Assembly (NCBI GenBank): GCA_017470985.1
Contig: JAFUXA010000020.1
Location: 1 to 49,578, forward strand
Reading direction: 5' to 3'
Source: Lachnospiraceae bacterium
Lineage (GTDB): Bacteria > Bacillota > Clostridia > Lachnospirales > Lachnospiraceae
DNA: 49,578 nt
Shown here: positions 1-49,578 of the stretch, piece by piece
Layout: every line of letters begins with the position of its first letter
How positions within the stretch are numbered: position 1 is the first letter of the stretch
Program-made: the position numbers and the translations under genes
Notes under the pieces: model-generated
The model's database searches: none
Told to the model about the DNA's origin: nothing
Seen by the model: the letters and a program-made list of their open reading frames with translations, nothing else

Positions 1-2
1 CA

Positions 3-872
3 CATGTAATCAAAATGATTGGGCCATCATATAGAACAAAGGATTATTATGATTTATTAGATGCTGATGAGCAAAAATAGATCATTAAAAAACTACATTT
101 TTACTTTGGAACTTTTAAACATTTTGATGTTGACATTTACAAATATAACAAGCGAGAAAGAAGACTGTTACTTTATACTACTTTACTTGGAGAAAAAATA
201 TATATTCAATATCCTGGAAAAGAAAGTGATACAGATAGAAAGCAAGTGATGCCACTTGATTTTAGGCCTGAATTGCAAAAAGCAAATGGAGAGTTTATTC
301 CAGATATTTCATTTGGTGATATTTGGGATATATTAGATAGAATTGGGGCAGAGGCTAAGAAGTATTTACCGTTTGTAGCGTCGTTGTTTTTGCATATGAG
401 TTATATGCATAATTATCAATATGAGAAGGCTCAATTTGAATATGAAGATTTGGATGTTAAGAAGGGGATTGTAATTGAAAAAGGGAAGGTAGCGCATGAT
501 TGGTACAAATTAAATATATCTGACGATGTTTGGTTTACTTTGAATGATAGGATAGGTTCAATTGAACTAGACGAAAATAATGTTTTTTCCTTTGAGGCTT
601 TTATAAAACTAGTGGATTTATTATTCCAAAATGAGGATTGTAAATATTATTACAAAAATGTAGTTATTGATGGAAAAAGAAACTATAACTTCAGCAATGG
701 TAGAACACAATCAAGTGATACCACTTTATTGATAATAAGTCATTTGGAAGAAAAAACGAAACTTTCTTCACTTCTTAATTCTTTTCAAAAGAGCAGAGGC
801 GTTCCAGGCTTTAAAAAGCAAGATTATGCAATCGTTACGAATGATATGGTTATAAATATTGATGTTAACTAA
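3..872 (+). pseudogene. Unrecognised gene interrupted by an in-frame TAG; 5' end outside window
   Basis: One reading frame stays open from the left edge to the TAA at 870-872 except for a single TAG at 78-80. Codons on both sides read like one protein: a Lys/Asp/Tyr-rich stretch before the stop and a similar one after it. No good start codon with a Shine-Dalgarno lies between the stop and GTG 246/ATG 249. One AAG-to-TAG change would explain it. If translation restarts at 246 the product is about 208 residues. I do not recognise the family. It lies 14 bp upstream of the modification-dependent nuclease, so it probably belongs to the same restriction cluster. The alternative is a short intact gene starting at 246. 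Confidence 0.5.
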
Positions 873-886
873 TAGGGGATAGTTGG

Positions 887-2143
887 ATGGAAGTACAATT
901 TGAAGACTTAGAAAAATCAGATTTATATGTTGATTGTGTCTATAAAGGTGGAACTGTGCCAAATATGTCCTCGGAACCATTTCATAAACTGATTCCTGGC
1001 TGTGAAAACGCCGGGGGATTTAGAAAGAAGCTTAGAGAAGATGGTTCTGGTAAGTATGCTTATGTGGTTCTTTATACTTCCATGGAAGAATTAGAGTGGC
1101 CAGATTATCTAGATGAAGAAACTGGTATCTTTAGATATTACGGTGACAATCGTGAGCCAGGACGCGAACTTACAGATACAAAGAAAAAAGGCAATAAAAT
1201 CCTTGAGATGGTCTTTGATTTACTGAATGAGGGAGTGGCGCTAGAAGATATGCCACCATTCTTTATTTTCAAAAAGACCGGTGTGGGTCGTGACATACAG
1301 TTTCTTGGCTTGGCAGCTCCTGGAAATCCCAAGATATCTCCAGATAAGGATTTGGTTGCATTTTGGAGAACAGTTAAGGAAAAAAGATTCCAGAACTATG
1401 AGGCTTATTTTACTATCTTAGATACTGGAAATAAGCCTATTTACCGGAATTGGATTGAATCATTAATTTATGACCATGACAATAGCTTACAGTATGCGCC
1501 AGAAGCTTGGCAGCGTTTTGTGAAACTAGGTCGTAATGGAATTACAGCATTAACTGCACCTCGAATGCACAAGATACCTACTAGGTTTGAACAGCTTCCG
1601 GCTGGAAGTGATACTGAGGGATTATTATGTCTTGATGCTATTAGGAATCATTATAATGATTTCAGCCAGGGATTTGAGGCGTGTGCCACGAGCATAATCG
1701 GTAAGATGGATACAAATTTTGTAGACTTCTCATTAACAAGACCTTGGCGTGATGGTGGTAGAGATGCACTTGGCTTTTATTCTATTAGTGCAGGTGGAAA
1801 AGTTAATGCACCTTTAAAAATTGATTGTGCATTAGAGGCAAAGTGCTATGCTCCTACACATGGTGTGGGAGTTAAGGAAATGTCTCGTCTTATTTCACGT
1901 ATCAGATATAGGCAGTTTGGAATAATGATAACAACAAGCTATGTGGACAAGCAAGCATATCAAGAGGTTGTTGAGGATGGACATCCGATACTGATTGTTT
2001 CAGCTGTTGATATAGCAGGTGTTTTGCGTAAGAACGCCATTAACTCTTCAAATGTAGATGAGTGGCTAAAATCTGTTGATAATACAGATAAAAGGATAAT
2101 GGCATATTACCAAGGAATTAAGGATATTATGAGCAATAAATAG
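887..2143 (+). CDS. Modification-dependent restriction endonuclease, AspBHI/Mrr-like
   Basis: 418 residues. The C-terminal third has the Mrr-type PD-(D/E)xK signature: a DGGRD segment with Asp293 in a strongly Mrr-like context, followed by Glu317-Ala-Lys319. In this family these residues bind metal and cut DNA. The N-terminal half resembles the AspBHI-type recognition domain, which reads 5-methylcytosine. Enzymes of this group cut DNA carrying foreign 5mC (type IV/IIM). The start follows AGGGGAT with good spacing. It ends 13 bp before the Sau3AI-like gene, so the two are probably cotranscribed. The nuclease fold is well supported. The 5mC dependence is inferred from overall similarity. Confidence 0.8.
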   Translation: MEVQFEDLEKSDLYVDCVYKGGTVPNMSSEPFHKLIPGCENAGGFRKKLREDGSGKYAYVVLYTSMEELEWPDYLDEETGIFRYYGDNREPGRELTDTKKKGNKILEMVFDLLNEGVALEDMPPFFIFKKTGVGRDIQFLGLAAPGNPKISPDKDLVAFWRTVKEKRFQNYEAYFTILDTGNKPIYRNWIESLIYDHDNSLQYAPEAWQRFVKLGRNGITALTAPRMHKIPTRFEQLPAGSDTEGLLCLDAIRNHYNDFSQGFEACATSIIGKMDTNFVDFSLTRPWRDGGRDALGFYSISAGGKVNAPLKIDCALEAKCYAPTHGVGVKEMSRLISRIRYRQFGIMITTSYVDKQAYQEVVEDGHPILIVSAVDIAGVLRKNAINSSNVDEWLKSVDNTDKRIMAYYQGIKDIMSNK

Positions 2144-2156
2144 ACAGGGGTAATCT

Positions 2157-3629
2157 ATGTTTAATAATGAACTTGGCTACGATCCAGCTAGCCCAGACAG
2201 CATAGAAGAATATGCGAAAAAACTAGAGAACAATACGTTTATAGAGGTAATTAAAGCTAGAGGAATAGAAGAGCAGACTGCTGTTCAGGCTTATGCAAAT
2301 AAACTTCGTAAAGGTGGATTGGGTAATCTTCTTGAAGAAGTATATTTTGGATACAAGGCTAATTCTAACCAGGAAGCGGATTTCCCTGAGGCAGGGGTTG
2401 AGCTAAAAACAACACCATATGAAGTTACCAAGAAGGGTGAATTGCGTGCAGGAGAGCGTCTAGTTCTTACAATGATAAATTACGACGGTCCCGTGGAAAT
2501 TGATTTCTACAAGTCTCACGCGTGGGAGAAGATGCGTCTTATCTTGTTAATCTATTATTGGAGAAACAAGATGTTGGAGAGCAATCTTTTATATCCAATT
2601 AAGTATGTGAAGATGTTTACTCCACCCGAGGCGGATCTGGAAATTATAAAACGTGATTATAATTATATAACTGACTTGATTCAACAGGGACGAGCACATG
2701 AGCTTTCTGAGGGTGATACCATGTATCTTGGAGCCTGTACAAAAGGTGCAAATGCAGAAAAAAGCACTGTTCCTCAATTTTATGGTGATAAGATACCAGC
2801 AAGAAAGAGAGCCTTCTGTTTTAAGAATTCTTACATGACATATGTGCTGAATCACTATATTGCTGGTGGTTCAAGCGATAATTCTATTTTGAAAGATGCT
2901 TCTGTTTTGAAGGAGAAGTCTTTTGAAGATATTCTTACAGATATTGTTAGTGAATATGTCGGTAAGTCAGATAAGGAATTATGCGAGAAGTTTGGTCGGG
3001 AGTATAACAATAACAAAGCTCAGTGGAATGACTTAGCATGTAAGATTCTTGGAATTAGGGATGAGCATGCTGATGAGTTTGAAAAGGCTAATATTAAGGT
3101 TAAGACTATTCGTGTAGAAGAAAACAACAAGATTGTTGAGAATATGTCTTTCCCACCATTTAAGTTTATGGATTTGGTGGATGAAGAATATGATGAGTCT
3201 ACTTTACATGATTACTTTGATGAGACACGTCTATTCTTTTTCGTATGGAAGAGAGATGGAGATGTTTATCGCGTAAAGGGATGCATGCTTTGGAATATGC
3301 CGTATCATGATTTAGATGTTGTAGTGCGCCAGGAGTGGGAGCAGTACAGACGTATCATTCGATACGGGGTAGAGTTTACCAAGCATATTGATTCAAAGGG
3401 GAAGATAAGTTTTTCAAATAATCTTCCAAACAAAAGTGAGACAGAGATTATTCACGTTCGCCCTCATGCTACAAAGGCTGCATATCGATTTAACAATGGC
3501 GAAGAATATGGAAATGTAGATCGAGACGCAAATGTCTTACCAAATGGTGAATATATGACTACACAGAGTTTCTGGATAAATAATACATACATATTAAAGC
3601 AATTAAAAAAAATCATAGAGGATGATTAA
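2157..3629 (+). CDS. Type II restriction endonuclease, Sau3AI/MutH family (predicted GATC)
   Basis: 490 residues, almost exactly the length of Sau3AI. The N-terminal domain has the MutH/Sau3AI catalytic pattern Asp75-x6-Glu82-x-Lys84, within a segment reading DFPEAGVELKTTP. Family members have a second, catalytically dead MutH-like domain at the C-terminus that helps bind another site, and the length fits this. Sau3AI cuts before the G of GATC and is blocked by methylation of the C. The neighbouring C5 methyltransferase is the expected protective partner. Specificity is inferred from family, not seen directly. Confidence 0.88.
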   Translation: MFNNELGYDPASPDSIEEYAKKLENNTFIEVIKARGIEEQTAVQAYANKLRKGGLGNLLEEVYFGYKANSNQEADFPEAGVELKTTPYEVTKKGELRAGERLVLTMINYDGPVEIDFYKSHAWEKMRLILLIYYWRNKMLESNLLYPIKYVKMFTPPEADLEIIKRDYNYITDLIQQGRAHELSEGDTMYLGACTKGANAEKSTVPQFYGDKIPARKRAFCFKNSYMTYVLNHYIAGGSSDNSILKDASVLKEKSFEDILTDIVSEYVGKSDKELCEKFGREYNNNKAQWNDLACKILGIRDEHADEFEKANIKVKTIRVEENNKIVENMSFPPFKFMDLVDEEYDESTLHDYFDETRLFFFVWKRDGDVYRVKGCMLWNMPYHDLDVVVRQEWEQYRRIIRYGVEFTKHIDSKGKISFSNNLPNKSETEIIHVRPHATKAAYRFNNGEEYGNVDRDANVLPNGEYMTTQSFWINNTYILKQLKKIIEDD

Positions 3630-3637
3630 AGTTATGC

Positions 3638-3666
3638 TTGATCGAGCTCCTCATTGCTGATATAAT
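3638..3666 (+). promoter_or_regulatory. Methyltransferase promoter with GATC inside the -35 box
   Basis: TTGATC at 3638-3643 and TATAAT at 3661-3666 are separated by 17 bp, with an extended -10 TG at 3658-3659. This sits between the endonuclease stop and the methyltransferase start, so the methylase can be expressed independently of the nuclease. The last four bases of the -35 box form a GATC site, the predicted target of this system. Confidence 0.7.
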
Positions 3667-3697
3667 AGAAGGGTATGTAAAAGAAGGAGTTTGATTA

Positions 3698-5101
3698 ATG
3701 AAGAAAACGGTTTGCGAATTATTCGCAGGTGTCGGTGGATTCCGTTGCGGATTGAATAATATTAATGAGAGTGTTGTTTACTCTCCTGAAAATAATGCCA
3801 AGGAAAAATGGCAGACAGTTTGGTATAGCCAGTGGGAGCCAGCTGAGAAGAAGACTCAGTATGCTCACGACTGTTATAAATATCACTTTGGAACATGTCT
3901 TGATAAGAATGGTGAAGACACAACAAATATGAATATTGAGGAAGTTGATAAGTCAACACTTCCAGACTTTTCATTATTGGTTGGAGGTTTTCCATGCCAG
4001 GATTATTCAGTAGCATCTTCTCTTGCAACTTCAAAAGGTCTTGAAGGAAAGAAAGGTGTTCTTTGGTGGTCTATTAGAGATATCTTAGAAGAGAAGAAAC
4101 CACCTTTTGTTTTACTAGAGAATGTTGATCGTCTTTTGAAATCACCTGCTAGTCAGAGAGGAAGAGATTTTGGTATTATCCTTGCTTGTTTTAGAGATGA
4201 AGGATATACCGTGGAATGGCGTGTAATTAATGCAGCTGATTATGGTTATCAGCAGAGAAGACGTAGAACTTTCATTTTTGCTTATAAGAACGAAGAGACA
4301 AAGTATGCTAAAGACATAACTAGCGCAATCAAATATGTATCTGAGTTTGGTGATGAAATGCATCGTGGCAGCATCGCAAAACAGATTTTTACAGAAGGAT
4401 TTTTTGCTAAGACATTTCCAGTAAACACCATGGATTCTAAGATGATTAAAATCCAGAAGTTACCAGAAGGAATCGGTGATTTATCAGCTCATTTCAAATT
4501 TGATTTTGAAAATGCTGGTGTCATGAGAGATGGTGTAATCTACACTGTTAAGACGGTACCTGCATATGATGGAAAGCAGATTACACTGGGGGACATAATG
4601 GATGAAGGTGAAGTAGATGAGAAGTACTTCATCCCAGAGCAGAAGCTTTATTATACTTATCCGGATATCACACATAGTGATGAATCACACGAAAAGCTTC
4701 CTAAGGAGCAACGCCAGACATGGCAGTATCTGAAAGGTGCAAAGAAGCTTCCTAGAAAAGCAGCAAATGGCCATGAGTATATTTTTTCAGAGGGAGCAAT
4801 TCCGATGATTGATGCTTATGATAAGCCAGCAAGAACAATGCTTACATCAGAAGGATCCTTCAGCCGTACAACACATATCGTTAAAGACAAAGCGACTGGA
4901 AGAATAAGACTTCTGACAGCAGAGGAAACAGAAAGAATCCAAGGATTTCCAACAGGACACACGCAGTTCTGTATGGTTGGCGATGAAGTTGTGGAAATGC
5001 CAACGAATAAGAGAAGATTTATGATGGGAAATGCACTTGTTGTAAATCTTATTAAGGATATGGAAAAGACTTTGGATGAGATATTTAAAAACGAAGAGTA
5101 G
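3698..5101 (+). CDS. DNA (cytosine-5-)-methyltransferase, partner of the Sau3AI-like enzyme
   Basis: 467 residues with the ordered C5-methylase motifs: FAGVGGFR near residue 9 (motif I, SAM binding), GFPCQDYS with catalytic Cys100 (motif IV), ENVDRLL (motif VI), a QRRRRTFIF motif VIII, a target-recognition region around residues 230-390, and MGNALVVNL (motif X). It transfers a methyl group from SAM to C5 of cytosine, most likely the C of GATC as M.Sau3AI does. AAGGAG precedes the start. It has its own promoter, which lets protection be made separately from the nuclease. Confidence 0.93.
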   Translation: MKKTVCELFAGVGGFRCGLNNINESVVYSPENNAKEKWQTVWYSQWEPAEKKTQYAHDCYKYHFGTCLDKNGEDTTNMNIEEVDKSTLPDFSLLVGGFPCQDYSVASSLATSKGLEGKKGVLWWSIRDILEEKKPPFVLLENVDRLLKSPASQRGRDFGIILACFRDEGYTVEWRVINAADYGYQQRRRRTFIFAYKNEETKYAKDITSAIKYVSEFGDEMHRGSIAKQIFTEGFFAKTFPVNTMDSKMIKIQKLPEGIGDLSAHFKFDFENAGVMRDGVIYTVKTVPAYDGKQITLGDIMDEGEVDEKYFIPEQKLYYTYPDITHSDESHEKLPKEQRQTWQYLKGAKKLPRKAANGHEYIFSEGAIPMIDAYDKPARTMLTSEGSFSRTTHIVKDKATGRIRLLTAEETERIQGFPTGHTQFCMVGDEVVEMPTNKRRFMMGNALVVNLIKDMEKTLDEIFKNEE

Positions 5102-5138
5102 TTGGGGGCAACATAGAAAAAGCATAGGAATTAGTAGG

Positions 5139-5174
5139 AGCTTATTGAGTGTTATGCACCCAATAAGCTTTTTG
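5139..5174 (+). terminator. Rho-independent terminator after the methyltransferase
   Basis: AGCTTATTG (5139-5147) pairs with CAATAAGCT (5161-5169) and is followed by a T run. Confidence 0.8.
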
Positions 5175-5217
5175 CTTAGTTTTAATTATGGTTCCAGATA
5201 GTTTGGGAGGAAAACAA

Positions 5218-6072
5218 ATGCGATTATCTGCAATACTAAAGGATTATGGATTGAATTTAGAAGAAACAAAACTGGTGAGACATCCCTTAAATAAGAAAGA
5301 TGTTAGGGATGTGTATGCAAAAGGCGGTCTGAGTTTTGTTGAAGCATATCAGTCTTCTCAATCAAAGAGGATATTTGATAATTGTAAGTATATAGTTACA
5401 TTTATGGGAACGGTCGGTACACAATCAAGATTTGTTGGAGTATATAAAATTCTTGAAATGATTGAGGGCTCCAAAGTACGAGAGTATATGCCAGTGGGAT
5501 ATCCATATGAGGAACATTTTGATGAAAATCATGTCTATTATAGAATGGAGCGCACAGATATTATGATAGATTTGGTTAATAGGCTAATAATAGATTGGCC
5601 ATCACCACGTTCTTGGTTCAATTGGGCTTCGACTGAAAAAGAAGTCTTGTCTATTTTAAGCAGTGAAGAAATTGAATTTCCTGGATATGAGAACCTTATC
5701 CTTACATATAATGAGCTATCCAGTATAGTAGATGGCGATGAGCGATATAAAAAATGGACCGATGCATTATCAAATGTAAATGGAATATATTTAATTTGTG
5801 ATACGAAGAACAACATGCAGTATGTGGGGTCGACGTATAACGATGAGGGAATTCTAGGCCGTTGGACAAATTATATTCATACATTAGATGGAGGAGATGT
5901 TGGGATTAAAGCACATCTTCAGAAATATCCAAATGCATATTTAGATTTTCAGTTTACAATTCTCAGAATATTGCCAAAGCCTATAGAGATGAAAGCTGCC
6001 GTAGAAATTGAGACGCTTTATAAGAGGAAGCTTGGAACAAGAAATGAGATATCTGGATTAAATAGAAACTAG
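5218..6072 (+). CDS. GIY-YIG nuclease family protein
   Basis: 284 residues from ATG 5218, chosen because GGGAGG ends 7 bp upstream; the earlier ATG at 5188 has no ribosome binding site. The C-terminal third is a GIY-YIG domain: a GIYLICD strand, YVGST, and an Arg/Trp pair (GRWTNY), with a conserved Glu near the end (EIETLYKRKLG). The N-terminal 180 residues form an alpha/beta domain I do not recognise. GIY-YIG proteins cut DNA in restriction, repair and homing. Next to a restriction-modification locus, it may be a companion nuclease or a repair enzyme. The target is unknown. Confidence 0.8.
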   Translation: MRLSAILKDYGLNLEETKLVRHPLNKKDVRDVYAKGGLSFVEAYQSSQSKRIFDNCKYIVTFMGTVGTQSRFVGVYKILEMIEGSKVREYMPVGYPYEEHFDENHVYYRMERTDIMIDLVNRLIIDWPSPRSWFNWASTEKEVLSILSSEEIEFPGYENLILTYNELSSIVDGDERYKKWTDALSNVNGIYLICDTKNNMQYVGSTYNDEGILGRWTNYIHTLDGGDVGIKAHLQKYPNAYLDFQFTILRILPKPIEMKAAVEIETLYKRKLGTRNEISGLNRN

Positions 6073-6088
6073 AAATGGATACAATTAT

Positions 6089-6604
6089 ATGATGAATCAA
6101 ATAGTAGGAATATGTGGAACATTATTAGGAACTGTTCTAGGGTGGGTTCTAAATAATCTTTCACAAAGGGGTAAGATATCAGTATTTGTAAAAAACTTAA
6201 ATGAAGAGTTTACAAAAAGAAATAGTTATGGTGGATTTGATCAATGTGATATCGCAGATGCAGAACATTATATAATAAAAATGTCTATCGATGTTTATAA
6301 TAGCAGTCGTGATACAGGTATAATGAGAGATATACAATTGGTTTTTTATAAAGGAAAGAAGCAGATGTTTTGCGGGGTTCCGAGAGATGAAGCGTCTAGA
6401 CATTCTGGAGGACCAATATCACGTTATGATGATTTATCAGTGGTAAATATTCAGCCTAAAAGTGTTATAAATATTAAAATGCATTATGGTCTTAATAATA
6501 GTGATGAATTATGGGAAGAATTAAAAGCATCTAACAAGGTGACTATGAGGTACAAGGATGCAAAAAATAAACAAAGAGAATGTGAAATATATAATAAAGA
6601 TTAG
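6089..6604 (+). CDS. Small membrane-anchored protein, unknown
   Basis: About 171 residues. An N-terminal hydrophobic helix (IVGICGTLLGTVLGWVL) precedes a mostly beta-strand domain of about 140 residues containing pairs such as YIIKMSIDVYN and INIKMHY. This suggests a single-pass protein with an immunoglobulin-like domain. ATG codons at 6089 and 6092 are both possible. It starts 16 bp after the GIY-YIG gene and ends 21 bp before the HNH gene, so it belongs to this defence operon. I cannot assign a function. Confidence 0.8.
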   Translation: MMNQIVGICGTLLGTVLGWVLNNLSQRGKISVFVKNLNEEFTKRNSYGGFDQCDIADAEHYIIKMSIDVYNSSRDTGIMRDIQLVFYKGKKQMFCGVPRDEASRHSGGPISRYDDLSVVNIQPKSVINIKMHYGLNNSDELWEELKASNKVTMRYKDAKNKQRECEIYNKD

Positions 6605-6625
6605 GCTCTAAAAGGAGTAGCATTC

Positions 6626-7744
6626 ATGAGTGATGAATTAGATTTTTTAATTGAAAAGTACTTAAAGGAACGATATGAATTCAATGTTTTACGATTTGCA
6701 GAACTTGAAAAACTTCGACTTGATTTTATAAAAAAATATCCAGTAGCGAAGATTAGAAATATGAGCTTAGATGAGTACACACCGGTCACACAGGCTTCGT
6801 ATACTTTTAGTAGCAGGTTGCGCTGGGATTTGCAGCACTTGGGAACTATGGGTAATGCTTATCCGGATGTTTTTGGCATATATGAAAAAGACTCTCAGAT
6901 TAAGCTATCTAAGACATATGAAAATATATTTGGAAAGGATTATAGCTCTGCCTTTGAAAGAATTAAAGAAGATATTGTTGCAGTGCTTGAAGCTGCTGAT
7001 GCTGATGATTTTGAAGCAATAGAAAAAAGCAGACTAAACAGTCTTTTTAAGAACAAGCTCTTGATGGTGTATTACCCAGATAAGGTTATACCAGTATGTG
7101 TAAAGAATACCTTAGATGCTTATTGTGAAGCTGTCGGTTTTATTCCGCCAAAGAATATGCCTTTTATATTCAAAAATCGTGCTTTGAAAGAATACAAGGA
7201 TCAGAGCGAAACTTTTTCTGAGTGGTCTAATTCTCAGTTTATGGGCTTTTGCGATTGGATTTGGAGACAGAATAAAAAAGTAACTCTTAAAAAGGCAATT
7301 CCACAGCAAGATGCTGAAAAAGCAATAAAACTAGAAAAAGAAATAGAAGATTTACATGTAACGGGAGAAGACAAGGAAGCTGTTGTTAAGGTTAGAGTTA
7401 ATCAAGGTGTCTTTAGAGATAAACTCTTGCATAGATATCATAAATGTTGTTTATGCAATGTGAATCTTAATGGCTTGCTTGTGGCAAGTCATATTAAGCC
7501 ATGGGCAGTTAGTACACCAGAGGAACGATTAGATATCAATAATGGTTTTATTTTCTGTCCTACTCACGACAAGTTATTTGATAAGGGATATATTTCATTT
7601 GACGATAACGGTAAAATCTTGATTTCAGAGGAAATGGACCAGATTAATCAAACCTTTTGTAATATTAACAGCGATATGAGCATAGATGTTAATGATAAGC
7701 AAAAAGGTTACTTAGAATATCATAGAAAGATGTTTGGATATTAA
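6626..7744 (+). CDS. HNH endonuclease (HNH_2 type)
   Basis: 372 residues. The C-terminal domain (about 255-350) has the HNH_2 pattern: VRVNQGVFRDKLL, CCLC, ASHIKPW with the first catalytic His, then ERLDINNG and CPTHDKLFDKG. In other members such domains cut DNA with one divalent metal. The N-terminal 230 residues are helical and unrecognised, perhaps a sensor or specificity domain. The start follows AAAAGGAG. The stop codon TAA shares its last A with the start of the next gene, so the two proteins are probably made in fixed proportion. Confidence 0.85.
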   Translation: MSDELDFLIEKYLKERYEFNVLRFAELEKLRLDFIKKYPVAKIRNMSLDEYTPVTQASYTFSSRLRWDLQHLGTMGNAYPDVFGIYEKDSQIKLSKTYENIFGKDYSSAFERIKEDIVAVLEAADADDFEAIEKSRLNSLFKNKLLMVYYPDKVIPVCVKNTLDAYCEAVGFIPPKNMPFIFKNRALKEYKDQSETFSEWSNSQFMGFCDWIWRQNKKVTLKKAIPQQDAEKAIKLEKEIEDLHVTGEDKEAVVKVRVNQGVFRDKLLHRYHKCCLCNVNLNGLLVASHIKPWAVSTPEERLDINNGFIFCPTHDKLFDKGYISFDDNGKILISEEMDQINQTFCNINSDMSIDVNDKQKGYLEYHRKMFGY

Positions 7745-8160
7745 TGTATACATTAGAGCAGCAATTTAGATTTAAATATAGCGAGATAATGGAGTATTTT
7801 CAGTGCATTGAATATGACTTAAAACGCATTTATTCAGCTATGTCTGCGGATGATTTTGATGATAATATGGATATGCTTGAGTTTTCTAATATGGGAAAGA
7901 CATTAAGAGAACTTGAAGACATGGATAATAGTGATGGAGATCCATTTTTGTCTGAAGCGGATTATGATACTTTAGATGCGATTAGAGAACTACGAAATTA
8001 TTGGGCTCATCAATGCTACTTGGATTGGGTTTATTGCCATGATAATTGGGAACGCAATAGTAAATTACAGAGGGTTTATAATAGGCTTGTAAATGAAACA
8101 AATCGGGTGGCAAAGTTACAGAATAAACTTGAGAGATTTTACTTGGATACTTTTTGTTAA
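7744..8160 (+). CDS. HEPN-like protein coupled to the HNH nuclease
   Basis: 138 residues, mainly helical. Near residue 84 it has ELRNYWAHQ, an R-N-x3-H arrangement that fits the Rx4-6H active site of HEPN ribonucleases. ATG 7744 overlaps the HNH stop (TAATG), with no separate Shine-Dalgarno at the usual distance, which indicates translational coupling. A terminator follows directly. I infer an RNase or RNA-binding partner of the HNH protein. The whole-domain assignment is weak, because Rx4H alone can occur by chance. Confidence 0.72.
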   Translation: MYTLEQQFRFKYSEIMEYFQCIEYDLKRIYSAMSADDFDDNMDMLEFSNMGKTLRELEDMDNSDGDPFLSEADYDTLDAIRELRNYWAHQCYLDWVYCHDNWERNSKLQRVYNRLVNETNRVAKLQNKLERFYLDTFC

Positions 8161-8174
8161 GTGGAAATGGTTGT

Positions 8175-8203
8175 AAGCTGTCCGTATTTTGGGACAGCTT
8201 TTT
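8175..8203 (+). terminator. Terminator of the HNH/HEPN operon
   Basis: AAGCTGTCC (8175-8183) pairs with GGACAGCTT (8192-8200), followed by TTTT. Confidence 0.88.
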
Positions 8204-8278
8204 GATTATTATAAGAATTATCAAGAGTTATCAAGAAGGTCATAGCTAATGACTGATTCATATAGGAGGGGTTACACC

Positions 8279-10213
8279 ATGAAAAAAGAAGATTTTATTG
8301 AGAATTTGAATAAGGCCAAGGATAAGTTGGTTGAAGCTAGTTCTGGGGTTGGAGTGGCTATTTCTGAAACTGGTAAAAATATTATGGAGAGCCAAACTGT
8401 AGAAAAAATAACCAAGGGCGCTAAAGAAGGAGCTGAAAAGATTTCTCAAGGAGCAAAAGCTGGTGCTGAGAAGGTTTCTCAGGGGGCTACAGCAGGTGCA
8501 GAAAAGGTGAAGGCCTCTGTTGAAGAATTGTCCGGAAATTCTTTCAAAGTTGATGGACATACTGTGCTTAGATTTAAGGGAATTAAAACAAAACTATTAA
8601 TTCCTGATTATTATGGAGTCGTAGAAGATAAAGAGATTATTACGACATTACAAGAGTCATTTGGAATTGAAAAAATTGAAACGGCATATATGTCCCAAAC
8701 ATCAAATTCCTTTAATATAGCGATGTTTTTTAGACCTAAAAAGGGCCGGAATATGGATTTTGGAAATCCGCAAGGAGTCATTGATGGTATTCATGAGAGC
8801 CTAGCTGATAATCAAGGATTAATCGAGGTAAAGAGTGGTAAGACGAAAAGAGGATACGATTATATATATAGTATTGTAAAATCCCTTCGAGAAGAAGATG
8901 GTTTACCAATGGGTGTTATCTACTTTGTAAGAATGGACATTGGTTTTGAAGGAAAGATTGTTGAGATTTATGCTAATTTTGAAGAGCAAGGGACAACAGG
9001 CTTGAGAGAAAGTATGGCTGCTTGCATGGCTTCTAATGCCGGTGTTTGTGAAATGGGAAGCGATAAGTGGGTTGAAGATCCATATGATTCAAATTACACC
9101 CATGGTGCGCGTAAGAATCTTGCTGAGAAAGAGGGACTGGATGGTTTCTTCCCGGAGAATCCACTTTCACAGGCGAGAGAATTTATTTTGGCAATTGTTA
9201 ATGATGAGCTTGTAACTTCTAGAAAAGATGATTCTGACGAAGAAACTGAGGAATTTGAAAACCTTTCAGAAGAAGAAAAACGTAAGCGTTCAAATGAGAC
9301 TTTGTCAAAAATGTTTGTCGATGAATGTCGAAGATATACTGAGACGATTGATATAGAACCTGATAATGATGATGAATCGGAGACAAAAAGAGAATCATTA
9401 AATGACCAGCTTGTACATGCTATTGATGAATACAATTATGTGTACACCCAGATGAGTGATAAAGGAACAAGCCTATACATTCAGCGTGAACGTTCTGTTG
9501 ATGTAATTAAAAATGTTGAAAATCTTGTTAACAGTATTGCTAACCATCCGAAGGAATTTGATGCATCAATTAGTGATATTGCAACTTTACGAGAAAACTT
9601 TAAAAATGCATGTGATTATGCAAAGCAAGAACTTGAAATGGCGCAGAAGTCAGCCATGAGTGTTGGCGCAGGAGCAGCGGGTGGAGCAGCTGTTGCGGCA
9701 ATAGCTCCTAGTGCGGCCATGTGGATAGCAACGACGTTTGGTACTGCATCTACGGGGACTGCAATATCAGCTTTGTCTGGAGCTGCAGCGACCAATGCTG
9801 CTTTGGCATGGTTAGGCGGTGGAGCAGCAGCAGCAGGTGGCGGTGGAATGGCTGCAGGCCATGCGCTATTAGCATTAGCTGGACCAGTTGGAATGGGAAT
9901 TGCTGGAGTTTCTTTACTTACTTCAATTGTATTATTTGCGAGCAAGAAAGCTAAGCTGGATAAGGAAAAGAAGGAAGAAATACAAGCAGTTCTTGCAAAC
10001 ACAGCTAGTCTAAAAGTGATTGATGAGAAGATAAAGTTATTATTAGATCAGACTGAACAGCTTAGAGAAAGCGCAAATTTGATGTATGGAAAATGCCTTA
10101 TCTCATTTGGGCGTGATTTTTTATCTTTAACAGATGAGGCTCAGACACAATTGGGAACACTTGTAAATGAGACAAAAACTTTAGCTGTACTTCTCGAAAA
10201 AGGAGTTGAATAA
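8279..10213 (+). CDS. Coiled-coil protein with Gly/Ala-rich membrane hairpin and N-terminal 11-residue repeats (unknown)
   Basis: 644 residues from ATG 8279, which has AGGAGGGG upstream; ATG 8249 has none. Residues 45-77 are three consecutive 11-residue repeats of the form SQGAKAGAEKV, an amphipathic pattern like that of synuclein or LEA proteins. Residues 85-290 form an alpha/beta domain. An acidic linker follows (about 320-360), then helices. Residues about 459-555 are very Gly/Ala-rich and hydrophobic, ending in a typical membrane helix, and are flanked by charged coiled coils. The layout recalls alpha-helical pore-forming proteins, but I recognise no family. It forms an operon with the next gene (2-bp gap). 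Confidence 0.9.
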   Translation: MKKEDFIENLNKAKDKLVEASSGVGVAISETGKNIMESQTVEKITKGAKEGAEKISQGAKAGAEKVSQGATAGAEKVKASVEELSGNSFKVDGHTVLRFKGIKTKLLIPDYYGVVEDKEIITTLQESFGIEKIETAYMSQTSNSFNIAMFFRPKKGRNMDFGNPQGVIDGIHESLADNQGLIEVKSGKTKRGYDYIYSIVKSLREEDGLPMGVIYFVRMDIGFEGKIVEIYANFEEQGTTGLRESMAACMASNAGVCEMGSDKWVEDPYDSNYTHGARKNLAEKEGLDGFFPENPLSQAREFILAIVNDELVTSRKDDSDEETEEFENLSEEEKRKRSNETLSKMFVDECRRYTETIDIEPDNDDESETKRESLNDQLVHAIDEYNYVYTQMSDKGTSLYIQRERSVDVIKNVENLVNSIANHPKEFDASISDIATLRENFKNACDYAKQELEMAQKSAMSVGAGAAGGAAVAAIAPSAAMWIATTFGTASTGTAISALSGAAATNAALAWLGGGAAAAGGGGMAAGHALLALAGPVGMGIAGVSLLTSIVLFASKKAKLDKEKKEEIQAVLANTASLKVIDEKIKLLLDQTEQLRESANLMYGKCLISFGRDFLSLTDEAQTQLGTLVNETKTLAVLLEKGVE

Positions 10214-10215
10214 AT

Positions 10216-11661
10216 ATGGATACGGAAGATATTGTAAAGAGCAATCAAGAACAGGCTGTTGCATCCTGGGTAAATTATTTAAATCAGGTCAGATTAGATC
10301 GACTTGTAGAATTCATGCAGAATCAGGATTTGAATTTGCATGATGCTATGGCTGATATTGATAATACTTTTTCTCAAATAGAAGAGCTTATAAATAGTAA
10401 TCGTGGTGGTACTTATGGATTGCATGGGTTTATTGCTGAAACGGCAGAAGTTGGCATTAGCAATGCTAGAGAAAATGTGCTGGGAAATCCCGATAAGTAT
10501 AAATGGTTAAATGATAATGGACCATCAGACTTGTTACGTAGTGGCGTTGAAATACAGCAAAAATTTTATCAATCGGATCTATCCTTGCGTGCTATTGCCG
10601 CTCATCTGGAAAAGTATCCGGATTATATAAGCAATGGTGGAAAGTATCAGATTCCAAGAGATCAGTATGATAAGATACAGGAACTTCTTTCGATATCAAA
10701 AGATGAAGCAAACAAGATGCCTACTGCGGATGGTTCATTTTCACTTAAACAGTGGAAGCTAGTTCATGAATTTTTTGACCATCAAAATATCAGCGTTAAT
10801 GATATAGAACCTTCAAAATTTCAATATAAAGAAGTTCAAAGAGAACAAATAAATATTACAATTAAGCAAGAAAAGGTCTCTATTAAGAAGACGGATTCCA
10901 ATCTCAGAAATCAAGCACGAAGGGAAGCCGCTCCGACATTGAAGGAAGGAGCTAAGGTTGTTGGAGTTGCTGCTGCTTTAGAGGGAGGTACATCATTAGT
11001 TCTTTCAATTGCTAAAAAGAAAAAAGAAGGAAAGTGCTTAAAAGATTTTTCTGATGATGATTGGAAGGATGTATTTAAAGATGCTGGTATAGGAACAGTC
11101 AAAGGTGGAGTTCGTGGCGCAAGTATTTATGTTCTTACAAACTATACCTCTACACCTGCATCAGCTGCAAATGCAATTGTTACAGCTTCGTTTGGAGTGG
11201 CAGAACAAGCGCATTTATATCGTAAAGGCGAATTAGATGAAGTTCAGTTTATTAGCAACGCTGAAATGCTTTGCTTAGATGCATCTGTTAGTGCATTATC
11301 GTCATTTATTGGTCAGGCTGTAATTCCAATTCCAGTAATTGGAGCATTGATTGGTAATACAGTTGGTACAACACTTTATAAGGTTGCAAAGGATGGACTG
11401 TCCGATAGAGAACAGAAAATTATCAAATTATATTTAGATGATATTGAGACATTGCGGTCAACATTGGATAAAGAATATCAAGATTTGGTTGCTAAGATTC
11501 AAAGAGAGTATGAATTATTTATGCAGATTCTTGAAAAGCTTTATTCAGTAGATTATATGAAAGCGCTTGAGGGTTCTTGTGAGATGGCAAAGCTTTGTGG
11601 TGTCCCATCAGAAGAGATTCTTGATTCAAAGGAAAAGATAGCGGATTTCTTTTTGAATTAA
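10216..11661 (+). CDS. Membrane-associated protein with possible PD-(D/E)xK-like N-domain (unknown)
   Basis: 481 residues. Around residues 70-150 there is a FIAE segment, then NGPSD (Asp105) and VEIQQKFY (Gln114-x-Lys116), and later IPRDQYDKI. The spaced E, D and QxK residues resemble the QxK variant of Mrr-like nucleases, but this is a motif reading only. Residues 246-266, 291-330 and 351-392 are Gly/Ala/Val-rich and hydrophobic. A coiled coil covers about 396-445. It starts 2 bp after the preceding gene, which also has a glycine-rich membrane region, so the two probably work together. Function unknown. Confidence 0.88.
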   Translation: MDTEDIVKSNQEQAVASWVNYLNQVRLDRLVEFMQNQDLNLHDAMADIDNTFSQIEELINSNRGGTYGLHGFIAETAEVGISNARENVLGNPDKYKWLNDNGPSDLLRSGVEIQQKFYQSDLSLRAIAAHLEKYPDYISNGGKYQIPRDQYDKIQELLSISKDEANKMPTADGSFSLKQWKLVHEFFDHQNISVNDIEPSKFQYKEVQREQINITIKQEKVSIKKTDSNLRNQARREAAPTLKEGAKVVGVAAALEGGTSLVLSIAKKKKEGKCLKDFSDDDWKDVFKDAGIGTVKGGVRGASIYVLTNYTSTPASAANAIVTASFGVAEQAHLYRKGELDEVQFISNAEMLCLDASVSALSSFIGQAVIPIPVIGALIGNTVGTTLYKVAKDGLSDREQKIIKLYLDDIETLRSTLDKEYQDLVAKIQREYELFMQILEKLYSVDYMKALEGSCEMAKLCGVPSEEILDSKEKIADFFLN

Positions 11662-11690
11662 TTATAGCGGATATTAATAGGGGTGTTCAG

Positions 11691-11868
11691 ATGAAAGAAA
11701 TAATTAAAAAGATAGTATCAGTTACATCGTACTTTTCCGGAGATTGATGAATATACTGGCACTTCTGTACTATGATGATATGACACAAGCTTGGGGGCAA
11801 TTGAGGCTGTTAAATATCATTATAGGAAGGAGTGCAAATTAAAATTTCATAAAAATAATATTGAGTGA
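11691..11868 (+). pseudogene. Degraded small gene
   Basis: ATG 11691 has AGGGGTG upstream but stops after 18 codons. Coding-like sequence continues in the +1 frame (about 11737-11868) through two adjacent TGA codons, ending in AIEAVKYHYRKECKLKF and a TGA. A frameshift plus a point change could produce this. A 31-codon frame at 11747 is the alternative. This, with the terminator that follows, fills the gap between 11662 and 12034. Confidence 0.4.
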
Positions 11869-11870
11869 TT

Positions 11871-11914
11871 AAAGACGGGAGCGTAGATAATTTTCAACGT
11901 GCCCGTCTTTTCTT
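11871..11914 (+). terminator. Terminator
   Basis: AAAGACGGG (11871-11879) pairs with CCCGTCTTT (11902-11910), followed by a T-rich tail. Confidence 0.82.
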
Positions 11915-12034
11915 ATATATGTTAGAGTTTATGGCTATATGTAATGGAATTTGTTCCAATGGAAATTGGAGTATCTTCAAATTCTCAAGTTGCCTCTTGC
12001 TTGTTAGAATTAATTTAATGAGAGAGGTAGGATA

Positions 12035-12406
12035 ATGGCTGAATTAGACATTGCATTTATCGGAGATGCGGTATTACAAAAGGTGAAAGAGCAGGAAATA
12101 TCGATTCCTGAATTAGCTAAAGCTGCTGAGGTTGATTACAACACAGTAAAGTCTTTCCTTAGTGGAAAAACAATCCCAAAGTTGGATACGCTTCAGAAGA
12201 TTCTTAAGGCGGTAGGGTATGGTTTTCTTGAAATCTTAGAGGATGATAGAAATGTCGTTTACTTAGATGACGAAGACGATATGGATATCAGAAGATATCG
12301 TCGTTTGAATGCATATTATAAGGGATTGGTTAAGACCAATGTTGAATCTTATTTGGCGTTGCAGGAGAAAGATCGAAAAGCCGGTAGAGACCGGAGCAAA
12401 GAATAA
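12035..12406 (+). CDS. XRE-family helix-turn-helix regulator
   Basis: 123 residues. Residues about 15-65 form a Cro/CI-type domain: SIPELAKAAEVDYNTVKSFL, then a GKTIPKLDTLQKILKAVG recognition segment. The C-terminus is acidic and then basic (RRYRRLNAYYKGL). It is monocistronic, with AGAGGTAGG upstream and its own terminator downstream. Its position at the edge of the regulatory module suggests control of the mobile element, for example of the sigma-like genes that follow. Its target is not known. Confidence 0.85.
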   Translation: MAELDIAFIGDAVLQKVKEQEISIPELAKAAEVDYNTVKSFLSGKTIPKLDTLQKILKAVGYGFLEILEDDRNVVYLDDEDDMDIRRYRRLNAYYKGLVKTNVESYLALQEKDRKAGRDRSKE

Positions 12407-12474
12407 TTTTTTAAAATATAGATTACTGATTGATTGAGGCTATTTTATAGACATCATTGGTAGACGGGAACTTG

Positions 12475-12511
12475 AGGAAGATTATGGTGATAGCCATGTC
12501 TTCCTTTTTTG
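12475..12511 (+). terminator. Terminator of the XRE gene
   Basis: AGGAAGA (12475-12481) pairs with TCTTCCT (12499-12505), the inner ATGG pairs with CCAT, and a T run follows. Confidence 0.82.
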
Positions 12512-12538
12512 TTATAAAAAGTTGAGGGAGGAATGGTT

Positions 12539-13093
12539 ATGGCGAGACCGACGAATGATGAGATTAATATTGATGCATTATGTGAAAGCTTCGATTTGGA
12601 TCCATTAGGAGTTTACCATGTTACCAGATACATGTGTGACAGAGCGAAAAAAGAGTATTCTGCATTGATGATACCAGGGCCCGAGATGTCGGAGGAGGAA
12701 ACTGTTCGGGATAAGCAGGAGATAAGGCATCAACTCTTAGAACTTGAACTGGATAAAGATGAAGATACGAAAAAGCGGCAAATGATATTTGTTCACAGAG
12801 CGATTCGGGCGCCGTGGCTTGGTGATAAAATCAAATTATTTCTTGATCAAGTGGCAATGTATGGTGGAGATAATCTGGGAGACCTTTACCGGTCGATTCT
12901 AGTAAAAGAATACTTTACAGATTTTCCTAAAAAGAATTGGCAAGTGGCTGACATAAGCGGCGTGAGCGAAGGTGTGATTGAGTATCGTAAGAGAGAAGCC
13001 ATCAAGCTATTTGGGGTTTTGATTTGGAAGTATTGTGAGGAGCGTGAGACAGAGGACATTAGAAAAGGAGTTATCCTAGGAGATGATAGATAG
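12539..13093 (+). CDS. Mobile-element regulatory protein, sigma/ArpU-like (tentative)
   Basis: 184 residues from ATG 12539, 7 bp after GAGGGAGG; ATG 12533 is too close to that site. The C-terminal 60 residues (NWQVADISGVSEGVIEYRKR and following) look like a sigma region 4-type helix-turn-helix. The N-terminus is helical and unrecognised. A second gene with a sigma-like C-terminus lies at 13791. Such small regulators often drive late or transfer operons of integrative elements. Just downstream is an eight-unit 11-bp repeat array that could be a binding region for this or a related protein. Confidence 0.7.
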   Translation: MARPTNDEINIDALCESFDLDPLGVYHVTRYMCDRAKKEYSALMIPGPEMSEEETVRDKQEIRHQLLELELDKDEDTKKRQMIFVHRAIRAPWLGDKIKLFLDQVAMYGGDNLGDLYRSILVKEYFTDFPKKNWQVADISGVSEGVIEYRKREAIKLFGVLIWKYCEERETEDIRKGVILGDDR

Positions 13094-13137
13094 CAATTTT
13101 TAGCGGCTATGGAGGAATCTGTGGCCGCTATTATTTT

Positions 13138-13225
13138 GTTCTGAAGATGTTCTGAATACGTTCCGGAAATGTTCCGGATTTGTTCTGGCGGTGTCTGGTA
13201 AATGTTCTTTAAAGATTCCGGATTT
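13138..13225 (+). repeat. Eight tandem degenerate 11-bp units, consensus GTTCYGGANNN
   Basis: Units start at 13138, 13149, 13160, 13171, 13182, 13193, 13204 and 13215 with no gaps. Examples are GTTCTGAATAC, GTTCCGGAAAT and GTTCCGGATTT. The last unit ends 17 bp before TATAAT (13243-13248), where a -35 box would lie, and no good TTGACA is present. This looks like an activator or repressor array phased at about one DNA turn, controlling the zinc-ribbon gene at 13296. Confidence 0.75.
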
Positions 13226-13295
13226 ATTTCTATGGGTTCACTTATAATAATGCATACAGGCGGTTGGCCTGAATAATTTATGGGGGAAGATATGT

Positions 13296-13493
13296 ATGGA
13301 GGATTGTATGGTTGACGAAGATTTTTTGAACAGTTTTTATTGCCCAGGCTGTGGGAGGTCTTTTGCAGATCACCTAGAGGGAGAACTAAGAAAACCATGT
13401 GAACGTTGCAAGACAAGGTTGAGAGTAATTGTTCATGGTGCTGAGTTCTCGATTGTTGGCATCAAGTTGAAAAAGAGCAGACATATTAGATGA
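13296..13493 (+). CDS. Small zinc-ribbon protein
   Basis: 65 residues, or 61 if it starts at ATG 13308, which has GGAGG 5 bp upstream. Two CxxC knuckles (YCPGCG and PCERCK) are 20 or so residues apart and form a zinc ribbon. A basic C-terminus (KLKKSRHIR) follows. Small proteins of this type bind nucleic acid or act as adaptors in mobile elements. It is the first gene after the 11-bp repeat array, so that array probably controls it. Confidence 0.65.
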   Translation: MEDCMVDEDFLNSFYCPGCGRSFADHLEGELRKPCERCKTRLRVIVHGAEFSIVGIKLKKSRHIR

Positions 13494-13499
13494 ATGAAC

Positions 13500-13670
13500 T
13501 GAATAACATGAGCTATTTGTTTTTTCGCTGGATTAGTCAGTAGAGCTTCAGGAGCGCAGGCATATAGCAAGAGTTTGTTAGCGACTAGGAACGGCTGAGT
13601 ATCGTTGGAAGGCGGAGCAAAACAGAAGGAAGTACAGTATTGTACTCTGTTTTGCTTTGCCTTCTTTTTT
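13500..13670 (+). ncRNA. Possible structured leader RNA ending in a long terminator hairpin
   Basis: The 297 bp between 13494 and 13790 have no gene. At 13608-13626 and 13646-13664 there is a 19-nt, nearly perfect hairpin (GAAGGC, one mismatch, then AGCAAAACAGA and its complement) followed by TTTTTT: a strong terminator. The 100 bp before it are relatively G-rich with short complementary blocks (for example AACG/CGTT around 13590-13605). The terminator is clear. A functional RNA upstream of it is only a suggestion. Confidence 0.4.
13608..13670 (+). terminator. Strong terminator before the sigma-like gene
   Basis: The left arm is 13608-13626 and the right arm 13646-13664, with one mismatch. 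An inner AGTAC/GTACT helix is also possible. Six T residues follow. Confidence 0.9.
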
Positions 13671-13790
13671 GTGCTTCTTTCTGTTGCTCTGATGGTGAAT
13701 ATCAGTGCACGAATGGGAAGCATATGTAGGTAGATATCCCTGACTGACGGTTTTTGAAACTTATCAATTTTCAAGAATCGGAGGTCAGAT

Positions 13791-14336
13791 ATGAGTTTAG
13801 AACGAATTGCAAAATCATTAAATAGAGATCAGGGGAAGTACAAGCTTATTAGCTTAGTGCATCATTATCCTGGAATTAAGGGCGGTGTAAAGTGGGCGGT
13901 TGCAACAAATCTTTCTCTAGAGGAACTAGAAAGAGTTGCAGAAGGTGAGTTGAATATCTTCAAGCCTTTTATTTTGATTACACCGGAGCAGGGAAAAGCT
14001 TTTGCTGAATTTGAACGGCTGGATAAAAGGCTAGAGATGGAAGAACTAAGGCATCATTCCGCTTTTGCTTTTGATGAAGAGGTTGAAGGCTACGTAGGAG
14101 CACAGTTTATGCATGAGATATGTAGTGGCTTGGATCAAGAGGATGCGTTGGACGCACACATAGTACGTACAGCATTGAAGCAGCTTTCGGATAAGCAGCA
14201 GAGAAGGTTTCGTTTGTTCTTTTACTATGGCTATAGCGAGAATGAGATTGCGAGAATTGAAGGTGTGTCACAACCAGCGGTGCATGATTCAATCCAAGCC
14301 GGGCTTAAGAGATTAAAATATATGCTGAACTGGTAA
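13791..14336 (+). CDS. Sigma-70 region 4-type regulator of the mobile element
   Basis: 181 residues. The C-terminal 60 residues contain ALKQLSDKQQRRFRLFFYYG followed by YSENEIARIEGVSQPAVHDS, a clear sigma region 4 helix-turn-helix. The N-terminal half lacks an obvious region 2, so it may act as a partial sigma factor or an activator. GGAGG lies upstream of the start. Genes like this are common in Clostridia integrative elements, beside the recombinase module, where they control excision or cargo expression. Confidence 0.82.
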   Translation: MSLERIAKSLNRDQGKYKLISLVHHYPGIKGGVKWAVATNLSLEELERVAEGELNIFKPFILITPEQGKAFAEFERLDKRLEMEELRHHSAFAFDEEVEGYVGAQFMHEICSGLDQEDALDAHIVRTALKQLSDKQQRRFRLFFYYGYSENEIARIEGVSQPAVHDSIQAGLKRLKYMLNW

Positions 14337-14362
14337 GATAAGAGGAATATAAATATTATCAC

Positions 14363-14446
14363 TCAACGCTCCTTGACACAGATAGTTAAAAGACGTTATA
14401 CTACATTTAGAAACGATTATTAACTTAAAAGGTCAAGAAGCGTTGA
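14363..14446 (+). promoter_or_regulatory. AbiE promoter framed by a 15-bp inverted repeat
   Basis: TTGACA (14373-14378), an 18-bp spacer and TATACT (14397-14402) form the promoter. TCAACGCTCCTTGAC (14363-14377) and GTCAAGAAGCGTTGA (14432-14446) are inverted repeats with 14 of 15 positions matching. The left arm covers the -35 box and the right arm reaches the Shine-Dalgarno of the antitoxin gene. AbiEi-type antitoxins repress their own promoter through inverted repeats, so this is the likely operator. Confidence 0.85.
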
Positions 14447-14455
14447 GGTGCAGTT

Positions 14456-15076
14456 ATGTTATATGATTATTTGATTGAAAATTATAAAGCCTATGAACCA
14501 ATTTTTACATCAGATATAGATTTAGGTATTCCTGGTAATTCGTTACGTCCAAAGCTGAAGGAGCTAGTAGATGCAGGAAAGCTTTGCCGATATGATGCAG
14601 GAATCTATTATCTACCAGGGAAATCGAAGTTAAAAGGATTAGTACCAATATCAGCTAGTACTGTTGCAAGATGTAAGTACGTTAGTCAGCGAGGTAAGGT
14701 GCGTGGGTACTATGCTGGATTTACATTTGCCAATCAAATGGGGCTTTCTCTACAGGTTCCGTATGTTCAAGAAATAGTTTCGAATGAGGCCAGTGCTAAG
14801 GTTCGAGAAATTGAAATAAAGGGGCAGAAATTTTTACTTAGAAAGCCAAGAACCGTCATAACTGAAGAAAACTATAGAGTTTTACAGTTTCTGGATTTTT
14901 TGGTAGACTTTGACAAATATATGGACGGATCTGTTGAGGATATTCCGGCTAGGTTGATTCAGATTATTAAAGATGAAAATATCACAAAAAAAGTAATTGA
15001 TGCATACATCAGCTTGTATCCTACAAAGGTATACAAGAATTTGTATGAGACAGGAGTAGTATATGCTATTGCATAA
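14456..15076 (+). CDS. abiEi: AbiEi-type antitoxin (type IV toxin-antitoxin)
   Basis: 206 residues. The N-terminus is a winged-helix-like domain (FTSDIDLGIPGNSLRPKLK, then LVDAGKLCRYDAGIYYLP) that should bind the operator described above. The remainder fits the AbiEi/DUF6088 antitoxin family. In type IV systems the antitoxin counters the toxin without a stable complex and represses the operon. Its end overlaps the toxin start by 14 bp, showing coupled translation. The pair could give abortive infection against phage and also stabilise the element. Confidence 0.85.
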   Translation: MLYDYLIENYKAYEPIFTSDIDLGIPGNSLRPKLKELVDAGKLCRYDAGIYYLPGKSKLKGLVPISASTVARCKYVSQRGKVRGYYAGFTFANQMGLSLQVPYVQEIVSNEASAKVREIEIKGQKFLLRKPRTVITEENYRVLQFLDFLVDFDKYMDGSVEDIPARLIQIIKDENITKKVIDAYISLYPTKVYKNLYETGVVYAIA

Positions 15077-15971
15077 AGATAGAGAGCAATTTATAGCTAT
15101 TGTAAACGCTGTATCAAATGAGTTGTCTATTCCTATACCAATTGTGGAGAAGGATTATTATGTGACTATGATTTTAAAACAGCTTTCATTGAATGCCAAA
15201 AACTGTGTGTTTAAAGGTGGAACATCGCTATCAAAATGCCATCACGCTATTGATAGATTTTCAGAAGACATAGATATTACTTTTTCCGATACCTTAACAC
15301 AGGGTGAGAGAAAAAAGCTTAAAAATAATGTAATAGCTGGAATAAGCGAATATTTGGATCTGCCTATTCCAGATTGGGATAAAACTCGTAGTCGTAGAGA
15401 TTATAATTGCTATGTATTTCAGTATGTTCCGATAGAAGGATATGTTCCGGAGAGTCTTATTGACGGTGTAAAGATGGAAGTGGTTTTAGGATCTATAGCT
15501 TTTCCAACGGTTGAGATGGAAGTAGATAGCTATATTTATCAGGTTCTTAAGCGAGATAATATGGATTTAGTCGAGCAATATGAATTGCAGCCATTTACAA
15601 TGACAATACAGAGTTTGGAGAGAACTTTCATTGATAAAGTGTTTGCATTATGCGATTACTACATCAAGAGCGATTTTAATAAACATTCGAGACACATTTA
15701 TGATTTGTATATGCTAATGCCTAAGATGACTTTTGATGAACGTTTCAAGCAACTTGTAAAAGAGGTTAGAATCGAGCGACAAAAGAAACCTGAAATGTGC
15801 CCATCATCATTGGATGGTGTAGATATAAAAGATATGCTTGAGAAAATAGTCGAAGAGGCAATTTACGAGAAGGACTATGCAGCAATAACCTCATATTTTC
15901 AAAAGACACGTGTTGAATATGATAAGGCAATAGAGGCTGTGAAAAAAATAATAGAATTAGATATTTTCTAA
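15063..15971 (+). CDS. abiEii: AbiEii/AbiGii nucleotidyltransferase toxin
   Basis: 302 residues. The nucleotidyltransferase core reads VFKGGTSLSKCHHAIDRFSE followed directly by DIDITF: the GGTSLxK motif, then the SEDID metal-binding aspartates. A later VEMEVDSY stretch provides the third acidic strand. AbiEii toxins are GTP-dependent nucleotidyltransferases, and related MenT toxins modify tRNA 3' ends. Length and domain order are as usual for the family. It overlaps its antitoxin by 14 bp and is followed by a terminator, so this is a complete two-gene unit. Confidence 0.92.
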   Translation: MLLHKDREQFIAIVNAVSNELSIPIPIVEKDYYVTMILKQLSLNAKNCVFKGGTSLSKCHHAIDRFSEDIDITFSDTLTQGERKKLKNNVIAGISEYLDLPIPDWDKTRSRRDYNCYVFQYVPIEGYVPESLIDGVKMEVVLGSIAFPTVEMEVDSYIYQVLKRDNMDLVEQYELQPFTMTIQSLERTFIDKVFALCDYYIKSDFNKHSRHIYDLYMLMPKMTFDERFKQLVKEVRIERQKKPEMCPSSLDGVDIKDMLEKIVEEAIYEKDYAAITSYFQKTRVEYDKAIEAVKKIIELDIF

Positions 15972-15989
15972 ATAATATAGATATGTGAT

Positions 15990-16018
15990 GCAGCAGGTTT
16001 TTTACCTGCTGTATTTTT
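15990..16018 (+). terminator. Terminator of the AbiE operon
   Basis: CAGCAGGT (15991-15998) pairs with ACCTGCTG (16004-16011), followed by a T-rich tail. Confidence 0.88.
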
Positions 16019-16064
16019 ATGCAAAAAATCATTTTTCGTCCTTATAGATTAGGGGTAGTTCAGT

Positions 16065-16448
16065 GGGGTTAAGTGAGAGGATATTTTTTTCTCTTACTTG
16101 ATCCTTGACAAGAGCATATACATTCACTAAGTACGTTCCCGTGGATTCGAGCCTCAAAGGTACGCCTTGCGCGATATAGCCTCACTGGAAAGTCGGTAGC
16201 ACCGGCATTGGCGAAGACGGCCACGGGTATAATGATACTTCCGCTTAGCCACAGCCAGTAGGGCATGACCTGAACACGCAATGGGAGCGGCTAGACGAGA
16301 ACCGTCTTGAGGATGAACCTATGGAGCTGTGCTGCAGCCGCTTAGTGATTTCCCATATCTCTGGGGTGTCGTGGACAAGTAAGAGATTTGATAACTGTTT
16401 TTTTAGGAAGGCTTCCTTTGTGTACTGGTAGAGGAAGCCTTCCTTTTT
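16065..16448 (+). ncRNA. Large structured non-coding RNA candidate
   Basis: About 385 bp between two terminators, without a credible gene and visibly richer in G and C than its surroundings. Complementary blocks are: AAGTGAGAG (16071-16079) with CTCTTACTT (16091-16099, one GU); CCCGTGG (16138-16144) with CCACGGG (16221-16227); ATGGGA (16281-16286) with TCCCAT (16351-16356), enclosing AGCGGCT (16286-16292) with AGCCGCT (16336-16342) and AGACG (16293-16297) with CGTCT (16303-16307). AAGACGG (16214-16220) can pair with CCGTCTT (16302-16308), which would form a pseudoknot. The block ends in a perfect 12-bp terminator stem. I match it to no known RNA family. Confidence 0.6.
16405..16448 (+). terminator. 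12-bp-stem terminator at the end of the RNA candidate
   Basis: AGGAAGGCTTCC (16405-16416) pairs perfectly with GGAAGCCTTCCT (16433-16444), and a T run follows. Confidence 0.92.
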
Positions 16449-16482
16449 ACATAGGAATTTGTCAAGGATGGAGGTGGTAATG

Positions 16483-16890
16483 ATGGAAATTAAACGAGGA
16501 GACATCTTCCTTGCGGATTTAGGTGAGTCTATTGGTTCAGTTCAAAGAGGAGAACGACCAGTACTGGTTGTTCAAAATAATAAAGGCAATAAGTATTCAC
16601 CTACAGTAACTGTTATTCCGATTACCACCAAGATTCATAAGAGCAAAGAATTCCCAACACATACCATATTAGAAAACATTGGAGGACTTGACGAAAAATC
16701 AGCATCAATGGCGGAACAAATTACAACCATAGGCCGCGAAAAGTTGATGCGATATATAGGTAGTCTGCCAGAGAGTTTTATGAAAAACGTAATTGACGAG
16801 ACGCTTTGTATTCAGTTGGAGATCAAGGGAGGAAGAAAAACATGGAAGGAATGCAAGAAGTCCAGTTCCCGCCGGAAGCAGAGAAACTAG
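16483..16890 (+). CDS. MazF/PemK-family endoribonuclease toxin
   Basis: About 135 residues from ATG 16483 (or 16480), with GGAGG at 16470-16474. The N-terminus has the family signature EIKRGDIFLADL, then RGERPVLVVQNNKGN and a TVTVIPITTK strand, and later the conserved SMAEQITTIGREKL. The enzymes cut mRNA at short sequences. No MazE-type antitoxin precedes it; upstream is the structured RNA. The C-terminus is unusually basic (KKSSSRRKQRN) and overlaps the next small gene by 49 bp. Confidence 0.9.
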   Translation: MEIKRGDIFLADLGESIGSVQRGERPVLVVQNNKGNKYSPTVTVIPITTKIHKSKEFPTHTILENIGGLDEKSASMAEQITTIGREKLMRYIGSLPESFMKNVIDETLCIQLEIKGGRKTWKECKKSSSRRKQRN

Positions 16891-17015
16891 CGATTAAGTT
16901 GGCTGCTTTCGCTATTATGAAACAGCTTTGTGATGATGGAAAGATTACAGAAGATGAACTGAAATATATTGCTAAGAAACGAGAGATTGACATCCTTGTG
17001 AGAAAGTCAGCTTGA
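16842..17015 (+). CDS. SHOCT-like small protein overlapping the MazF gene
   Basis: 57 residues from ATG 16842, with GGGAGGA 7 bp upstream. The C-terminal part (KQLCDDGKITEDELKYIAKK) fits the SHOCT pattern of a short helix, Gly-x-Ile-[ST], then an acidic helix. The first 49 bp overlap the MazF gene in another frame. The recombinase begins 53 bp downstream, so the three genes may be cotranscribed. It could be an oligomerisation module, a recombinase accessory factor, or an unusual antitoxin. Confidence 0.72.
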   Translation: MEGMQEVQFPPEAEKLAIKLAAFAIMKQLCDDGKITEDELKYIAKKREIDILVRKSA

Positions 17016-17068
17016 TTTTATCATGATGTCATCATCTAGATGAAAAAAGAAAAATGAGGTGGAAACAG

Positions 17069-18760
17069 ATGACACGTAAAGCAGCAATTTACGCTCGTGT
17101 TTCTACGGAGCACGAAGCGCAGATATCAGCACTTGAGAATCAGGTGCAGTATTATGATGAGCTTTTGTCACGTCATCCTGAGCTTACACTTGTTGACCGA
17201 TATATTGACGAAGGAATAACCGGAACTTCGATTCATAAGAGAGATGGATTCCTTCGAATGATGCAGGATGCAAAAGATGGAAAGTTTGATCTAATTATCA
17301 CTAGAGAGGTATCACGATTTGCTAGAAATACAGTGGATACTTTACAGCAGACCAGAATCCTTAAGACCTATGGAGTTGAGGTTTGGTTTACAGAGGATAA
17401 CATCTGGACGTTGAATGATGAAGACGGCGAGCTTCGATTATCGATTATGGCTACTCTGGCACAGAATGAAAGTAAGAAGATATCCCAGAGAGTAAAAGCT
17501 GGGCAGATGATTTCATTCAAAAATGGCGTTATTTACGGTACAGGAAATATTCTTGGATATGACCGCGTTGATAAGAATCATTTTGTTGTAAACAAAGAGC
17601 AGGCGGAGACGGTTAAAAGAATATATGAGTTATACCTGGATGGCAATGGCGTGCGCCGTATCCAAGACATTATGGAGCAGGAAGGACGTATCACTGCAAC
17701 GGGGCTTAACAAATGGTCTTCTAGTAATATTAGTAGGATTCTTAAGAATTCGTTTTATTGTGGAAGAATAGAGTATCGTAAGGAATATGTGCCGGATTAT
17801 CTTACTCAGAAAAAGGTAATTAATCATGGTGAGATAGAAAAGATTTACGTTGAGGGAAATCATGATCCGATTATTACACCGGAGATGTATGATGAAGCGC
17901 AACGTATAAGAGCTTTACATTCCTTTGAAAAGAAGGACAACAAGGGGAATATTAAAATGAATGGACAGTCTCCTTGTAAGAATGTCTGGGGACGAAAATG
18001 TAGATGCAAATGTGGTCACGCTTTAAATAGAAGAATGGCACACATGTCTAAGACGGGTGATCCATCTTTTGTATTTCAATGCTATGATCAGCTCCATACT
18101 GGAAGCCCGAGATTTAGACTGAAGAAAGGGCTTTCTATCGATGGCATTTGCGATAATGATTCATTCATGGAATGGAAGCTGGTTGTTCAGGCAGACTTCT
18201 TATTTAAGAAGCTGGTATCCAATCGGCAAGCTATTTATGATGAAGCAATCTCTATGGCTGGGGATTTACTTGATGTAAGATCAAATGATACAAATGATAA
18301 GAAAAAGGTTGAGAATAACATCAAGCAGATTGATAAGCTAAGGAATCAGATATCTATGCTTGTGGATATGTGTACTCAAGGGGATATCTCCAGGGAGATG
18401 TTTCAAAAGAAGAAGGCTAAGCTAGAAAAACAGATATCGAATCTTGAGAAATCGACTGAGGAATGTCAGCTGCAGATTGTAGAATCGGAAGATGATATTC
18501 TAAAGCAGAACCGTATTAAGAGTCTTACTGCGTTTATTAATATGGAAGCATTTGATCCGAGAGCCAAGATTCCTGATATAATAATTGATGGATTCGTAGA
18601 GCGAATTATTTATGACAAGGGAGTATTCATTTGGTACTTGAATCCACAGGTAGGTAATGCGACTTTTAAGGTAGATACGACCGATTGGAAGAAGAAGATG
18701 TTTAAGGCCAATAAAATGGTGTATCCCAGTTTAAGTGGCACAGGCAGCTATCGCAAATAA
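17069..18760 (+). CDS. Large serine recombinase (integrase)
   Basis: 563 residues from ATG 17069, preceded by GAGGTGG; ATG 17054 lies before that site. The N-terminal resolvase domain has KAAIYARVST with the nucleophile Ser, then EVSRFARN and the conserved MATLAQNESKKISQRVK. The recombinase domain follows (GVRRIQDIMEQEG, NISRILKNSFYCG). A zinc ribbon (CRCKCGHALN and a later Cys) and a long coiled coil (about 410-485) complete the large serine integrase layout. It integrates and excises the element by cutting att sites through a phosphoserine link. It marks the likely end of the element. Confidence 0.95.
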   Translation: MTRKAAIYARVSTEHEAQISALENQVQYYDELLSRHPELTLVDRYIDEGITGTSIHKRDGFLRMMQDAKDGKFDLIITREVSRFARNTVDTLQQTRILKTYGVEVWFTEDNIWTLNDEDGELRLSIMATLAQNESKKISQRVKAGQMISFKNGVIYGTGNILGYDRVDKNHFVVNKEQAETVKRIYELYLDGNGVRRIQDIMEQEGRITATGLNKWSSSNISRILKNSFYCGRIEYRKEYVPDYLTQKKVINHGEIEKIYVEGNHDPIITPEMYDEAQRIRALHSFEKKDNKGNIKMNGQSPCKNVWGRKCRCKCGHALNRRMAHMSKTGDPSFVFQCYDQLHTGSPRFRLKKGLSIDGICDNDSFMEWKLVVQADFLFKKLVSNRQAIYDEAISMAGDLLDVRSNDTNDKKKVENNIKQIDKLRNQISMLVDMCTQGDISREMFQKKKAKLEKQISNLEKSTEECQLQIVESEDDILKQNRIKSLTAFINMEAFDPRAKIPDIIIDGFVERIIYDKGVFIWYLNPQVGNATFKVDTTDWKKKMFKANKMVYPSLSGTGSYRK

Positions 18761-18798
18761 GTAATTGGATTGCTAAATAGCATATAGTGTAAATTATA

Positions 18799-18823
18799 GG
18801 GAGTCCGCGAGGACTCCCTTTTT
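18799..18823 (+). terminator. Terminator after the recombinase
   Basis: GGGAGTCC (18799-18806), a GCGA loop and GGACTCCC (18811-18818) are followed by TTTTT. This is the probable boundary between island and chromosome. Confidence 0.95.
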
Positions 18824-18915
18824 GAATTGTTTCAACTGCATGCTCCTTATTTATGTTATTCTTATTGTAGTTGGAATTGTAGAACGTAAGATTTTATCAA
18901 AGGAATGAGAATGCT

Positions 18916-19422
18916 ATGGATTTTCAATTACTACCCGTTGAGGATGCGGATTTACCGGTATTTAAACATGACATGCAGGAAGCTTTCCAGTTAGGTGCAG
19001 CAGCATGGGAAGAGGATTTGGATGAAGAAATACTGCCAGAGTCACATATAAATAAATCATTAAGTGCTAAGGGTTCCATTGCATACAAGGCAGTTGTAGA
19101 GGGAGAACTTCTTGGAGGTGCAATTGTTGTGATTAATGGTAAACATGGCCATTTGGATTTTCTTTACGTGAAGAGTGGAACACAAAGTCGTGGATTAGGT
19201 CAAAAAATTTGGAATGCTATTGAAGAAATGCATCTTGAAGTTACACTTTGGGAAACTTGTACGCCTTATTTTGACACGAGGAATCTGCACTTTTATATCA
19301 ATAGATGCGGTTTCGCGGCAGTGGAATTTTACAATCCTAAGCATATGGATCCTAACGCACCTGAGGGAGATGATGGTTCAGATTTATTTTTTAGATTTGA
19401 GAAGAGGATGCCTTTTGGGTAA
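18916..19422 (+). CDS. GNAT-family N-acetyltransferase
   Basis: 168 residues. The acetyl-CoA-binding core is seen in a LDFLYVKSGTQSRGLGQKIW segment, where the loop SRGLGQ takes the place of the usual Q/RxxGxG/A. A beta strand with TLWETCTPYF follows, then HFYINRCGFAAVEF, a typical GNAT end. The substrate is unknown. A shortened copy of the same gene type is found at 26451-26537, so the family was duplicated in this genome. Confidence 0.88.
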   Translation: MDFQLLPVEDADLPVFKHDMQEAFQLGAAAWEEDLDEEILPESHINKSLSAKGSIAYKAVVEGELLGGAIVVINGKHGHLDFLYVKSGTQSRGLGQKIWNAIEEMHLEVTLWETCTPYFDTRNLHFYINRCGFAAVEFYNPKHMDPNAPEGDDGSDLFFRFEKRMPFG

Positions 19423-19458
19423 TTAAGCAAAGAATTGCTGGATTAATTAAATCTATAA

Positions 19459-19614
19459 GCTTATAAGGCAATTTACAAAATTAACAAATCGGGATCATCT
19501 CTTGGATGGCAAGGTGTTATAGTAGGTATTGTTGTAGCTGTGGTTCCTCAGGCATTAACTATATGGGGAGCAGAAGGGATTGGTTGCTTAAAGGAATTAT
19601 TTGCAAGAATATAA
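19459..19614 (+). pseudogene. C-terminal fragment of a membrane protein
   Basis: This frame has no start codon. It reads into a hydrophobic stretch (GWQGVIVGIVVAVVPQALTI) and a soluble end (CLKELFARI), then TAA. It resembles the last membrane helix of a lost gene. I cannot name the parent. Otherwise the 474 bp between 19423 and 19896 hold a terminator and the promoter region below. Confidence 0.4.
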
Positions 19615-19716
19615 AGCTATAGTGTGTTAAGATAAGAAGGAGCACGAAAAAGTTCTTATTTTGATAAATCGGAATATAATGATTTACCAATTATTGAATA
19701 GTTGTTTTGCTTTAAA

Positions 19717-19748
19717 TCCAGGTGTTAATCTACACCTGGAAATTTTTT
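19717..19748 (+). terminator. Terminator
   Basis: TCCAGGTGT (19717-19725) pairs with ACACCTGGA (19732-19740), followed by seven T residues. Confidence 0.85.
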
Positions 19749-19760
19749 TGAAAAATTATA

Positions 19761-19832
19761 GATGTAACCATTGACGTTACATCGAAACGATGATATATTT
19801 ACACCAACAGATGCAACCACAACGGTTACAAC
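19761..19832 (+). promoter_or_regulatory. Promoter with two Rrf2-type operators
   Basis: The promoter is TTGACG (19771-19776), a 17-bp spacer and TATATT (19794-19799). Operator 1 is GATGTAAC-N7-GTTACATC (19761-19783, perfect arms) and covers the -35 box. Operator 2 is GATGCAAC-N7-GTTACAAC (19810-19832), 49 bp further on. The same N7 design recurs before the Rrf2 gene, which makes that regulator the likely ligand. Confidence 0.85.
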
Positions 19833-19896
19833 AATGAACTTTTTAACATTCGAGGATAATTACCTCGCAGGGCAGAGCCCAGAAAGGAAAATAATT

Positions 19897-20667
19897 ATGA
19901 CAAATAAGGAAAAAGCATTAGCACTCATCGGAACATTCGTATCAGGAGATACAGCAAAGGCAAAAGAACTTTTGGCGCCTGGCTATATTCAGCATAACCT
20001 GGCATTTGGAACAGGGGCTGATGCATTTGTAGCAGCAGTTGAAGGACTTGCACAGGCACCTGTAAAAACAACTGTTAATAATATTCGTTCATTTGAGGAT
20101 GGAGATAAGGTTTTCCTTCAGACAGTATATAATTTTGCAGGAGCAGGAGAGCAGGTCGGATTCGATGTTTTCAGATTCGATGAAGACGGTAAAATTGCAG
20201 AGCACTGGGATAATCTGGCAGACAAGGCAGCTCCTAATCCTTCAGGACATACTCAGATTGATGGAACTCTTGAAAAGAAAGATGTAGATAAGGAAGAGAC
20301 ACGTAAGGTTGTAGCCGGATTTGTAGGCGATGTACTTCGTGGGGAGAATCCTGACAAGCTCACTTCTTACTACGATGGAGATAAATATATCCAGCATAAT
20401 ACTTCAATTGCAGATGACCTTTCTGGTCTTGGAGCTGCACTTGAAGCTATGGCTAAGCAGGGAATCACAATGGTTTATAACAAGACTCATATGGTTCTTG
20501 CAGATGGAGATTATGCACTTGCCTGCTCGGAAGGAACCTTTGGTGGTGTACCTACAACCTACTATGATCTGTTCCGTGTTGAGAACGGATTTATCGCAGA
20601 GCATTGGGATGTAATGGAGACATTAGCTGATAAGTCTACATGGGCTAATGAAAACGGAAAGTTTTAA
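19897..20667 (+). CDS. Duplicated SnoaL/NTF2-like protein
   Basis: 256 residues from ATG 19897 (AAAGGA upstream); an in-frame ATG at 19831 overlaps the operator and is less likely. It has two NTF2-like halves. Each begins with a helix and then YIQHN (near residues 28 and 150) and ends with a D-x-FR strand and AEHWD (near 105 and 240). The family is often annotated as SnoaL-like or predicted aldol-condensing protein. The substrate is unknown. The operator pattern shared with the Rrf2 gene suggests induction by a redox or reactive-compound stress. Confidence 0.85.
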   Translation: MTNKEKALALIGTFVSGDTAKAKELLAPGYIQHNLAFGTGADAFVAAVEGLAQAPVKTTVNNIRSFEDGDKVFLQTVYNFAGAGEQVGFDVFRFDEDGKIAEHWDNLADKAAPNPSGHTQIDGTLEKKDVDKEETRKVVAGFVGDVLRGENPDKLTSYYDGDKYIQHNTSIADDLSGLGAALEAMAKQGITMVYNKTHMVLADGDYALACSEGTFGGVPTTYYDLFRVENGFIAEHWDVMETLADKSTWANENGKF

Positions 20668-20704
20668 TGTAACCATTGCAACTACATCTGTCACGAAGTA
20701 AAAT
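20666..20704 (+). promoter_or_regulatory. Rrf2 gene promoter with third operator copy
   Basis: AATGTAAC-N7-ACTACATC (20666-20688) has the same spacing as the two upstream copies. TTGCAA (20676-20681), a 17-bp spacer and TAAAAT (20699-20704) form the promoter. The operator covers the -35 box, as at 19761, so the regulator probably represses its own synthesis. Confidence 0.78.
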
Positions 20705-20724
20705 GATGGCAGGAGGAATTAAAA

Positions 20725-21165
20725 ATGCAGATATCAAGCAGATTTACGGTTGCACTTCATATTTTTACATGTGTGGATACATTTAAGGATGAACACAAGG
20801 TAACGAGCGATTTTCTTGCAGCCAGTATAAATACGAATCCTGTTATCATTAGAAAGATACTTACTCAGCTTAAGAACGCAGGGTTAATAAATGTTATCAG
20901 AGGAACAGGCGGAATAGAGCTTACAAGAGATCTTAAAGATATAACTTTTTATGATGTGTATCAGGCAATTGAGCCTTTGGAGGATGGAGATTTATTTAGA
21001 TTTCATGAATCACCAAATCCAGAGTGCCCTGTTGGTAGGAATATCCATTCGCTTTTGGATGATAAGTTGAAAAGCATCCAGGAAGCGATGGAATCAGAGA
21101 TGAAAAAATACACTCTTAATGATTTAAGATCCGGAATGCAGGAACTGTTGGCAAATGAAGCTTAA
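20725..21165 (+). CDS. Rrf2-family transcriptional regulator (YwnA-like)
   Basis: 146 residues. The winged helix is visible at residues 8-65 (VTSDFLAASINTNPVIIRKI, then a LKNAGLINVIRGTGG wing), followed by the family's DVYQAIEP. There is one conserved-type cysteine in NPECPVGRN rather than the three of IscR, so it does not look like an iron-sulfur protein; a thiol switch is possible. It should bind the three GATGTAAC-N7-GTTACATC-like sites, controlling itself and the SnoaL-like gene. Confidence 0.9.
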   Translation: MQISSRFTVALHIFTCVDTFKDEHKVTSDFLAASINTNPVIIRKILTQLKNAGLINVIRGTGGIELTRDLKDITFYDVYQAIEPLEDGDLFRFHESPNPECPVGRNIHSLLDDKLKSIQEAMESEMKKYTLNDLRSGMQELLANEA

Positions 21166-21170
21166 CAATG

Positions 21171-21204
21171 AGACTCTGAGGTGTTTACTTCAGAGTCTTT
21201 TTTT
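21171..21204 (+). terminator. Terminator between Rrf2 and macrodomain genes
   Basis: AGACTCTGA (21171-21179) pairs with TCAGAGTCT (21190-21198), followed by a T run that stops right at the next gene's Shine-Dalgarno. The downstream pair therefore depends on readthrough or an unseen promoter. Confidence 0.85.
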
Positions 21205-21219
21205 AGAAGGATATGGAAT

Positions 21220-22032
21220 ATGGAAACTAAGGTTAAAAAATCAACACAGGAAGAACGTCTTGATTATCTTGTAGAAGAGTTCAAGGCAGATTCTGCTGAA
21301 TATAAGGAATTACAGACTCCAAATAGTACGGAAGATAAAAGACGGATCTTAAGGTCGCTTATGAATATCCGTATGCCGAAAGAATTGTCCTCTGATGTAA
21401 TGAAAGTACAGGATGAATATTTATTAGAGAGAGCAGCTGAAAAGGGTGTGGTGAATCTATCAGACATCCCGGTTATCAGGGATGGACTTTCTATCTGGCA
21501 AGGGGATATAACAAGACTTTCGGTGGATGCTATTGTTAATGCCGCTAATTCGCAGATGCTTGGTTGTTTTGTTCCGATGCATACCTGCATAGATAACTGT
21601 ATCCATACTTTTGCAGGAGTGCAATTAAGAGCCGAGTGCAACAGGCAGATGAATGAACTTCGAATCAGATACGGAAGAGACTATGAACAGCCGACCGCCG
21701 TTCCAATGCTTACTGAAGCTTATAATCTTCCGGCAAAGAAAGTTATTCACATAGTAGGACCAATTGTCCAATACAAGCTTACTCTTGAATTGGAAAAGGA
21801 TTTGGAGAACTGCTATAGAAACACTTTGGATATGTGTGCTGAAAATAGCTTGAAGAGCGTTGCTTTTTGCTGTATTTCAACAGGAGTATTTCATTTTCCT
21901 AACAAAAAAGCAGCTGAGATTGCCGTTAAGACTGTGTCAGAATGGCTTCGTGAAAATCCTGGTAAGGTAGAAAGAGTGATATTCAATGTTTTCAAAGATG
22001 AGGATAAGGCCATTTATGAAAAACTTATATGA
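21220..22032 (+). CDS. Zinc-containing macrodomain ADP-ribose hydrolase
   Basis: 270 residues from ATG 21220, with AGAAGG 9 bp upstream. The helical N-terminal 85 residues are typical of the SauMacro-type group. The macrodomain follows: WQGDITRLSVDAIVNAANSQ, the zinc-binding loop CFVPMHTCIDNCIH, and STGVFHFPN. These enzymes remove ADP-ribose from proteins modified by SirTM. The gene overlaps the SirTM gene by 17 bp. In the known operons GcvH-L and LplA2 accompany this pair, and neither is in the window. Confidence 0.93.
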   Translation: METKVKKSTQEERLDYLVEEFKADSAEYKELQTPNSTEDKRRILRSLMNIRMPKELSSDVMKVQDEYLLERAAEKGVVNLSDIPVIRDGLSIWQGDITRLSVDAIVNAANSQMLGCFVPMHTCIDNCIHTFAGVQLRAECNRQMNELRIRYGRDYEQPTAVPMLTEAYNLPAKKVIHIVGPIVQYKLTLELEKDLENCYRNTLDMCAENSLKSVAFCCISTGVFHFPNKKAAEIAVKTVSEWLRENPGKVERVIFNVFKDEDKAIYEKLI

Positions 22033-23002
22033 TGATATGCCTAACGGTTATCAAGAAACTATAGAGAAAGGGATGAATGCCGTGAGATATTTTAGTAGAA
22101 GCATGTTCTATGGGAAGGGAAGTAAAGAAGAACAGATAAGCAGACTTAAAACAGAAATTAAGGAAGCAGATGCCATTGTTATAGGTGCGGGTGCAGGATT
22201 ATCAACATCAGCAGGGTTTACTTACAGTGGCGAACGTTTTGAAAAATACTTCTATGACTTTGCCAAAAGATTTGGAATAAGAGATATGTATTCAGGTGGT
22301 TTCTATCCGTTTCCAAGTGAAGAAATCCGCTGGGCCTGGTGGGCAAGACATATTTATTTTAACAGATATATTGATGCTCCAAAGCCAGTGTATAGGGATC
22401 TGCTTAAGATAGTTGACCATAAGGATTATTTTGTTATTACAACGAATGTAGATCACCAGTTTCAAAGAGCAGGTTTTGACAAGAAAAGACTGTTCTATAC
22501 TCAGGGTGATTATGGTTTGTTTCAGAGCGTGAATCCTGCTATTCAGAAAACCTTTGATAATGAAGAGTGGGTAATGAAAGCGATGGAAGCACAAGGTTTT
22601 GTAAGAGATAATCAGGGAGTATTTCAGGTATCGATTGATGGTAAGTTATTGATGGAAATTCCTTCCGAGCTGATTCCAAAGTGTCCTGATGATGGCTCTG
22701 ATATGACTATGAATTTGAGAGCGGATGATTCTTTTGTTGAAGATGAAGGATGGCATAGGGCATCTGCGGTATATTCTGATTTTATTCGTAGACATGAGAA
22801 TCTCCATGTTCTTTATCTTGAATTGGGAGTAGGAGCTAATACGCCCGTAATAATAAAATATCCGTTCTGGCAGATGACGTTGGCAAATGAAAAAGCGGCA
22901 TATGCTTGCTTAAATTATGGTGAATCATTCTGTCCAGAGGAAATTGCAGATAGAAGTATATGTATAGATGGTGATATTGCAACCATATTACAAGAGTTAT
23001 GA
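22016..23002 (+). CDS. SirTM (class M sirtuin), predicted protein ADP-ribosyltransferase
   Basis: About 328 residues if it starts at ATG 22016, which overlaps the macrodomain gene; starts at 22073 or 22082 are possible. Sirtuin motifs are AIVIGAGAGLSTSAG (NAD binding), TTNVDHQF, and YTQGDYG, in which Gln takes the place of the catalytic His of deacetylating sirtuins. That replacement is the mark of class M. Known members ADP-ribosylate a lipoylated GcvH-like carrier, and the adjacent macrodomain reverses it, as part of an oxidative-stress response. Confidence 0.9.
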   Translation: MKNLYDDMPNGYQETIEKGMNAVRYFSRSMFYGKGSKEEQISRLKTEIKEADAIVIGAGAGLSTSAGFTYSGERFEKYFYDFAKRFGIRDMYSGGFYPFPSEEIRWAWWARHIYFNRYIDAPKPVYRDLLKIVDHKDYFVITTNVDHQFQRAGFDKKRLFYTQGDYGLFQSVNPAIQKTFDNEEWVMKAMEAQGFVRDNQGVFQVSIDGKLLMEIPSELIPKCPDDGSDMTMNLRADDSFVEDEGWHRASAVYSDFIRRHENLHVLYLELGVGANTPVIIKYPFWQMTLANEKAAYACLNYGESFCPEEIADRSICIDGDIATILQEL

Positions 23003-23065
23003 TCGACATTGTCTCGTTTTGACTCGTCTCGACCGATATTAGCACTTTTCTTATAGTTTTACAGA

Positions 23066-23134
23066 AATCAACCAGAACCACCGTATCACACGCCTGATTT
23101 AAGACAAATGCTTTCAGAAATGTTCAATGCTTAG
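23066..23134 (+). pseudogene. Short C-terminal gene fragment
   Basis: A frame with no start reads NQPEPPYHTPDLRQMLSEMF and two more residues, then TAG. The proline-rich turn and closing amphipathic helix look like the end of a real protein. The parent is unknown. It lies in the 307-bp gap 23003-23309, which otherwise holds the TTGCATA repeats. Confidence 0.35.
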
Positions 23135-23208
23135 AATTTAAAGTATTCATTGGAAGATAATAAGAAGCATGTAATGCATAGCCGAGTGTTTTCAAATCAG
23201 GTTAAATT

Positions 23209-23254
23209 TTGCATATATTAGCAAACTTGCATAAATCCACTGGATTTTTGCATA
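23209..23254 (+). promoter_or_regulatory. Three TTGCATA direct repeats upstream of the ABC importer
   Basis: TTGCATA occurs at 23209, 23227 and 23248, the last two extended to TTGCATAAA. They lie 55-100 bp before the importer start. They may be regulator binding sites. I did not find a convincing -35/-10 pair at standard spacing. Confidence 0.4.
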
Positions 23255-23309
23255 AATTTGCGATATCATACTGTACATATGAATTATTATTCGATTTAAG
23301 GAGATAGAT

Positions 23310-24839
23310 ATGGGAAAGAATAAGAAGAGAATTTTTCTCGGAATTATGACAGCTGCAGTGCTCTTTGCATCCGTCATGGGAGCTTTCAATAGCGCATCAG
23401 AGGCGTATGCGAAGGCTGAGAAAGAGGTCACTTGTGTGGACGATTTACCAGGAACTTCCATTGGAGTGCAGCTTGGAACAACAGCGGATATTTATGCGTC
23501 AGATTATGAAGGTGATGATGCCGGAACGAAAATCGAGCGCTACAACAAGGGCGCAGACGCTATTCAGGCTCTATTACAGCATAAGATTGACAGCGTCATG
23601 ATTGATGAGCAGCCGGCCAAGGCTTTTGTGAAGAAGAATCCTTCCCTTCAGATTTTGGATGAGGCCTTTGCAGATGAGGAGTATGCATTTGCCATCGCCA
23701 AGGAAAATACTTCCCTGACTGCTGAAATCAATGAAGCATTGGCCAGTTTGAAGGAAGATGGAACAATTGATTCTATCATTAACAACTATATTGGAACAGA
23801 TGAGGAAATCGGCAAGAGCCCTTATGTGAAGAAGGATGTGGAGCGCACCAAGGGAACTTTGGTGGTTGCTACCAATGCGGCATTTCCTCCATATGAATAT
23901 TATGAAAATGATACCATCGTGGGTATCGACATGGACATCATGCAGGCTATCTGCGATGAGCTGGGCTACGAGCTTTCTGTGGAAGATATGGAGTTTGACT
24001 CAATTATTACCGCAGTAGAAGCGGGCAAAGCTGATGTAGGTGCTGCTGGAATGACAGTGACAGAAGAGAGAAAGAAGAATGTAGATTTCTCCGACAGCTA
24101 TACTACAGCGAAGCAGGTGATCGTGGTGCCTGGCAGTGATGAGGCGACTACTCTATCATTTTCCGAGAAGTTCCATCAGAACTTCGTGGAGGATAATCGC
24201 TATATGTATCTGCTTAGAGGTCTGGGAAATACACTTGTAATTACCCTCTTCGCCCTCTTGATCGGTATCGTATTTGGTTCTCTTATTGCCATAGTTCGCA
24301 CCACTCATGATAGAAATGGTGGGTTAAATATTTTAAATGCTCTCGCCAAGGTCTATCTGACCGTGATCCGCGGTACACCAACCATGGTGCAGTTGCTTAT
24401 TATCTACTATGTGGTATTTGCCAGCACCAATGTAAGCAAGGTCTTCGTGGCAATTATTGCATTTGGTTTAAACTCGGCAGCTTATGTGGCAGAGGTGGTT
24501 CGTTCCGGAATTATGTCTGTGGATCAGGGACAGTTCGAGGCAGGGCGCTCACTGGGACTTCCATATCACAAGACTATGAGATTGATTATCATTCCTCAGG
24601 CCTTCAAAAACATTTTACCGGCTCTGGGAAATGAGCTTATAACCCTGTTGAAGGAGACTTCTATCAGTGGTTACATCGGTCTTCTTGATCTGACCAAGGG
24701 TTCCGATATTATACGAAGCGTAACTTACGAAGCCCTCTTACCACTGGGCATGGTTGCTCTTATTTACCTGTGTCTTGTACTTATCTTCACCATGTTGGTG
24801 AACAAACTGGAAAGGAGCCTGAGACAGAATGAACGATAA
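23310..24839 (+). CDS. Amino-acid ABC importer: binding domain fused to permease, lobes in permuted order
   Basis: 509 residues. After a signal sequence (about 1-34), residues 44-163 match the second part of a family 3 binding protein ([18 protein letters not shown] ... [11 protein letters not shown]). Residues 181-274 match the first part ([20 protein letters not shown] ... [17 protein letters not shown]). Residues 300-505 are a His/Glu/Gln/Arg-type permease with the EAA loop near [13 protein letters not shown]. The normal order is first part then second part. The ATPase gene overlaps by 11 bp. Polar amino acids or cystine are likely substrates. Confidence 0.88.
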
Positions 24840-25569
24840 TGATATTTTATTAGAAGTAACAGATTTACATAAAACCTTTCAGGGACATGAGGTTCTCAAA
24901 GGAATTGATATGACCATCAAAAAGGGAGAGGTAATTGCAATTATCGGACCTTCCGGATGCGGTAAGTCCACCTTCCTTCGTTCCCTGAACCTTTTGGAGA
25001 CACCTACCAGTGGTTGTATTACATTTGAGGGAAATGATATTACAGATCCTTCCGTAAATATTGATGAGATGCGTCAGCGTATCGGAATGGTATTCCAGCA
25101 GTTTAACCTGTTCCCGAATTTGACAATCAAGAAAAATATTATGCTTGCACCGGTTCAGCTGAAGAAGATGAGCGAGGAAGAAGCAGAGAAGAAGGCCAAT
25201 GAACTTCTAGAGCGCATCGGTTTGTTGGACAAGGCTGATAGTTATCCATCACAGTTATCTGGTGGTCAGAAGCAGCGTGTGGCAATTGCACGAGCTCTTG
25301 CTATGAATCCGGATGTGATGCTTTTCGATGAGCCTACATCAGCTCTGGATCCAGAGATGGTAGGAGAGGTTTTAAGCCTTATGAAGGAATTGGCCAAGGA
25401 TGGTATGACCATGGTGGTTGTAACCCATGAGATGGGCTTCGCCAGAGAGGTGGCTAATCGCGTGTTATTTATTAATGAGGGAGTCATTGCAGAAGACGAC
25501 ACTCCAGATGTTATCTTCTCTAATCCCAAGACTCAGCGATTGAAGGATTTCTTGAATAAAGTTTTGTGA
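24829..25569 (+). CDS. Amino-acid ABC transporter ATP-binding protein (GlnQ-type)
   Basis: 246 residues with Walker [11 protein letters not shown]-loop (VFQQFNLF), signature LSGGQKQR, Walker [12 protein letters not shown] and the switch His in VVTHEMGF. The whole sequence follows the polar amino-acid import ATPase family closely. Start ATG 24829 lies inside the end of the permease gene, so the two subunits are translated together. A soluble binding protein is not needed because it is fused to the permease. Confidence 0.95.
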
Positions 25570-25583
25570 AAAAAGTGCCTCCA

Positions 25584-25685
25584 TTGATATGTATCCTCTT
25601 TACTGGACAAATCAGTAAGGAGGGTATTTTTATGCGTTATAGTTATGAATTTAAAAGAAAAAGAGAAAGGTGTCTAGTGTTATGA
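25584..25685 (+). mobile_element. IS3-family remnant (left end plus start of transposase orfA)
   Basis: The block TACTGGACAAATCAGTAAGG resembles an IS150/IS3 terminal region. AGGAGGG and ATG 25632 follow, with MRYSYEFKRK, the usual start of an IS3-type orfA. The frame then drifts and stops at 25683-25685. The rest of the element is gone. Confidence 0.6.
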
Positions 25686-25730
25686 AGCATCGAAGCAAAG
25701 GCGGAAGTTAAAAATAATTCACATATCTTC

Positions 25731-25759
25731 TTGACACAATCATTTTCGAGTGATATATT
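25731..25759 (+). promoter_or_regulatory. Promoter of the membrane-protein/XRE pair
   Basis: TTGACA (25731-25736), a 17-bp spacer and TATATT (25754-25759). Two near-repeats just downstream, ATATTTATAACAT and AAATATATAACAT, may bind the XRE regulator encoded by the second gene. Confidence 0.82.
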
Positions 25760-25808
25760 TATAACATCAAAAGTGCGAAATATATAACATTAAGAGGAGG
25801 ACTAAATT

Positions 25809-26240
25809 ATGAATAAGAAAGTGTCATTAAAAGAAATCGTAGCGATTCAAATCGTTTATGCCTGTATGCTCGTGACTTATTATTGGATGTGGTCAAGATT
25901 GGATTGGAAACCATGGTATCAGATAGTACAGATTATACTTGGATGGATCTTTGCAGGGACGATTATTTTTCAAGCCATTAGGATTCAAAAATATAAAAAA
26001 GAGAGCGTGGATGAGATGGCAGAGAGAAATCTCAAACGTTGTGATTCTTTTTGCCTGAAACTTTTGCTTGTAGTTATGATTGTTGTTGCATGGGGATGTG
26101 TTATTTTAGGAGATGGTAACGAAGTTGGCACAGTAATAATCAATACAGGAATAATTGGATGGATTATTGTCTTGTCTATATTGGCTTTATCAATTATTAG
26201 AACAGTAATGTTTATGACTTTAGACATCAAGGGGGTGTAG
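25809..26240 (+). CDS. Four-helix membrane protein (DUF2178/DUF3796-like)
   Basis: 143 residues with four predicted membrane helices at about 10-28, 38-57, 84-104 and 113-133, and a charged loop between the second and third ([17 protein letters not shown]). The layout matches the small membrane proteins encoded just before a short XRE gene in many Firmicutes. AGAGGAGG precedes the start. The stop is one base before the XRE start, so they form an operon. It may be a target or sensor for that regulator. Its function is not known. Confidence 0.85.
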
Positions 26241-26241
26241 T

Positions 26242-26448
26242 ATGGCTCTCGTTACCAAAATAAAAGAATACCGCGAAAAAGCAGGTTATAAGCAAAGTGA
26301 ACTTGCAGAACTTGTTGGTGCCAGGCGAGAAACCATTGTTCATCTTGAAAATGGAAAATATAATCCATCACTTAAATTGGCGATGGATATAGCGAAAGTA
26401 TTTGGCGTCACAGTTGAGGAATTGTTTGAATTTACAAATTCTGAATAA
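26242..26448 (+). CDS. Small XRE-family regulator
   Basis: 68 residues, almost all a Cro/CI-type domain: [39 protein letters not shown] and the usual [12 protein letters not shown] close. It belongs to the YgzD/YozG-like group of minimal regulators cotranscribed with a membrane protein. It probably controls the promoter at 25731. Confidence 0.92.
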
Positions 26449-26450
26449 GT

Positions 26451-26537
26451 CTTGCAGGAGCAATTGTTGTGATTGATGGTTCTAATTTTTTCAGATTTGA
26501 GAAGAAAATAGATGTTTGTAAAATTGCTTTCGGCTGA
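26451..26537 (+). pseudogene. Internally deleted remnant of a GNAT gene
   Basis: The frame reads LAGAIVVIDGSNFFRFEKK and stops at 26535-26537. The intact GNAT at 18916 has GGAIVVING and, about 80 codons later, GSDLFFRFEKR. The remnant is therefore the same kind of gene with its middle removed. It abuts the left end of the IS200/IS605 element. Confidence 0.7.
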
Positions 26538-26627
26538 AAACCCATTAGCTTTAGCTGATGGGATGAATGCCGTTCTACTAAATCAACATCTCGCCTAAGC
26601 GAGATAAAAAAGATATAATTCTATTCC

Positions 26628-27044
26628 ATGAATAAAGAATATAAACATGGAAATCGAAATAAATATCTGCTTCGTTACCACTTAATTCTAGTATGTAAAT
26701 ATCGTAGACATTTACTAAGTGCTAATAATATGTCTTCAGACAAGAAGACATATGCAAAAATTATCTCTGACAAGCATAATGTGCAGATACATTACATGGA
26801 AGCTGATAAGGATCATCTACATATGATGATAGAAACAACTCCAAATATCAATTTGTCAGATTATATCAGAACTCTAAAATCCTATAATACCTTCCATATC
26901 TGGAAGAAATACACATCTTACTTGAGTAAATGTTTTTGGAAAGAAAGAACATTCTGGTCAGATGGTTACTTCATAAGTTCCATAGGTGAAGTCAGTAGTG
27001 ATACTTTAAAACATTACATTGAGAATCAGGGTAAAAATGTTTGA
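26628..27044 (+). CDS. tnpA: TnpA, Y1 HUH transposase
   Basis: 138 residues, normal for IS200/IS605 TnpA. The HUH motif is DHLHMM (His63, His65) and the catalytic tyrosine is Tyr130 in LKHYIENQ. KYRRHLL near the N-terminus is also typical. The enzyme excises and inserts the element as single-stranded DNA through hairpin ends. The gene appears intact, with no internal stop. Its stop is immediately followed by a palindrome that holds the promoter of the next gene. Confidence 0.93.
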   Translation: MNKEYKHGNRNKYLLRYHLILVCKYRRHLLSANNMSSDKKTYAKIISDKHNVQIHYMEADKDHLHMMIETTPNINLSDYIRTLKSYNTFHIWKKYTSYLSKCFWKERTFWSDGYFISSIGEVSSDTLKHYIENQGKNV

Positions 27045-27069
27045 TATTATACAACATTGTTGTATAATA
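27041..27069 (+). promoter_or_regulatory. Promoter embedded in a 25-bp perfect palindrome inside the IS
   Basis: Bases 27045-27069 form a palindrome with 12-bp arms (TATTATACAACA) around one central base. TTGATA (27041-27046), a 16-bp spacer and TATAAT (27063-27068) form a promoter. A regulator bound here would block it. The XRE protein encoded next is the obvious candidate. Confidence 0.8.
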
Positions 27070-27088
27070 ATCTCAAGAGGTAATACTT

Positions 27089-27265
27089 ATGACAATTTTA
27101 GAGTTACGCCAAAAAACAGGACTTTCACAAGGCCAGTTTGCGAAGCGTTTCCATCTTAATGTACGAACAGTACAAACATGGGAACAAGGCACACGCAAAA
27201 CACCTGATTATGTAATCTGGTTAATAGCCAGAGTGATTGAATTAGAGGAAATGCTTAATGCTTAA
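27089..27265 (+). CDS. Short XRE regulator carried by the IS element
   Basis: 58 residues: MTILELRQKTGLSQGQFAKR, FHLNVRTVQTWEQGTRKTP, then a closing helix VIWLIARVIELEEML. This is a compact helix-turn-helix of the Cro/CI or MqsA-tail kind. AAGAGG lies 8 bp before ATG 27089. The gene overlaps the tnpB start by 8 bp, so tnpB translation is coupled to it. With the palindromic promoter upstream, it probably autoregulates the XRE-tnpB transcript. Confidence 0.85.
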   Translation: MTILELRQKTGLSQGQFAKRFHLNVRTVQTWEQGTRKTPDYVIWLIARVIELEEMLNA

Positions 27266-28361
27266 AGGTATGGAATTCAGAATCTATCCAAACAAAATAC
27301 AAGAAACCATTATTCAAAAAACATTTGGTTGTTCCAGAGTTGTATATAATTCTGGACTTGCTCTTCGTATAGAAGAATACAAGAATGGTAATTCTATTGG
27401 ATATAAAGAAACTAATTCCATGCTTACTTCCATGAAGAAAACTGAAGAGTATTCATGGCTTAAAGAAGTTGATTCTATAGCCTTACAGCAGTCTCTCAGA
27501 GATCTGGATAAAGCCTATAAGAACTTCTTTGCAAAAAGAGCATCATTTCCTAAATTCAAATCAAAACATAGCCACAACAAAAACTATCGCACACAGAATG
27601 TTGGTGGTAATATTTCAGTTGCAGGAAAATACATCAAACTTCCTAAACTTGGATATGTTAAATCCAAAATTTCAATGCCTGTTAATGGAAAAATTAATAA
27701 CGCTACCATTAAACAAACTCCAAGCGGTAAATATTTTTGTGTGCTTAATGTTGAAGTACCTGATGTATTCTATTCCAATGATGGTTGTATGGTAGGATTG
27801 GATGTTGGCATCAAGACTTTCTATACAGATAGTAATAATAACATCCTTACAAATCCTAAAAACCTTATCAAATCTGAAAAGAAACTCGCTAAAGAGCAGC
27901 GTAAACTTTCCAGAATGGTCAAAGGTTCATCTAATTGGAATAGACAGCGTATCAAAGTTGCAAGAATCCATGAGAAGATTACAAATCAGCGTAATGACTT
28001 TTTACATAAAGAATCTACAAAACTGGTGAAAGAAAACCAAATCATCTGCATTGAAGATTTAAATGTAAAAGGAATGGTTCGTAATCATAAACTTGCTAAA
28101 GCAATTAGTGATGTTTCGTGGTCTAAGTTCTTTGATATGCTTGAGTACAAATCTGCTTTCTATGGTACTGAGATAATCAAAGTTCCAAGATTCTATCCAA
28201 GCAGTCAGACTTGTGGATGCTGCGGATATAAGAATCTTAATATTAAAAATCTCAGCATTAGAGAATGGGAATGTCCTGTCTGTGGTACATACCATGATCG
28301 TGATGGTAATGCCGCTAAAAACATACTAAAAATGGGTCTGTCACTTCGCGTGACGGCTTAA
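27258..28361 (+). CDS. tnpB: TnpB, RNA-guided nuclease of the IS200/IS605 element
   Basis: 367 residues. RuvC-like residues are Asp182 (GLDVGIK), Glu266 (CIEDLNV) and the DRDGNAAKN segment (Asp347/Asp349). A zinc finger is formed by Cys319, Cys322, Cys339 and Cys342. The N-terminal MEFRIYPNKIQ opening is typical. TnpB uses an RNA from the element's 3' end to cut the donor-site DNA, which helps keep the element. All key residues are present, so it is probably active. Confidence 0.95.
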   Translation: MLKGMEFRIYPNKIQETIIQKTFGCSRVVYNSGLALRIEEYKNGNSIGYKETNSMLTSMKKTEEYSWLKEVDSIALQQSLRDLDKAYKNFFAKRASFPKFKSKHSHNKNYRTQNVGGNISVAGKYIKLPKLGYVKSKISMPVNGKINNATIKQTPSGKYFCVLNVEVPDVFYSNDGCMVGLDVGIKTFYTDSNNNILTNPKNLIKSEKKLAKEQRKLSRMVKGSSNWNRQRIKVARIHEKITNQRNDFLHKESTKLVKENQIICIEDLNVKGMVRNHKLAKAISDVSWSKFFDMLEYKSAFYGTEIIKVPRFYPSSQTCGCCGYKNLNIKNLSIREWECPVCGTYHDRDGNAAKNILKMGLSLRVTA

Positions 28362-28503
28362 CGAATAACAAGGTAGGCATGGGCTATGCCGAACCAAACG
28401 CTTGTGGACATCGTTGGGAAAACTGCTCTCTACGGAGAGTGTGACAATAACCGTGGTGGTTGAAGCAAGAATCCCATCAAGCTTTAGCTTGTGGGAGTGT
28501 CAA
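28338..28503 (+). ncRNA. Predicted omega/reRNA scaffold of TnpB
   Basis: In known elements the guide RNA overlaps the 3' end of tnpB and runs to the right end. Here the stretch holds GTCAC-TTCG-GTGAC-like (28340-28354), GGCATGGGCTATGCC (28376 on) and CTCTCTACGGAGAG hairpins, and the right-end hairpin at 28473-28495. The guide would be the first bases after the element, from about 28504. Confidence 0.7.
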
Positions 28504-28693
28504 CAATCGAGAGAAGCTGATGAATGAACTGCGAGAGCGTGTCTGGGAAAATGTAAGAACAGGTTCTCGACCAATTCTCGCATCTGGTATGGCAGACTTT
28601 AAGCCGGGAAATGATTGTCTGGTATCAGATATTTTTGATCGAGCAGATAAGGAAATGTATGAGAATAAGCAGGAACTTAAGGGGATGAAATAG
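28504..28693 (+). pseudogene. C-terminal remnant of a GGDEF (diguanylate cyclase) gene
   Basis: The frame reads RPILASGMADFKPGNDCLVS, then DIFDRADKEMYENKQELKG, the standard end of a GGDEF domain. The N-terminus and the GGDEF site itself are missing because the IS right end joins directly upstream. The left flank of the IS is a different gene wreck, so sequence was lost here. Confidence 0.7.
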
Positions 28694-28728
28694 ATAATAT
28701 AAATAATCAAGGCTTCGAGGTTATCTGC

Positions 28729-28865
28729 TTGACATAGTCGTACGGCTATATTTATAATGGATTTATAGATATGTAGTCGTACGACTATATTTATGCAGAG
28801 ATGGATTGTTTTTCGTCGTTCGACTATATTTGCGCCGAATTTGGTTGATTGTAGCCGAACGACTA
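28729..28865 (+). promoter_or_regulatory. hipBA promoter with four operators at an exact 39-bp period
   Basis: TTGACA (28729-28734), an 18-bp spacer and TATAAT (28753-28758). Operators are TAGTCGTACGGCTA (28735), TAGTCGTACGACTA (28774, perfect palindrome), TCGTCGTTCGACTA (28813) and TAGCCGAACGACTA (28852). Each starts 39 bp after the previous one. The first three are followed by TATATTT. Operator 1 fills the promoter spacer and operator 4 lies just before the hipB Shine-Dalgarno. Confidence 0.9.
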
Positions 28866-28878
28866 TGAGGAGATGCGA

Positions 28879-29097
28879 ATGAAGATATTTGATGCAGCTG
28901 ATTTTGGAAAAGCCGTAAAAGCACGAAGAAAAGAACTTGGATATACTCAGAAATATTTGAGCGATTTTACAGGATATAGTACCAGCTTTATTTCGGAACT
29001 TGAAAATGGTAAGCCCACAATAGAACTAGAGCGAGCTTTGCGTATCGCTAATTTGTTGGGGTTAGATGTTTTGATGGAAGTGAGAGGTAAACATTGA
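28879..29097 (+). CDS. hipB: HipB-like antitoxin and repressor
   Basis: 72 residues from ATG 28879, after GAGGAG; ATG 28873 overlaps that site. XRE domain: FGKAVKARRKELGYTQKYLS, GYSTSFISELENGKPTIELE, ending in GLDVLMEVRG, which gives the beta-strand tail used by HipB for dimerisation. It should bind the four operators upstream and neutralise HipA. It overlaps the hipA start by 4 bp. Confidence 0.9.
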   Translation: MKIFDAADFGKAVKARRKELGYTQKYLSDFTGYSTSFISELENGKPTIELERALRIANLLGLDVLMEVRGKH

Positions 29098-30362
29098 GAG
29101 ATTTACGGATTTATATAGAAATATGTGGAAAACAAGAATTCGTCGGTCATATTATTGGAAATGATTATTCTGATGCTCAATTTTATTATGAAAGAGAATA
29201 TATGAATTCTGAATATGGGCACCCGATTTCGATATCACTTCCGTTTCAAGACGAAAAATTTTCTGTGCAGCAGACCAAAAACTTTTTTGAAGGCCTTCTT
29301 CCTGAAGGATTTTCCAGAAGAGCTGTAGCTAATTGGGCTAAGGTTGACGAAGATGATTACTTGTCTATTTTGTCTACACTTGGCAGAGAATGCCTAGGAG
29401 CAATAATGGTTGTGGAGGACGAAACTTCTGCTCATGAACATTATGAAAAGCTTGGAATTGATCGAGTGAAGGATTTGGCATCAGAAGGTGCAACCAGTTC
29501 CACTAAGATTTTGATGGAAACACATTTGTCGCTGACGGGAGCTTCTGGTAAGGTTGGTTTATATTATGATAAGGAAAATGATACTTGGTTTTTGCCGAAG
29601 GGGAATGCGCCAAGTACCCATATTGTGAAGCAAAGTCATGTGCGGTTAGATAGAATTGTATTAAATGAACAATTATGTATTTTAACAGCTAAAAATCTAG
29701 GCATTGAAGTTCCAGAGAGCTTTATTCTAAATTTAGGAGAAGGCGGAGATGAGGAGGTTCTCTATGCTACAGAAAGGTATGATAGAAAACTTTCAAATGA
29801 TAGAAAAATAGATGGAATGCCAGCTCCAATGAGATTACACCAAGAGGATTTTGCTCAAGCACTAGGGATAGCTTCTTCTGATAAATACGAGAAGGATGAA
29901 TCAGGTTATTTAAAACGAATGTTTGAATTGATTGCAATGTATTCTACTAATCCTCTTGAGGACCAAGTGAAACTTACGGAGCGAATAGTGTTTAATTATT
30001 TGATTGGAAATACTGATTGTCACATTAAGAATTATTCGTTGCTATATAGCGAGGACATGAAGGAGATATGCCTGGCTCCTGCATATGATATTGTCAGTAC
30101 TAGAGTATATAAAATGACTTCTGATATGTCATTTTATATTGGCGGAGAACTGGATATTGATAAAATAACCCGTAAGAATTTTGAAATAGCTGCTAATGAA
30201 ATTAAAATGAATCCTAAGATGGTAATGAATATTTTTGATAATACTGTTAATAAATTTGAAAAATCATTAAAAGAAGCGGCTGATGTACTGGTTAATATGG
30301 GATATACGGAAGCGAAAGACATTAGTGAAAAAATACTGATGATGACATATGATGGAATGTAA
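29094..30362 (+). CDS. hipA: HipA-type serine/threonine kinase toxin
   Basis: 422 residues from TTG 29094, overlapping the hipB stop (TTGA), with GAGAGG 6 bp upstream. The N-subdomain has the small beta domain (VGHIIGNDYSDAQFYYEREY). Kinase features are LTGASGKVGLYY and FLPKGNAPSTHIVKQ (ATP-binding region), NTDCHIKNYSLLY (catalytic loop HxxN) and APAYDIVSTR (metal-binding Asp). HipA of E. coli phosphorylates GltX and stops translation. Length is normal and no inactivating change is seen. Confidence 0.93.
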   Translation: MRDLRIYIEICGKQEFVGHIIGNDYSDAQFYYEREYMNSEYGHPISISLPFQDEKFSVQQTKNFFEGLLPEGFSRRAVANWAKVDEDDYLSILSTLGRECLGAIMVVEDETSAHEHYEKLGIDRVKDLASEGATSSTKILMETHLSLTGASGKVGLYYDKENDTWFLPKGNAPSTHIVKQSHVRLDRIVLNEQLCILTAKNLGIEVPESFILNLGEGGDEEVLYATERYDRKLSNDRKIDGMPAPMRLHQEDFAQALGIASSDKYEKDESGYLKRMFELIAMYSTNPLEDQVKLTERIVFNYLIGNTDCHIKNYSLLYSEDMKEICLAPAYDIVSTRVYKMTSDMSFYIGGELDIDKITRKNFEIAANEIKMNPKMVMNIFDNTVNKFEKSLKEAADVLVNMGYTEAKDISEKILMMTYDGM

Positions 30363-30400
30363 TGTTGTAAATGATCATTGATGAATTAGAGGTAAATAGT

Positions 30401-30811
30401 ATGGTAAAGAAGATTGTCAGAGATCCGATGTTTCTGAAACAGAAGTCCGAGGCTGCCACAGAGGCAGATATGCAGGTTGTTGAGGATCTGTTGGATACAT
30501 TGATGGAAAATAGAGATAGATGTGTAGGAATGGCGGCAAATATGATTGGCGAGAGAAAGCGAGTCTTCGTGGTGGCAGCCGGACCATTTGTATTCCCTAT
30601 GATTAATCCTGTGATTACGAAGAAGTCTGGAAAATATGAGACTGAAGAAAGCTGCCTATCTCTAGATGGCGCCAGACCATGCACACGATATAAGGAGATT
30701 GAAGTCGATTATCTAGATCGAGACTTCAAGCCTCAGCATGGAAAATATACTGACTTTACAGCGCAGATCATCCAACATGAGATAGATCATTTTGAGGGGA
30801 TATTGATTTAG
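30401..30811 (+). CDS. Peptide deformylase (Firmicutes secondary type)
   Basis: 136 residues from ATG 30401, with AGAGG upstream; ATG 30371 has no such site. Metal-site motifs are ESCLSL (Cys ligand) and QHEIDHFEGILI (HExxH). Motif I reads CVGMAANMIGE, with Met where classical enzymes have Gln, as in the short PDF subfamily of Firmicutes. It removes the formyl group from N-terminal methionine. It lies 38 bp after hipA but probably is not functionally linked. Confidence 0.9.
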   Translation: MVKKIVRDPMFLKQKSEAATEADMQVVEDLLDTLMENRDRCVGMAANMIGERKRVFVVAAGPFVFPMINPVITKKSGKYETEESCLSLDGARPCTRYKEIEVDYLDRDFKPQHGKYTDFTAQIIQHEIDHFEGILI

Positions 30812-30837
30812 GGGATGAGTAGAAGTATTTGACCAAA

Positions 30838-30881
30838 TTGACGAAAAGAAATCTAGATGTTATTATCTATGTACATAGATA
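30838..30881 (+). promoter_or_regulatory. MNT/HEPN promoter with 18-bp perfect palindrome
   Basis: TTGACG (30838-30843), a 17-bp spacer and TATTAT (30861-30866). The palindrome TATCTATGTACATAGATA covers 30864-30881, overlapping the end of the -10 box and the start site. It is the likely operator for the DNA-binding N-terminus of the next protein. Confidence 0.88.
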
Positions 30882-30896
30882 GTGGAGGGGCAGATT

Positions 30897-31448
30897 ATGG
30901 CGTACAGTGAAAGTATAAAGGATAATAATCTCAAGTATTTTAAAGCTAACCAGAAAAGAATAGCATTAAATTGGATTAAGGATGATTATGAAAGACGTAT
31001 AGTGCCTGCGATAAAGCGTTCGGGTATGCCAATATCAACATTTATCAAGAAAGCGGTAGAAGAGAAACTTGTTGGAGATGGCTTGTTAGAAGAAAATAGC
31101 AAATACAAATTGGAATATACTCTTGATAAGGTGAAGAAAATTATTGTCAGGGACATTCCGAAAGCTTTAAAAGATGATTGTTGTAAAATTATATTGTATG
31201 GGTCTTGTGCGAGAGGTGACTTTACGAATGAGTCAGATGTTGATATTGCTATTTTGACCTGCAGTGATAGAGAAGAAGTTAAGAAGTATGATTCAATGAT
31301 TGATGATATAGCTACATCAATAGGAGTAGATACTTTGGCAATTGTTAATTTTGTCTGTATACCGAAAGCGGAGTTTGAGGAAAAGAAGGACTGGTATCCA
31401 TATTTTGCAAATATAAATAAGGAGGGGATAGTACTATATGAACATTGA
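30897..31448 (+). CDS. MNT nucleotidyltransferase antitoxin with N-terminal ribbon-helix-helix-like domain
   Basis: 183 residues from ATG 30897 (GGAGGGG upstream). Residues 1-60 (RIALNWIKDDYERRIVPAIK, then SGMPISTFIKKAVEEK) look like a ribbon-helix-helix antitoxin head. From about residue 95 a minimal nucleotidyltransferase follows: ILYGSCARGDFTNESDVDIA. In MntA/HepT systems the MNT protein AMPylates the HEPN toxin. Here the fusion adds its own DNA-binding part, which matches the palindrome at 30864. It overlaps the HEPN gene by 11 bp. Confidence 0.88.
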   Translation: MAYSESIKDNNLKYFKANQKRIALNWIKDDYERRIVPAIKRSGMPISTFIKKAVEEKLVGDGLLEENSKYKLEYTLDKVKKIIVRDIPKALKDDCCKIILYGSCARGDFTNESDVDIAILTCSDREEVKKYDSMIDDIATSIGVDTLAIVNFVCIPKAEFEEKKDWYPYFANINKEGIVLYEH

Positions 31449-31851
31449 GGATAGATGCAACTTGGCCAAAGTAAGATATGAAAGAGCTGAGGAATTGCTT
31501 AGAACAGCCAATATTCTTCTTGAGGAAGAGGATTACAAATCGGCAAATAATAGAGCTTTTTATAGTGCCGAACAGGCAATAAAAGCAGTCCTTTCTATAA
31601 TTGAAAAGAATAGTGAGACGCATAATGGGATACTTTCTATTTTTAATATGGAATTTATTCATAAGCCATCTAAATATTTTTCTAAAGATGATATGAGAAT
31701 GTTCCGTGGAATGGGAAGAATTAGAGAAGCATCTGATTATGATGATTTCTATATAGCTAGTAAATCAGAATGTGAAAAACAAGTTAAACACGCAAAACAT
31801 ATTTTGGAAAAGGTGCAAGTCTATCTCAAGGATAATGGCGTTCAGGTGTGA
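31438..31851 (+). CDS. HEPN-domain protein (HepT-like toxin)
   Basis: 137 residues, all-helical. Helix pattern: RYERAEELLRTANILLEE, then SANNRAFYSAEQAIKAVLSI and a late segment GRIREASDYDDFYIAS. The final segment corresponds to the place of the Rx4-6H active site, but the His position is occupied by Tyr or Asp, as in many HEPN proteins of the PF05168 type. It is partner to the preceding MNT protein (11-bp overlap). It could be an RNase with a varied active site or a scaffold. Confidence 0.88.
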   Translation: MNIEDRCNLAKVRYERAEELLRTANILLEEEDYKSANNRAFYSAEQAIKAVLSIIEKNSETHNGILSIFNMEFIHKPSKYFSKDDMRMFRGMGRIREASDYDDFYIASKSECEKQVKHAKHILEKVQVYLKDNGVQV

Positions 31852-31884
31852 TTAGAGGTAAATAGGCAGACATTAGGAGGACTT

Positions 31885-32703
31885 ATGAAACAATTAAAAT
31901 TACCATTATTAATATTGACTGTATTTGAAATAGTAGCAGTGTCACTGTGGCTCACTAAGGATAACCTGTTTTATCTGTTCAATTTCAGCTATATAGGATT
32001 ATCAATATCCCTTGGAGTTCTGCTTTTTGCCAAGGGATATAAATATGCCCGTCGAGTTGTACAACTACTGGTGGGATTATATATCCTGGTATATTTGGGC
32101 TTTATATGTCAGGAAAATATGCAGATAGAAGGATTCTGGTATTATCTGTTTACTGGTGTTTTTGAGGCGGCAACTATCCATTATGCTGTTGCCAAGATAT
32201 TTGGACCATTAATCTTTGGACGAGGTTGGTGCGGATATGCTTGCTGGACAGCTATGGTGCTGGATTTTCTTCCATATAAGCAGCCTCAGGCGCCAAGAAA
32301 AAAACTTGGCTGGATTCGTTATGTCATGTTTGTGGTTTCACTGGTATTTGTTTCCATATTATTTCTTGCCAAGGTGGGAAATATTGAGCGAATCATGTTC
32401 TGGGCATTTGTGGTAGGAAACATTTTGTATTATGCAGTGGGCATTATTTTGGCATTTGCATTTAAGGACAACAGAGCATTTTGCAAATATATATGCCCTA
32501 TCACTGTATTCTTGAAGCCAATGAGCTATTTCTCGTTACTGAGAATAAAATGTGATAAAGATAAATGTATATCATGTGGTAAATGTAAACGCGTATGCCC
32601 AATGGATGTGGATGTGACGGATAATTCTAGAAAGCGCAAGAATGGAACAGAGTGCATTCTGTGTATGGAGTGCGTGAAAAATTGCCCGACGAAAGCACTT
32701 TGA
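31885..32703 (+). CDS. Membrane 4Fe-4S protein (NapH/polyferredoxin-like)
   Basis: 272 residues. Five to six membrane helices lie before residue 205. A GRGWCGYACW motif near 112 and CKYICP near 204 are the membrane-embedded cysteine motifs of the NapH/NosR/RdxA group. Two ferredoxin clusters follow at the C-terminus: CISCGKCKRVCP and CILCMECVKNCP. The protein passes electrons across or along the membrane to an unknown acceptor. TAGGAGG precedes the start. No partner redox gene is adjacent. Confidence 0.9.
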   Translation: MKQLKLPLLILTVFEIVAVSLWLTKDNLFYLFNFSYIGLSISLGVLLFAKGYKYARRVVQLLVGLYILVYLGFICQENMQIEGFWYYLFTGVFEAATIHYAVAKIFGPLIFGRGWCGYACWTAMVLDFLPYKQPQAPRKKLGWIRYVMFVVSLVFVSILFLAKVGNIERIMFWAFVVGNILYYAVGIILAFAFKDNRAFCKYICPITVFLKPMSYFSLLRIKCDKDKCISCGKCKRVCPMDVDVTDNSRKRKNGTECILCMECVKNCPTKAL

Positions 32704-32722
32704 TGAGGGGTAGGAGAGAAAC

Positions 32723-35722
32723 ATGAAAAAGGAAACTGTCTTAGACATTCGAGCTGGATTTGAAACTGCATATATTGATTCTAATATCATTTCTTCAGAG
32801 GCATTTAAACCGTCTTTCGTATCTAATAATTATAAGCAGGGGAAGAAGGTTGTCGCATCAATTGAGGATGAGTTGTTATCTTGTGATAGATTTCAAATTA
32901 GCGTCGCATTTATAACACAAAGTGGAATTACACCTTTACTTCAAATCTTTCAGGAATTGGATAGAAAAGGTGTTGAGGGTGAAATCCTGACTACTAATTA
33001 TCTCAATTTTAGTCAGCCTAAAGCTCTTGAAACTCTTAATGGCTTATCTAATATTAAACTTCGTATGTACGATGTAAATGCATCTGGTGTTGGATTTCAT
33101 ACCAAGGGATATATTTTCCAAAAAGATGAAGTATATAGAATTATTATTGGAAGTTCTAATATAACAGATCATGCACTTACAACTAACAGAGAGTGGAATA
33201 CGAAGATTATATCTACAGAAAATGGAGAAGTGGCTCAGGACATTTTGAACGAATTTGAGGAACTTTGGAATTCTCCGTTTACGGTAGATTATGATGAAAT
33301 AAAAGAGCAGTACAAAACTGCCTACAATATCGCTAAGAAGCAACGTGAGATTGTGAAAAGTGATCCGCTTGTTTCAATTGAAAAGGCGAAACTTCAGCCT
33401 AATAGTATGCAGGTTAGATTCATTAATAATCTGCGCGACATTATTGAGAAAGAAGAGAATAACGACAGAGCGCTTTTGATATCAGCGACGGGTACAGGAA
33501 AGACATATGCTTCTGCTTTTGCCATGAGAGAGTTGGGATTTAAGAGAGTGTTATTTGTTGTTCATCGTGAGCAGCTTGCCAGACAATCTATGCGTTCTTA
33601 TCAGAATGTATTTCCGACATCTGTATCAATGGGAGTGATTTGTGGGACACCTTCTCTTGCAGAGAACAAGGACAAAGAAATCATATTTGTAACTGTACAG
33701 ACTCTTAGAAAAGAAGAGAATCTGCGACAGTTTTCGCGAGATACCTTTGACTGTATAATATTGGATGAAGCGCATCACAGCCCGGCGAATTCCTATCAGG
33801 AACTTATGAATTATTTCACACCCAATCTATGGCTTGGCATGACAGCTACTCCTGACAAGAGAGATGATAATATTGCGGGAAGAAATGTATATGAGCAATT
33901 CAATCATCAGATTGCATATGAGATTCGTCTACAGCAGGCTATGGAAGAAAATCTTCTGTGCCCATTCCATTATTTTGGAATCAGTGATCTGGAGATGATT
34001 GGTGACAAGGATAAGAAAGATGTGGATTTTGGTATGCTTACCTGTGACAGCAGAGTGAAGCATATTATTGATCAGGCTACTTATTTTGGTTATAGCGGGG
34101 AGAAAGTTAAGGGTATTATTTTCTGCAGCAGTATTAAGGAATCTATTGCTCTTTCTGAAATATTTAACAGGACAATTAATCCGGATACGGGTAAATGTTA
34201 CCGTACTGTTTCATTAAATGGTGATGCGAGTGATGAAGAGAGGACAAATGCCTTTGAACGACTCGCAATGAATGAAGAAGATGCTACTGATGTAATGCAA
34301 CCACTTGATTATATTTTTTCGGTAGAGATTTTGAATGAAGGTGTTGATATTGTAGAAGTAAATCAGGTGATTATGCTTCGTAAGACTCAGTCTCCAATTG
34401 TATTTATCCAGCAGTTGGGAAGAGGTTTAAGAAAGGCTGAGGGAAAAGAGTATGTTGTAATCCTGGATTTCATTGGTAATTATGAGACGAACTTCATGAT
34501 TCCTATTGCGTTGTCAGGAGATAGAACATATAACAAGGATAATATTCGTCGATACTTGAGAGAAGGTGGCAGAATTATTCCGGGTTCTTCTACAGTACAT
34601 TTTGATGAGATTTCTAGGAAGAGAATTTATGACTCCATTGACAGGATGTCAACGAATCGCAAAATGCTTACTGAAAAGTATATGCTTCTAAAGGATCGCC
34701 TGGGACGAATTCCTACTATCATGGATTTCTATGAAAATGGTGAGATAGATCCAATGCTTTTCGTGGATTATTCCAAGACATACGATAAGTTTGTTCGACT
34801 GGTGGATAAAGAATATGATGTAGTCTTCTCAGATGAGGAAGAAAAGGTGTTGGAATTTGTTTCAACTATCATTATGAATGGTAAGCGCATACATGAATTG
34901 CTTATGTTTAGAATGCTTCTTGAAAATGGAGAATTCTCTGTACAATCCATGAAAGATGGTTTGAAGAAGATGGATGAAGAGTATCGCGAATCTGATTATA
35001 CTTCGGCATATAATGTATTGAACAAAGAGTTTATTAATGCTCCTTCGGATAAAAAGCGATATGAATCAATTGAGATTGTAAGTCAGGATTCAGGTGAAAA
35101 CGGTTTTGTTCAGAGGGCTTTGAGCTTCACTCAAAAGTTGAAAAATAAATATTTTGAGCAGGAATTATCTACTTTGGTAGACTATGGAATAGCCAGATAT
35201 CAGGATATGTATGGTGACCATGATGAGAATAATCTGGTGTTGTATCAGAAGTATTCCAGAAAAGATGTATGCCGTATTTTAAATTGGGCCAAGGATGACA
35301 GTTCGACAATATATGGATATCGAATTAAGCATAATACTTGTCCTATATTCGTAACCTATGAGAAGTCAGATGATATAGCCAGCAGTACCAAGTATGCAGA
35401 TGAATTTGAAAAGATTGCATCTAATCCGGAGTGTTACAGCAACAAGATATTTAGCTGGATGACTCGTAGCAAGGTGAGTGAGAACAGTGCTGAGGCACAG
35501 GCTATTATTCATGCCAGAGAAAATGGATTGAAGATTTTGCTCTTTGTAAAGAAGAGTGACGGTGAAGGAACAGATTTCTATTACATGGGCGAAGTAGACC
35601 CTGTGAAATGGCAGCAGACAACCATACAAAATGATAAGGGCGAGTTGTTGCCAATAATGAATTTCAAATTGGAATTGAAAAATGAAGCTCGAAAAGATAT
35701 ATTTGATTATTTTACAGCATAG
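32723..35722 (+). CDS. PLD-domain SF2 helicase with DUF3427
   Basis: 999 residues. Residues about 55-195 form a phospholipase D-like nuclease domain (FHTKGYIF and IIIGSSNIT, one HxK/GSxN half-site). The SF2 helicase follows: SATGTGKT (Walker A, about 254), LDEAHHS (about 347), GMTATPD and QQLGRGLRKAEGK (motif VI, about 563). The C-terminal about 350 residues fit DUF3427. In many bacteria this protein sits beside a Nudix hydrolase, as here (12-bp gap), suggesting a DNA repair or defence unit. Confidence 0.92.
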   Translation: MKKETVLDIRAGFETAYIDSNIISSEAFKPSFVSNNYKQGKKVVASIEDELLSCDRFQISVAFITQSGITPLLQIFQELDRKGVEGEILTTNYLNFSQPKALETLNGLSNIKLRMYDVNASGVGFHTKGYIFQKDEVYRIIIGSSNITDHALTTNREWNTKIISTENGEVAQDILNEFEELWNSPFTVDYDEIKEQYKTAYNIAKKQREIVKSDPLVSIEKAKLQPNSMQVRFINNLRDIIEKEENNDRALLISATGTGKTYASAFAMRELGFKRVLFVVHREQLARQSMRSYQNVFPTSVSMGVICGTPSLAENKDKEIIFVTVQTLRKEENLRQFSRDTFDCIILDEAHHSPANSYQELMNYFTPNLWLGMTATPDKRDDNIAGRNVYEQFNHQIAYEIRLQQAMEENLLCPFHYFGISDLEMIGDKDKKDVDFGMLTCDSRVKHIIDQATYFGYSGEKVKGIIFCSSIKESIALSEIFNRTINPDTGKCYRTVSLNGDASDEERTNAFERLAMNEEDATDVMQPLDYIFSVEILNEGVDIVEVNQVIMLRKTQSPIVFIQQLGRGLRKAEGKEYVVILDFIGNYETNFMIPIALSGDRTYNKDNIRRYLREGGRIIPGSSTVHFDEISRKRIYDSIDRMSTNRKMLTEKYMLLKDRLGRIPTIMDFYENGEIDPMLFVDYSKTYDKFVRLVDKEYDVVFSDEEEKVLEFVSTIIMNGKRIHELLMFRMLLENGEFSVQSMKDGLKKMDEEYRESDYTSAYNVLNKEFINAPSDKKRYESIEIVSQDSGENGFVQRALSFTQKLKNKYFEQELSTLVDYGIARYQDMYGDHDENNLVLYQKYSRKDVCRILNWAKDDSSTIYGYRIKHNTCPIFVTYEKSDDIASSTKYADEFEKIASNPECYSNKIFSWMTRSKVSENSAEAQAIIHARENGLKILLFVKKSDGEGTDFYYMGEVDPVKWQQTTIQNDKGELLPIMNFKLELKNEARKDIFDYFTA

Positions 35723-35734
35723 GAGTCAGTTGAC

Positions 35735-36136
35735 ATGAAGACAATACGTGTAGTGGCAGCAGTAATTAAAGCAATAAATGACCTGGGTGAACCAATCATT
35801 TTTGCAACACAGCGAGGATACGGTGATTTAAAAGGTGGCTGGGAATTTCCAGGTGGCAAAATAGAAGAGGGAGAGACTTCTCAGGAGGCTTTGAAGCGTG
35901 AAATTAGAGAAGAACTGGATACAGAAATATCAGTAGGTAATATTATTGATACCATTGAGTATGATTATCCAACATTTCATCTGTCTATGGATTGCTTCTG
36001 GTGCGAGATATTAAGTGGCGAGCTGGTTCTTAAAGAACATGAAGCGGCCAAGTGGCTTACAAAAGAAAAACTTGATTCTGTTGATTGGTTGCCGGCAGAT
36101 GTGACATTGATCGATAAAATCAGGGTAGAAATATAG
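35735..36136 (+). CDS. Nudix hydrolase, MutT-like
   Basis: 133 residues with a complete Nudix box: GGKIEEGETSQEALKREIRE followed by EL, that is Gx5Ex7REUxEE. WEFPGG before it is typical of 8-oxo-dGTP diphosphatases. CTP pyrophosphohydrolase or pyrophosphatase activity on other damaged nucleotides is possible. It is 12 bp after the helicase gene with its own Shine-Dalgarno, so they form an operon and probably handle the same damage or modification. Confidence 0.93.
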   Translation: MKTIRVVAAVIKAINDLGEPIIFATQRGYGDLKGGWEFPGGKIEEGETSQEALKREIREELDTEISVGNIIDTIEYDYPTFHLSMDCFWCEILSGELVLKEHEAAKWLTKEKLDSVDWLPADVTLIDKIRVEI

Positions 36137-36151
36137 GATTGGAGATACAAA

Positions 36152-36361
36152 TTGAAATACATTGTAAAACGAATACAGGAAGCTGATTTTGGTTGTGAGG
36201 AGCGACCGGAGGGAATTGGTGCTATGGTATTGCTTCTTCTCCGTGATGTAGCTGGACATGAGATAGAGTTTGAAGTCCAAGATGCTGATTTGTTAGCTCA
36301 GGACATTAATGAAGGCGACTGGGTATTTTTTGACAAGGATGATAACATCTACAAAGAATAG
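36152..36361 (+). CDS. Small conserved-type hypothetical protein
   Basis: 69 residues from TTG 36152, with GGAG upstream. It is a compact beta protein (MKYIVKRIQEADFGCEERPE, then DWVFFDKDDNIYKE). The EADFGCEERPEG segment and closing acidic turn look conserved, and similar short proteins are familiar from Lachnospiraceae. It starts 15 bp after the Nudix gene and may be part of its operon. Function unknown. Confidence 0.75.
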   Translation: MKYIVKRIQEADFGCEERPEGIGAMVLLLLRDVAGHEIEFEVQDADLLAQDINEGDWVFFDKDDNIYKE

Positions 36362-36450
36362 GAGCTTCTAATGATAATGTCCCATTATGGATGTGCTTAG
36401 GTATGTCTATTGGTATGTGTTTTGGAATGATTATGAAGAGAAAATCATAA
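36361..36450 (+). pseudogene. C-terminal fragment of a small Gly/Met-rich membrane protein
   Basis: An open frame reads NDNVPLWMCLGMSIGMCFGM followed by IMKRKS and TAA. The Gly-Met spaced helix after a NVPLWM turn looks like the end of a membrane-anchored protein. It could be a 19-residue peptide from ATG 36391, but no ribosome binding site supports that. Confidence 0.4.
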
Positions 36451-36486
36451 GATTTCTAAAAATTTAAATAGTAATAGGAAAATAAT

Positions 36487-36972
36487 ATGACCAAACTTGA
36501 GATAGAATTTTTTGAAGAATATAGAGCAGTTGATATTATTTGCAAAGATATGTTTCAGACTGAAAAAGGTGTGACAGAATATATTGAGCAAATGGAGAGA
36601 TATGATACACAGGGCTTTCGGCAGATTGATAACTGGAATGCGAAGTACAAGATGCTTAAGCACCTGAGATGGCTTAGAAATCAGATTGCCCATGAAGCGG
36701 GCGCGCCTGAACTGGAACAGAATGATTTGATTGAACTGCAGCGATTTCATAAGCAACTATTAAAGCAGATGGATCCTTTGACAGTTTTGCTGAAGTCTAT
36801 GAGCGGTAAGAAGTCTTCTAAGAAGAGAACCTCGAGCCAGAAATCTGCTAAGTATTCAACTATGGATATAGAGGTGCATAATAAATCATTTGGTAAATCA
36901 GCAATCTGGTACTTAGTAATAGTACTTCTGATTGTAGGATTATACTTCCTTACAAGATTATTAATGCTTTGA
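36487..36972 (+). CDS. Membrane-anchored HEPN-like protein (DUF6548 type)
   Basis: 161 residues. The soluble helical part has MLKHLRWLRNQIAHEAGAP near residue 60, an R-N-x3-H arrangement fitting the HEPN Rx4-6H site. A basic Ser/Lys linker (SGKKSSKKRTSSQKSAK) follows, then one C-terminal membrane helix (AIWYLVIVLLIVGLYFL). It may be an RNase or RNA-binding protein held at the membrane. It is apparently a single gene without a nucleotidyltransferase partner. Confidence 0.78.
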   Translation: MTKLEIEFFEEYRAVDIICKDMFQTEKGVTEYIEQMERYDTQGFRQIDNWNAKYKMLKHLRWLRNQIAHEAGAPELEQNDLIELQRFHKQLLKQMDPLTVLLKSMSGKKSSKKRTSSQKSAKYSTMDIEVHNKSFGKSAIWYLVIVLLIVGLYFLTRLLML

Positions 36973-37061
36973 CGGTTACACGGAATCGTGTTAATATCAA
37001 TGGCAATTGAACTTGTACAACAGTATTTGGAAAATAAAAAAATAATTTAAGGAGAATTAGT

Positions 37062-37289
37062 ATGTCTTATTTAATAAGTGAAACAACACGGGAAGAGAGG
37101 GAGAAAATTGTAGCTGAATCATTGGGCAATATTGAGGCGAGTTGTGATGGTTGTATGTCAGGCCTGGCTGAGATTTATCAGGACTATATTGATGGCAAGA
37201 AGGAACTTCGGGACATCAACATGGAGTTCAATGCCCGATATGTCAAGGATGATGATATGATTGTCCGAGGCAGCAGCTGTATGTACTAG
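37062..37289 (+). CDS. Small hypothetical protein, VbhA-like helix
   Basis: 75 residues. The opening (ISETTREEREKIVAESLGNI) and the later YQDYIDGKKELRDINMEF recall the short antitoxin_VbhA-like proteins common in Firmicutes, although an insertion with CDGCMSG is unusual. A Cys near the C-terminus (GSSCMY) is also present. The start follows AAGGAG. There is no Fic toxin nearby, so an antitoxin role is doubtful. Confidence 0.72.
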   Translation: MSYLISETTREEREKIVAESLGNIEASCDGCMSGLAEIYQDYIDGKKELRDINMEFNARYVKDDDMIVRGSSCMY

Positions 37290-37324
37290 AAAATATAAAT
37301 AATATAAGAAATGGAGAGGTTGAT

Positions 37325-38329
37325 ATGTATATTGCAGATGAGAAACGTTACGAGAAGATGACTTACAATCCATGTGGGGATAGTGGATTGCGATTGCCGG
37401 TTGTATCATTGGGGTTATGGCATAATTTTGGAGATACTGCTTCCTATAGTAATATGAAGGAGTTGTGCCACACAGCTTTCGACAATGGCATCACACATTT
37501 TGACCTGGCTAATAATTATGGCCCAGCACCAGGTAGCGCTGAATCTAATTTCGGCAAGATACTACGGGATGACATGATGCAATATCGTGATGAGATGATT
37601 ATCTCTACCAAGGCGGGATATGATATGTGGCCGGGACCTTATGGTAACTGGGGCAGCAGGAAATATCTTATAGCCAGCCTGGATCAGTCCTTGAAGAGAA
37701 TGGGACTTGATTATGTAGATATATTCTATCATCACAGAATGGATCCGGATACTCCTCTCGAGGAGACTATGGGAGCCTTAGAGCAGATTGTCCGAAGTGG
37801 CAAGGCTTTGTATGTGGGATTGTCCAACTATGACGGACCAACCATGGAGAAGGCGGCTGAGATTTTGGCAGATAGACATGTGCCATTTATTATAAATCAG
37901 AATAAATACAGCATCTTCGTCCGCACTCCTGAGGAAAATGGTCTATTGGATTCAGCTGTAAGGAATAAGCTGGGTGTAATCACATTTTCACCATTGGCCC
38001 AGGGATTGTTATCAGACAGATACTTAAATGGTATTCCTGAGGATAGCCGTATCAAAACTGATGGCAGATTCCTGAAACAAGAAGCCATTGATGTGGAATC
38101 TCTTAGAGCCTTAAATGATATTGCACAAAACCGTGGTCAGTCTCTGGCTCAGATGGCACTGGCATGGCTCATTAATAAGGATGCTGTCACATCAGTACTT
38201 ATCGGTGCATCAAAGAAGCAGCAGATATTAGATAATATCAAAGCTACGGAAAATGTATCATTTACCGCTGAAGAATTGGCCGATATAGATGCCATTGCAG
38301 CCAGATACAATGATTTTTTGAAAAAATAA
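37325..38329 (+). CDS. Aldo/keto reductase (YghZ-like)
   Basis: 334 residues, a full-length AKR barrel. Catalytic Asp and Tyr are in FDLANNYGPAPGSAE, Lys in IISTKAGYD, and His in DIFYHHRMD. The segment GYDMWPGPYGNWGSRKYL is characteristic of the YghZ/Gpr group that reduces aldehydes such as L-glyceraldehyde 3-phosphate or methylglyoxal with NADPH. The C-terminal NADPH-binding loop (SVLIGASKKQQILDN) is intact. It is monocistronic. Confidence 0.94.
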   Translation: MYIADEKRYEKMTYNPCGDSGLRLPVVSLGLWHNFGDTASYSNMKELCHTAFDNGITHFDLANNYGPAPGSAESNFGKILRDDMMQYRDEMIISTKAGYDMWPGPYGNWGSRKYLIASLDQSLKRMGLDYVDIFYHHRMDPDTPLEETMGALEQIVRSGKALYVGLSNYDGPTMEKAAEILADRHVPFIINQNKYSIFVRTPEENGLLDSAVRNKLGVITFSPLAQGLLSDRYLNGIPEDSRIKTDGRFLKQEAIDVESLRALNDIAQNRGQSLAQMALAWLINKDAVTSVLIGASKKQQILDNIKATENVSFTAEELADIDAIAARYNDFLKK

Positions 38330-38344
38330 TAAAAAAAAATTTGA

Positions 38345-38410
38345 TTTGTCCCAATCTTGTGCAAAACTTGTCAGAAACCTGTCCGAAACTTGGCACAAGT
38401 TTGTCTCATT
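38345..38410 (+). repeat. Six tandem degenerate 11-bp units, consensus YTTGTCNNAAA
   Basis: Units are TTTGTCCCAAT, CTTGTGCAAAA, CTTGTCAGAAA, CCTGTCCGAAA, CTTGGCACAAG and TTTGTCTCATT, starting at 38345, 38356, 38367, 38378, 38389 and 38400. A TAGAAT -10-like box follows at 38419-38424. The array is just upstream of the surface-protein gene and is likely its control region. CTTGTGC and GCACAAG inside it are also inverted repeats. Confidence 0.7.
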
Positions 38411-38480
38411 TACCCTGTTAGAATTAATTCAACTATTATGAGTCAAGAGCTTTTTAGCACAGAAAGACGGGGTAACTATT

Positions 38481-41400
38481 ATGAGTAGAATGATTAATGG
38501 ATTAAAAAAAAACAGCCAGTTTGTGTGTCGCAGTACTGATGGTAATTACTGCGCTTCCACAGCTGGCTGTAACTAGTTTCGCAGCAGAGGCGCCAGAAGG
38601 ATATACGACAGATTCTTATGGACTTATGGCGTGGCGTCAAAACAGTAATGATGGTTGGGGCGAAGGTTCAACCTTAAGCTATGATGTAAAGGGATATGTA
38701 AATGGTAGCTGGAAACAGGTTACTTTTAGTGATGGTGGTTTCCATTCAAAGGTATGGCCTCAGGAAGCACAGTCATCTATCCAGATTACATGTACACCAA
38801 GTTTTGTAGTAGAAGGGCAGGCTGTAATGTTTACATATAATGTAACCAATGCCAGTGCAGCACCTGTTTCTGATTTTAGATTTTTCCTTGCATCAGATAC
38901 CATGATTGATGGAGATGATGCAAGTAGCAATACGGTTGATGAAGATAATGTAATCACCATGAGTAATAATGGTACAGGAGTATCTTTATTTGCTTTTTCT
39001 ACTACAGAAGGAGGAATTGCGGTTCCAACAGAGTATGGTTCTGGAGAACATTCATATGGTAGTGCTATGAGAGGTGGCGATCCTTCCCTTACAGACAGAG
39101 TAGCAACTGCAGGAGATTCCGCTTTCGTTACATATTTTCCACTCACAACTTTAGCTCCTGGACAAAGCATTGAGTATACACTTGTAATTGGAATGGCAGA
39201 CAAGAGTGCAATTGCTGGAATTATTAATTCAGTAAAGAAGGCATTATTGAAGACGGGGCTTGATTATGAAAATGAGTGTCTGAAGGATTTGACACCGGGG
39301 GGAACATACATCTTAAAAGACAGAGATAACGGAGCAGTTGAGTATGAAGTAAAAGCTGGAGAGGATGGAACTATTCCTCTTACAGGAACAGATGTAAATG
39401 GTAATGCATATGATTTCATTGGCAAGACAATTACTATTTATCAAAAAGGTGAAGGAGATGTAGCTGATTCAGATCCTATGGATGTAGAAGTAGCAGGTAG
39501 ACCTGATGCTGAAGAGCCATCAGTTACATATACACCGGAAAATGTTAATTCAAATGATATCCATACTACTAATAATACTATTCAGGTCAAGGCAGTTGCC
39601 GGACAGGAATATAGATTAAATGATGGGCAGTGGGTTTCACCTGGAGCAGATGGTACAGTTACATTTGGCGGATTAGATGAACTTACATCTTACACAATTT
39701 ATACCAGAGTGAAGGCTACAAGAGATGCTCCAGCATCAGTTACATCTGATGGTGTTGAGGTAAGAACATATGGTATGTTTGATCCTGTAACTGATGGATA
39801 TGATGATGACTATGATGGAAGTGCACATGTGGCAAGAGTTAACACAACTGTTGCAGATGCCAAAATTACATACGCACTTAATCCTGATGGACCATATAGA
39901 GAAGAGGAATATCAGTTTACAGAACCAGGTACATATACAGTTTATTACAAGATTGAGAAAGAAAATTACTATGATGCAATTGGTTCTATTGTAATAAATA
40001 TTGAGAAGAAAGATTTAGCACCAGAAGAGCAGGCTAGAATTGAGGGCGTGCGAGCATACACTTCAAGAATCGTGGTATCAGATGTGGAGCCAAAGTCTGA
40101 TGATGTATTATATGCAGTTAGCAGAAGCCCATATCCTCCAACAGATGAGGACGCATGGCAGACATCCAATGTATTTGACGAGCTTCAGGCAGATAGCACA
40201 TACTTTGTATTTGCCAAGATTCCTGAGACAGATCATTATAACGAGAGCATAAGTGAACCATTCAGAGTTACAACTGCTGAGGAAGTGGATGAAAAGGATT
40301 TGAAAGTCTCAAGCAAGGTTCCTGAGGTTGTAGTGGATAATGATACTACAGGAATCCAGATTGGCGGACAGATTAATGCTCTGGACAAGGTTGACGAGGT
40401 TGTATTGCAGTATCGTAAGGTTGGTAGCGATACATGGACTACAATTCCTATGTATACTGCAACTGATGTGGAAGAAGATTTCAGCTGTTTCCTTGGAGTA
40501 GGCGGCAAGGGATTAGATTATGATACAACTTATGAGTATCAGTACATTGTGAAGACCAGCGTAACTGGTGAGACACAGGAAGTGCCAAGTGACATTTTCC
40601 GATTCCAGACACCAAAGAAGCCAGAGGAGCAGAAGAAGGATGTAACTGGAGATGTGGTAACAGAGATTACCAACAGCACAACCAGCAATAGAACATATAC
40701 TGTATCAATTGAGAAAGGTAATACAGTTCTTCAGTCCAAGACAGTTGATATTGCAGCTGGTGAGACTGTTGTGGTAAGAGATTTCGAGGGCGTGGCTCCT
40801 GGAACATACAATGTAGTTATCAGAGACAGAGATGGTGGATATGTAGAGACAAGAACCATTGATGTACAGGCTAATAAGAGCAGTAAGGTATCTACAACTA
40901 CAGTAGCTGGTCCTGTTAAATCTAGAGTCAATATTGTAGATGCCAAGACAGCTGATGTTGCGGTAAATGGACTTCATGATATTATTACAGCAGCAGAGAT
41001 TGCAGAAGCTGCGACAGGTTCCAAGGGTGTAGAGATTACTCTTGATGTAGAAGACAAGACAGATGAATCTAATATAAACGGACAGAAGGACATTGAGGTG
41101 GTTCTTAAGTCTGTAAATGATTCACCAAATACTTCAGTGCCAAAGGAAGTAAAGAAGATCCTTGATTTGTCACTTTACAAGACAAGCACACAATATGATA
41201 CTAATGGAAATGCAGTTGCTCCTGGTGAGAAGACTAACATCGGTAGTCAGAATAGCGTAGTACTTGAAATTGCTATTCCATTAGATGAGGAATACAAGAA
41301 TATAGGTATCATTAGACATCATGAGGGTGAAGCTACAATGCTTATTCCTCTGTCTACAAGACCAACTGATAATTATGTAGATGGAACATTCTATGTAGGA

Positions 41401-41742
41401 GATGGATACATATATGTATACTCTAACAAGTTCTCTACATATGCAATCGTAGCAGATGATGAGAAGGCAACACCTAAGCCTGCAACTAATACAGATGATA
41501 CAGATACAACTGAGACTACAGAGGTAACTGGCAATACCGGATCAGGTATCATGGGAGTTACATATGATACTGTAGTTCCTGGATATGTATTCCAGCAGCA
41601 GGTTACATACATTGGTCGTAGAGTTACTCCTCCTAAGACAGGACAGGCTCAATCTGGTTCGTCAAATTCTGGAAGTAATGGTATAATTGCTATAGACATG
41701 TGGCTTTCAGAAGAAGAGGACGATGAGGAGTATGAAGAATAA
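38481..41742 (+). CDS. Large secreted surface protein, sortase B substrate; +1 frameshift in A9 tract
   Basis: ATG 38481 (GGGG upstream) starts MSRMINGLKK, then the run of nine A at 38504-38512 puts the rest out of frame. With eight A the product continues TASLCVAVLMVITALPQLAV, a perfect signal peptide, and ends at 41742, about 1086 residues. It has a beta-rich N-domain, several Ig/FN3/MBG-like modules (for example YDGSAHVARVN), and a Thr-rich C-region. A PPKTG sorting-like motif is encoded at 41629-41643, followed by 32 residues with an acidic tail. The sortase gene overlaps its end. Confidence 0.85.
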
Positions 41743-42601
41743 AGCTGGTACAAATTGGAAGAAGAAGCTTCGTATTTATGCAAAATACGTCAAAGCATTT
41801 TTCAAAATATTATTTAAACATCCAAAATACATTGCATTCTGCGTAGGAGTGCTTGTAATAATCATAGCTGCCATAGTGCTTTTGGTAAATGTCTTAACTC
41901 ATAAGGATTTACCAAAAGTCGGCGGCAAACAGGAAGTTATATTACAGGATGAAGAGGATTATGCAGTGGATTATTCACGCCAGAAGGTTACTTCTGATAT
42001 GTGGTATGGCATGATGGATGTAGATATAGCCGGACTTCAGGCTGTCAATCCTGAAACTGTGGGTTGGTTATATTTTGAAGATGCAGATATAAGTTATCCG
42101 ATTATGTATTCGGGAGATGATGATAAGTATCTCCATACTGATTTCAATGGTCAGGAAAACTCCGCAGGTTCAATATTCCTTGAGGGAGAGAATGCTACCA
42201 ATTTCAATGATATGCATACATTGATTTACGGTCATAATATGAAGAATGAATCCATGTTTGGCGCTCTCCGTCGCTACAAGGAAGATGAAAAATATTATGA
42301 TGACCACCAGTATTTCCAGATTATTACCACAGGATATGATGGTGAGATTGTAAAATACAGATATCATATTATTGCTTATAAAGATGTGTCGATAAATGAT
42401 GATATATATTATGTCTTGGACAGTGATTATGAAGACATGGATACCTTTATTTATAACGAAGTGAAGCGTGATAGTATGGTAAATGTATCTATTCCTGCCG
42501 GAAATGATAAGCATATAATTACTTTGTCAACATGCACCAACACAGATGATAATAGATTTGTTGTGTCTGCCATCAGATGTGGGGAGTGTGTTATAAAATA
42601 A
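41723..42601 (+). CDS. Class B sortase
   Basis: 292 residues. A basic N-terminus and a membrane helix (FCVGVLVIIIAAIVLLVNVL) are followed by the sortase domain. Catalytic residues are His171 (YGHNM), Cys271 (TLSTCTN) and Arg278 (NRFVVSA). Class B is indicated by TVGWLYFEDADISYPIM and the long helix between the His and Cys strands. It overlaps the surface-protein gene by 20 bp, so that protein is its probable substrate. Sortase B of C. difficile uses (S/P)PxTG motifs, matching PPKTG here. ATG 41732 is an alternative start. Confidence 0.93.
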   Translation: MRSMKNKAGTNWKKKLRIYAKYVKAFFKILFKHPKYIAFCVGVLVIIIAAIVLLVNVLTHKDLPKVGGKQEVILQDEEDYAVDYSRQKVTSDMWYGMMDVDIAGLQAVNPETVGWLYFEDADISYPIMYSGDDDKYLHTDFNGQENSAGSIFLEGENATNFNDMHTLIYGHNMKNESMFGALRRYKEDEKYYDDHQYFQIITTGYDGEIVKYRYHIIAYKDVSINDDIYYVLDSDYEDMDTFIYNEVKRDSMVNVSIPAGNDKHIITLSTCTNTDDNRFVVSAIRCGECVIK

Positions 42602-42617
42602 AATAATAGTTACCCAA

Positions 42618-42664
42618 GAAATAGCCGAGGTTAAGTTATACGCTTGCCTCGGCTATTTCATTTA
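42618..42664 (+). terminator. Terminator of the surface protein/sortase operon
   Basis: GAAATAGCCGAGG (42618-42630) pairs perfectly with CCTCGGCTATTTC (42647-42659), with a short T-rich tail. Confidence 0.85.
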
Positions 42665-42779
42665 CATAAATATCATGACACAAAAGTGTACATCAGTGAC
42701 AAAATAGTTACTATTCTACTCATTTCAAAATGTATATATTGTAAATGACTAAAATTTATGATGTACGAGGAGGTACGAA

Positions 42780-44123
42780 ATGGGAAAACAAAATAATCCA
42801 GACAAGAAAGTTGGATTCGGTAAGCTGGTATTGTGGAACACCAGTGCAGTGTCAGTAGCGGTGGCTACTTTGTTAATGGGGTTTGTAACAATTTTCTGTA
42901 CAGACACTTTGGGGTTGGAACCGTTCATAGTAGGTGCAGTATTTGCAGCAAGCAAGGTTCTTGATAGTGTAACAGATTTGATGGCTGGTTTTATTATTGA
43001 CCGGACCAAAACTAAATGGGGCAAAGGACGTCCTTATGAAGTATTTATGCTTATTTTGTGGGTATGTACATGGCTGTTGTTCTCGGTGCCAGAAAACATG
43101 TCTACTATATTGAAATATGTATGGGTATTCTTTATGTACATATTAATGAATGCCATATGCGTTACATTTCTTAATGCTAATAATGTGGTATATATGGTTC
43201 GTGCATTTAAGACCAGAGAACAGCAGACAAGAGTTGTATCATATGGCGCATTCTTTACTATGGGCGCCGGACTTATATTTAATGTGGCATTCCCTATAGC
43301 TATGGCCAAGATGGCTACCACTCCAGCAGGATGGAGCAGATTGATAGGTATGATTGCCATTCCCATGACTGCAATAGGTATACTTAGAATGCTATTTATC
43401 AAGGAAGAATATAATTCTGAGGCGGATGTAGATACTAATAAGCTGTCATTGTCAGATGTTGTAACTCTGGTCAAGACAAATAAAGGTTTTATATCTATTA
43501 CTATTGTTAAACTCTTACAAAATATGGCAGGTGGAATTGGAGCTGGCGTATATTATTTTACATGGATTATAGGAAATGTTGGTTTAATGGGCGTTATGGC
43601 AATTACTTCAGTAATTGGCCTGCCATTAGCATTTCTGATGCCTGCTGTGCGCGAGAAAATGGGAATGAAGAAAATGAGCATCTATGGATTTGTTATAGCA
43701 TTAGCTGGCTATATTATGATGTTCTTCGCCAAAGACAATCTGATTATGGTTGTTGTTGCAGGTCTTATTTCATCTATTGCAGTAGTACCATTTACAATGT
43801 TATTCAATATGTTCATTGTAGATTGCGCTGACTATAATGAGATGATTGGTAAACCGAGAATGGAAGCTACAATAGGAAGTATTACAGGTTTGGGAAGTAA
43901 ACTTGGAGGCGCAATTGGTGGAATGATTATGGGGTTATTACTTAGTCTTGTACATTATGATGGTACCGCTTTGATGCAGCCTGACAGTGTGATTATGATG
44001 ATAAGAATCGGTTCCAGTGTTGTACCAGCAATAATCTTTCTGGCTATGATTCTAGTAATGAGAACTTATAAACTGGATGACATTTTGAAGAGTTGGAGGG
44101 CTGAAAATGCTGAAAGGAATTAA
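42780..44123 (+). CDS. GPH-family sugar:cation symporter (MFS)
   Basis: 447 residues with about 12 membrane helices. GPH signatures are KVLDSVTDLMAGFIIDRTKT in loop 2-3 followed by KWGKGRPYEVF, and FIVDCADYNEMIGKPRMEAT near the C-terminal third. These transporters import glycosides, pentosides or hexuronides with Na+ or H+. The gene overlaps the GH43 gene by 17 bp, so the likely cargo is a xylo- or arabino-oligosaccharide. TACGAGGAGG gives a strong ribosome binding site. Confidence 0.93.
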   Translation: MGKQNNPDKKVGFGKLVLWNTSAVSVAVATLLMGFVTIFCTDTLGLEPFIVGAVFAASKVLDSVTDLMAGFIIDRTKTKWGKGRPYEVFMLILWVCTWLLFSVPENMSTILKYVWVFFMYILMNAICVTFLNANNVVYMVRAFKTREQQTRVVSYGAFFTMGAGLIFNVAFPIAMAKMATTPAGWSRLIGMIAIPMTAIGILRMLFIKEEYNSEADVDTNKLSLSDVVTLVKTNKGFISITIVKLLQNMAGGIGAGVYYFTWIIGNVGLMGVMAITSVIGLPLAFLMPAVREKMGMKKMSIYGFVIALAGYIMMFFAKDNLIMVVVAGLISSIAVVPFTMLFNMFIVDCADYNEMIGKPRMEATIGSITGLGSKLGGAIGGMIMGLLLSLVHYDGTALMQPDSVIMMIRIGSSVVPAIIFLAMILVMRTYKLDDILKSWRAENAERN

Positions 44124-45552
44124 TCCATATTTACCTTGGTATGAATATGTGCCGGACGGTGAGCCTCATGTATTTGGCGACAGAGTATATGTCTATGGAA
44201 GCCATGACCGCTTTATGGGATATGCCTTTTGTCAAAATGATTATGTGTGCTACTCGGCTCCAGTGGATGATTTGACAGATTGGCAGTATGAAGGTGTGAT
44301 ATATACAAGAACTGAGGCTCCAAGGAATGAAGATGGTGCTCATTGTCTGTATGCTCCGGATGTAACTCAAGGACCAGATGGCAGATATTACTTATATTAT
44401 GCTTTGGATGGAATCCCTATAATTTCCGTTGCAGTATGCGATACGCCGGCTGGGAAATATCAATACTATGGAGATGTATGTCATGCTGATGGCACAATAC
44501 TGGGATTAAAAGAAGGTGATGATTTTCAATTTGATCCAGGTGTATATACAGAGGGTGATGTTACATGGCTATATAGCGGATTCTGCCCGCCGATGATGAC
44601 TGATAGACTTGGAGCGCAGGCTATTGCCTTGGATAAAGATATGATTACAATTATTCGCGAGCCGAAAATTATAGTTCCTAGTTCTATTCAGGCGAAAGGC
44701 ACAAGCTTTGAAGGACATGGTTTTTTTGAAGCAAGTAGTATGAGACAGGTTAATGGAAAATACTATTTCATTTATTCATCCGAATTGAGTCATGAATTGT
44801 GCTATGCCGTTTCGGACAGACCGGATGAAGGATTTGTATATGGCGGGACAATTATCGATAATGGAGATTTGGGAATTGTTGATACGCCGAGATATTTTGT
44901 GGGTAATAATCATGGAAGTATAGAGCGTATAAATGGTAGATGGTATATTTTCTATCATAGACATACCAACGCCAGCATGTATTCCAGACAGGGCATGATT
45001 GAGCCTATTGTCATAGATTCAGCTGGTAATATTTCACAAGTTGAGATGACTTCTACCGGGCCAAGTGGCGGTGCCATACAGGCTCAGAATATAATCCCTG
45101 CATATTGTGCCTGCAATTTATATATTACTCGTCCGCCTATGGTGGACGGGGCAGCAGGCCATAATCCCTTTCCGTATATTACGCAGGATGTGGCTGATGT
45201 GGATGCTGAAGAATTATCTCAGAATGCCGATGCATCTGGATTGAAGCAGCTAGATAATGATGCAAGGGCATATATTAGAAATATTACACCAGGAGTTGTT
45301 GTGGGATTTAAATATCTGGATTTTCAAAATGTGACAAAGCTTAGAATCAAAACCAGAGGCATGTGCTATGGTGGCAAGTTTGATATTATGATAGACAGGG
45401 ATGATAATGTGGTTGACAGCATAGATGTAGCTGGTGGAAACGAATGGACCACCAGCGAAGCATCTGTGCAAATTCCGGACGGTGTTCATAGTCTTTACTT
45501 TAAAATGGATGGTTATGGTACATTATCCTTCTTGGATTTTGAATTCTGTTAG
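44107..45552 (+). CDS. Glycoside hydrolase family 43 (xylosidase/arabinofuranosidase)
   Basis: 481 residues without a signal peptide, so intracellular. The five-bladed propeller of GH43 is recognised from NPYLPWYEYVPDGEPHVFGD (general base Asp region), CLYAPDVTQGPDGRYYLYYA (pKa-modulating Asp), and HGFFEASSMRQVNGKYYFIY (acid Glu). A C-terminal CBM6-like beta domain starts near residue 370. It splits xylosyl or arabinosyl units from oligosaccharides taken up by the overlapping symporter gene. The exact bond is not deducible. Confidence 0.92.
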   Translation: MLKGINPYLPWYEYVPDGEPHVFGDRVYVYGSHDRFMGYAFCQNDYVCYSAPVDDLTDWQYEGVIYTRTEAPRNEDGAHCLYAPDVTQGPDGRYYLYYALDGIPIISVAVCDTPAGKYQYYGDVCHADGTILGLKEGDDFQFDPGVYTEGDVTWLYSGFCPPMMTDRLGAQAIALDKDMITIIREPKIIVPSSIQAKGTSFEGHGFFEASSMRQVNGKYYFIYSSELSHELCYAVSDRPDEGFVYGGTIIDNGDLGIVDTPRYFVGNNHGSIERINGRWYIFYHRHTNASMYSRQGMIEPIVIDSAGNISQVEMTSTGPSGGAIQAQNIIPAYCACNLYITRPPMVDGAAGHNPFPYITQDVADVDAEELSQNADASGLKQLDNDARAYIRNITPGVVVGFKYLDFQNVTKLRIKTRGMCYGGKFDIMIDRDDNVVDSIDVAGGNEWTTSEASVQIPDGVHSLYFKMDGYGTLSFLDFEFC

Positions 45553-45563
45553 ATTAGAATATC

Positions 45564-46430
45564 TTATTTAACGGATACATTCCATACAGTTTTGCCATCC
45601 TTATCAGATGATTTGTCTAGAGACTTGATTTGATTTATATCGAGGTTGCAGGCAACACGAGCATATGTATCCATTGTAAACATACTTTTGCCGTTTACCG
45701 GATAGTCCATCACCTTTCCATTTTGAAATACAAAACCTACATCAAGTGGAAATGATGGGCTATGAGGTGAACGCAAGAAATATCCTTTCGCTTCTCCTTT
45801 ATAAGTTGCGATTCTATCCTCATCGGTATTGAAACCGTAATCAGAATTTGACATTTCTTCTGCAGACAGCAGGAATATTTTATCACCATTTAACACATCT
45901 TTTGCCTCGTCAAAATCTACTGAAGGTGCCTTGCCTTCTGACAGTGTAGGCCCTTGAATGGATATTGCATTGTCAGATTTGTAAGTAGCAATGAGGGCAT
46001 TTTGTTCAGACTTAGTGAAATTATTTTTCAGAAATGTATCACAGTAAGTCTTGATATCACTTGTCTGATAGTCAGTTGTACCTGGATGAGTCTCAGCGTA
46101 GCTTTGGCCTCTGTCTTCAAAAGATACAGTTATATCACCGATGTCTTTAAATAAAATGGTAGTGCCATCAAAATTTCCCACAGCATTGACAGAAGCTAGA
46201 AAGATACCTTCATCACCAGTGTTAGTGTGAGTGCTGTCTAATACCACCCATCTGCCATCGAAATTATCCTTTGAGGTGGATTTGCCGAGACATATTATGT
46301 CTCCTGTCTTAATTTCTGCCAGATTCCTGGCTAGATTTCTTTTTGAAATCTGTGTGTTGGCTGTAAATATAGCGATTAAAGCTATGGAAATCACTATAAT
46401 TATTGCACATATTTTGCTTATTTTTTTCAT
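45564..46430 (-). CDS. Membrane-anchored extracytoplasmic protein, DUF6273-like
   Basis: 288 residues. An N-terminal helix (ICAIIIVISIALIAIFTA) anchors it. The outer domain contains WVVLDSTHTN, then a region like those of DUF6273 proteins: SDIKTYCDTFLKNNFTKSEQ, FLLSAEEMSNSDYGF and AKGYFLRSPHSPS. Such domains are frequent in surface proteins of Firmicutes and resemble sulfatase-modifying/lectin-like folds. No substrate is known. It converges on the GH43 gene with 11 bp between stops. GGAGG lies ahead of its start on the minus strand. Confidence 0.82.
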   Translation of the reverse strand: MKKISKICAIIIVISIALIAIFTANTQISKRNLARNLAEIKTGDIICLGKSTSKDNFDGRWVVLDSTHTNTGDEGIFLASVNAVGNFDGTTILFKDIGDITVSFEDRGQSYAETHPGTTDYQTSDIKTYCDTFLKNNFTKSEQNALIATYKSDNAISIQGPTLSEGKAPSVDFDEAKDVLNGDKIFLLSAEEMSNSDYGFNTDEDRIATYKGEAKGYFLRSPHSPSFPLDVGFVFQNGKVMDYPVNGKSMFTMDTYARVACNLDINQIKSLDKSSDKDGKTVWNVSVK

Positions 46431-46533
46431 GTGTAAAAACCTCCTTGATAGTAGAATTTTAGCATACTATAATGATATATATGTTATATGATAATGCTTG
46501 CTTTTTACACAATCGTGCTATGGAGGGACAATT

Positions 46534-47517
46534 ATGTTTGAATCAATTGATTTTGTGGAAATGCCGCGGCGCACTTATACATCAGAGGAGTTTGCTGAGA
46601 ACAAGAATAAGTATGACAACAGCGTATTCCCAGAACTTAATGCCAGTCAGTTACAGACATTAATAGCTCCAGCAACTGGTGGGGAATTCTGCTTGACAGG
46701 AGCTGTTCGAGTCATGAGTCCTGTGTATATGCCGAGAACGCTGTCTATGAAATATCTGTCGGTGGATTCTTTTACATGGGCTGAATCGGAGGCCAAAACC
46801 TATATGAGGCGGGCAGAGGTATCCAATTATCTCCTCTGCTATACATATGAGGGCGAAGCTGATTTATATTATGATGATAGATATTTTCACTTGAAAAGTG
46901 GAGATGGATTTTGGATTGATTGTAGGAAGTGGCATTTATATAAAACCACAAATGACAATTGGAAACATATGGAGTTATATTTTCGAGGGAATGATGGAGA
47001 TGAGTATTTCAATGCATTTTCTATAAATGATTCTGTATTATTTCACAGTGGATATGAATTTATAAATAAGTTGGAAAATGTACTGAACAACTATCAGAAA
47101 ATCAGACCGGAACGGGATTTGTTGGTGCATGCAGCCCTTACAGATTTGTTGGGTTGGCTTCTTGATAATCATGATGAAATTAGAGGCGGTGTAGATGCAG
47201 GTGTGCGAGAGGTGATTCAATATATACATGCTAACAGCAATGGCAAGATTACCATGGATGAGCTGGCGAGGGTGGCAAATGTAAGTAAGTATCACTTATC
47301 TAGGGCTTTCAAGGAATATACAGGGTTGCCACCTATAGAGTATGTAATTGAGACACGACTTGAGAATGCGAAGCATCTGCTGAAAAATTCTGATTTGTCT
47401 ATGGCTGTCATAGCGCAGTTAACTGGTATTGGTACGGAACAATATATGTCTCGATTATTCCGGCAGAAATACAACATGACTCCAAACGAGTATAGAAAGC
47501 ATTTTATAATTTATTGA
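46534..47517 (+). CDS. AraC-family regulator with cupin-like sensor domain
   Basis: 328 residues from ATG 46534 (GGAGGG upstream). The N-terminal half is a sugar-sensing cupin-type domain (NYLLCYTYEGEADLYYDDRY and HLKSGDGFWIDCRKWHLYK). The C-terminal 100 residues have two helix-turn-helix motifs: ITMDELARVANVSKYHLSRA with FKEYTGLPPIEYV, then MAVIAQLTGIGTEQYMSRLF with RQKYNMTPNEYRK. It probably activates the nearby sugar-use genes. Its last 14 bp overlap the end of the next, opposite gene. Confidence 0.92.
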   Translation: MFESIDFVEMPRRTYTSEEFAENKNKYDNSVFPELNASQLQTLIAPATGGEFCLTGAVRVMSPVYMPRTLSMKYLSVDSFTWAESEAKTYMRRAEVSNYLLCYTYEGEADLYYDDRYFHLKSGDGFWIDCRKWHLYKTTNDNWKHMELYFRGNDGDEYFNAFSINDSVLFHSGYEFINKLENVLNNYQKIRPERDLLVHAALTDLLGWLLDNHDEIRGGVDAGVREVIQYIHANSNGKITMDELARVANVSKYHLSRAFKEYTGLPPIEYVIETRLENAKHLLKNSDLSMAVIAQLTGIGTEQYMSRLFRQKYNMTPNEYRKHFIIY

Positions 47518-48745
47518 AAATATTTTGGCGAAAATCAGATGGTGACATCTGGAATTTTTCCTTAAACAAATGGCTGAAATAAGAGCGATTGTTGTAGTGC
47601 AGTATGTCGCTTATTTCGTCTAAATGCATATCAGTGTTTATAAGCAATTGCTTGCCGTGATTAAGTTTTAAATCATTGATATATTCTGAAATGGATTGCC
47701 CCATTTCAGCAGAGAACTTACGAGAGATATAAGACGGAGAGTATCCAATGTTCTTCGCAATCTCTTGTAGGTTTATTTTTTCGAGGAGATGCTGCTTAAT
47801 ATAATTGCAACAATCCTGAATCAGAGGGGATACAAGCCCTAATTGATTCAATGACTGAACCTGTCTGCAGTAGAATAGAAACATGGATTGGTTCAAAGCT
47901 GACAGATCTGAGATATTATCAATTCTTTCTACTTCTGATATGTATCGAGCTTCCTCAGCACGGCACACATTTATAGATACACCTGCTTCTATAGCAGCTC
48001 GTGAACACAGAGCTGTAATTATTATCACATAATTTTTCATTTGTCTGATGGGATCGGCAATATCATAGGACATATATTCAGCATAAGAATTCTTGTTAGC
48101 TTCAATAAATGTCTCCCAGAAATTTTCATTTCCTTCTTTTACAGCCAGAATTATCTGCTGCTCAATAGAATATGATGTTTGATATATATGACTTTGCTCC
48201 TGGTTTTTGAGATTATCTGTTAGTATTGAGTTGTTATTAATTAGTGGTGTCTTGTCGTTGATTATATTTCCTGTAATAGAGCTGTGAAGCATACGACTAT
48301 ACTGGTCAATCATGATTGTACTTAATACAGGAATTTCTGTAATTGCACGCTGTAGACATAGAGAAGTCTTTACAGAATAATTATTTCTGATGCAGCAGTT
48401 TTGCAGATAAGAATCAGATATGGGTGCGATAGTGATAGGACCCAGCATAAATACAACAGTGCGAATTTTTTTCTTGGGAAATTCTGCCAGCTGACTAATC
48501 CATATAAGACCGGACTGGTCGTTAAATAGTAGTGGTGCAGTTGTTTTGGAGTGCTTGATGGCATATGCCAGGGCTTGGCTTTCCTCTATATATGGCAGAA
48601 AGTCTGACTCAAATGGCGCAGTAGAAGAGAAGAACTTGTTGTTTTCATAATTAAAACACCAGGTACTGATATTGGCAGAACTATAGATTTGCATTGCAAA
48701 GTTACTGATTCTTTTAGCCTTTATTGCATTCTTGGATTCTGCCAT
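47504..48745 (-). CDS. AraC-family regulator with PocR-like N-terminal domain
   Basis: 413 residues. The N-terminal part (about 20-130) resembles PocR/ligand-binding domains (ISTWCFNYENNKFF, VFMLGPITIAPISD). The C-terminal AraC domain has INLQEIAKNIGYSPSYISRK with FSAEMGQSISEYI, and MHLDEISDILHYNNRSYFSH with LFKEKFQMSPSDFRQ. It was probably an independent sensor of carbohydrate or metabolite status. It is convergent with the other AraC gene, their coding ends overlapping by 14 bp. Confidence 0.9.
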   Translation of the reverse strand: MAESKNAIKAKRISNFAMQIYSSANISTWCFNYENNKFFSSTAPFESDFLPYIEESQALAYAIKHSKTTAPLLFNDQSGLIWISQLAEFPKKKIRTVVFMLGPITIAPISDSYLQNCCIRNNYSVKTSLCLQRAITEIPVLSTIMIDQYSRMLHSSITGNIINDKTPLINNNSILTDNLKNQEQSHIYQTSYSIEQQIILAVKEGNENFWETFIEANKNSYAEYMSYDIADPIRQMKNYVIIITALCSRAAIEAGVSINVCRAEEARYISEVERIDNISDLSALNQSMFLFYCRQVQSLNQLGLVSPLIQDCCNYIKQHLLEKINLQEIAKNIGYSPSYISRKFSAEMGQSISEYINDLKLNHGKQLLINTDMHLDEISDILHYNNRSYFSHLFKEKFQMSPSDFRQNIFNKL

Positions 48746-48781
48746 ATTTTCTACCTCTTTAAATTGCGTACATTAGTTGTA

Positions 48782-49578
48782 TTAGAGTCTTGGTTGAGCG
48801 AACTTGCCGATAAACTGACTTGTTTTGGTTACATTTATAATAGCATCTGGATCAGCGGAGGTAATAACTTCAATGGCATCCTGTAATTCGTAACTTGAAG
48901 TTACTGACATAAGCATTGCTGTATCTTCTCCGGTATATCCACCAGTACCATTTAACACAGTTATACCATGTTGGAAATGTTTCAGGTACTCATCTACGAC
49001 TTCATCAGGATTCTTGGTAAATATCTGCATCATTTCCAATTTGTATCTGTTGTGGAAGGTTGTAATCATATGAGTTGAGATGTACTGGAAAATGATTGAG
49101 TATCCAGCGTGCTCCCATCCAAATGAATAACCAAAGATTGCCAGCAATACACAGTTGAAGACGAATACTTCCATCCAGATTTCCTTGCCTGTCTTATGAG
49201 ATACATACAGAGCAATGAAATCAGTTCCGCCTGTTGATGCACCACCACGAAGTGCTAATGCAATGGAGAAGCCGTAGGCACATCCGCCAAATATTACATT
49301 TAACACAGGCTCATCGAAAATCGGCATAGTAGGGATAAGTCTGGTAAATCCTGATAGGAGAAATACCTGCAACAATGAGAAGAATACGAATCGCTTGGAT
49401 ATCTTCTTGGCACTGAATAGCGCTACAGGTAAGTTGATACAAAATAAAACTAACGATGTATCTATGTATACACCCATTTTGGAACCAAACATATTGACCA
49501 GTTTAGCAACTCCCATAAATCCCGCAGGCAACAGAGATGCTTCTCCCATAAATATGTTCATTGAAAATGCCATAAGTG
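48782..49578 (-). CDS. YitT-family membrane protein, N-terminus beyond the window
   Basis: At least 264 residues are seen. The frame stays open to the window edge, and LMAFSMNIFMGEASLLPAGF is an internal part of the first helix region in this family, so the true start is outside. Five membrane helices are followed by the cytosolic DUF2179 domain (ITVLNGTGGYTGEDTAMLMS, then AIINVTKTSQFIGKF). The family is widespread in Firmicutes. Its transport role is not established. Confidence 0.9.
   Translation of the reverse strand, partial: LMAFSMNIFMGEASLLPAGFMGVAKLVNMFGSKMGVYIDTSLVLFCINLPVALFSAKKISKRFVFFSLLQVFLLSGFTRLIPTMPIFDEPVLNVIFGGCAYGFSIALALRGGASTGGTDFIALYVSHKTGKEIWMEVFVFNCVLLAIFGYSFGWEHAGYSIIFQYISTHMITTFHNRYKLEMMQIFTKNPDEVVDEYLKHFQHGITVLNGTGGYTGEDTAMLMSVTSSYELQDAIEVITSADPDAIINVTKTSQFIGKFAQPRL

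What the first reader, a model, noticed from the sequence alone, without database searches (positions are those of the whole stretch)
8279..11661. Undescribed two-gene unit: synuclein-like 11-mers plus membrane hairpin, paired with a nuclease-like membrane protein
Two long genes separated by 2 bp, neither of a family I know, lie inside a defence island. Seen: the first has three 11-residue amphipathic repeats (residues 45-77), coiled coils and an about 95-residue Gly/Ala-rich hydrophobic block. The second has three further hydrophobic blocks and a spaced E/D105/Q114-x-K116 pattern like Mrr-type QxK nucleases. Inference: a membrane-acting or pore-forming effector with a DNA-sensing or DNA-cutting partner, possibly abortive phage defence.
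Basis: partly seen in the sequence, partly recalled or inferred. Interest (0 to 1): 0.8.

Follow-up and report, generated by a model that had tools for sequence, protein, structure and literature searches.

The report
Membrane-tethered nuclease pair, likely anti-phage
Two neighbouring bacterial genes, already on a public list of suspected anti-virus systems but with no known mechanism, look like a DNA-cutting protein held in the cell membrane together with a partner, so they may cut virus DNA as it enters the cell.

Summary
In detail: genes A (8279-10213) and B (10216-11661), 2 bp apart, in a defence island. The pair is not undescribed: it matches PADLOC's candidate PDC-M09A/B. Pairing is conserved: 88 of 92 loci with a strong B hit have an A core within 800 bp. 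B's E75, D105, Q114 and K116 are invariant in 59 of 59 B sequences. Its model orders alpha-beta-beta-beta-alpha-beta, as PD-(D/E)xK nucleases do, then a helical module and coiled coil. A sister protein carries a GmrSD-type HNH domain on the same C-terminal module. A has four long helices and a highly conserved Gly/Ala block; its N-terminus varies between amphipathic helix (here true 11-mers), transmembrane helix and nothing, and here also holds a PsbP/Mog1-like domain. Against: no profile match to Mrr_cat, no significant fold hit for B, no experiment. Best reading: a membrane-tethered nuclease acting on incoming phage DNA, like SNIPE in logic but not in domains. Main rival: abortive pore formation with a DNA-sensing partner.

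The parts
8175..8200 (+). terminator-like hairpin between the pair and the genes before it
   Evidence: 9 pairs, 5 G-C, T tail; 2 such sites found in the region against 2.0 expected in shuffles, so a consensus match only
8279..10213 (+). gene A, 644 aa; residues 343-644 match PDC-M09A
   Evidence: E 2.5e-118
8402..8509 (+). A residues 42-77: three 11-residue amphipathic repeats, proposed membrane-binding helix
   Evidence: model helix 40-85
8537..9205 (+). A residues 87-309: PsbP/Mog1/DcrB-like fold; in the fetched loci seen only in the window, L013, L031 and L044
9398..10198 (+). A residues 374-640: four long helices, the shared core of A
9662..9946 (+). A residues 462-556: Gly/Ala-rich hydrophobic head; its part 462-540 is the most conserved stretch of A; fold not predicted (pLDDT below 50 for 499-554)
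10216..11661 (+). gene B, 481 aa, matches PDC-M09B over its length
   Evidence: E 7e-209
10402..10695 (+). B residues 63-160: nuclease-like core (HGxIAE with E75; D105; Q114-x-K116)
10939..11394 (+). B residues 242-393: helical, Gly-rich module (hydropathy high only at 245-267 and 351-388) with the GQxxIPIPVxGAxIG segment; weak resemblance to TIM17/22/23-type chains
11404..11541 (+). B residues 397-442: long C-terminal helix, read as coiled coil

Best explanation
The pair is a membrane-held nuclease system of the PADLOC candidate type PDC-M09. B is a PD-(D/E)xK-like DNA nuclease of the QxK kind, fixed to the inner membrane by its Gly-rich helical module and coiled coil. A, a coiled-coil protein with a large Gly/Ala block and an exchangeable N-terminal tether (here an amphipathic 11-mer helix plus a PsbP-like domain), forms the membrane complex with B. 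Holding the nuclease at the membrane keeps it off the chromosome and puts it where phage DNA enters, so that incoming DNA is cut early. Shown here: conserved pairing, invariant catalytic-type residues, predicted order of the core, different nuclease domains on one C-terminal module, exchangeable N-termini of A. Inferred: membrane location, complex formation, DNA cutting, action at entry, defence.
For: A core (40 bits or more) within 800 bp of B in 88 of 92 loci found through B; A and B diverge together (Mantel rho 0.845, 51 loci, 0 of 999 permutations). E75, D105, Q114, K116 invariant in 59 of 59. Model: helix 65-88 (E75), strands 95-97, 106-108, 111-115 (Q114), helix 120-133, strand 143-146. 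The core aligns with a QMK subfamily of 4 sequences (hhalign E 6e-9) and one IQTK protein (E 4.9e-6), motif on motif; these are E-values of single comparisons. The C-terminal module recurs behind an unrelated nuclease: L140 matches the module profile at E 2.1e-25 and carries GmrSD_C, an HNH restriction domain (E 8.9e-8, 32.6 bits, cut-off 23). N-terminus of A: transmembrane helix in 6 As (L015, L021, L028, L037, L040, L079), amphipathic helix in many, under 45 residues before the core in 34 of 88. A DUF697-type gene follows B in 12 of 34 short-A loci and 0 of 53 long-A loci. Defence island in the window; WYL regulators directly before A in L054 and L065. Precedent: SNIPE, a membrane-bound nuclease with a variable N-terminal adapter, toxic when its membrane segment is removed (PMC13190303: abstract and sections 5, 9, 10 read).
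Against: No significant profile match of the core to Mrr_cat (hhalign E 0.24, probability 0.3%). When all 59 B members were scanned against Pfam at E <= 10, no PD-(D/E)xK family is among the 25 of 92 families shown. No membrane-topology program was run, and helices 280-336 of B are not strongly hydrophobic. A's block is far more conserved than an anchor needs. The tether/DUF697 contrast is not made of independent events, and some loci end too soon after B to judge. Enrichment of defence genes around relatives was not clearly shown: 116 PADLOC families in 144 neighbour genes against 42 in 108 control genes, with one protein often hitting many families. No experiment exists.
Confidence: 0.5

Rival explanations
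1. Abortive infection by a pore: A is a ClyA-like bundle whose Gly/Ala head inserts and permeabilises the inner membrane, and B binds or cuts phage DNA as the trigger.
Confidence: 0.27
2. The pair acts against plasmids or other incoming DNA in general, or as an entry-exclusion function of the plasmids that carry it, not mainly against phages.
For: 60 plasmid records carry B (46 Klebsiella); 30 of the 60 are typed conjugative.
Against: B is also found in many genomes of gut Clostridia and Actinomycetota, mostly on contigs not titled plasmid; the window copy sits among phage-defence genes.
Confidence: 0.12
3. A membrane-stress or envelope function unrelated to invading DNA; the QxK pattern is structural.
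For: Neighbours in some relatives are ter, TerB and dynamin genes; the core has no significant match to a known nuclease family.
Against: Patchy distribution: 3 of 145 relatives and 6 of 398 phylum genomes, own genome included, 3 of the 6 being only distant sisters; GmrSD_C on the same module in a sister protein.
Confidence: 0.08

Closest known systems
PADLOC candidate PDC-M09 (PDC-M09A / PDC-M09B)
   Same: Both genes match the models strongly, in order and adjacent.
   Different: The M09A models cover only residues 343-644 of A; the window A has an N-terminal extension of about 340 residues with 11-mers and a PsbP-like domain, seen in 3 relatives. PADLOC gives no description, and the full-text search found 0 papers naming PDC-M09.
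SNIPE (PD-lambda-1)
   Same: Logic: nuclease at the inner membrane, with variable N-terminal membrane adapters (PMC13190303, sections 5 and 9 read).
   Different: SNIPE is one protein with DUF4041 and GIY-YIG; neither domain was found in A or B. Here two proteins, a QxK core and a multi-helix module.
Kiwa (KwaA/KwaB) and Zorya
   Same: Several proteins at the membrane acting on injected DNA (PMC12904381, passages read).
   Different: No PADLOC Kiwa or Zorya model hit A or B.
GmrSD_C-type HNH domain on the same C-terminal module (L140)
   Same: Shares B's C-terminal module.
   Different: N-terminal nuclease is HNH, not QxK; the 200 residues printed of the next gene's product show no M09A-type head (by eye).
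PsbP/Mog1/DcrB/EagT6-like proteins
   Same: Fold of A residues 87-309.
   Different: Identity to the PsbP chains listed is 16% or less; here the domain lies between an amphipathic helix and the M09A core.

Membership tests
PADLOC PDC-M09 | PDC-M09A and PDC-M09B homologues adjacent | tested here: met
   E 2.5e-118 and 7e-209, genes 2 bp apart
PD-(D/E)xK nuclease superfamily | catalytic-type E / D / (D,E,Q)xK residues conserved | tested here: met
   E75, D105, Q114, K116 invariant in 59 of 59
PD-(D/E)xK nuclease superfamily | alpha-beta-beta-beta-alpha-beta core fold | tested here: inconclusive
   the order of elements in the model agrees, but no PDB chain was matched at E <= 0.001; the core was not folded alone
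PD-(D/E)xK, Mrr_cat family (PF04471) | profile similarity to Mrr_cat | tested here: not met
   hhalign against 23 Mrr_cat sequences: E 0.24, probability 0.3%; no Mrr_cat hit for B
PD-(D/E)xK nuclease superfamily | metal-dependent DNA cleavage | not testable with these tools
   needs purified protein
SNIPE | DUF4041 plus GIY-YIG domains | tested here: not met
   Pfam scan of A and B at E <= 1 shows neither
Kiwa / Zorya | KwaAB or ZorAB homologues | tested here: not met
   no such PADLOC hit to A or B at E <= 0.01
ClyA-type alpha-pore-forming proteins | helical bundle with hydrophobic head, fold match | tested here: inconclusive
TIM17/22/23 fold | four-helix membrane fold, residues 240-372 of B | tested here: inconclusive
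PsbP/Mog1-like fold (A 87-309) | fold match | tested here: met

The most novel reading that the evidence does not exclude
PDC-M09 is one branch of a modular class of two- or three-gene membrane nuclease machines. A constant C-terminal membrane module, whose IPIPV motif recurs in proteins that look by eye like phage tape measure proteins, presents an exchangeable nuclease (QxK, QMK or HNH types) to DNA. A Gly/Ala-headed coiled-coil partner with exchangeable tethers (amphipathic helix, transmembrane helix, or a separate DUF697 protein) binds the phage's DNA-entry channel, so that self and non-self are told apart by place, not by sequence.
Probability: 0.3. Interest if true: 0.85.

Novelty: new variant of a known kind. 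Interest (0 to 1): 0.62.

Why it matters
PDC-M09 is a candidate in a public defence catalogue with no mechanism attached. The evidence turns it into a testable one: a membrane-held nuclease with named catalytic residues. If true, telling phage from host DNA by place would be a wider strategy than SNIPE alone, built by putting different nucleases on one membrane module, with members in Bacillota and Actinomycetota and on Klebsiella and Lactococcus plasmids.

Tried and rejected
Leads that failed or stayed weak. Pfam, NCBIfam, PHROGs and PDB sequence searches gave no clear relative of A or B. The A5 profile gave a tandem RNase A at E 2.7e-4; I reject it, as single-copy RNase A scores 0.1 or worse and the model has a PsbP-like fold. 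CENP-R, Ins_allergen_rp and HTH_38 hits to B lie below their cut-offs. DUF3482 hits 12 of 59 B members (best E 3e-4), read as a similar Gly-rich membrane segment. The BFVD fold search of B gave nothing significant (best E 0.22, several tape measure proteins). A core in phages: no match. Weak B hits in viral contigs (L099-L117): those that I read share mainly the GQxxIPIPVxGA segment, L099 the whole C-terminal module; some look like tape measure proteins by eye, not tested. Standalone copies of A's PsbP-like domain: none in 150 and 299 genomes beyond the window's own, none in viral contigs. Toxin-antitoxin reading rejected: no small partner gene. Secreted polymorphic toxin not favoured: no export part seen by eye (no signal-peptide program was run). 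In one search a motif search left some loci without A; the A profile replaced it. The 4 misses are L073, L077 (B starts 386 bases into the contig), L082 and L083; A in L035, L038 and L080 counts as present on weak or partial hits. In L133 the partner beside B looks frame-broken and was not counted as a head-bearing partner. 'HNH-like' for L005, L006 and L099 rests on resemblance by eye to L140; only L140 passed a Pfam cut-off. The tether labels were assigned by me; 4 of 59 rows were left unlabelled, and the tree is of the quick kind.

Full report
Observation. Genes A (8279-10213, 644 aa) and B (10216-11661, 481 aa) are on the + strand, 2 bp apart, each with a ribosome-binding-like sequence before it. 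A terminator-like hairpin at 8175-8200 lies before A. Around them are an AspBHI-like methyl-directed enzyme, a Sau3AI-type enzyme with a methyltransferase, Uzume UzuA and an HNH protein with PD-T4-1 similarity, and further off AbiEi/AbiEii and a type IV enzyme. The 11-mers and Gly/Ala block of A and the E/D/QxK pattern of B are real.

Identity. PADLOC-DB names the pair PDC-M09A and PDC-M09B, so it is a listed candidate. Later papers call PDC systems unpublished (PMC11811056, passages) or unvalidated for the most part (PMC12988326, passages). A full-text search for PDC-M09 gives 0 papers. One recent discovery paper (PMC13092281, passages) does not contain 'PDC'.

Distribution. Of 398 phylum genomes 6 have a match, 3 of them only distant sisters; of 145 relatives 3; both counts include the window's own genome. 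B is in 60 plasmid records (Klebsiella 46, Lactococcus 5, Leptolyngbya 4, others 5), 1 phage record and 159 stretches of the genome collection, of which the best 80 were kept. Of 92 loci with a B score of at least 300 bits (window copies left out), 88 have an A core of at least 40 bits within 800 bp on the same strand. A and B identities correlate at rho 0.845 over 51 loci.

Swapped nucleases. A profile of B's C-terminal module (A6, which includes five distant sisters) hits 10 of 398 phylum genomes. Sisters carry other N-terminal parts: GFSAE..QMK (L122, L132, L133, L137), QAKSS (L135, L138) and HNH: L140 matches GmrSD_C at E 8.9e-8. Next to three QMK sisters (L122, L132, L137) and L135 lie proteins with A's head motif (by eye; L122's partner scores 107 bits with the A profile). 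That unlike nuclease types sit on one C-terminal module is the best indirect evidence that B cuts nucleic acid there.

Protein A. Its core (residues 374-640) has four long helices; the Gly/Ala block lies between the second and third, and residues 499-554 are unmodelled. The N-terminal extension of the window A recurs only in L013 (Butyrivibrio), L031 and L044 among the ORFs of 117 loci. Residues 87-309 have the PsbP/Mog1 fold; its neighbours include DcrB and the EagT6/SciW chaperones. From memory and from the entry titles, the latter bind membrane helices of type VI effectors, which would fit a role in handling the head; this is a guess. Of 88 As, 34 have under 45 residues before the core; 6 have a clear transmembrane helix there; many have an amphipathic helix. 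In the quick B tree all 36 rows that I labelled as extended lie in one supported group of 38 rows. A third gene follows B in 13 loci; two members match DUF697 (E 3.5e-8 and 2e-13). It is present in 12 of 34 short-A and 0 of 53 long-A loci, probably few or even one evolutionary exchange. I read this as one membrane adapter replacing another.

Mechanism. A kept nuclease, a kept membrane part and shifting adapters are the pattern of SNIPE, whose N-terminal region varies between transmembrane, DivIVA-like and pleckstrin-like forms and which cuts phage DNA during injection (PMC13190303: abstract and sections 5, 9, 10 read). A review names Zorya, Kiwa and SNIPE as DNA-targeting systems with membrane proteins (PMC12904381, passages). 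M09 shares no Pfam domain with SNIPE. A search for membrane-anchored, -tethered, -bound or -associated nucleases listed 20 of 46 papers; among those listed only SNIPE and this review concern phage defence. I put the tethered-nuclease reading at 0.5 and pore-based abortive infection at 0.27.

Weak points. No experiment; no direct match to a characterised nuclease; membrane insertion rests on hydropathy and composition; the conserved head of A is not explained by simple tethering; the test for defence genes around relatives is inconclusive, since PADLOC families are redundant (116 families in 144 neighbour genes, 42 in 108 control genes, 25 shown each).

Noticed in passing
window 8537-9205 (A residues 87-309); L013, L031, L044: PsbP/Mog1-like domain fused into a defence-candidate protein; no standalone copy found in the genomes searched.
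   Followed up: partly
L058, L064, L065, L067, L069, L070, L072, L073, L074, L075, L076, L078, L088: A gene of about 175 aa (DUF697 by Pfam in the two tested) follows B in 13 loci, only where A lacks an N-terminal extension (L073 has no A detected).
   Followed up: partly
L010 5825-7852 and 11295-13481 (Lactococcus pSD96_06); L123 2113-3738: Two dynamin-type GTPase genes, both with an N-terminal helix-turn-helix, flank the pair; a dynamin-type gene also lies upstream of a distant B sister.
   Followed up: no
L120 3287-3691, L121 8643-9047, L122 6990-7424, L137 3060-3458; L011: TerB-like genes sit next to distant B sisters (Pfam TerB for L120 and L122, the others by eye), and the Klebsiella pKP187 pair lies beside ter genes.
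   Followed up: no
L095 3471-5993: Directly after an A-B pair on a viral-collection contig lies an 840-aa protein with further hydrophobic stretches and its own HGFAAE...IQTK core.
   Followed up: partly
window 7744-8160: 138-aa protein upstream with RNYWAH, which resembles an HEPN RNase motif (motif recalled; weak Pfam HEPN_Swt1 hit, E 0.08), starting at the last base of the HNH/PD-T4-1-like gene.
   Followed up: no
window 27258-28361: IS605 OrfB / TnpB-type gene in the same window (Pfam).
   Followed up: no
window 29094-30362: HipA-type kinase gene (Pfam).
   Followed up: no
window 38521-41742, 42780-44123, 44107-45552: Three long ORFs (1073, 447 and 481 aa) without a PADLOC hit at E <= 0.001; not scanned against Pfam.
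   Followed up: no
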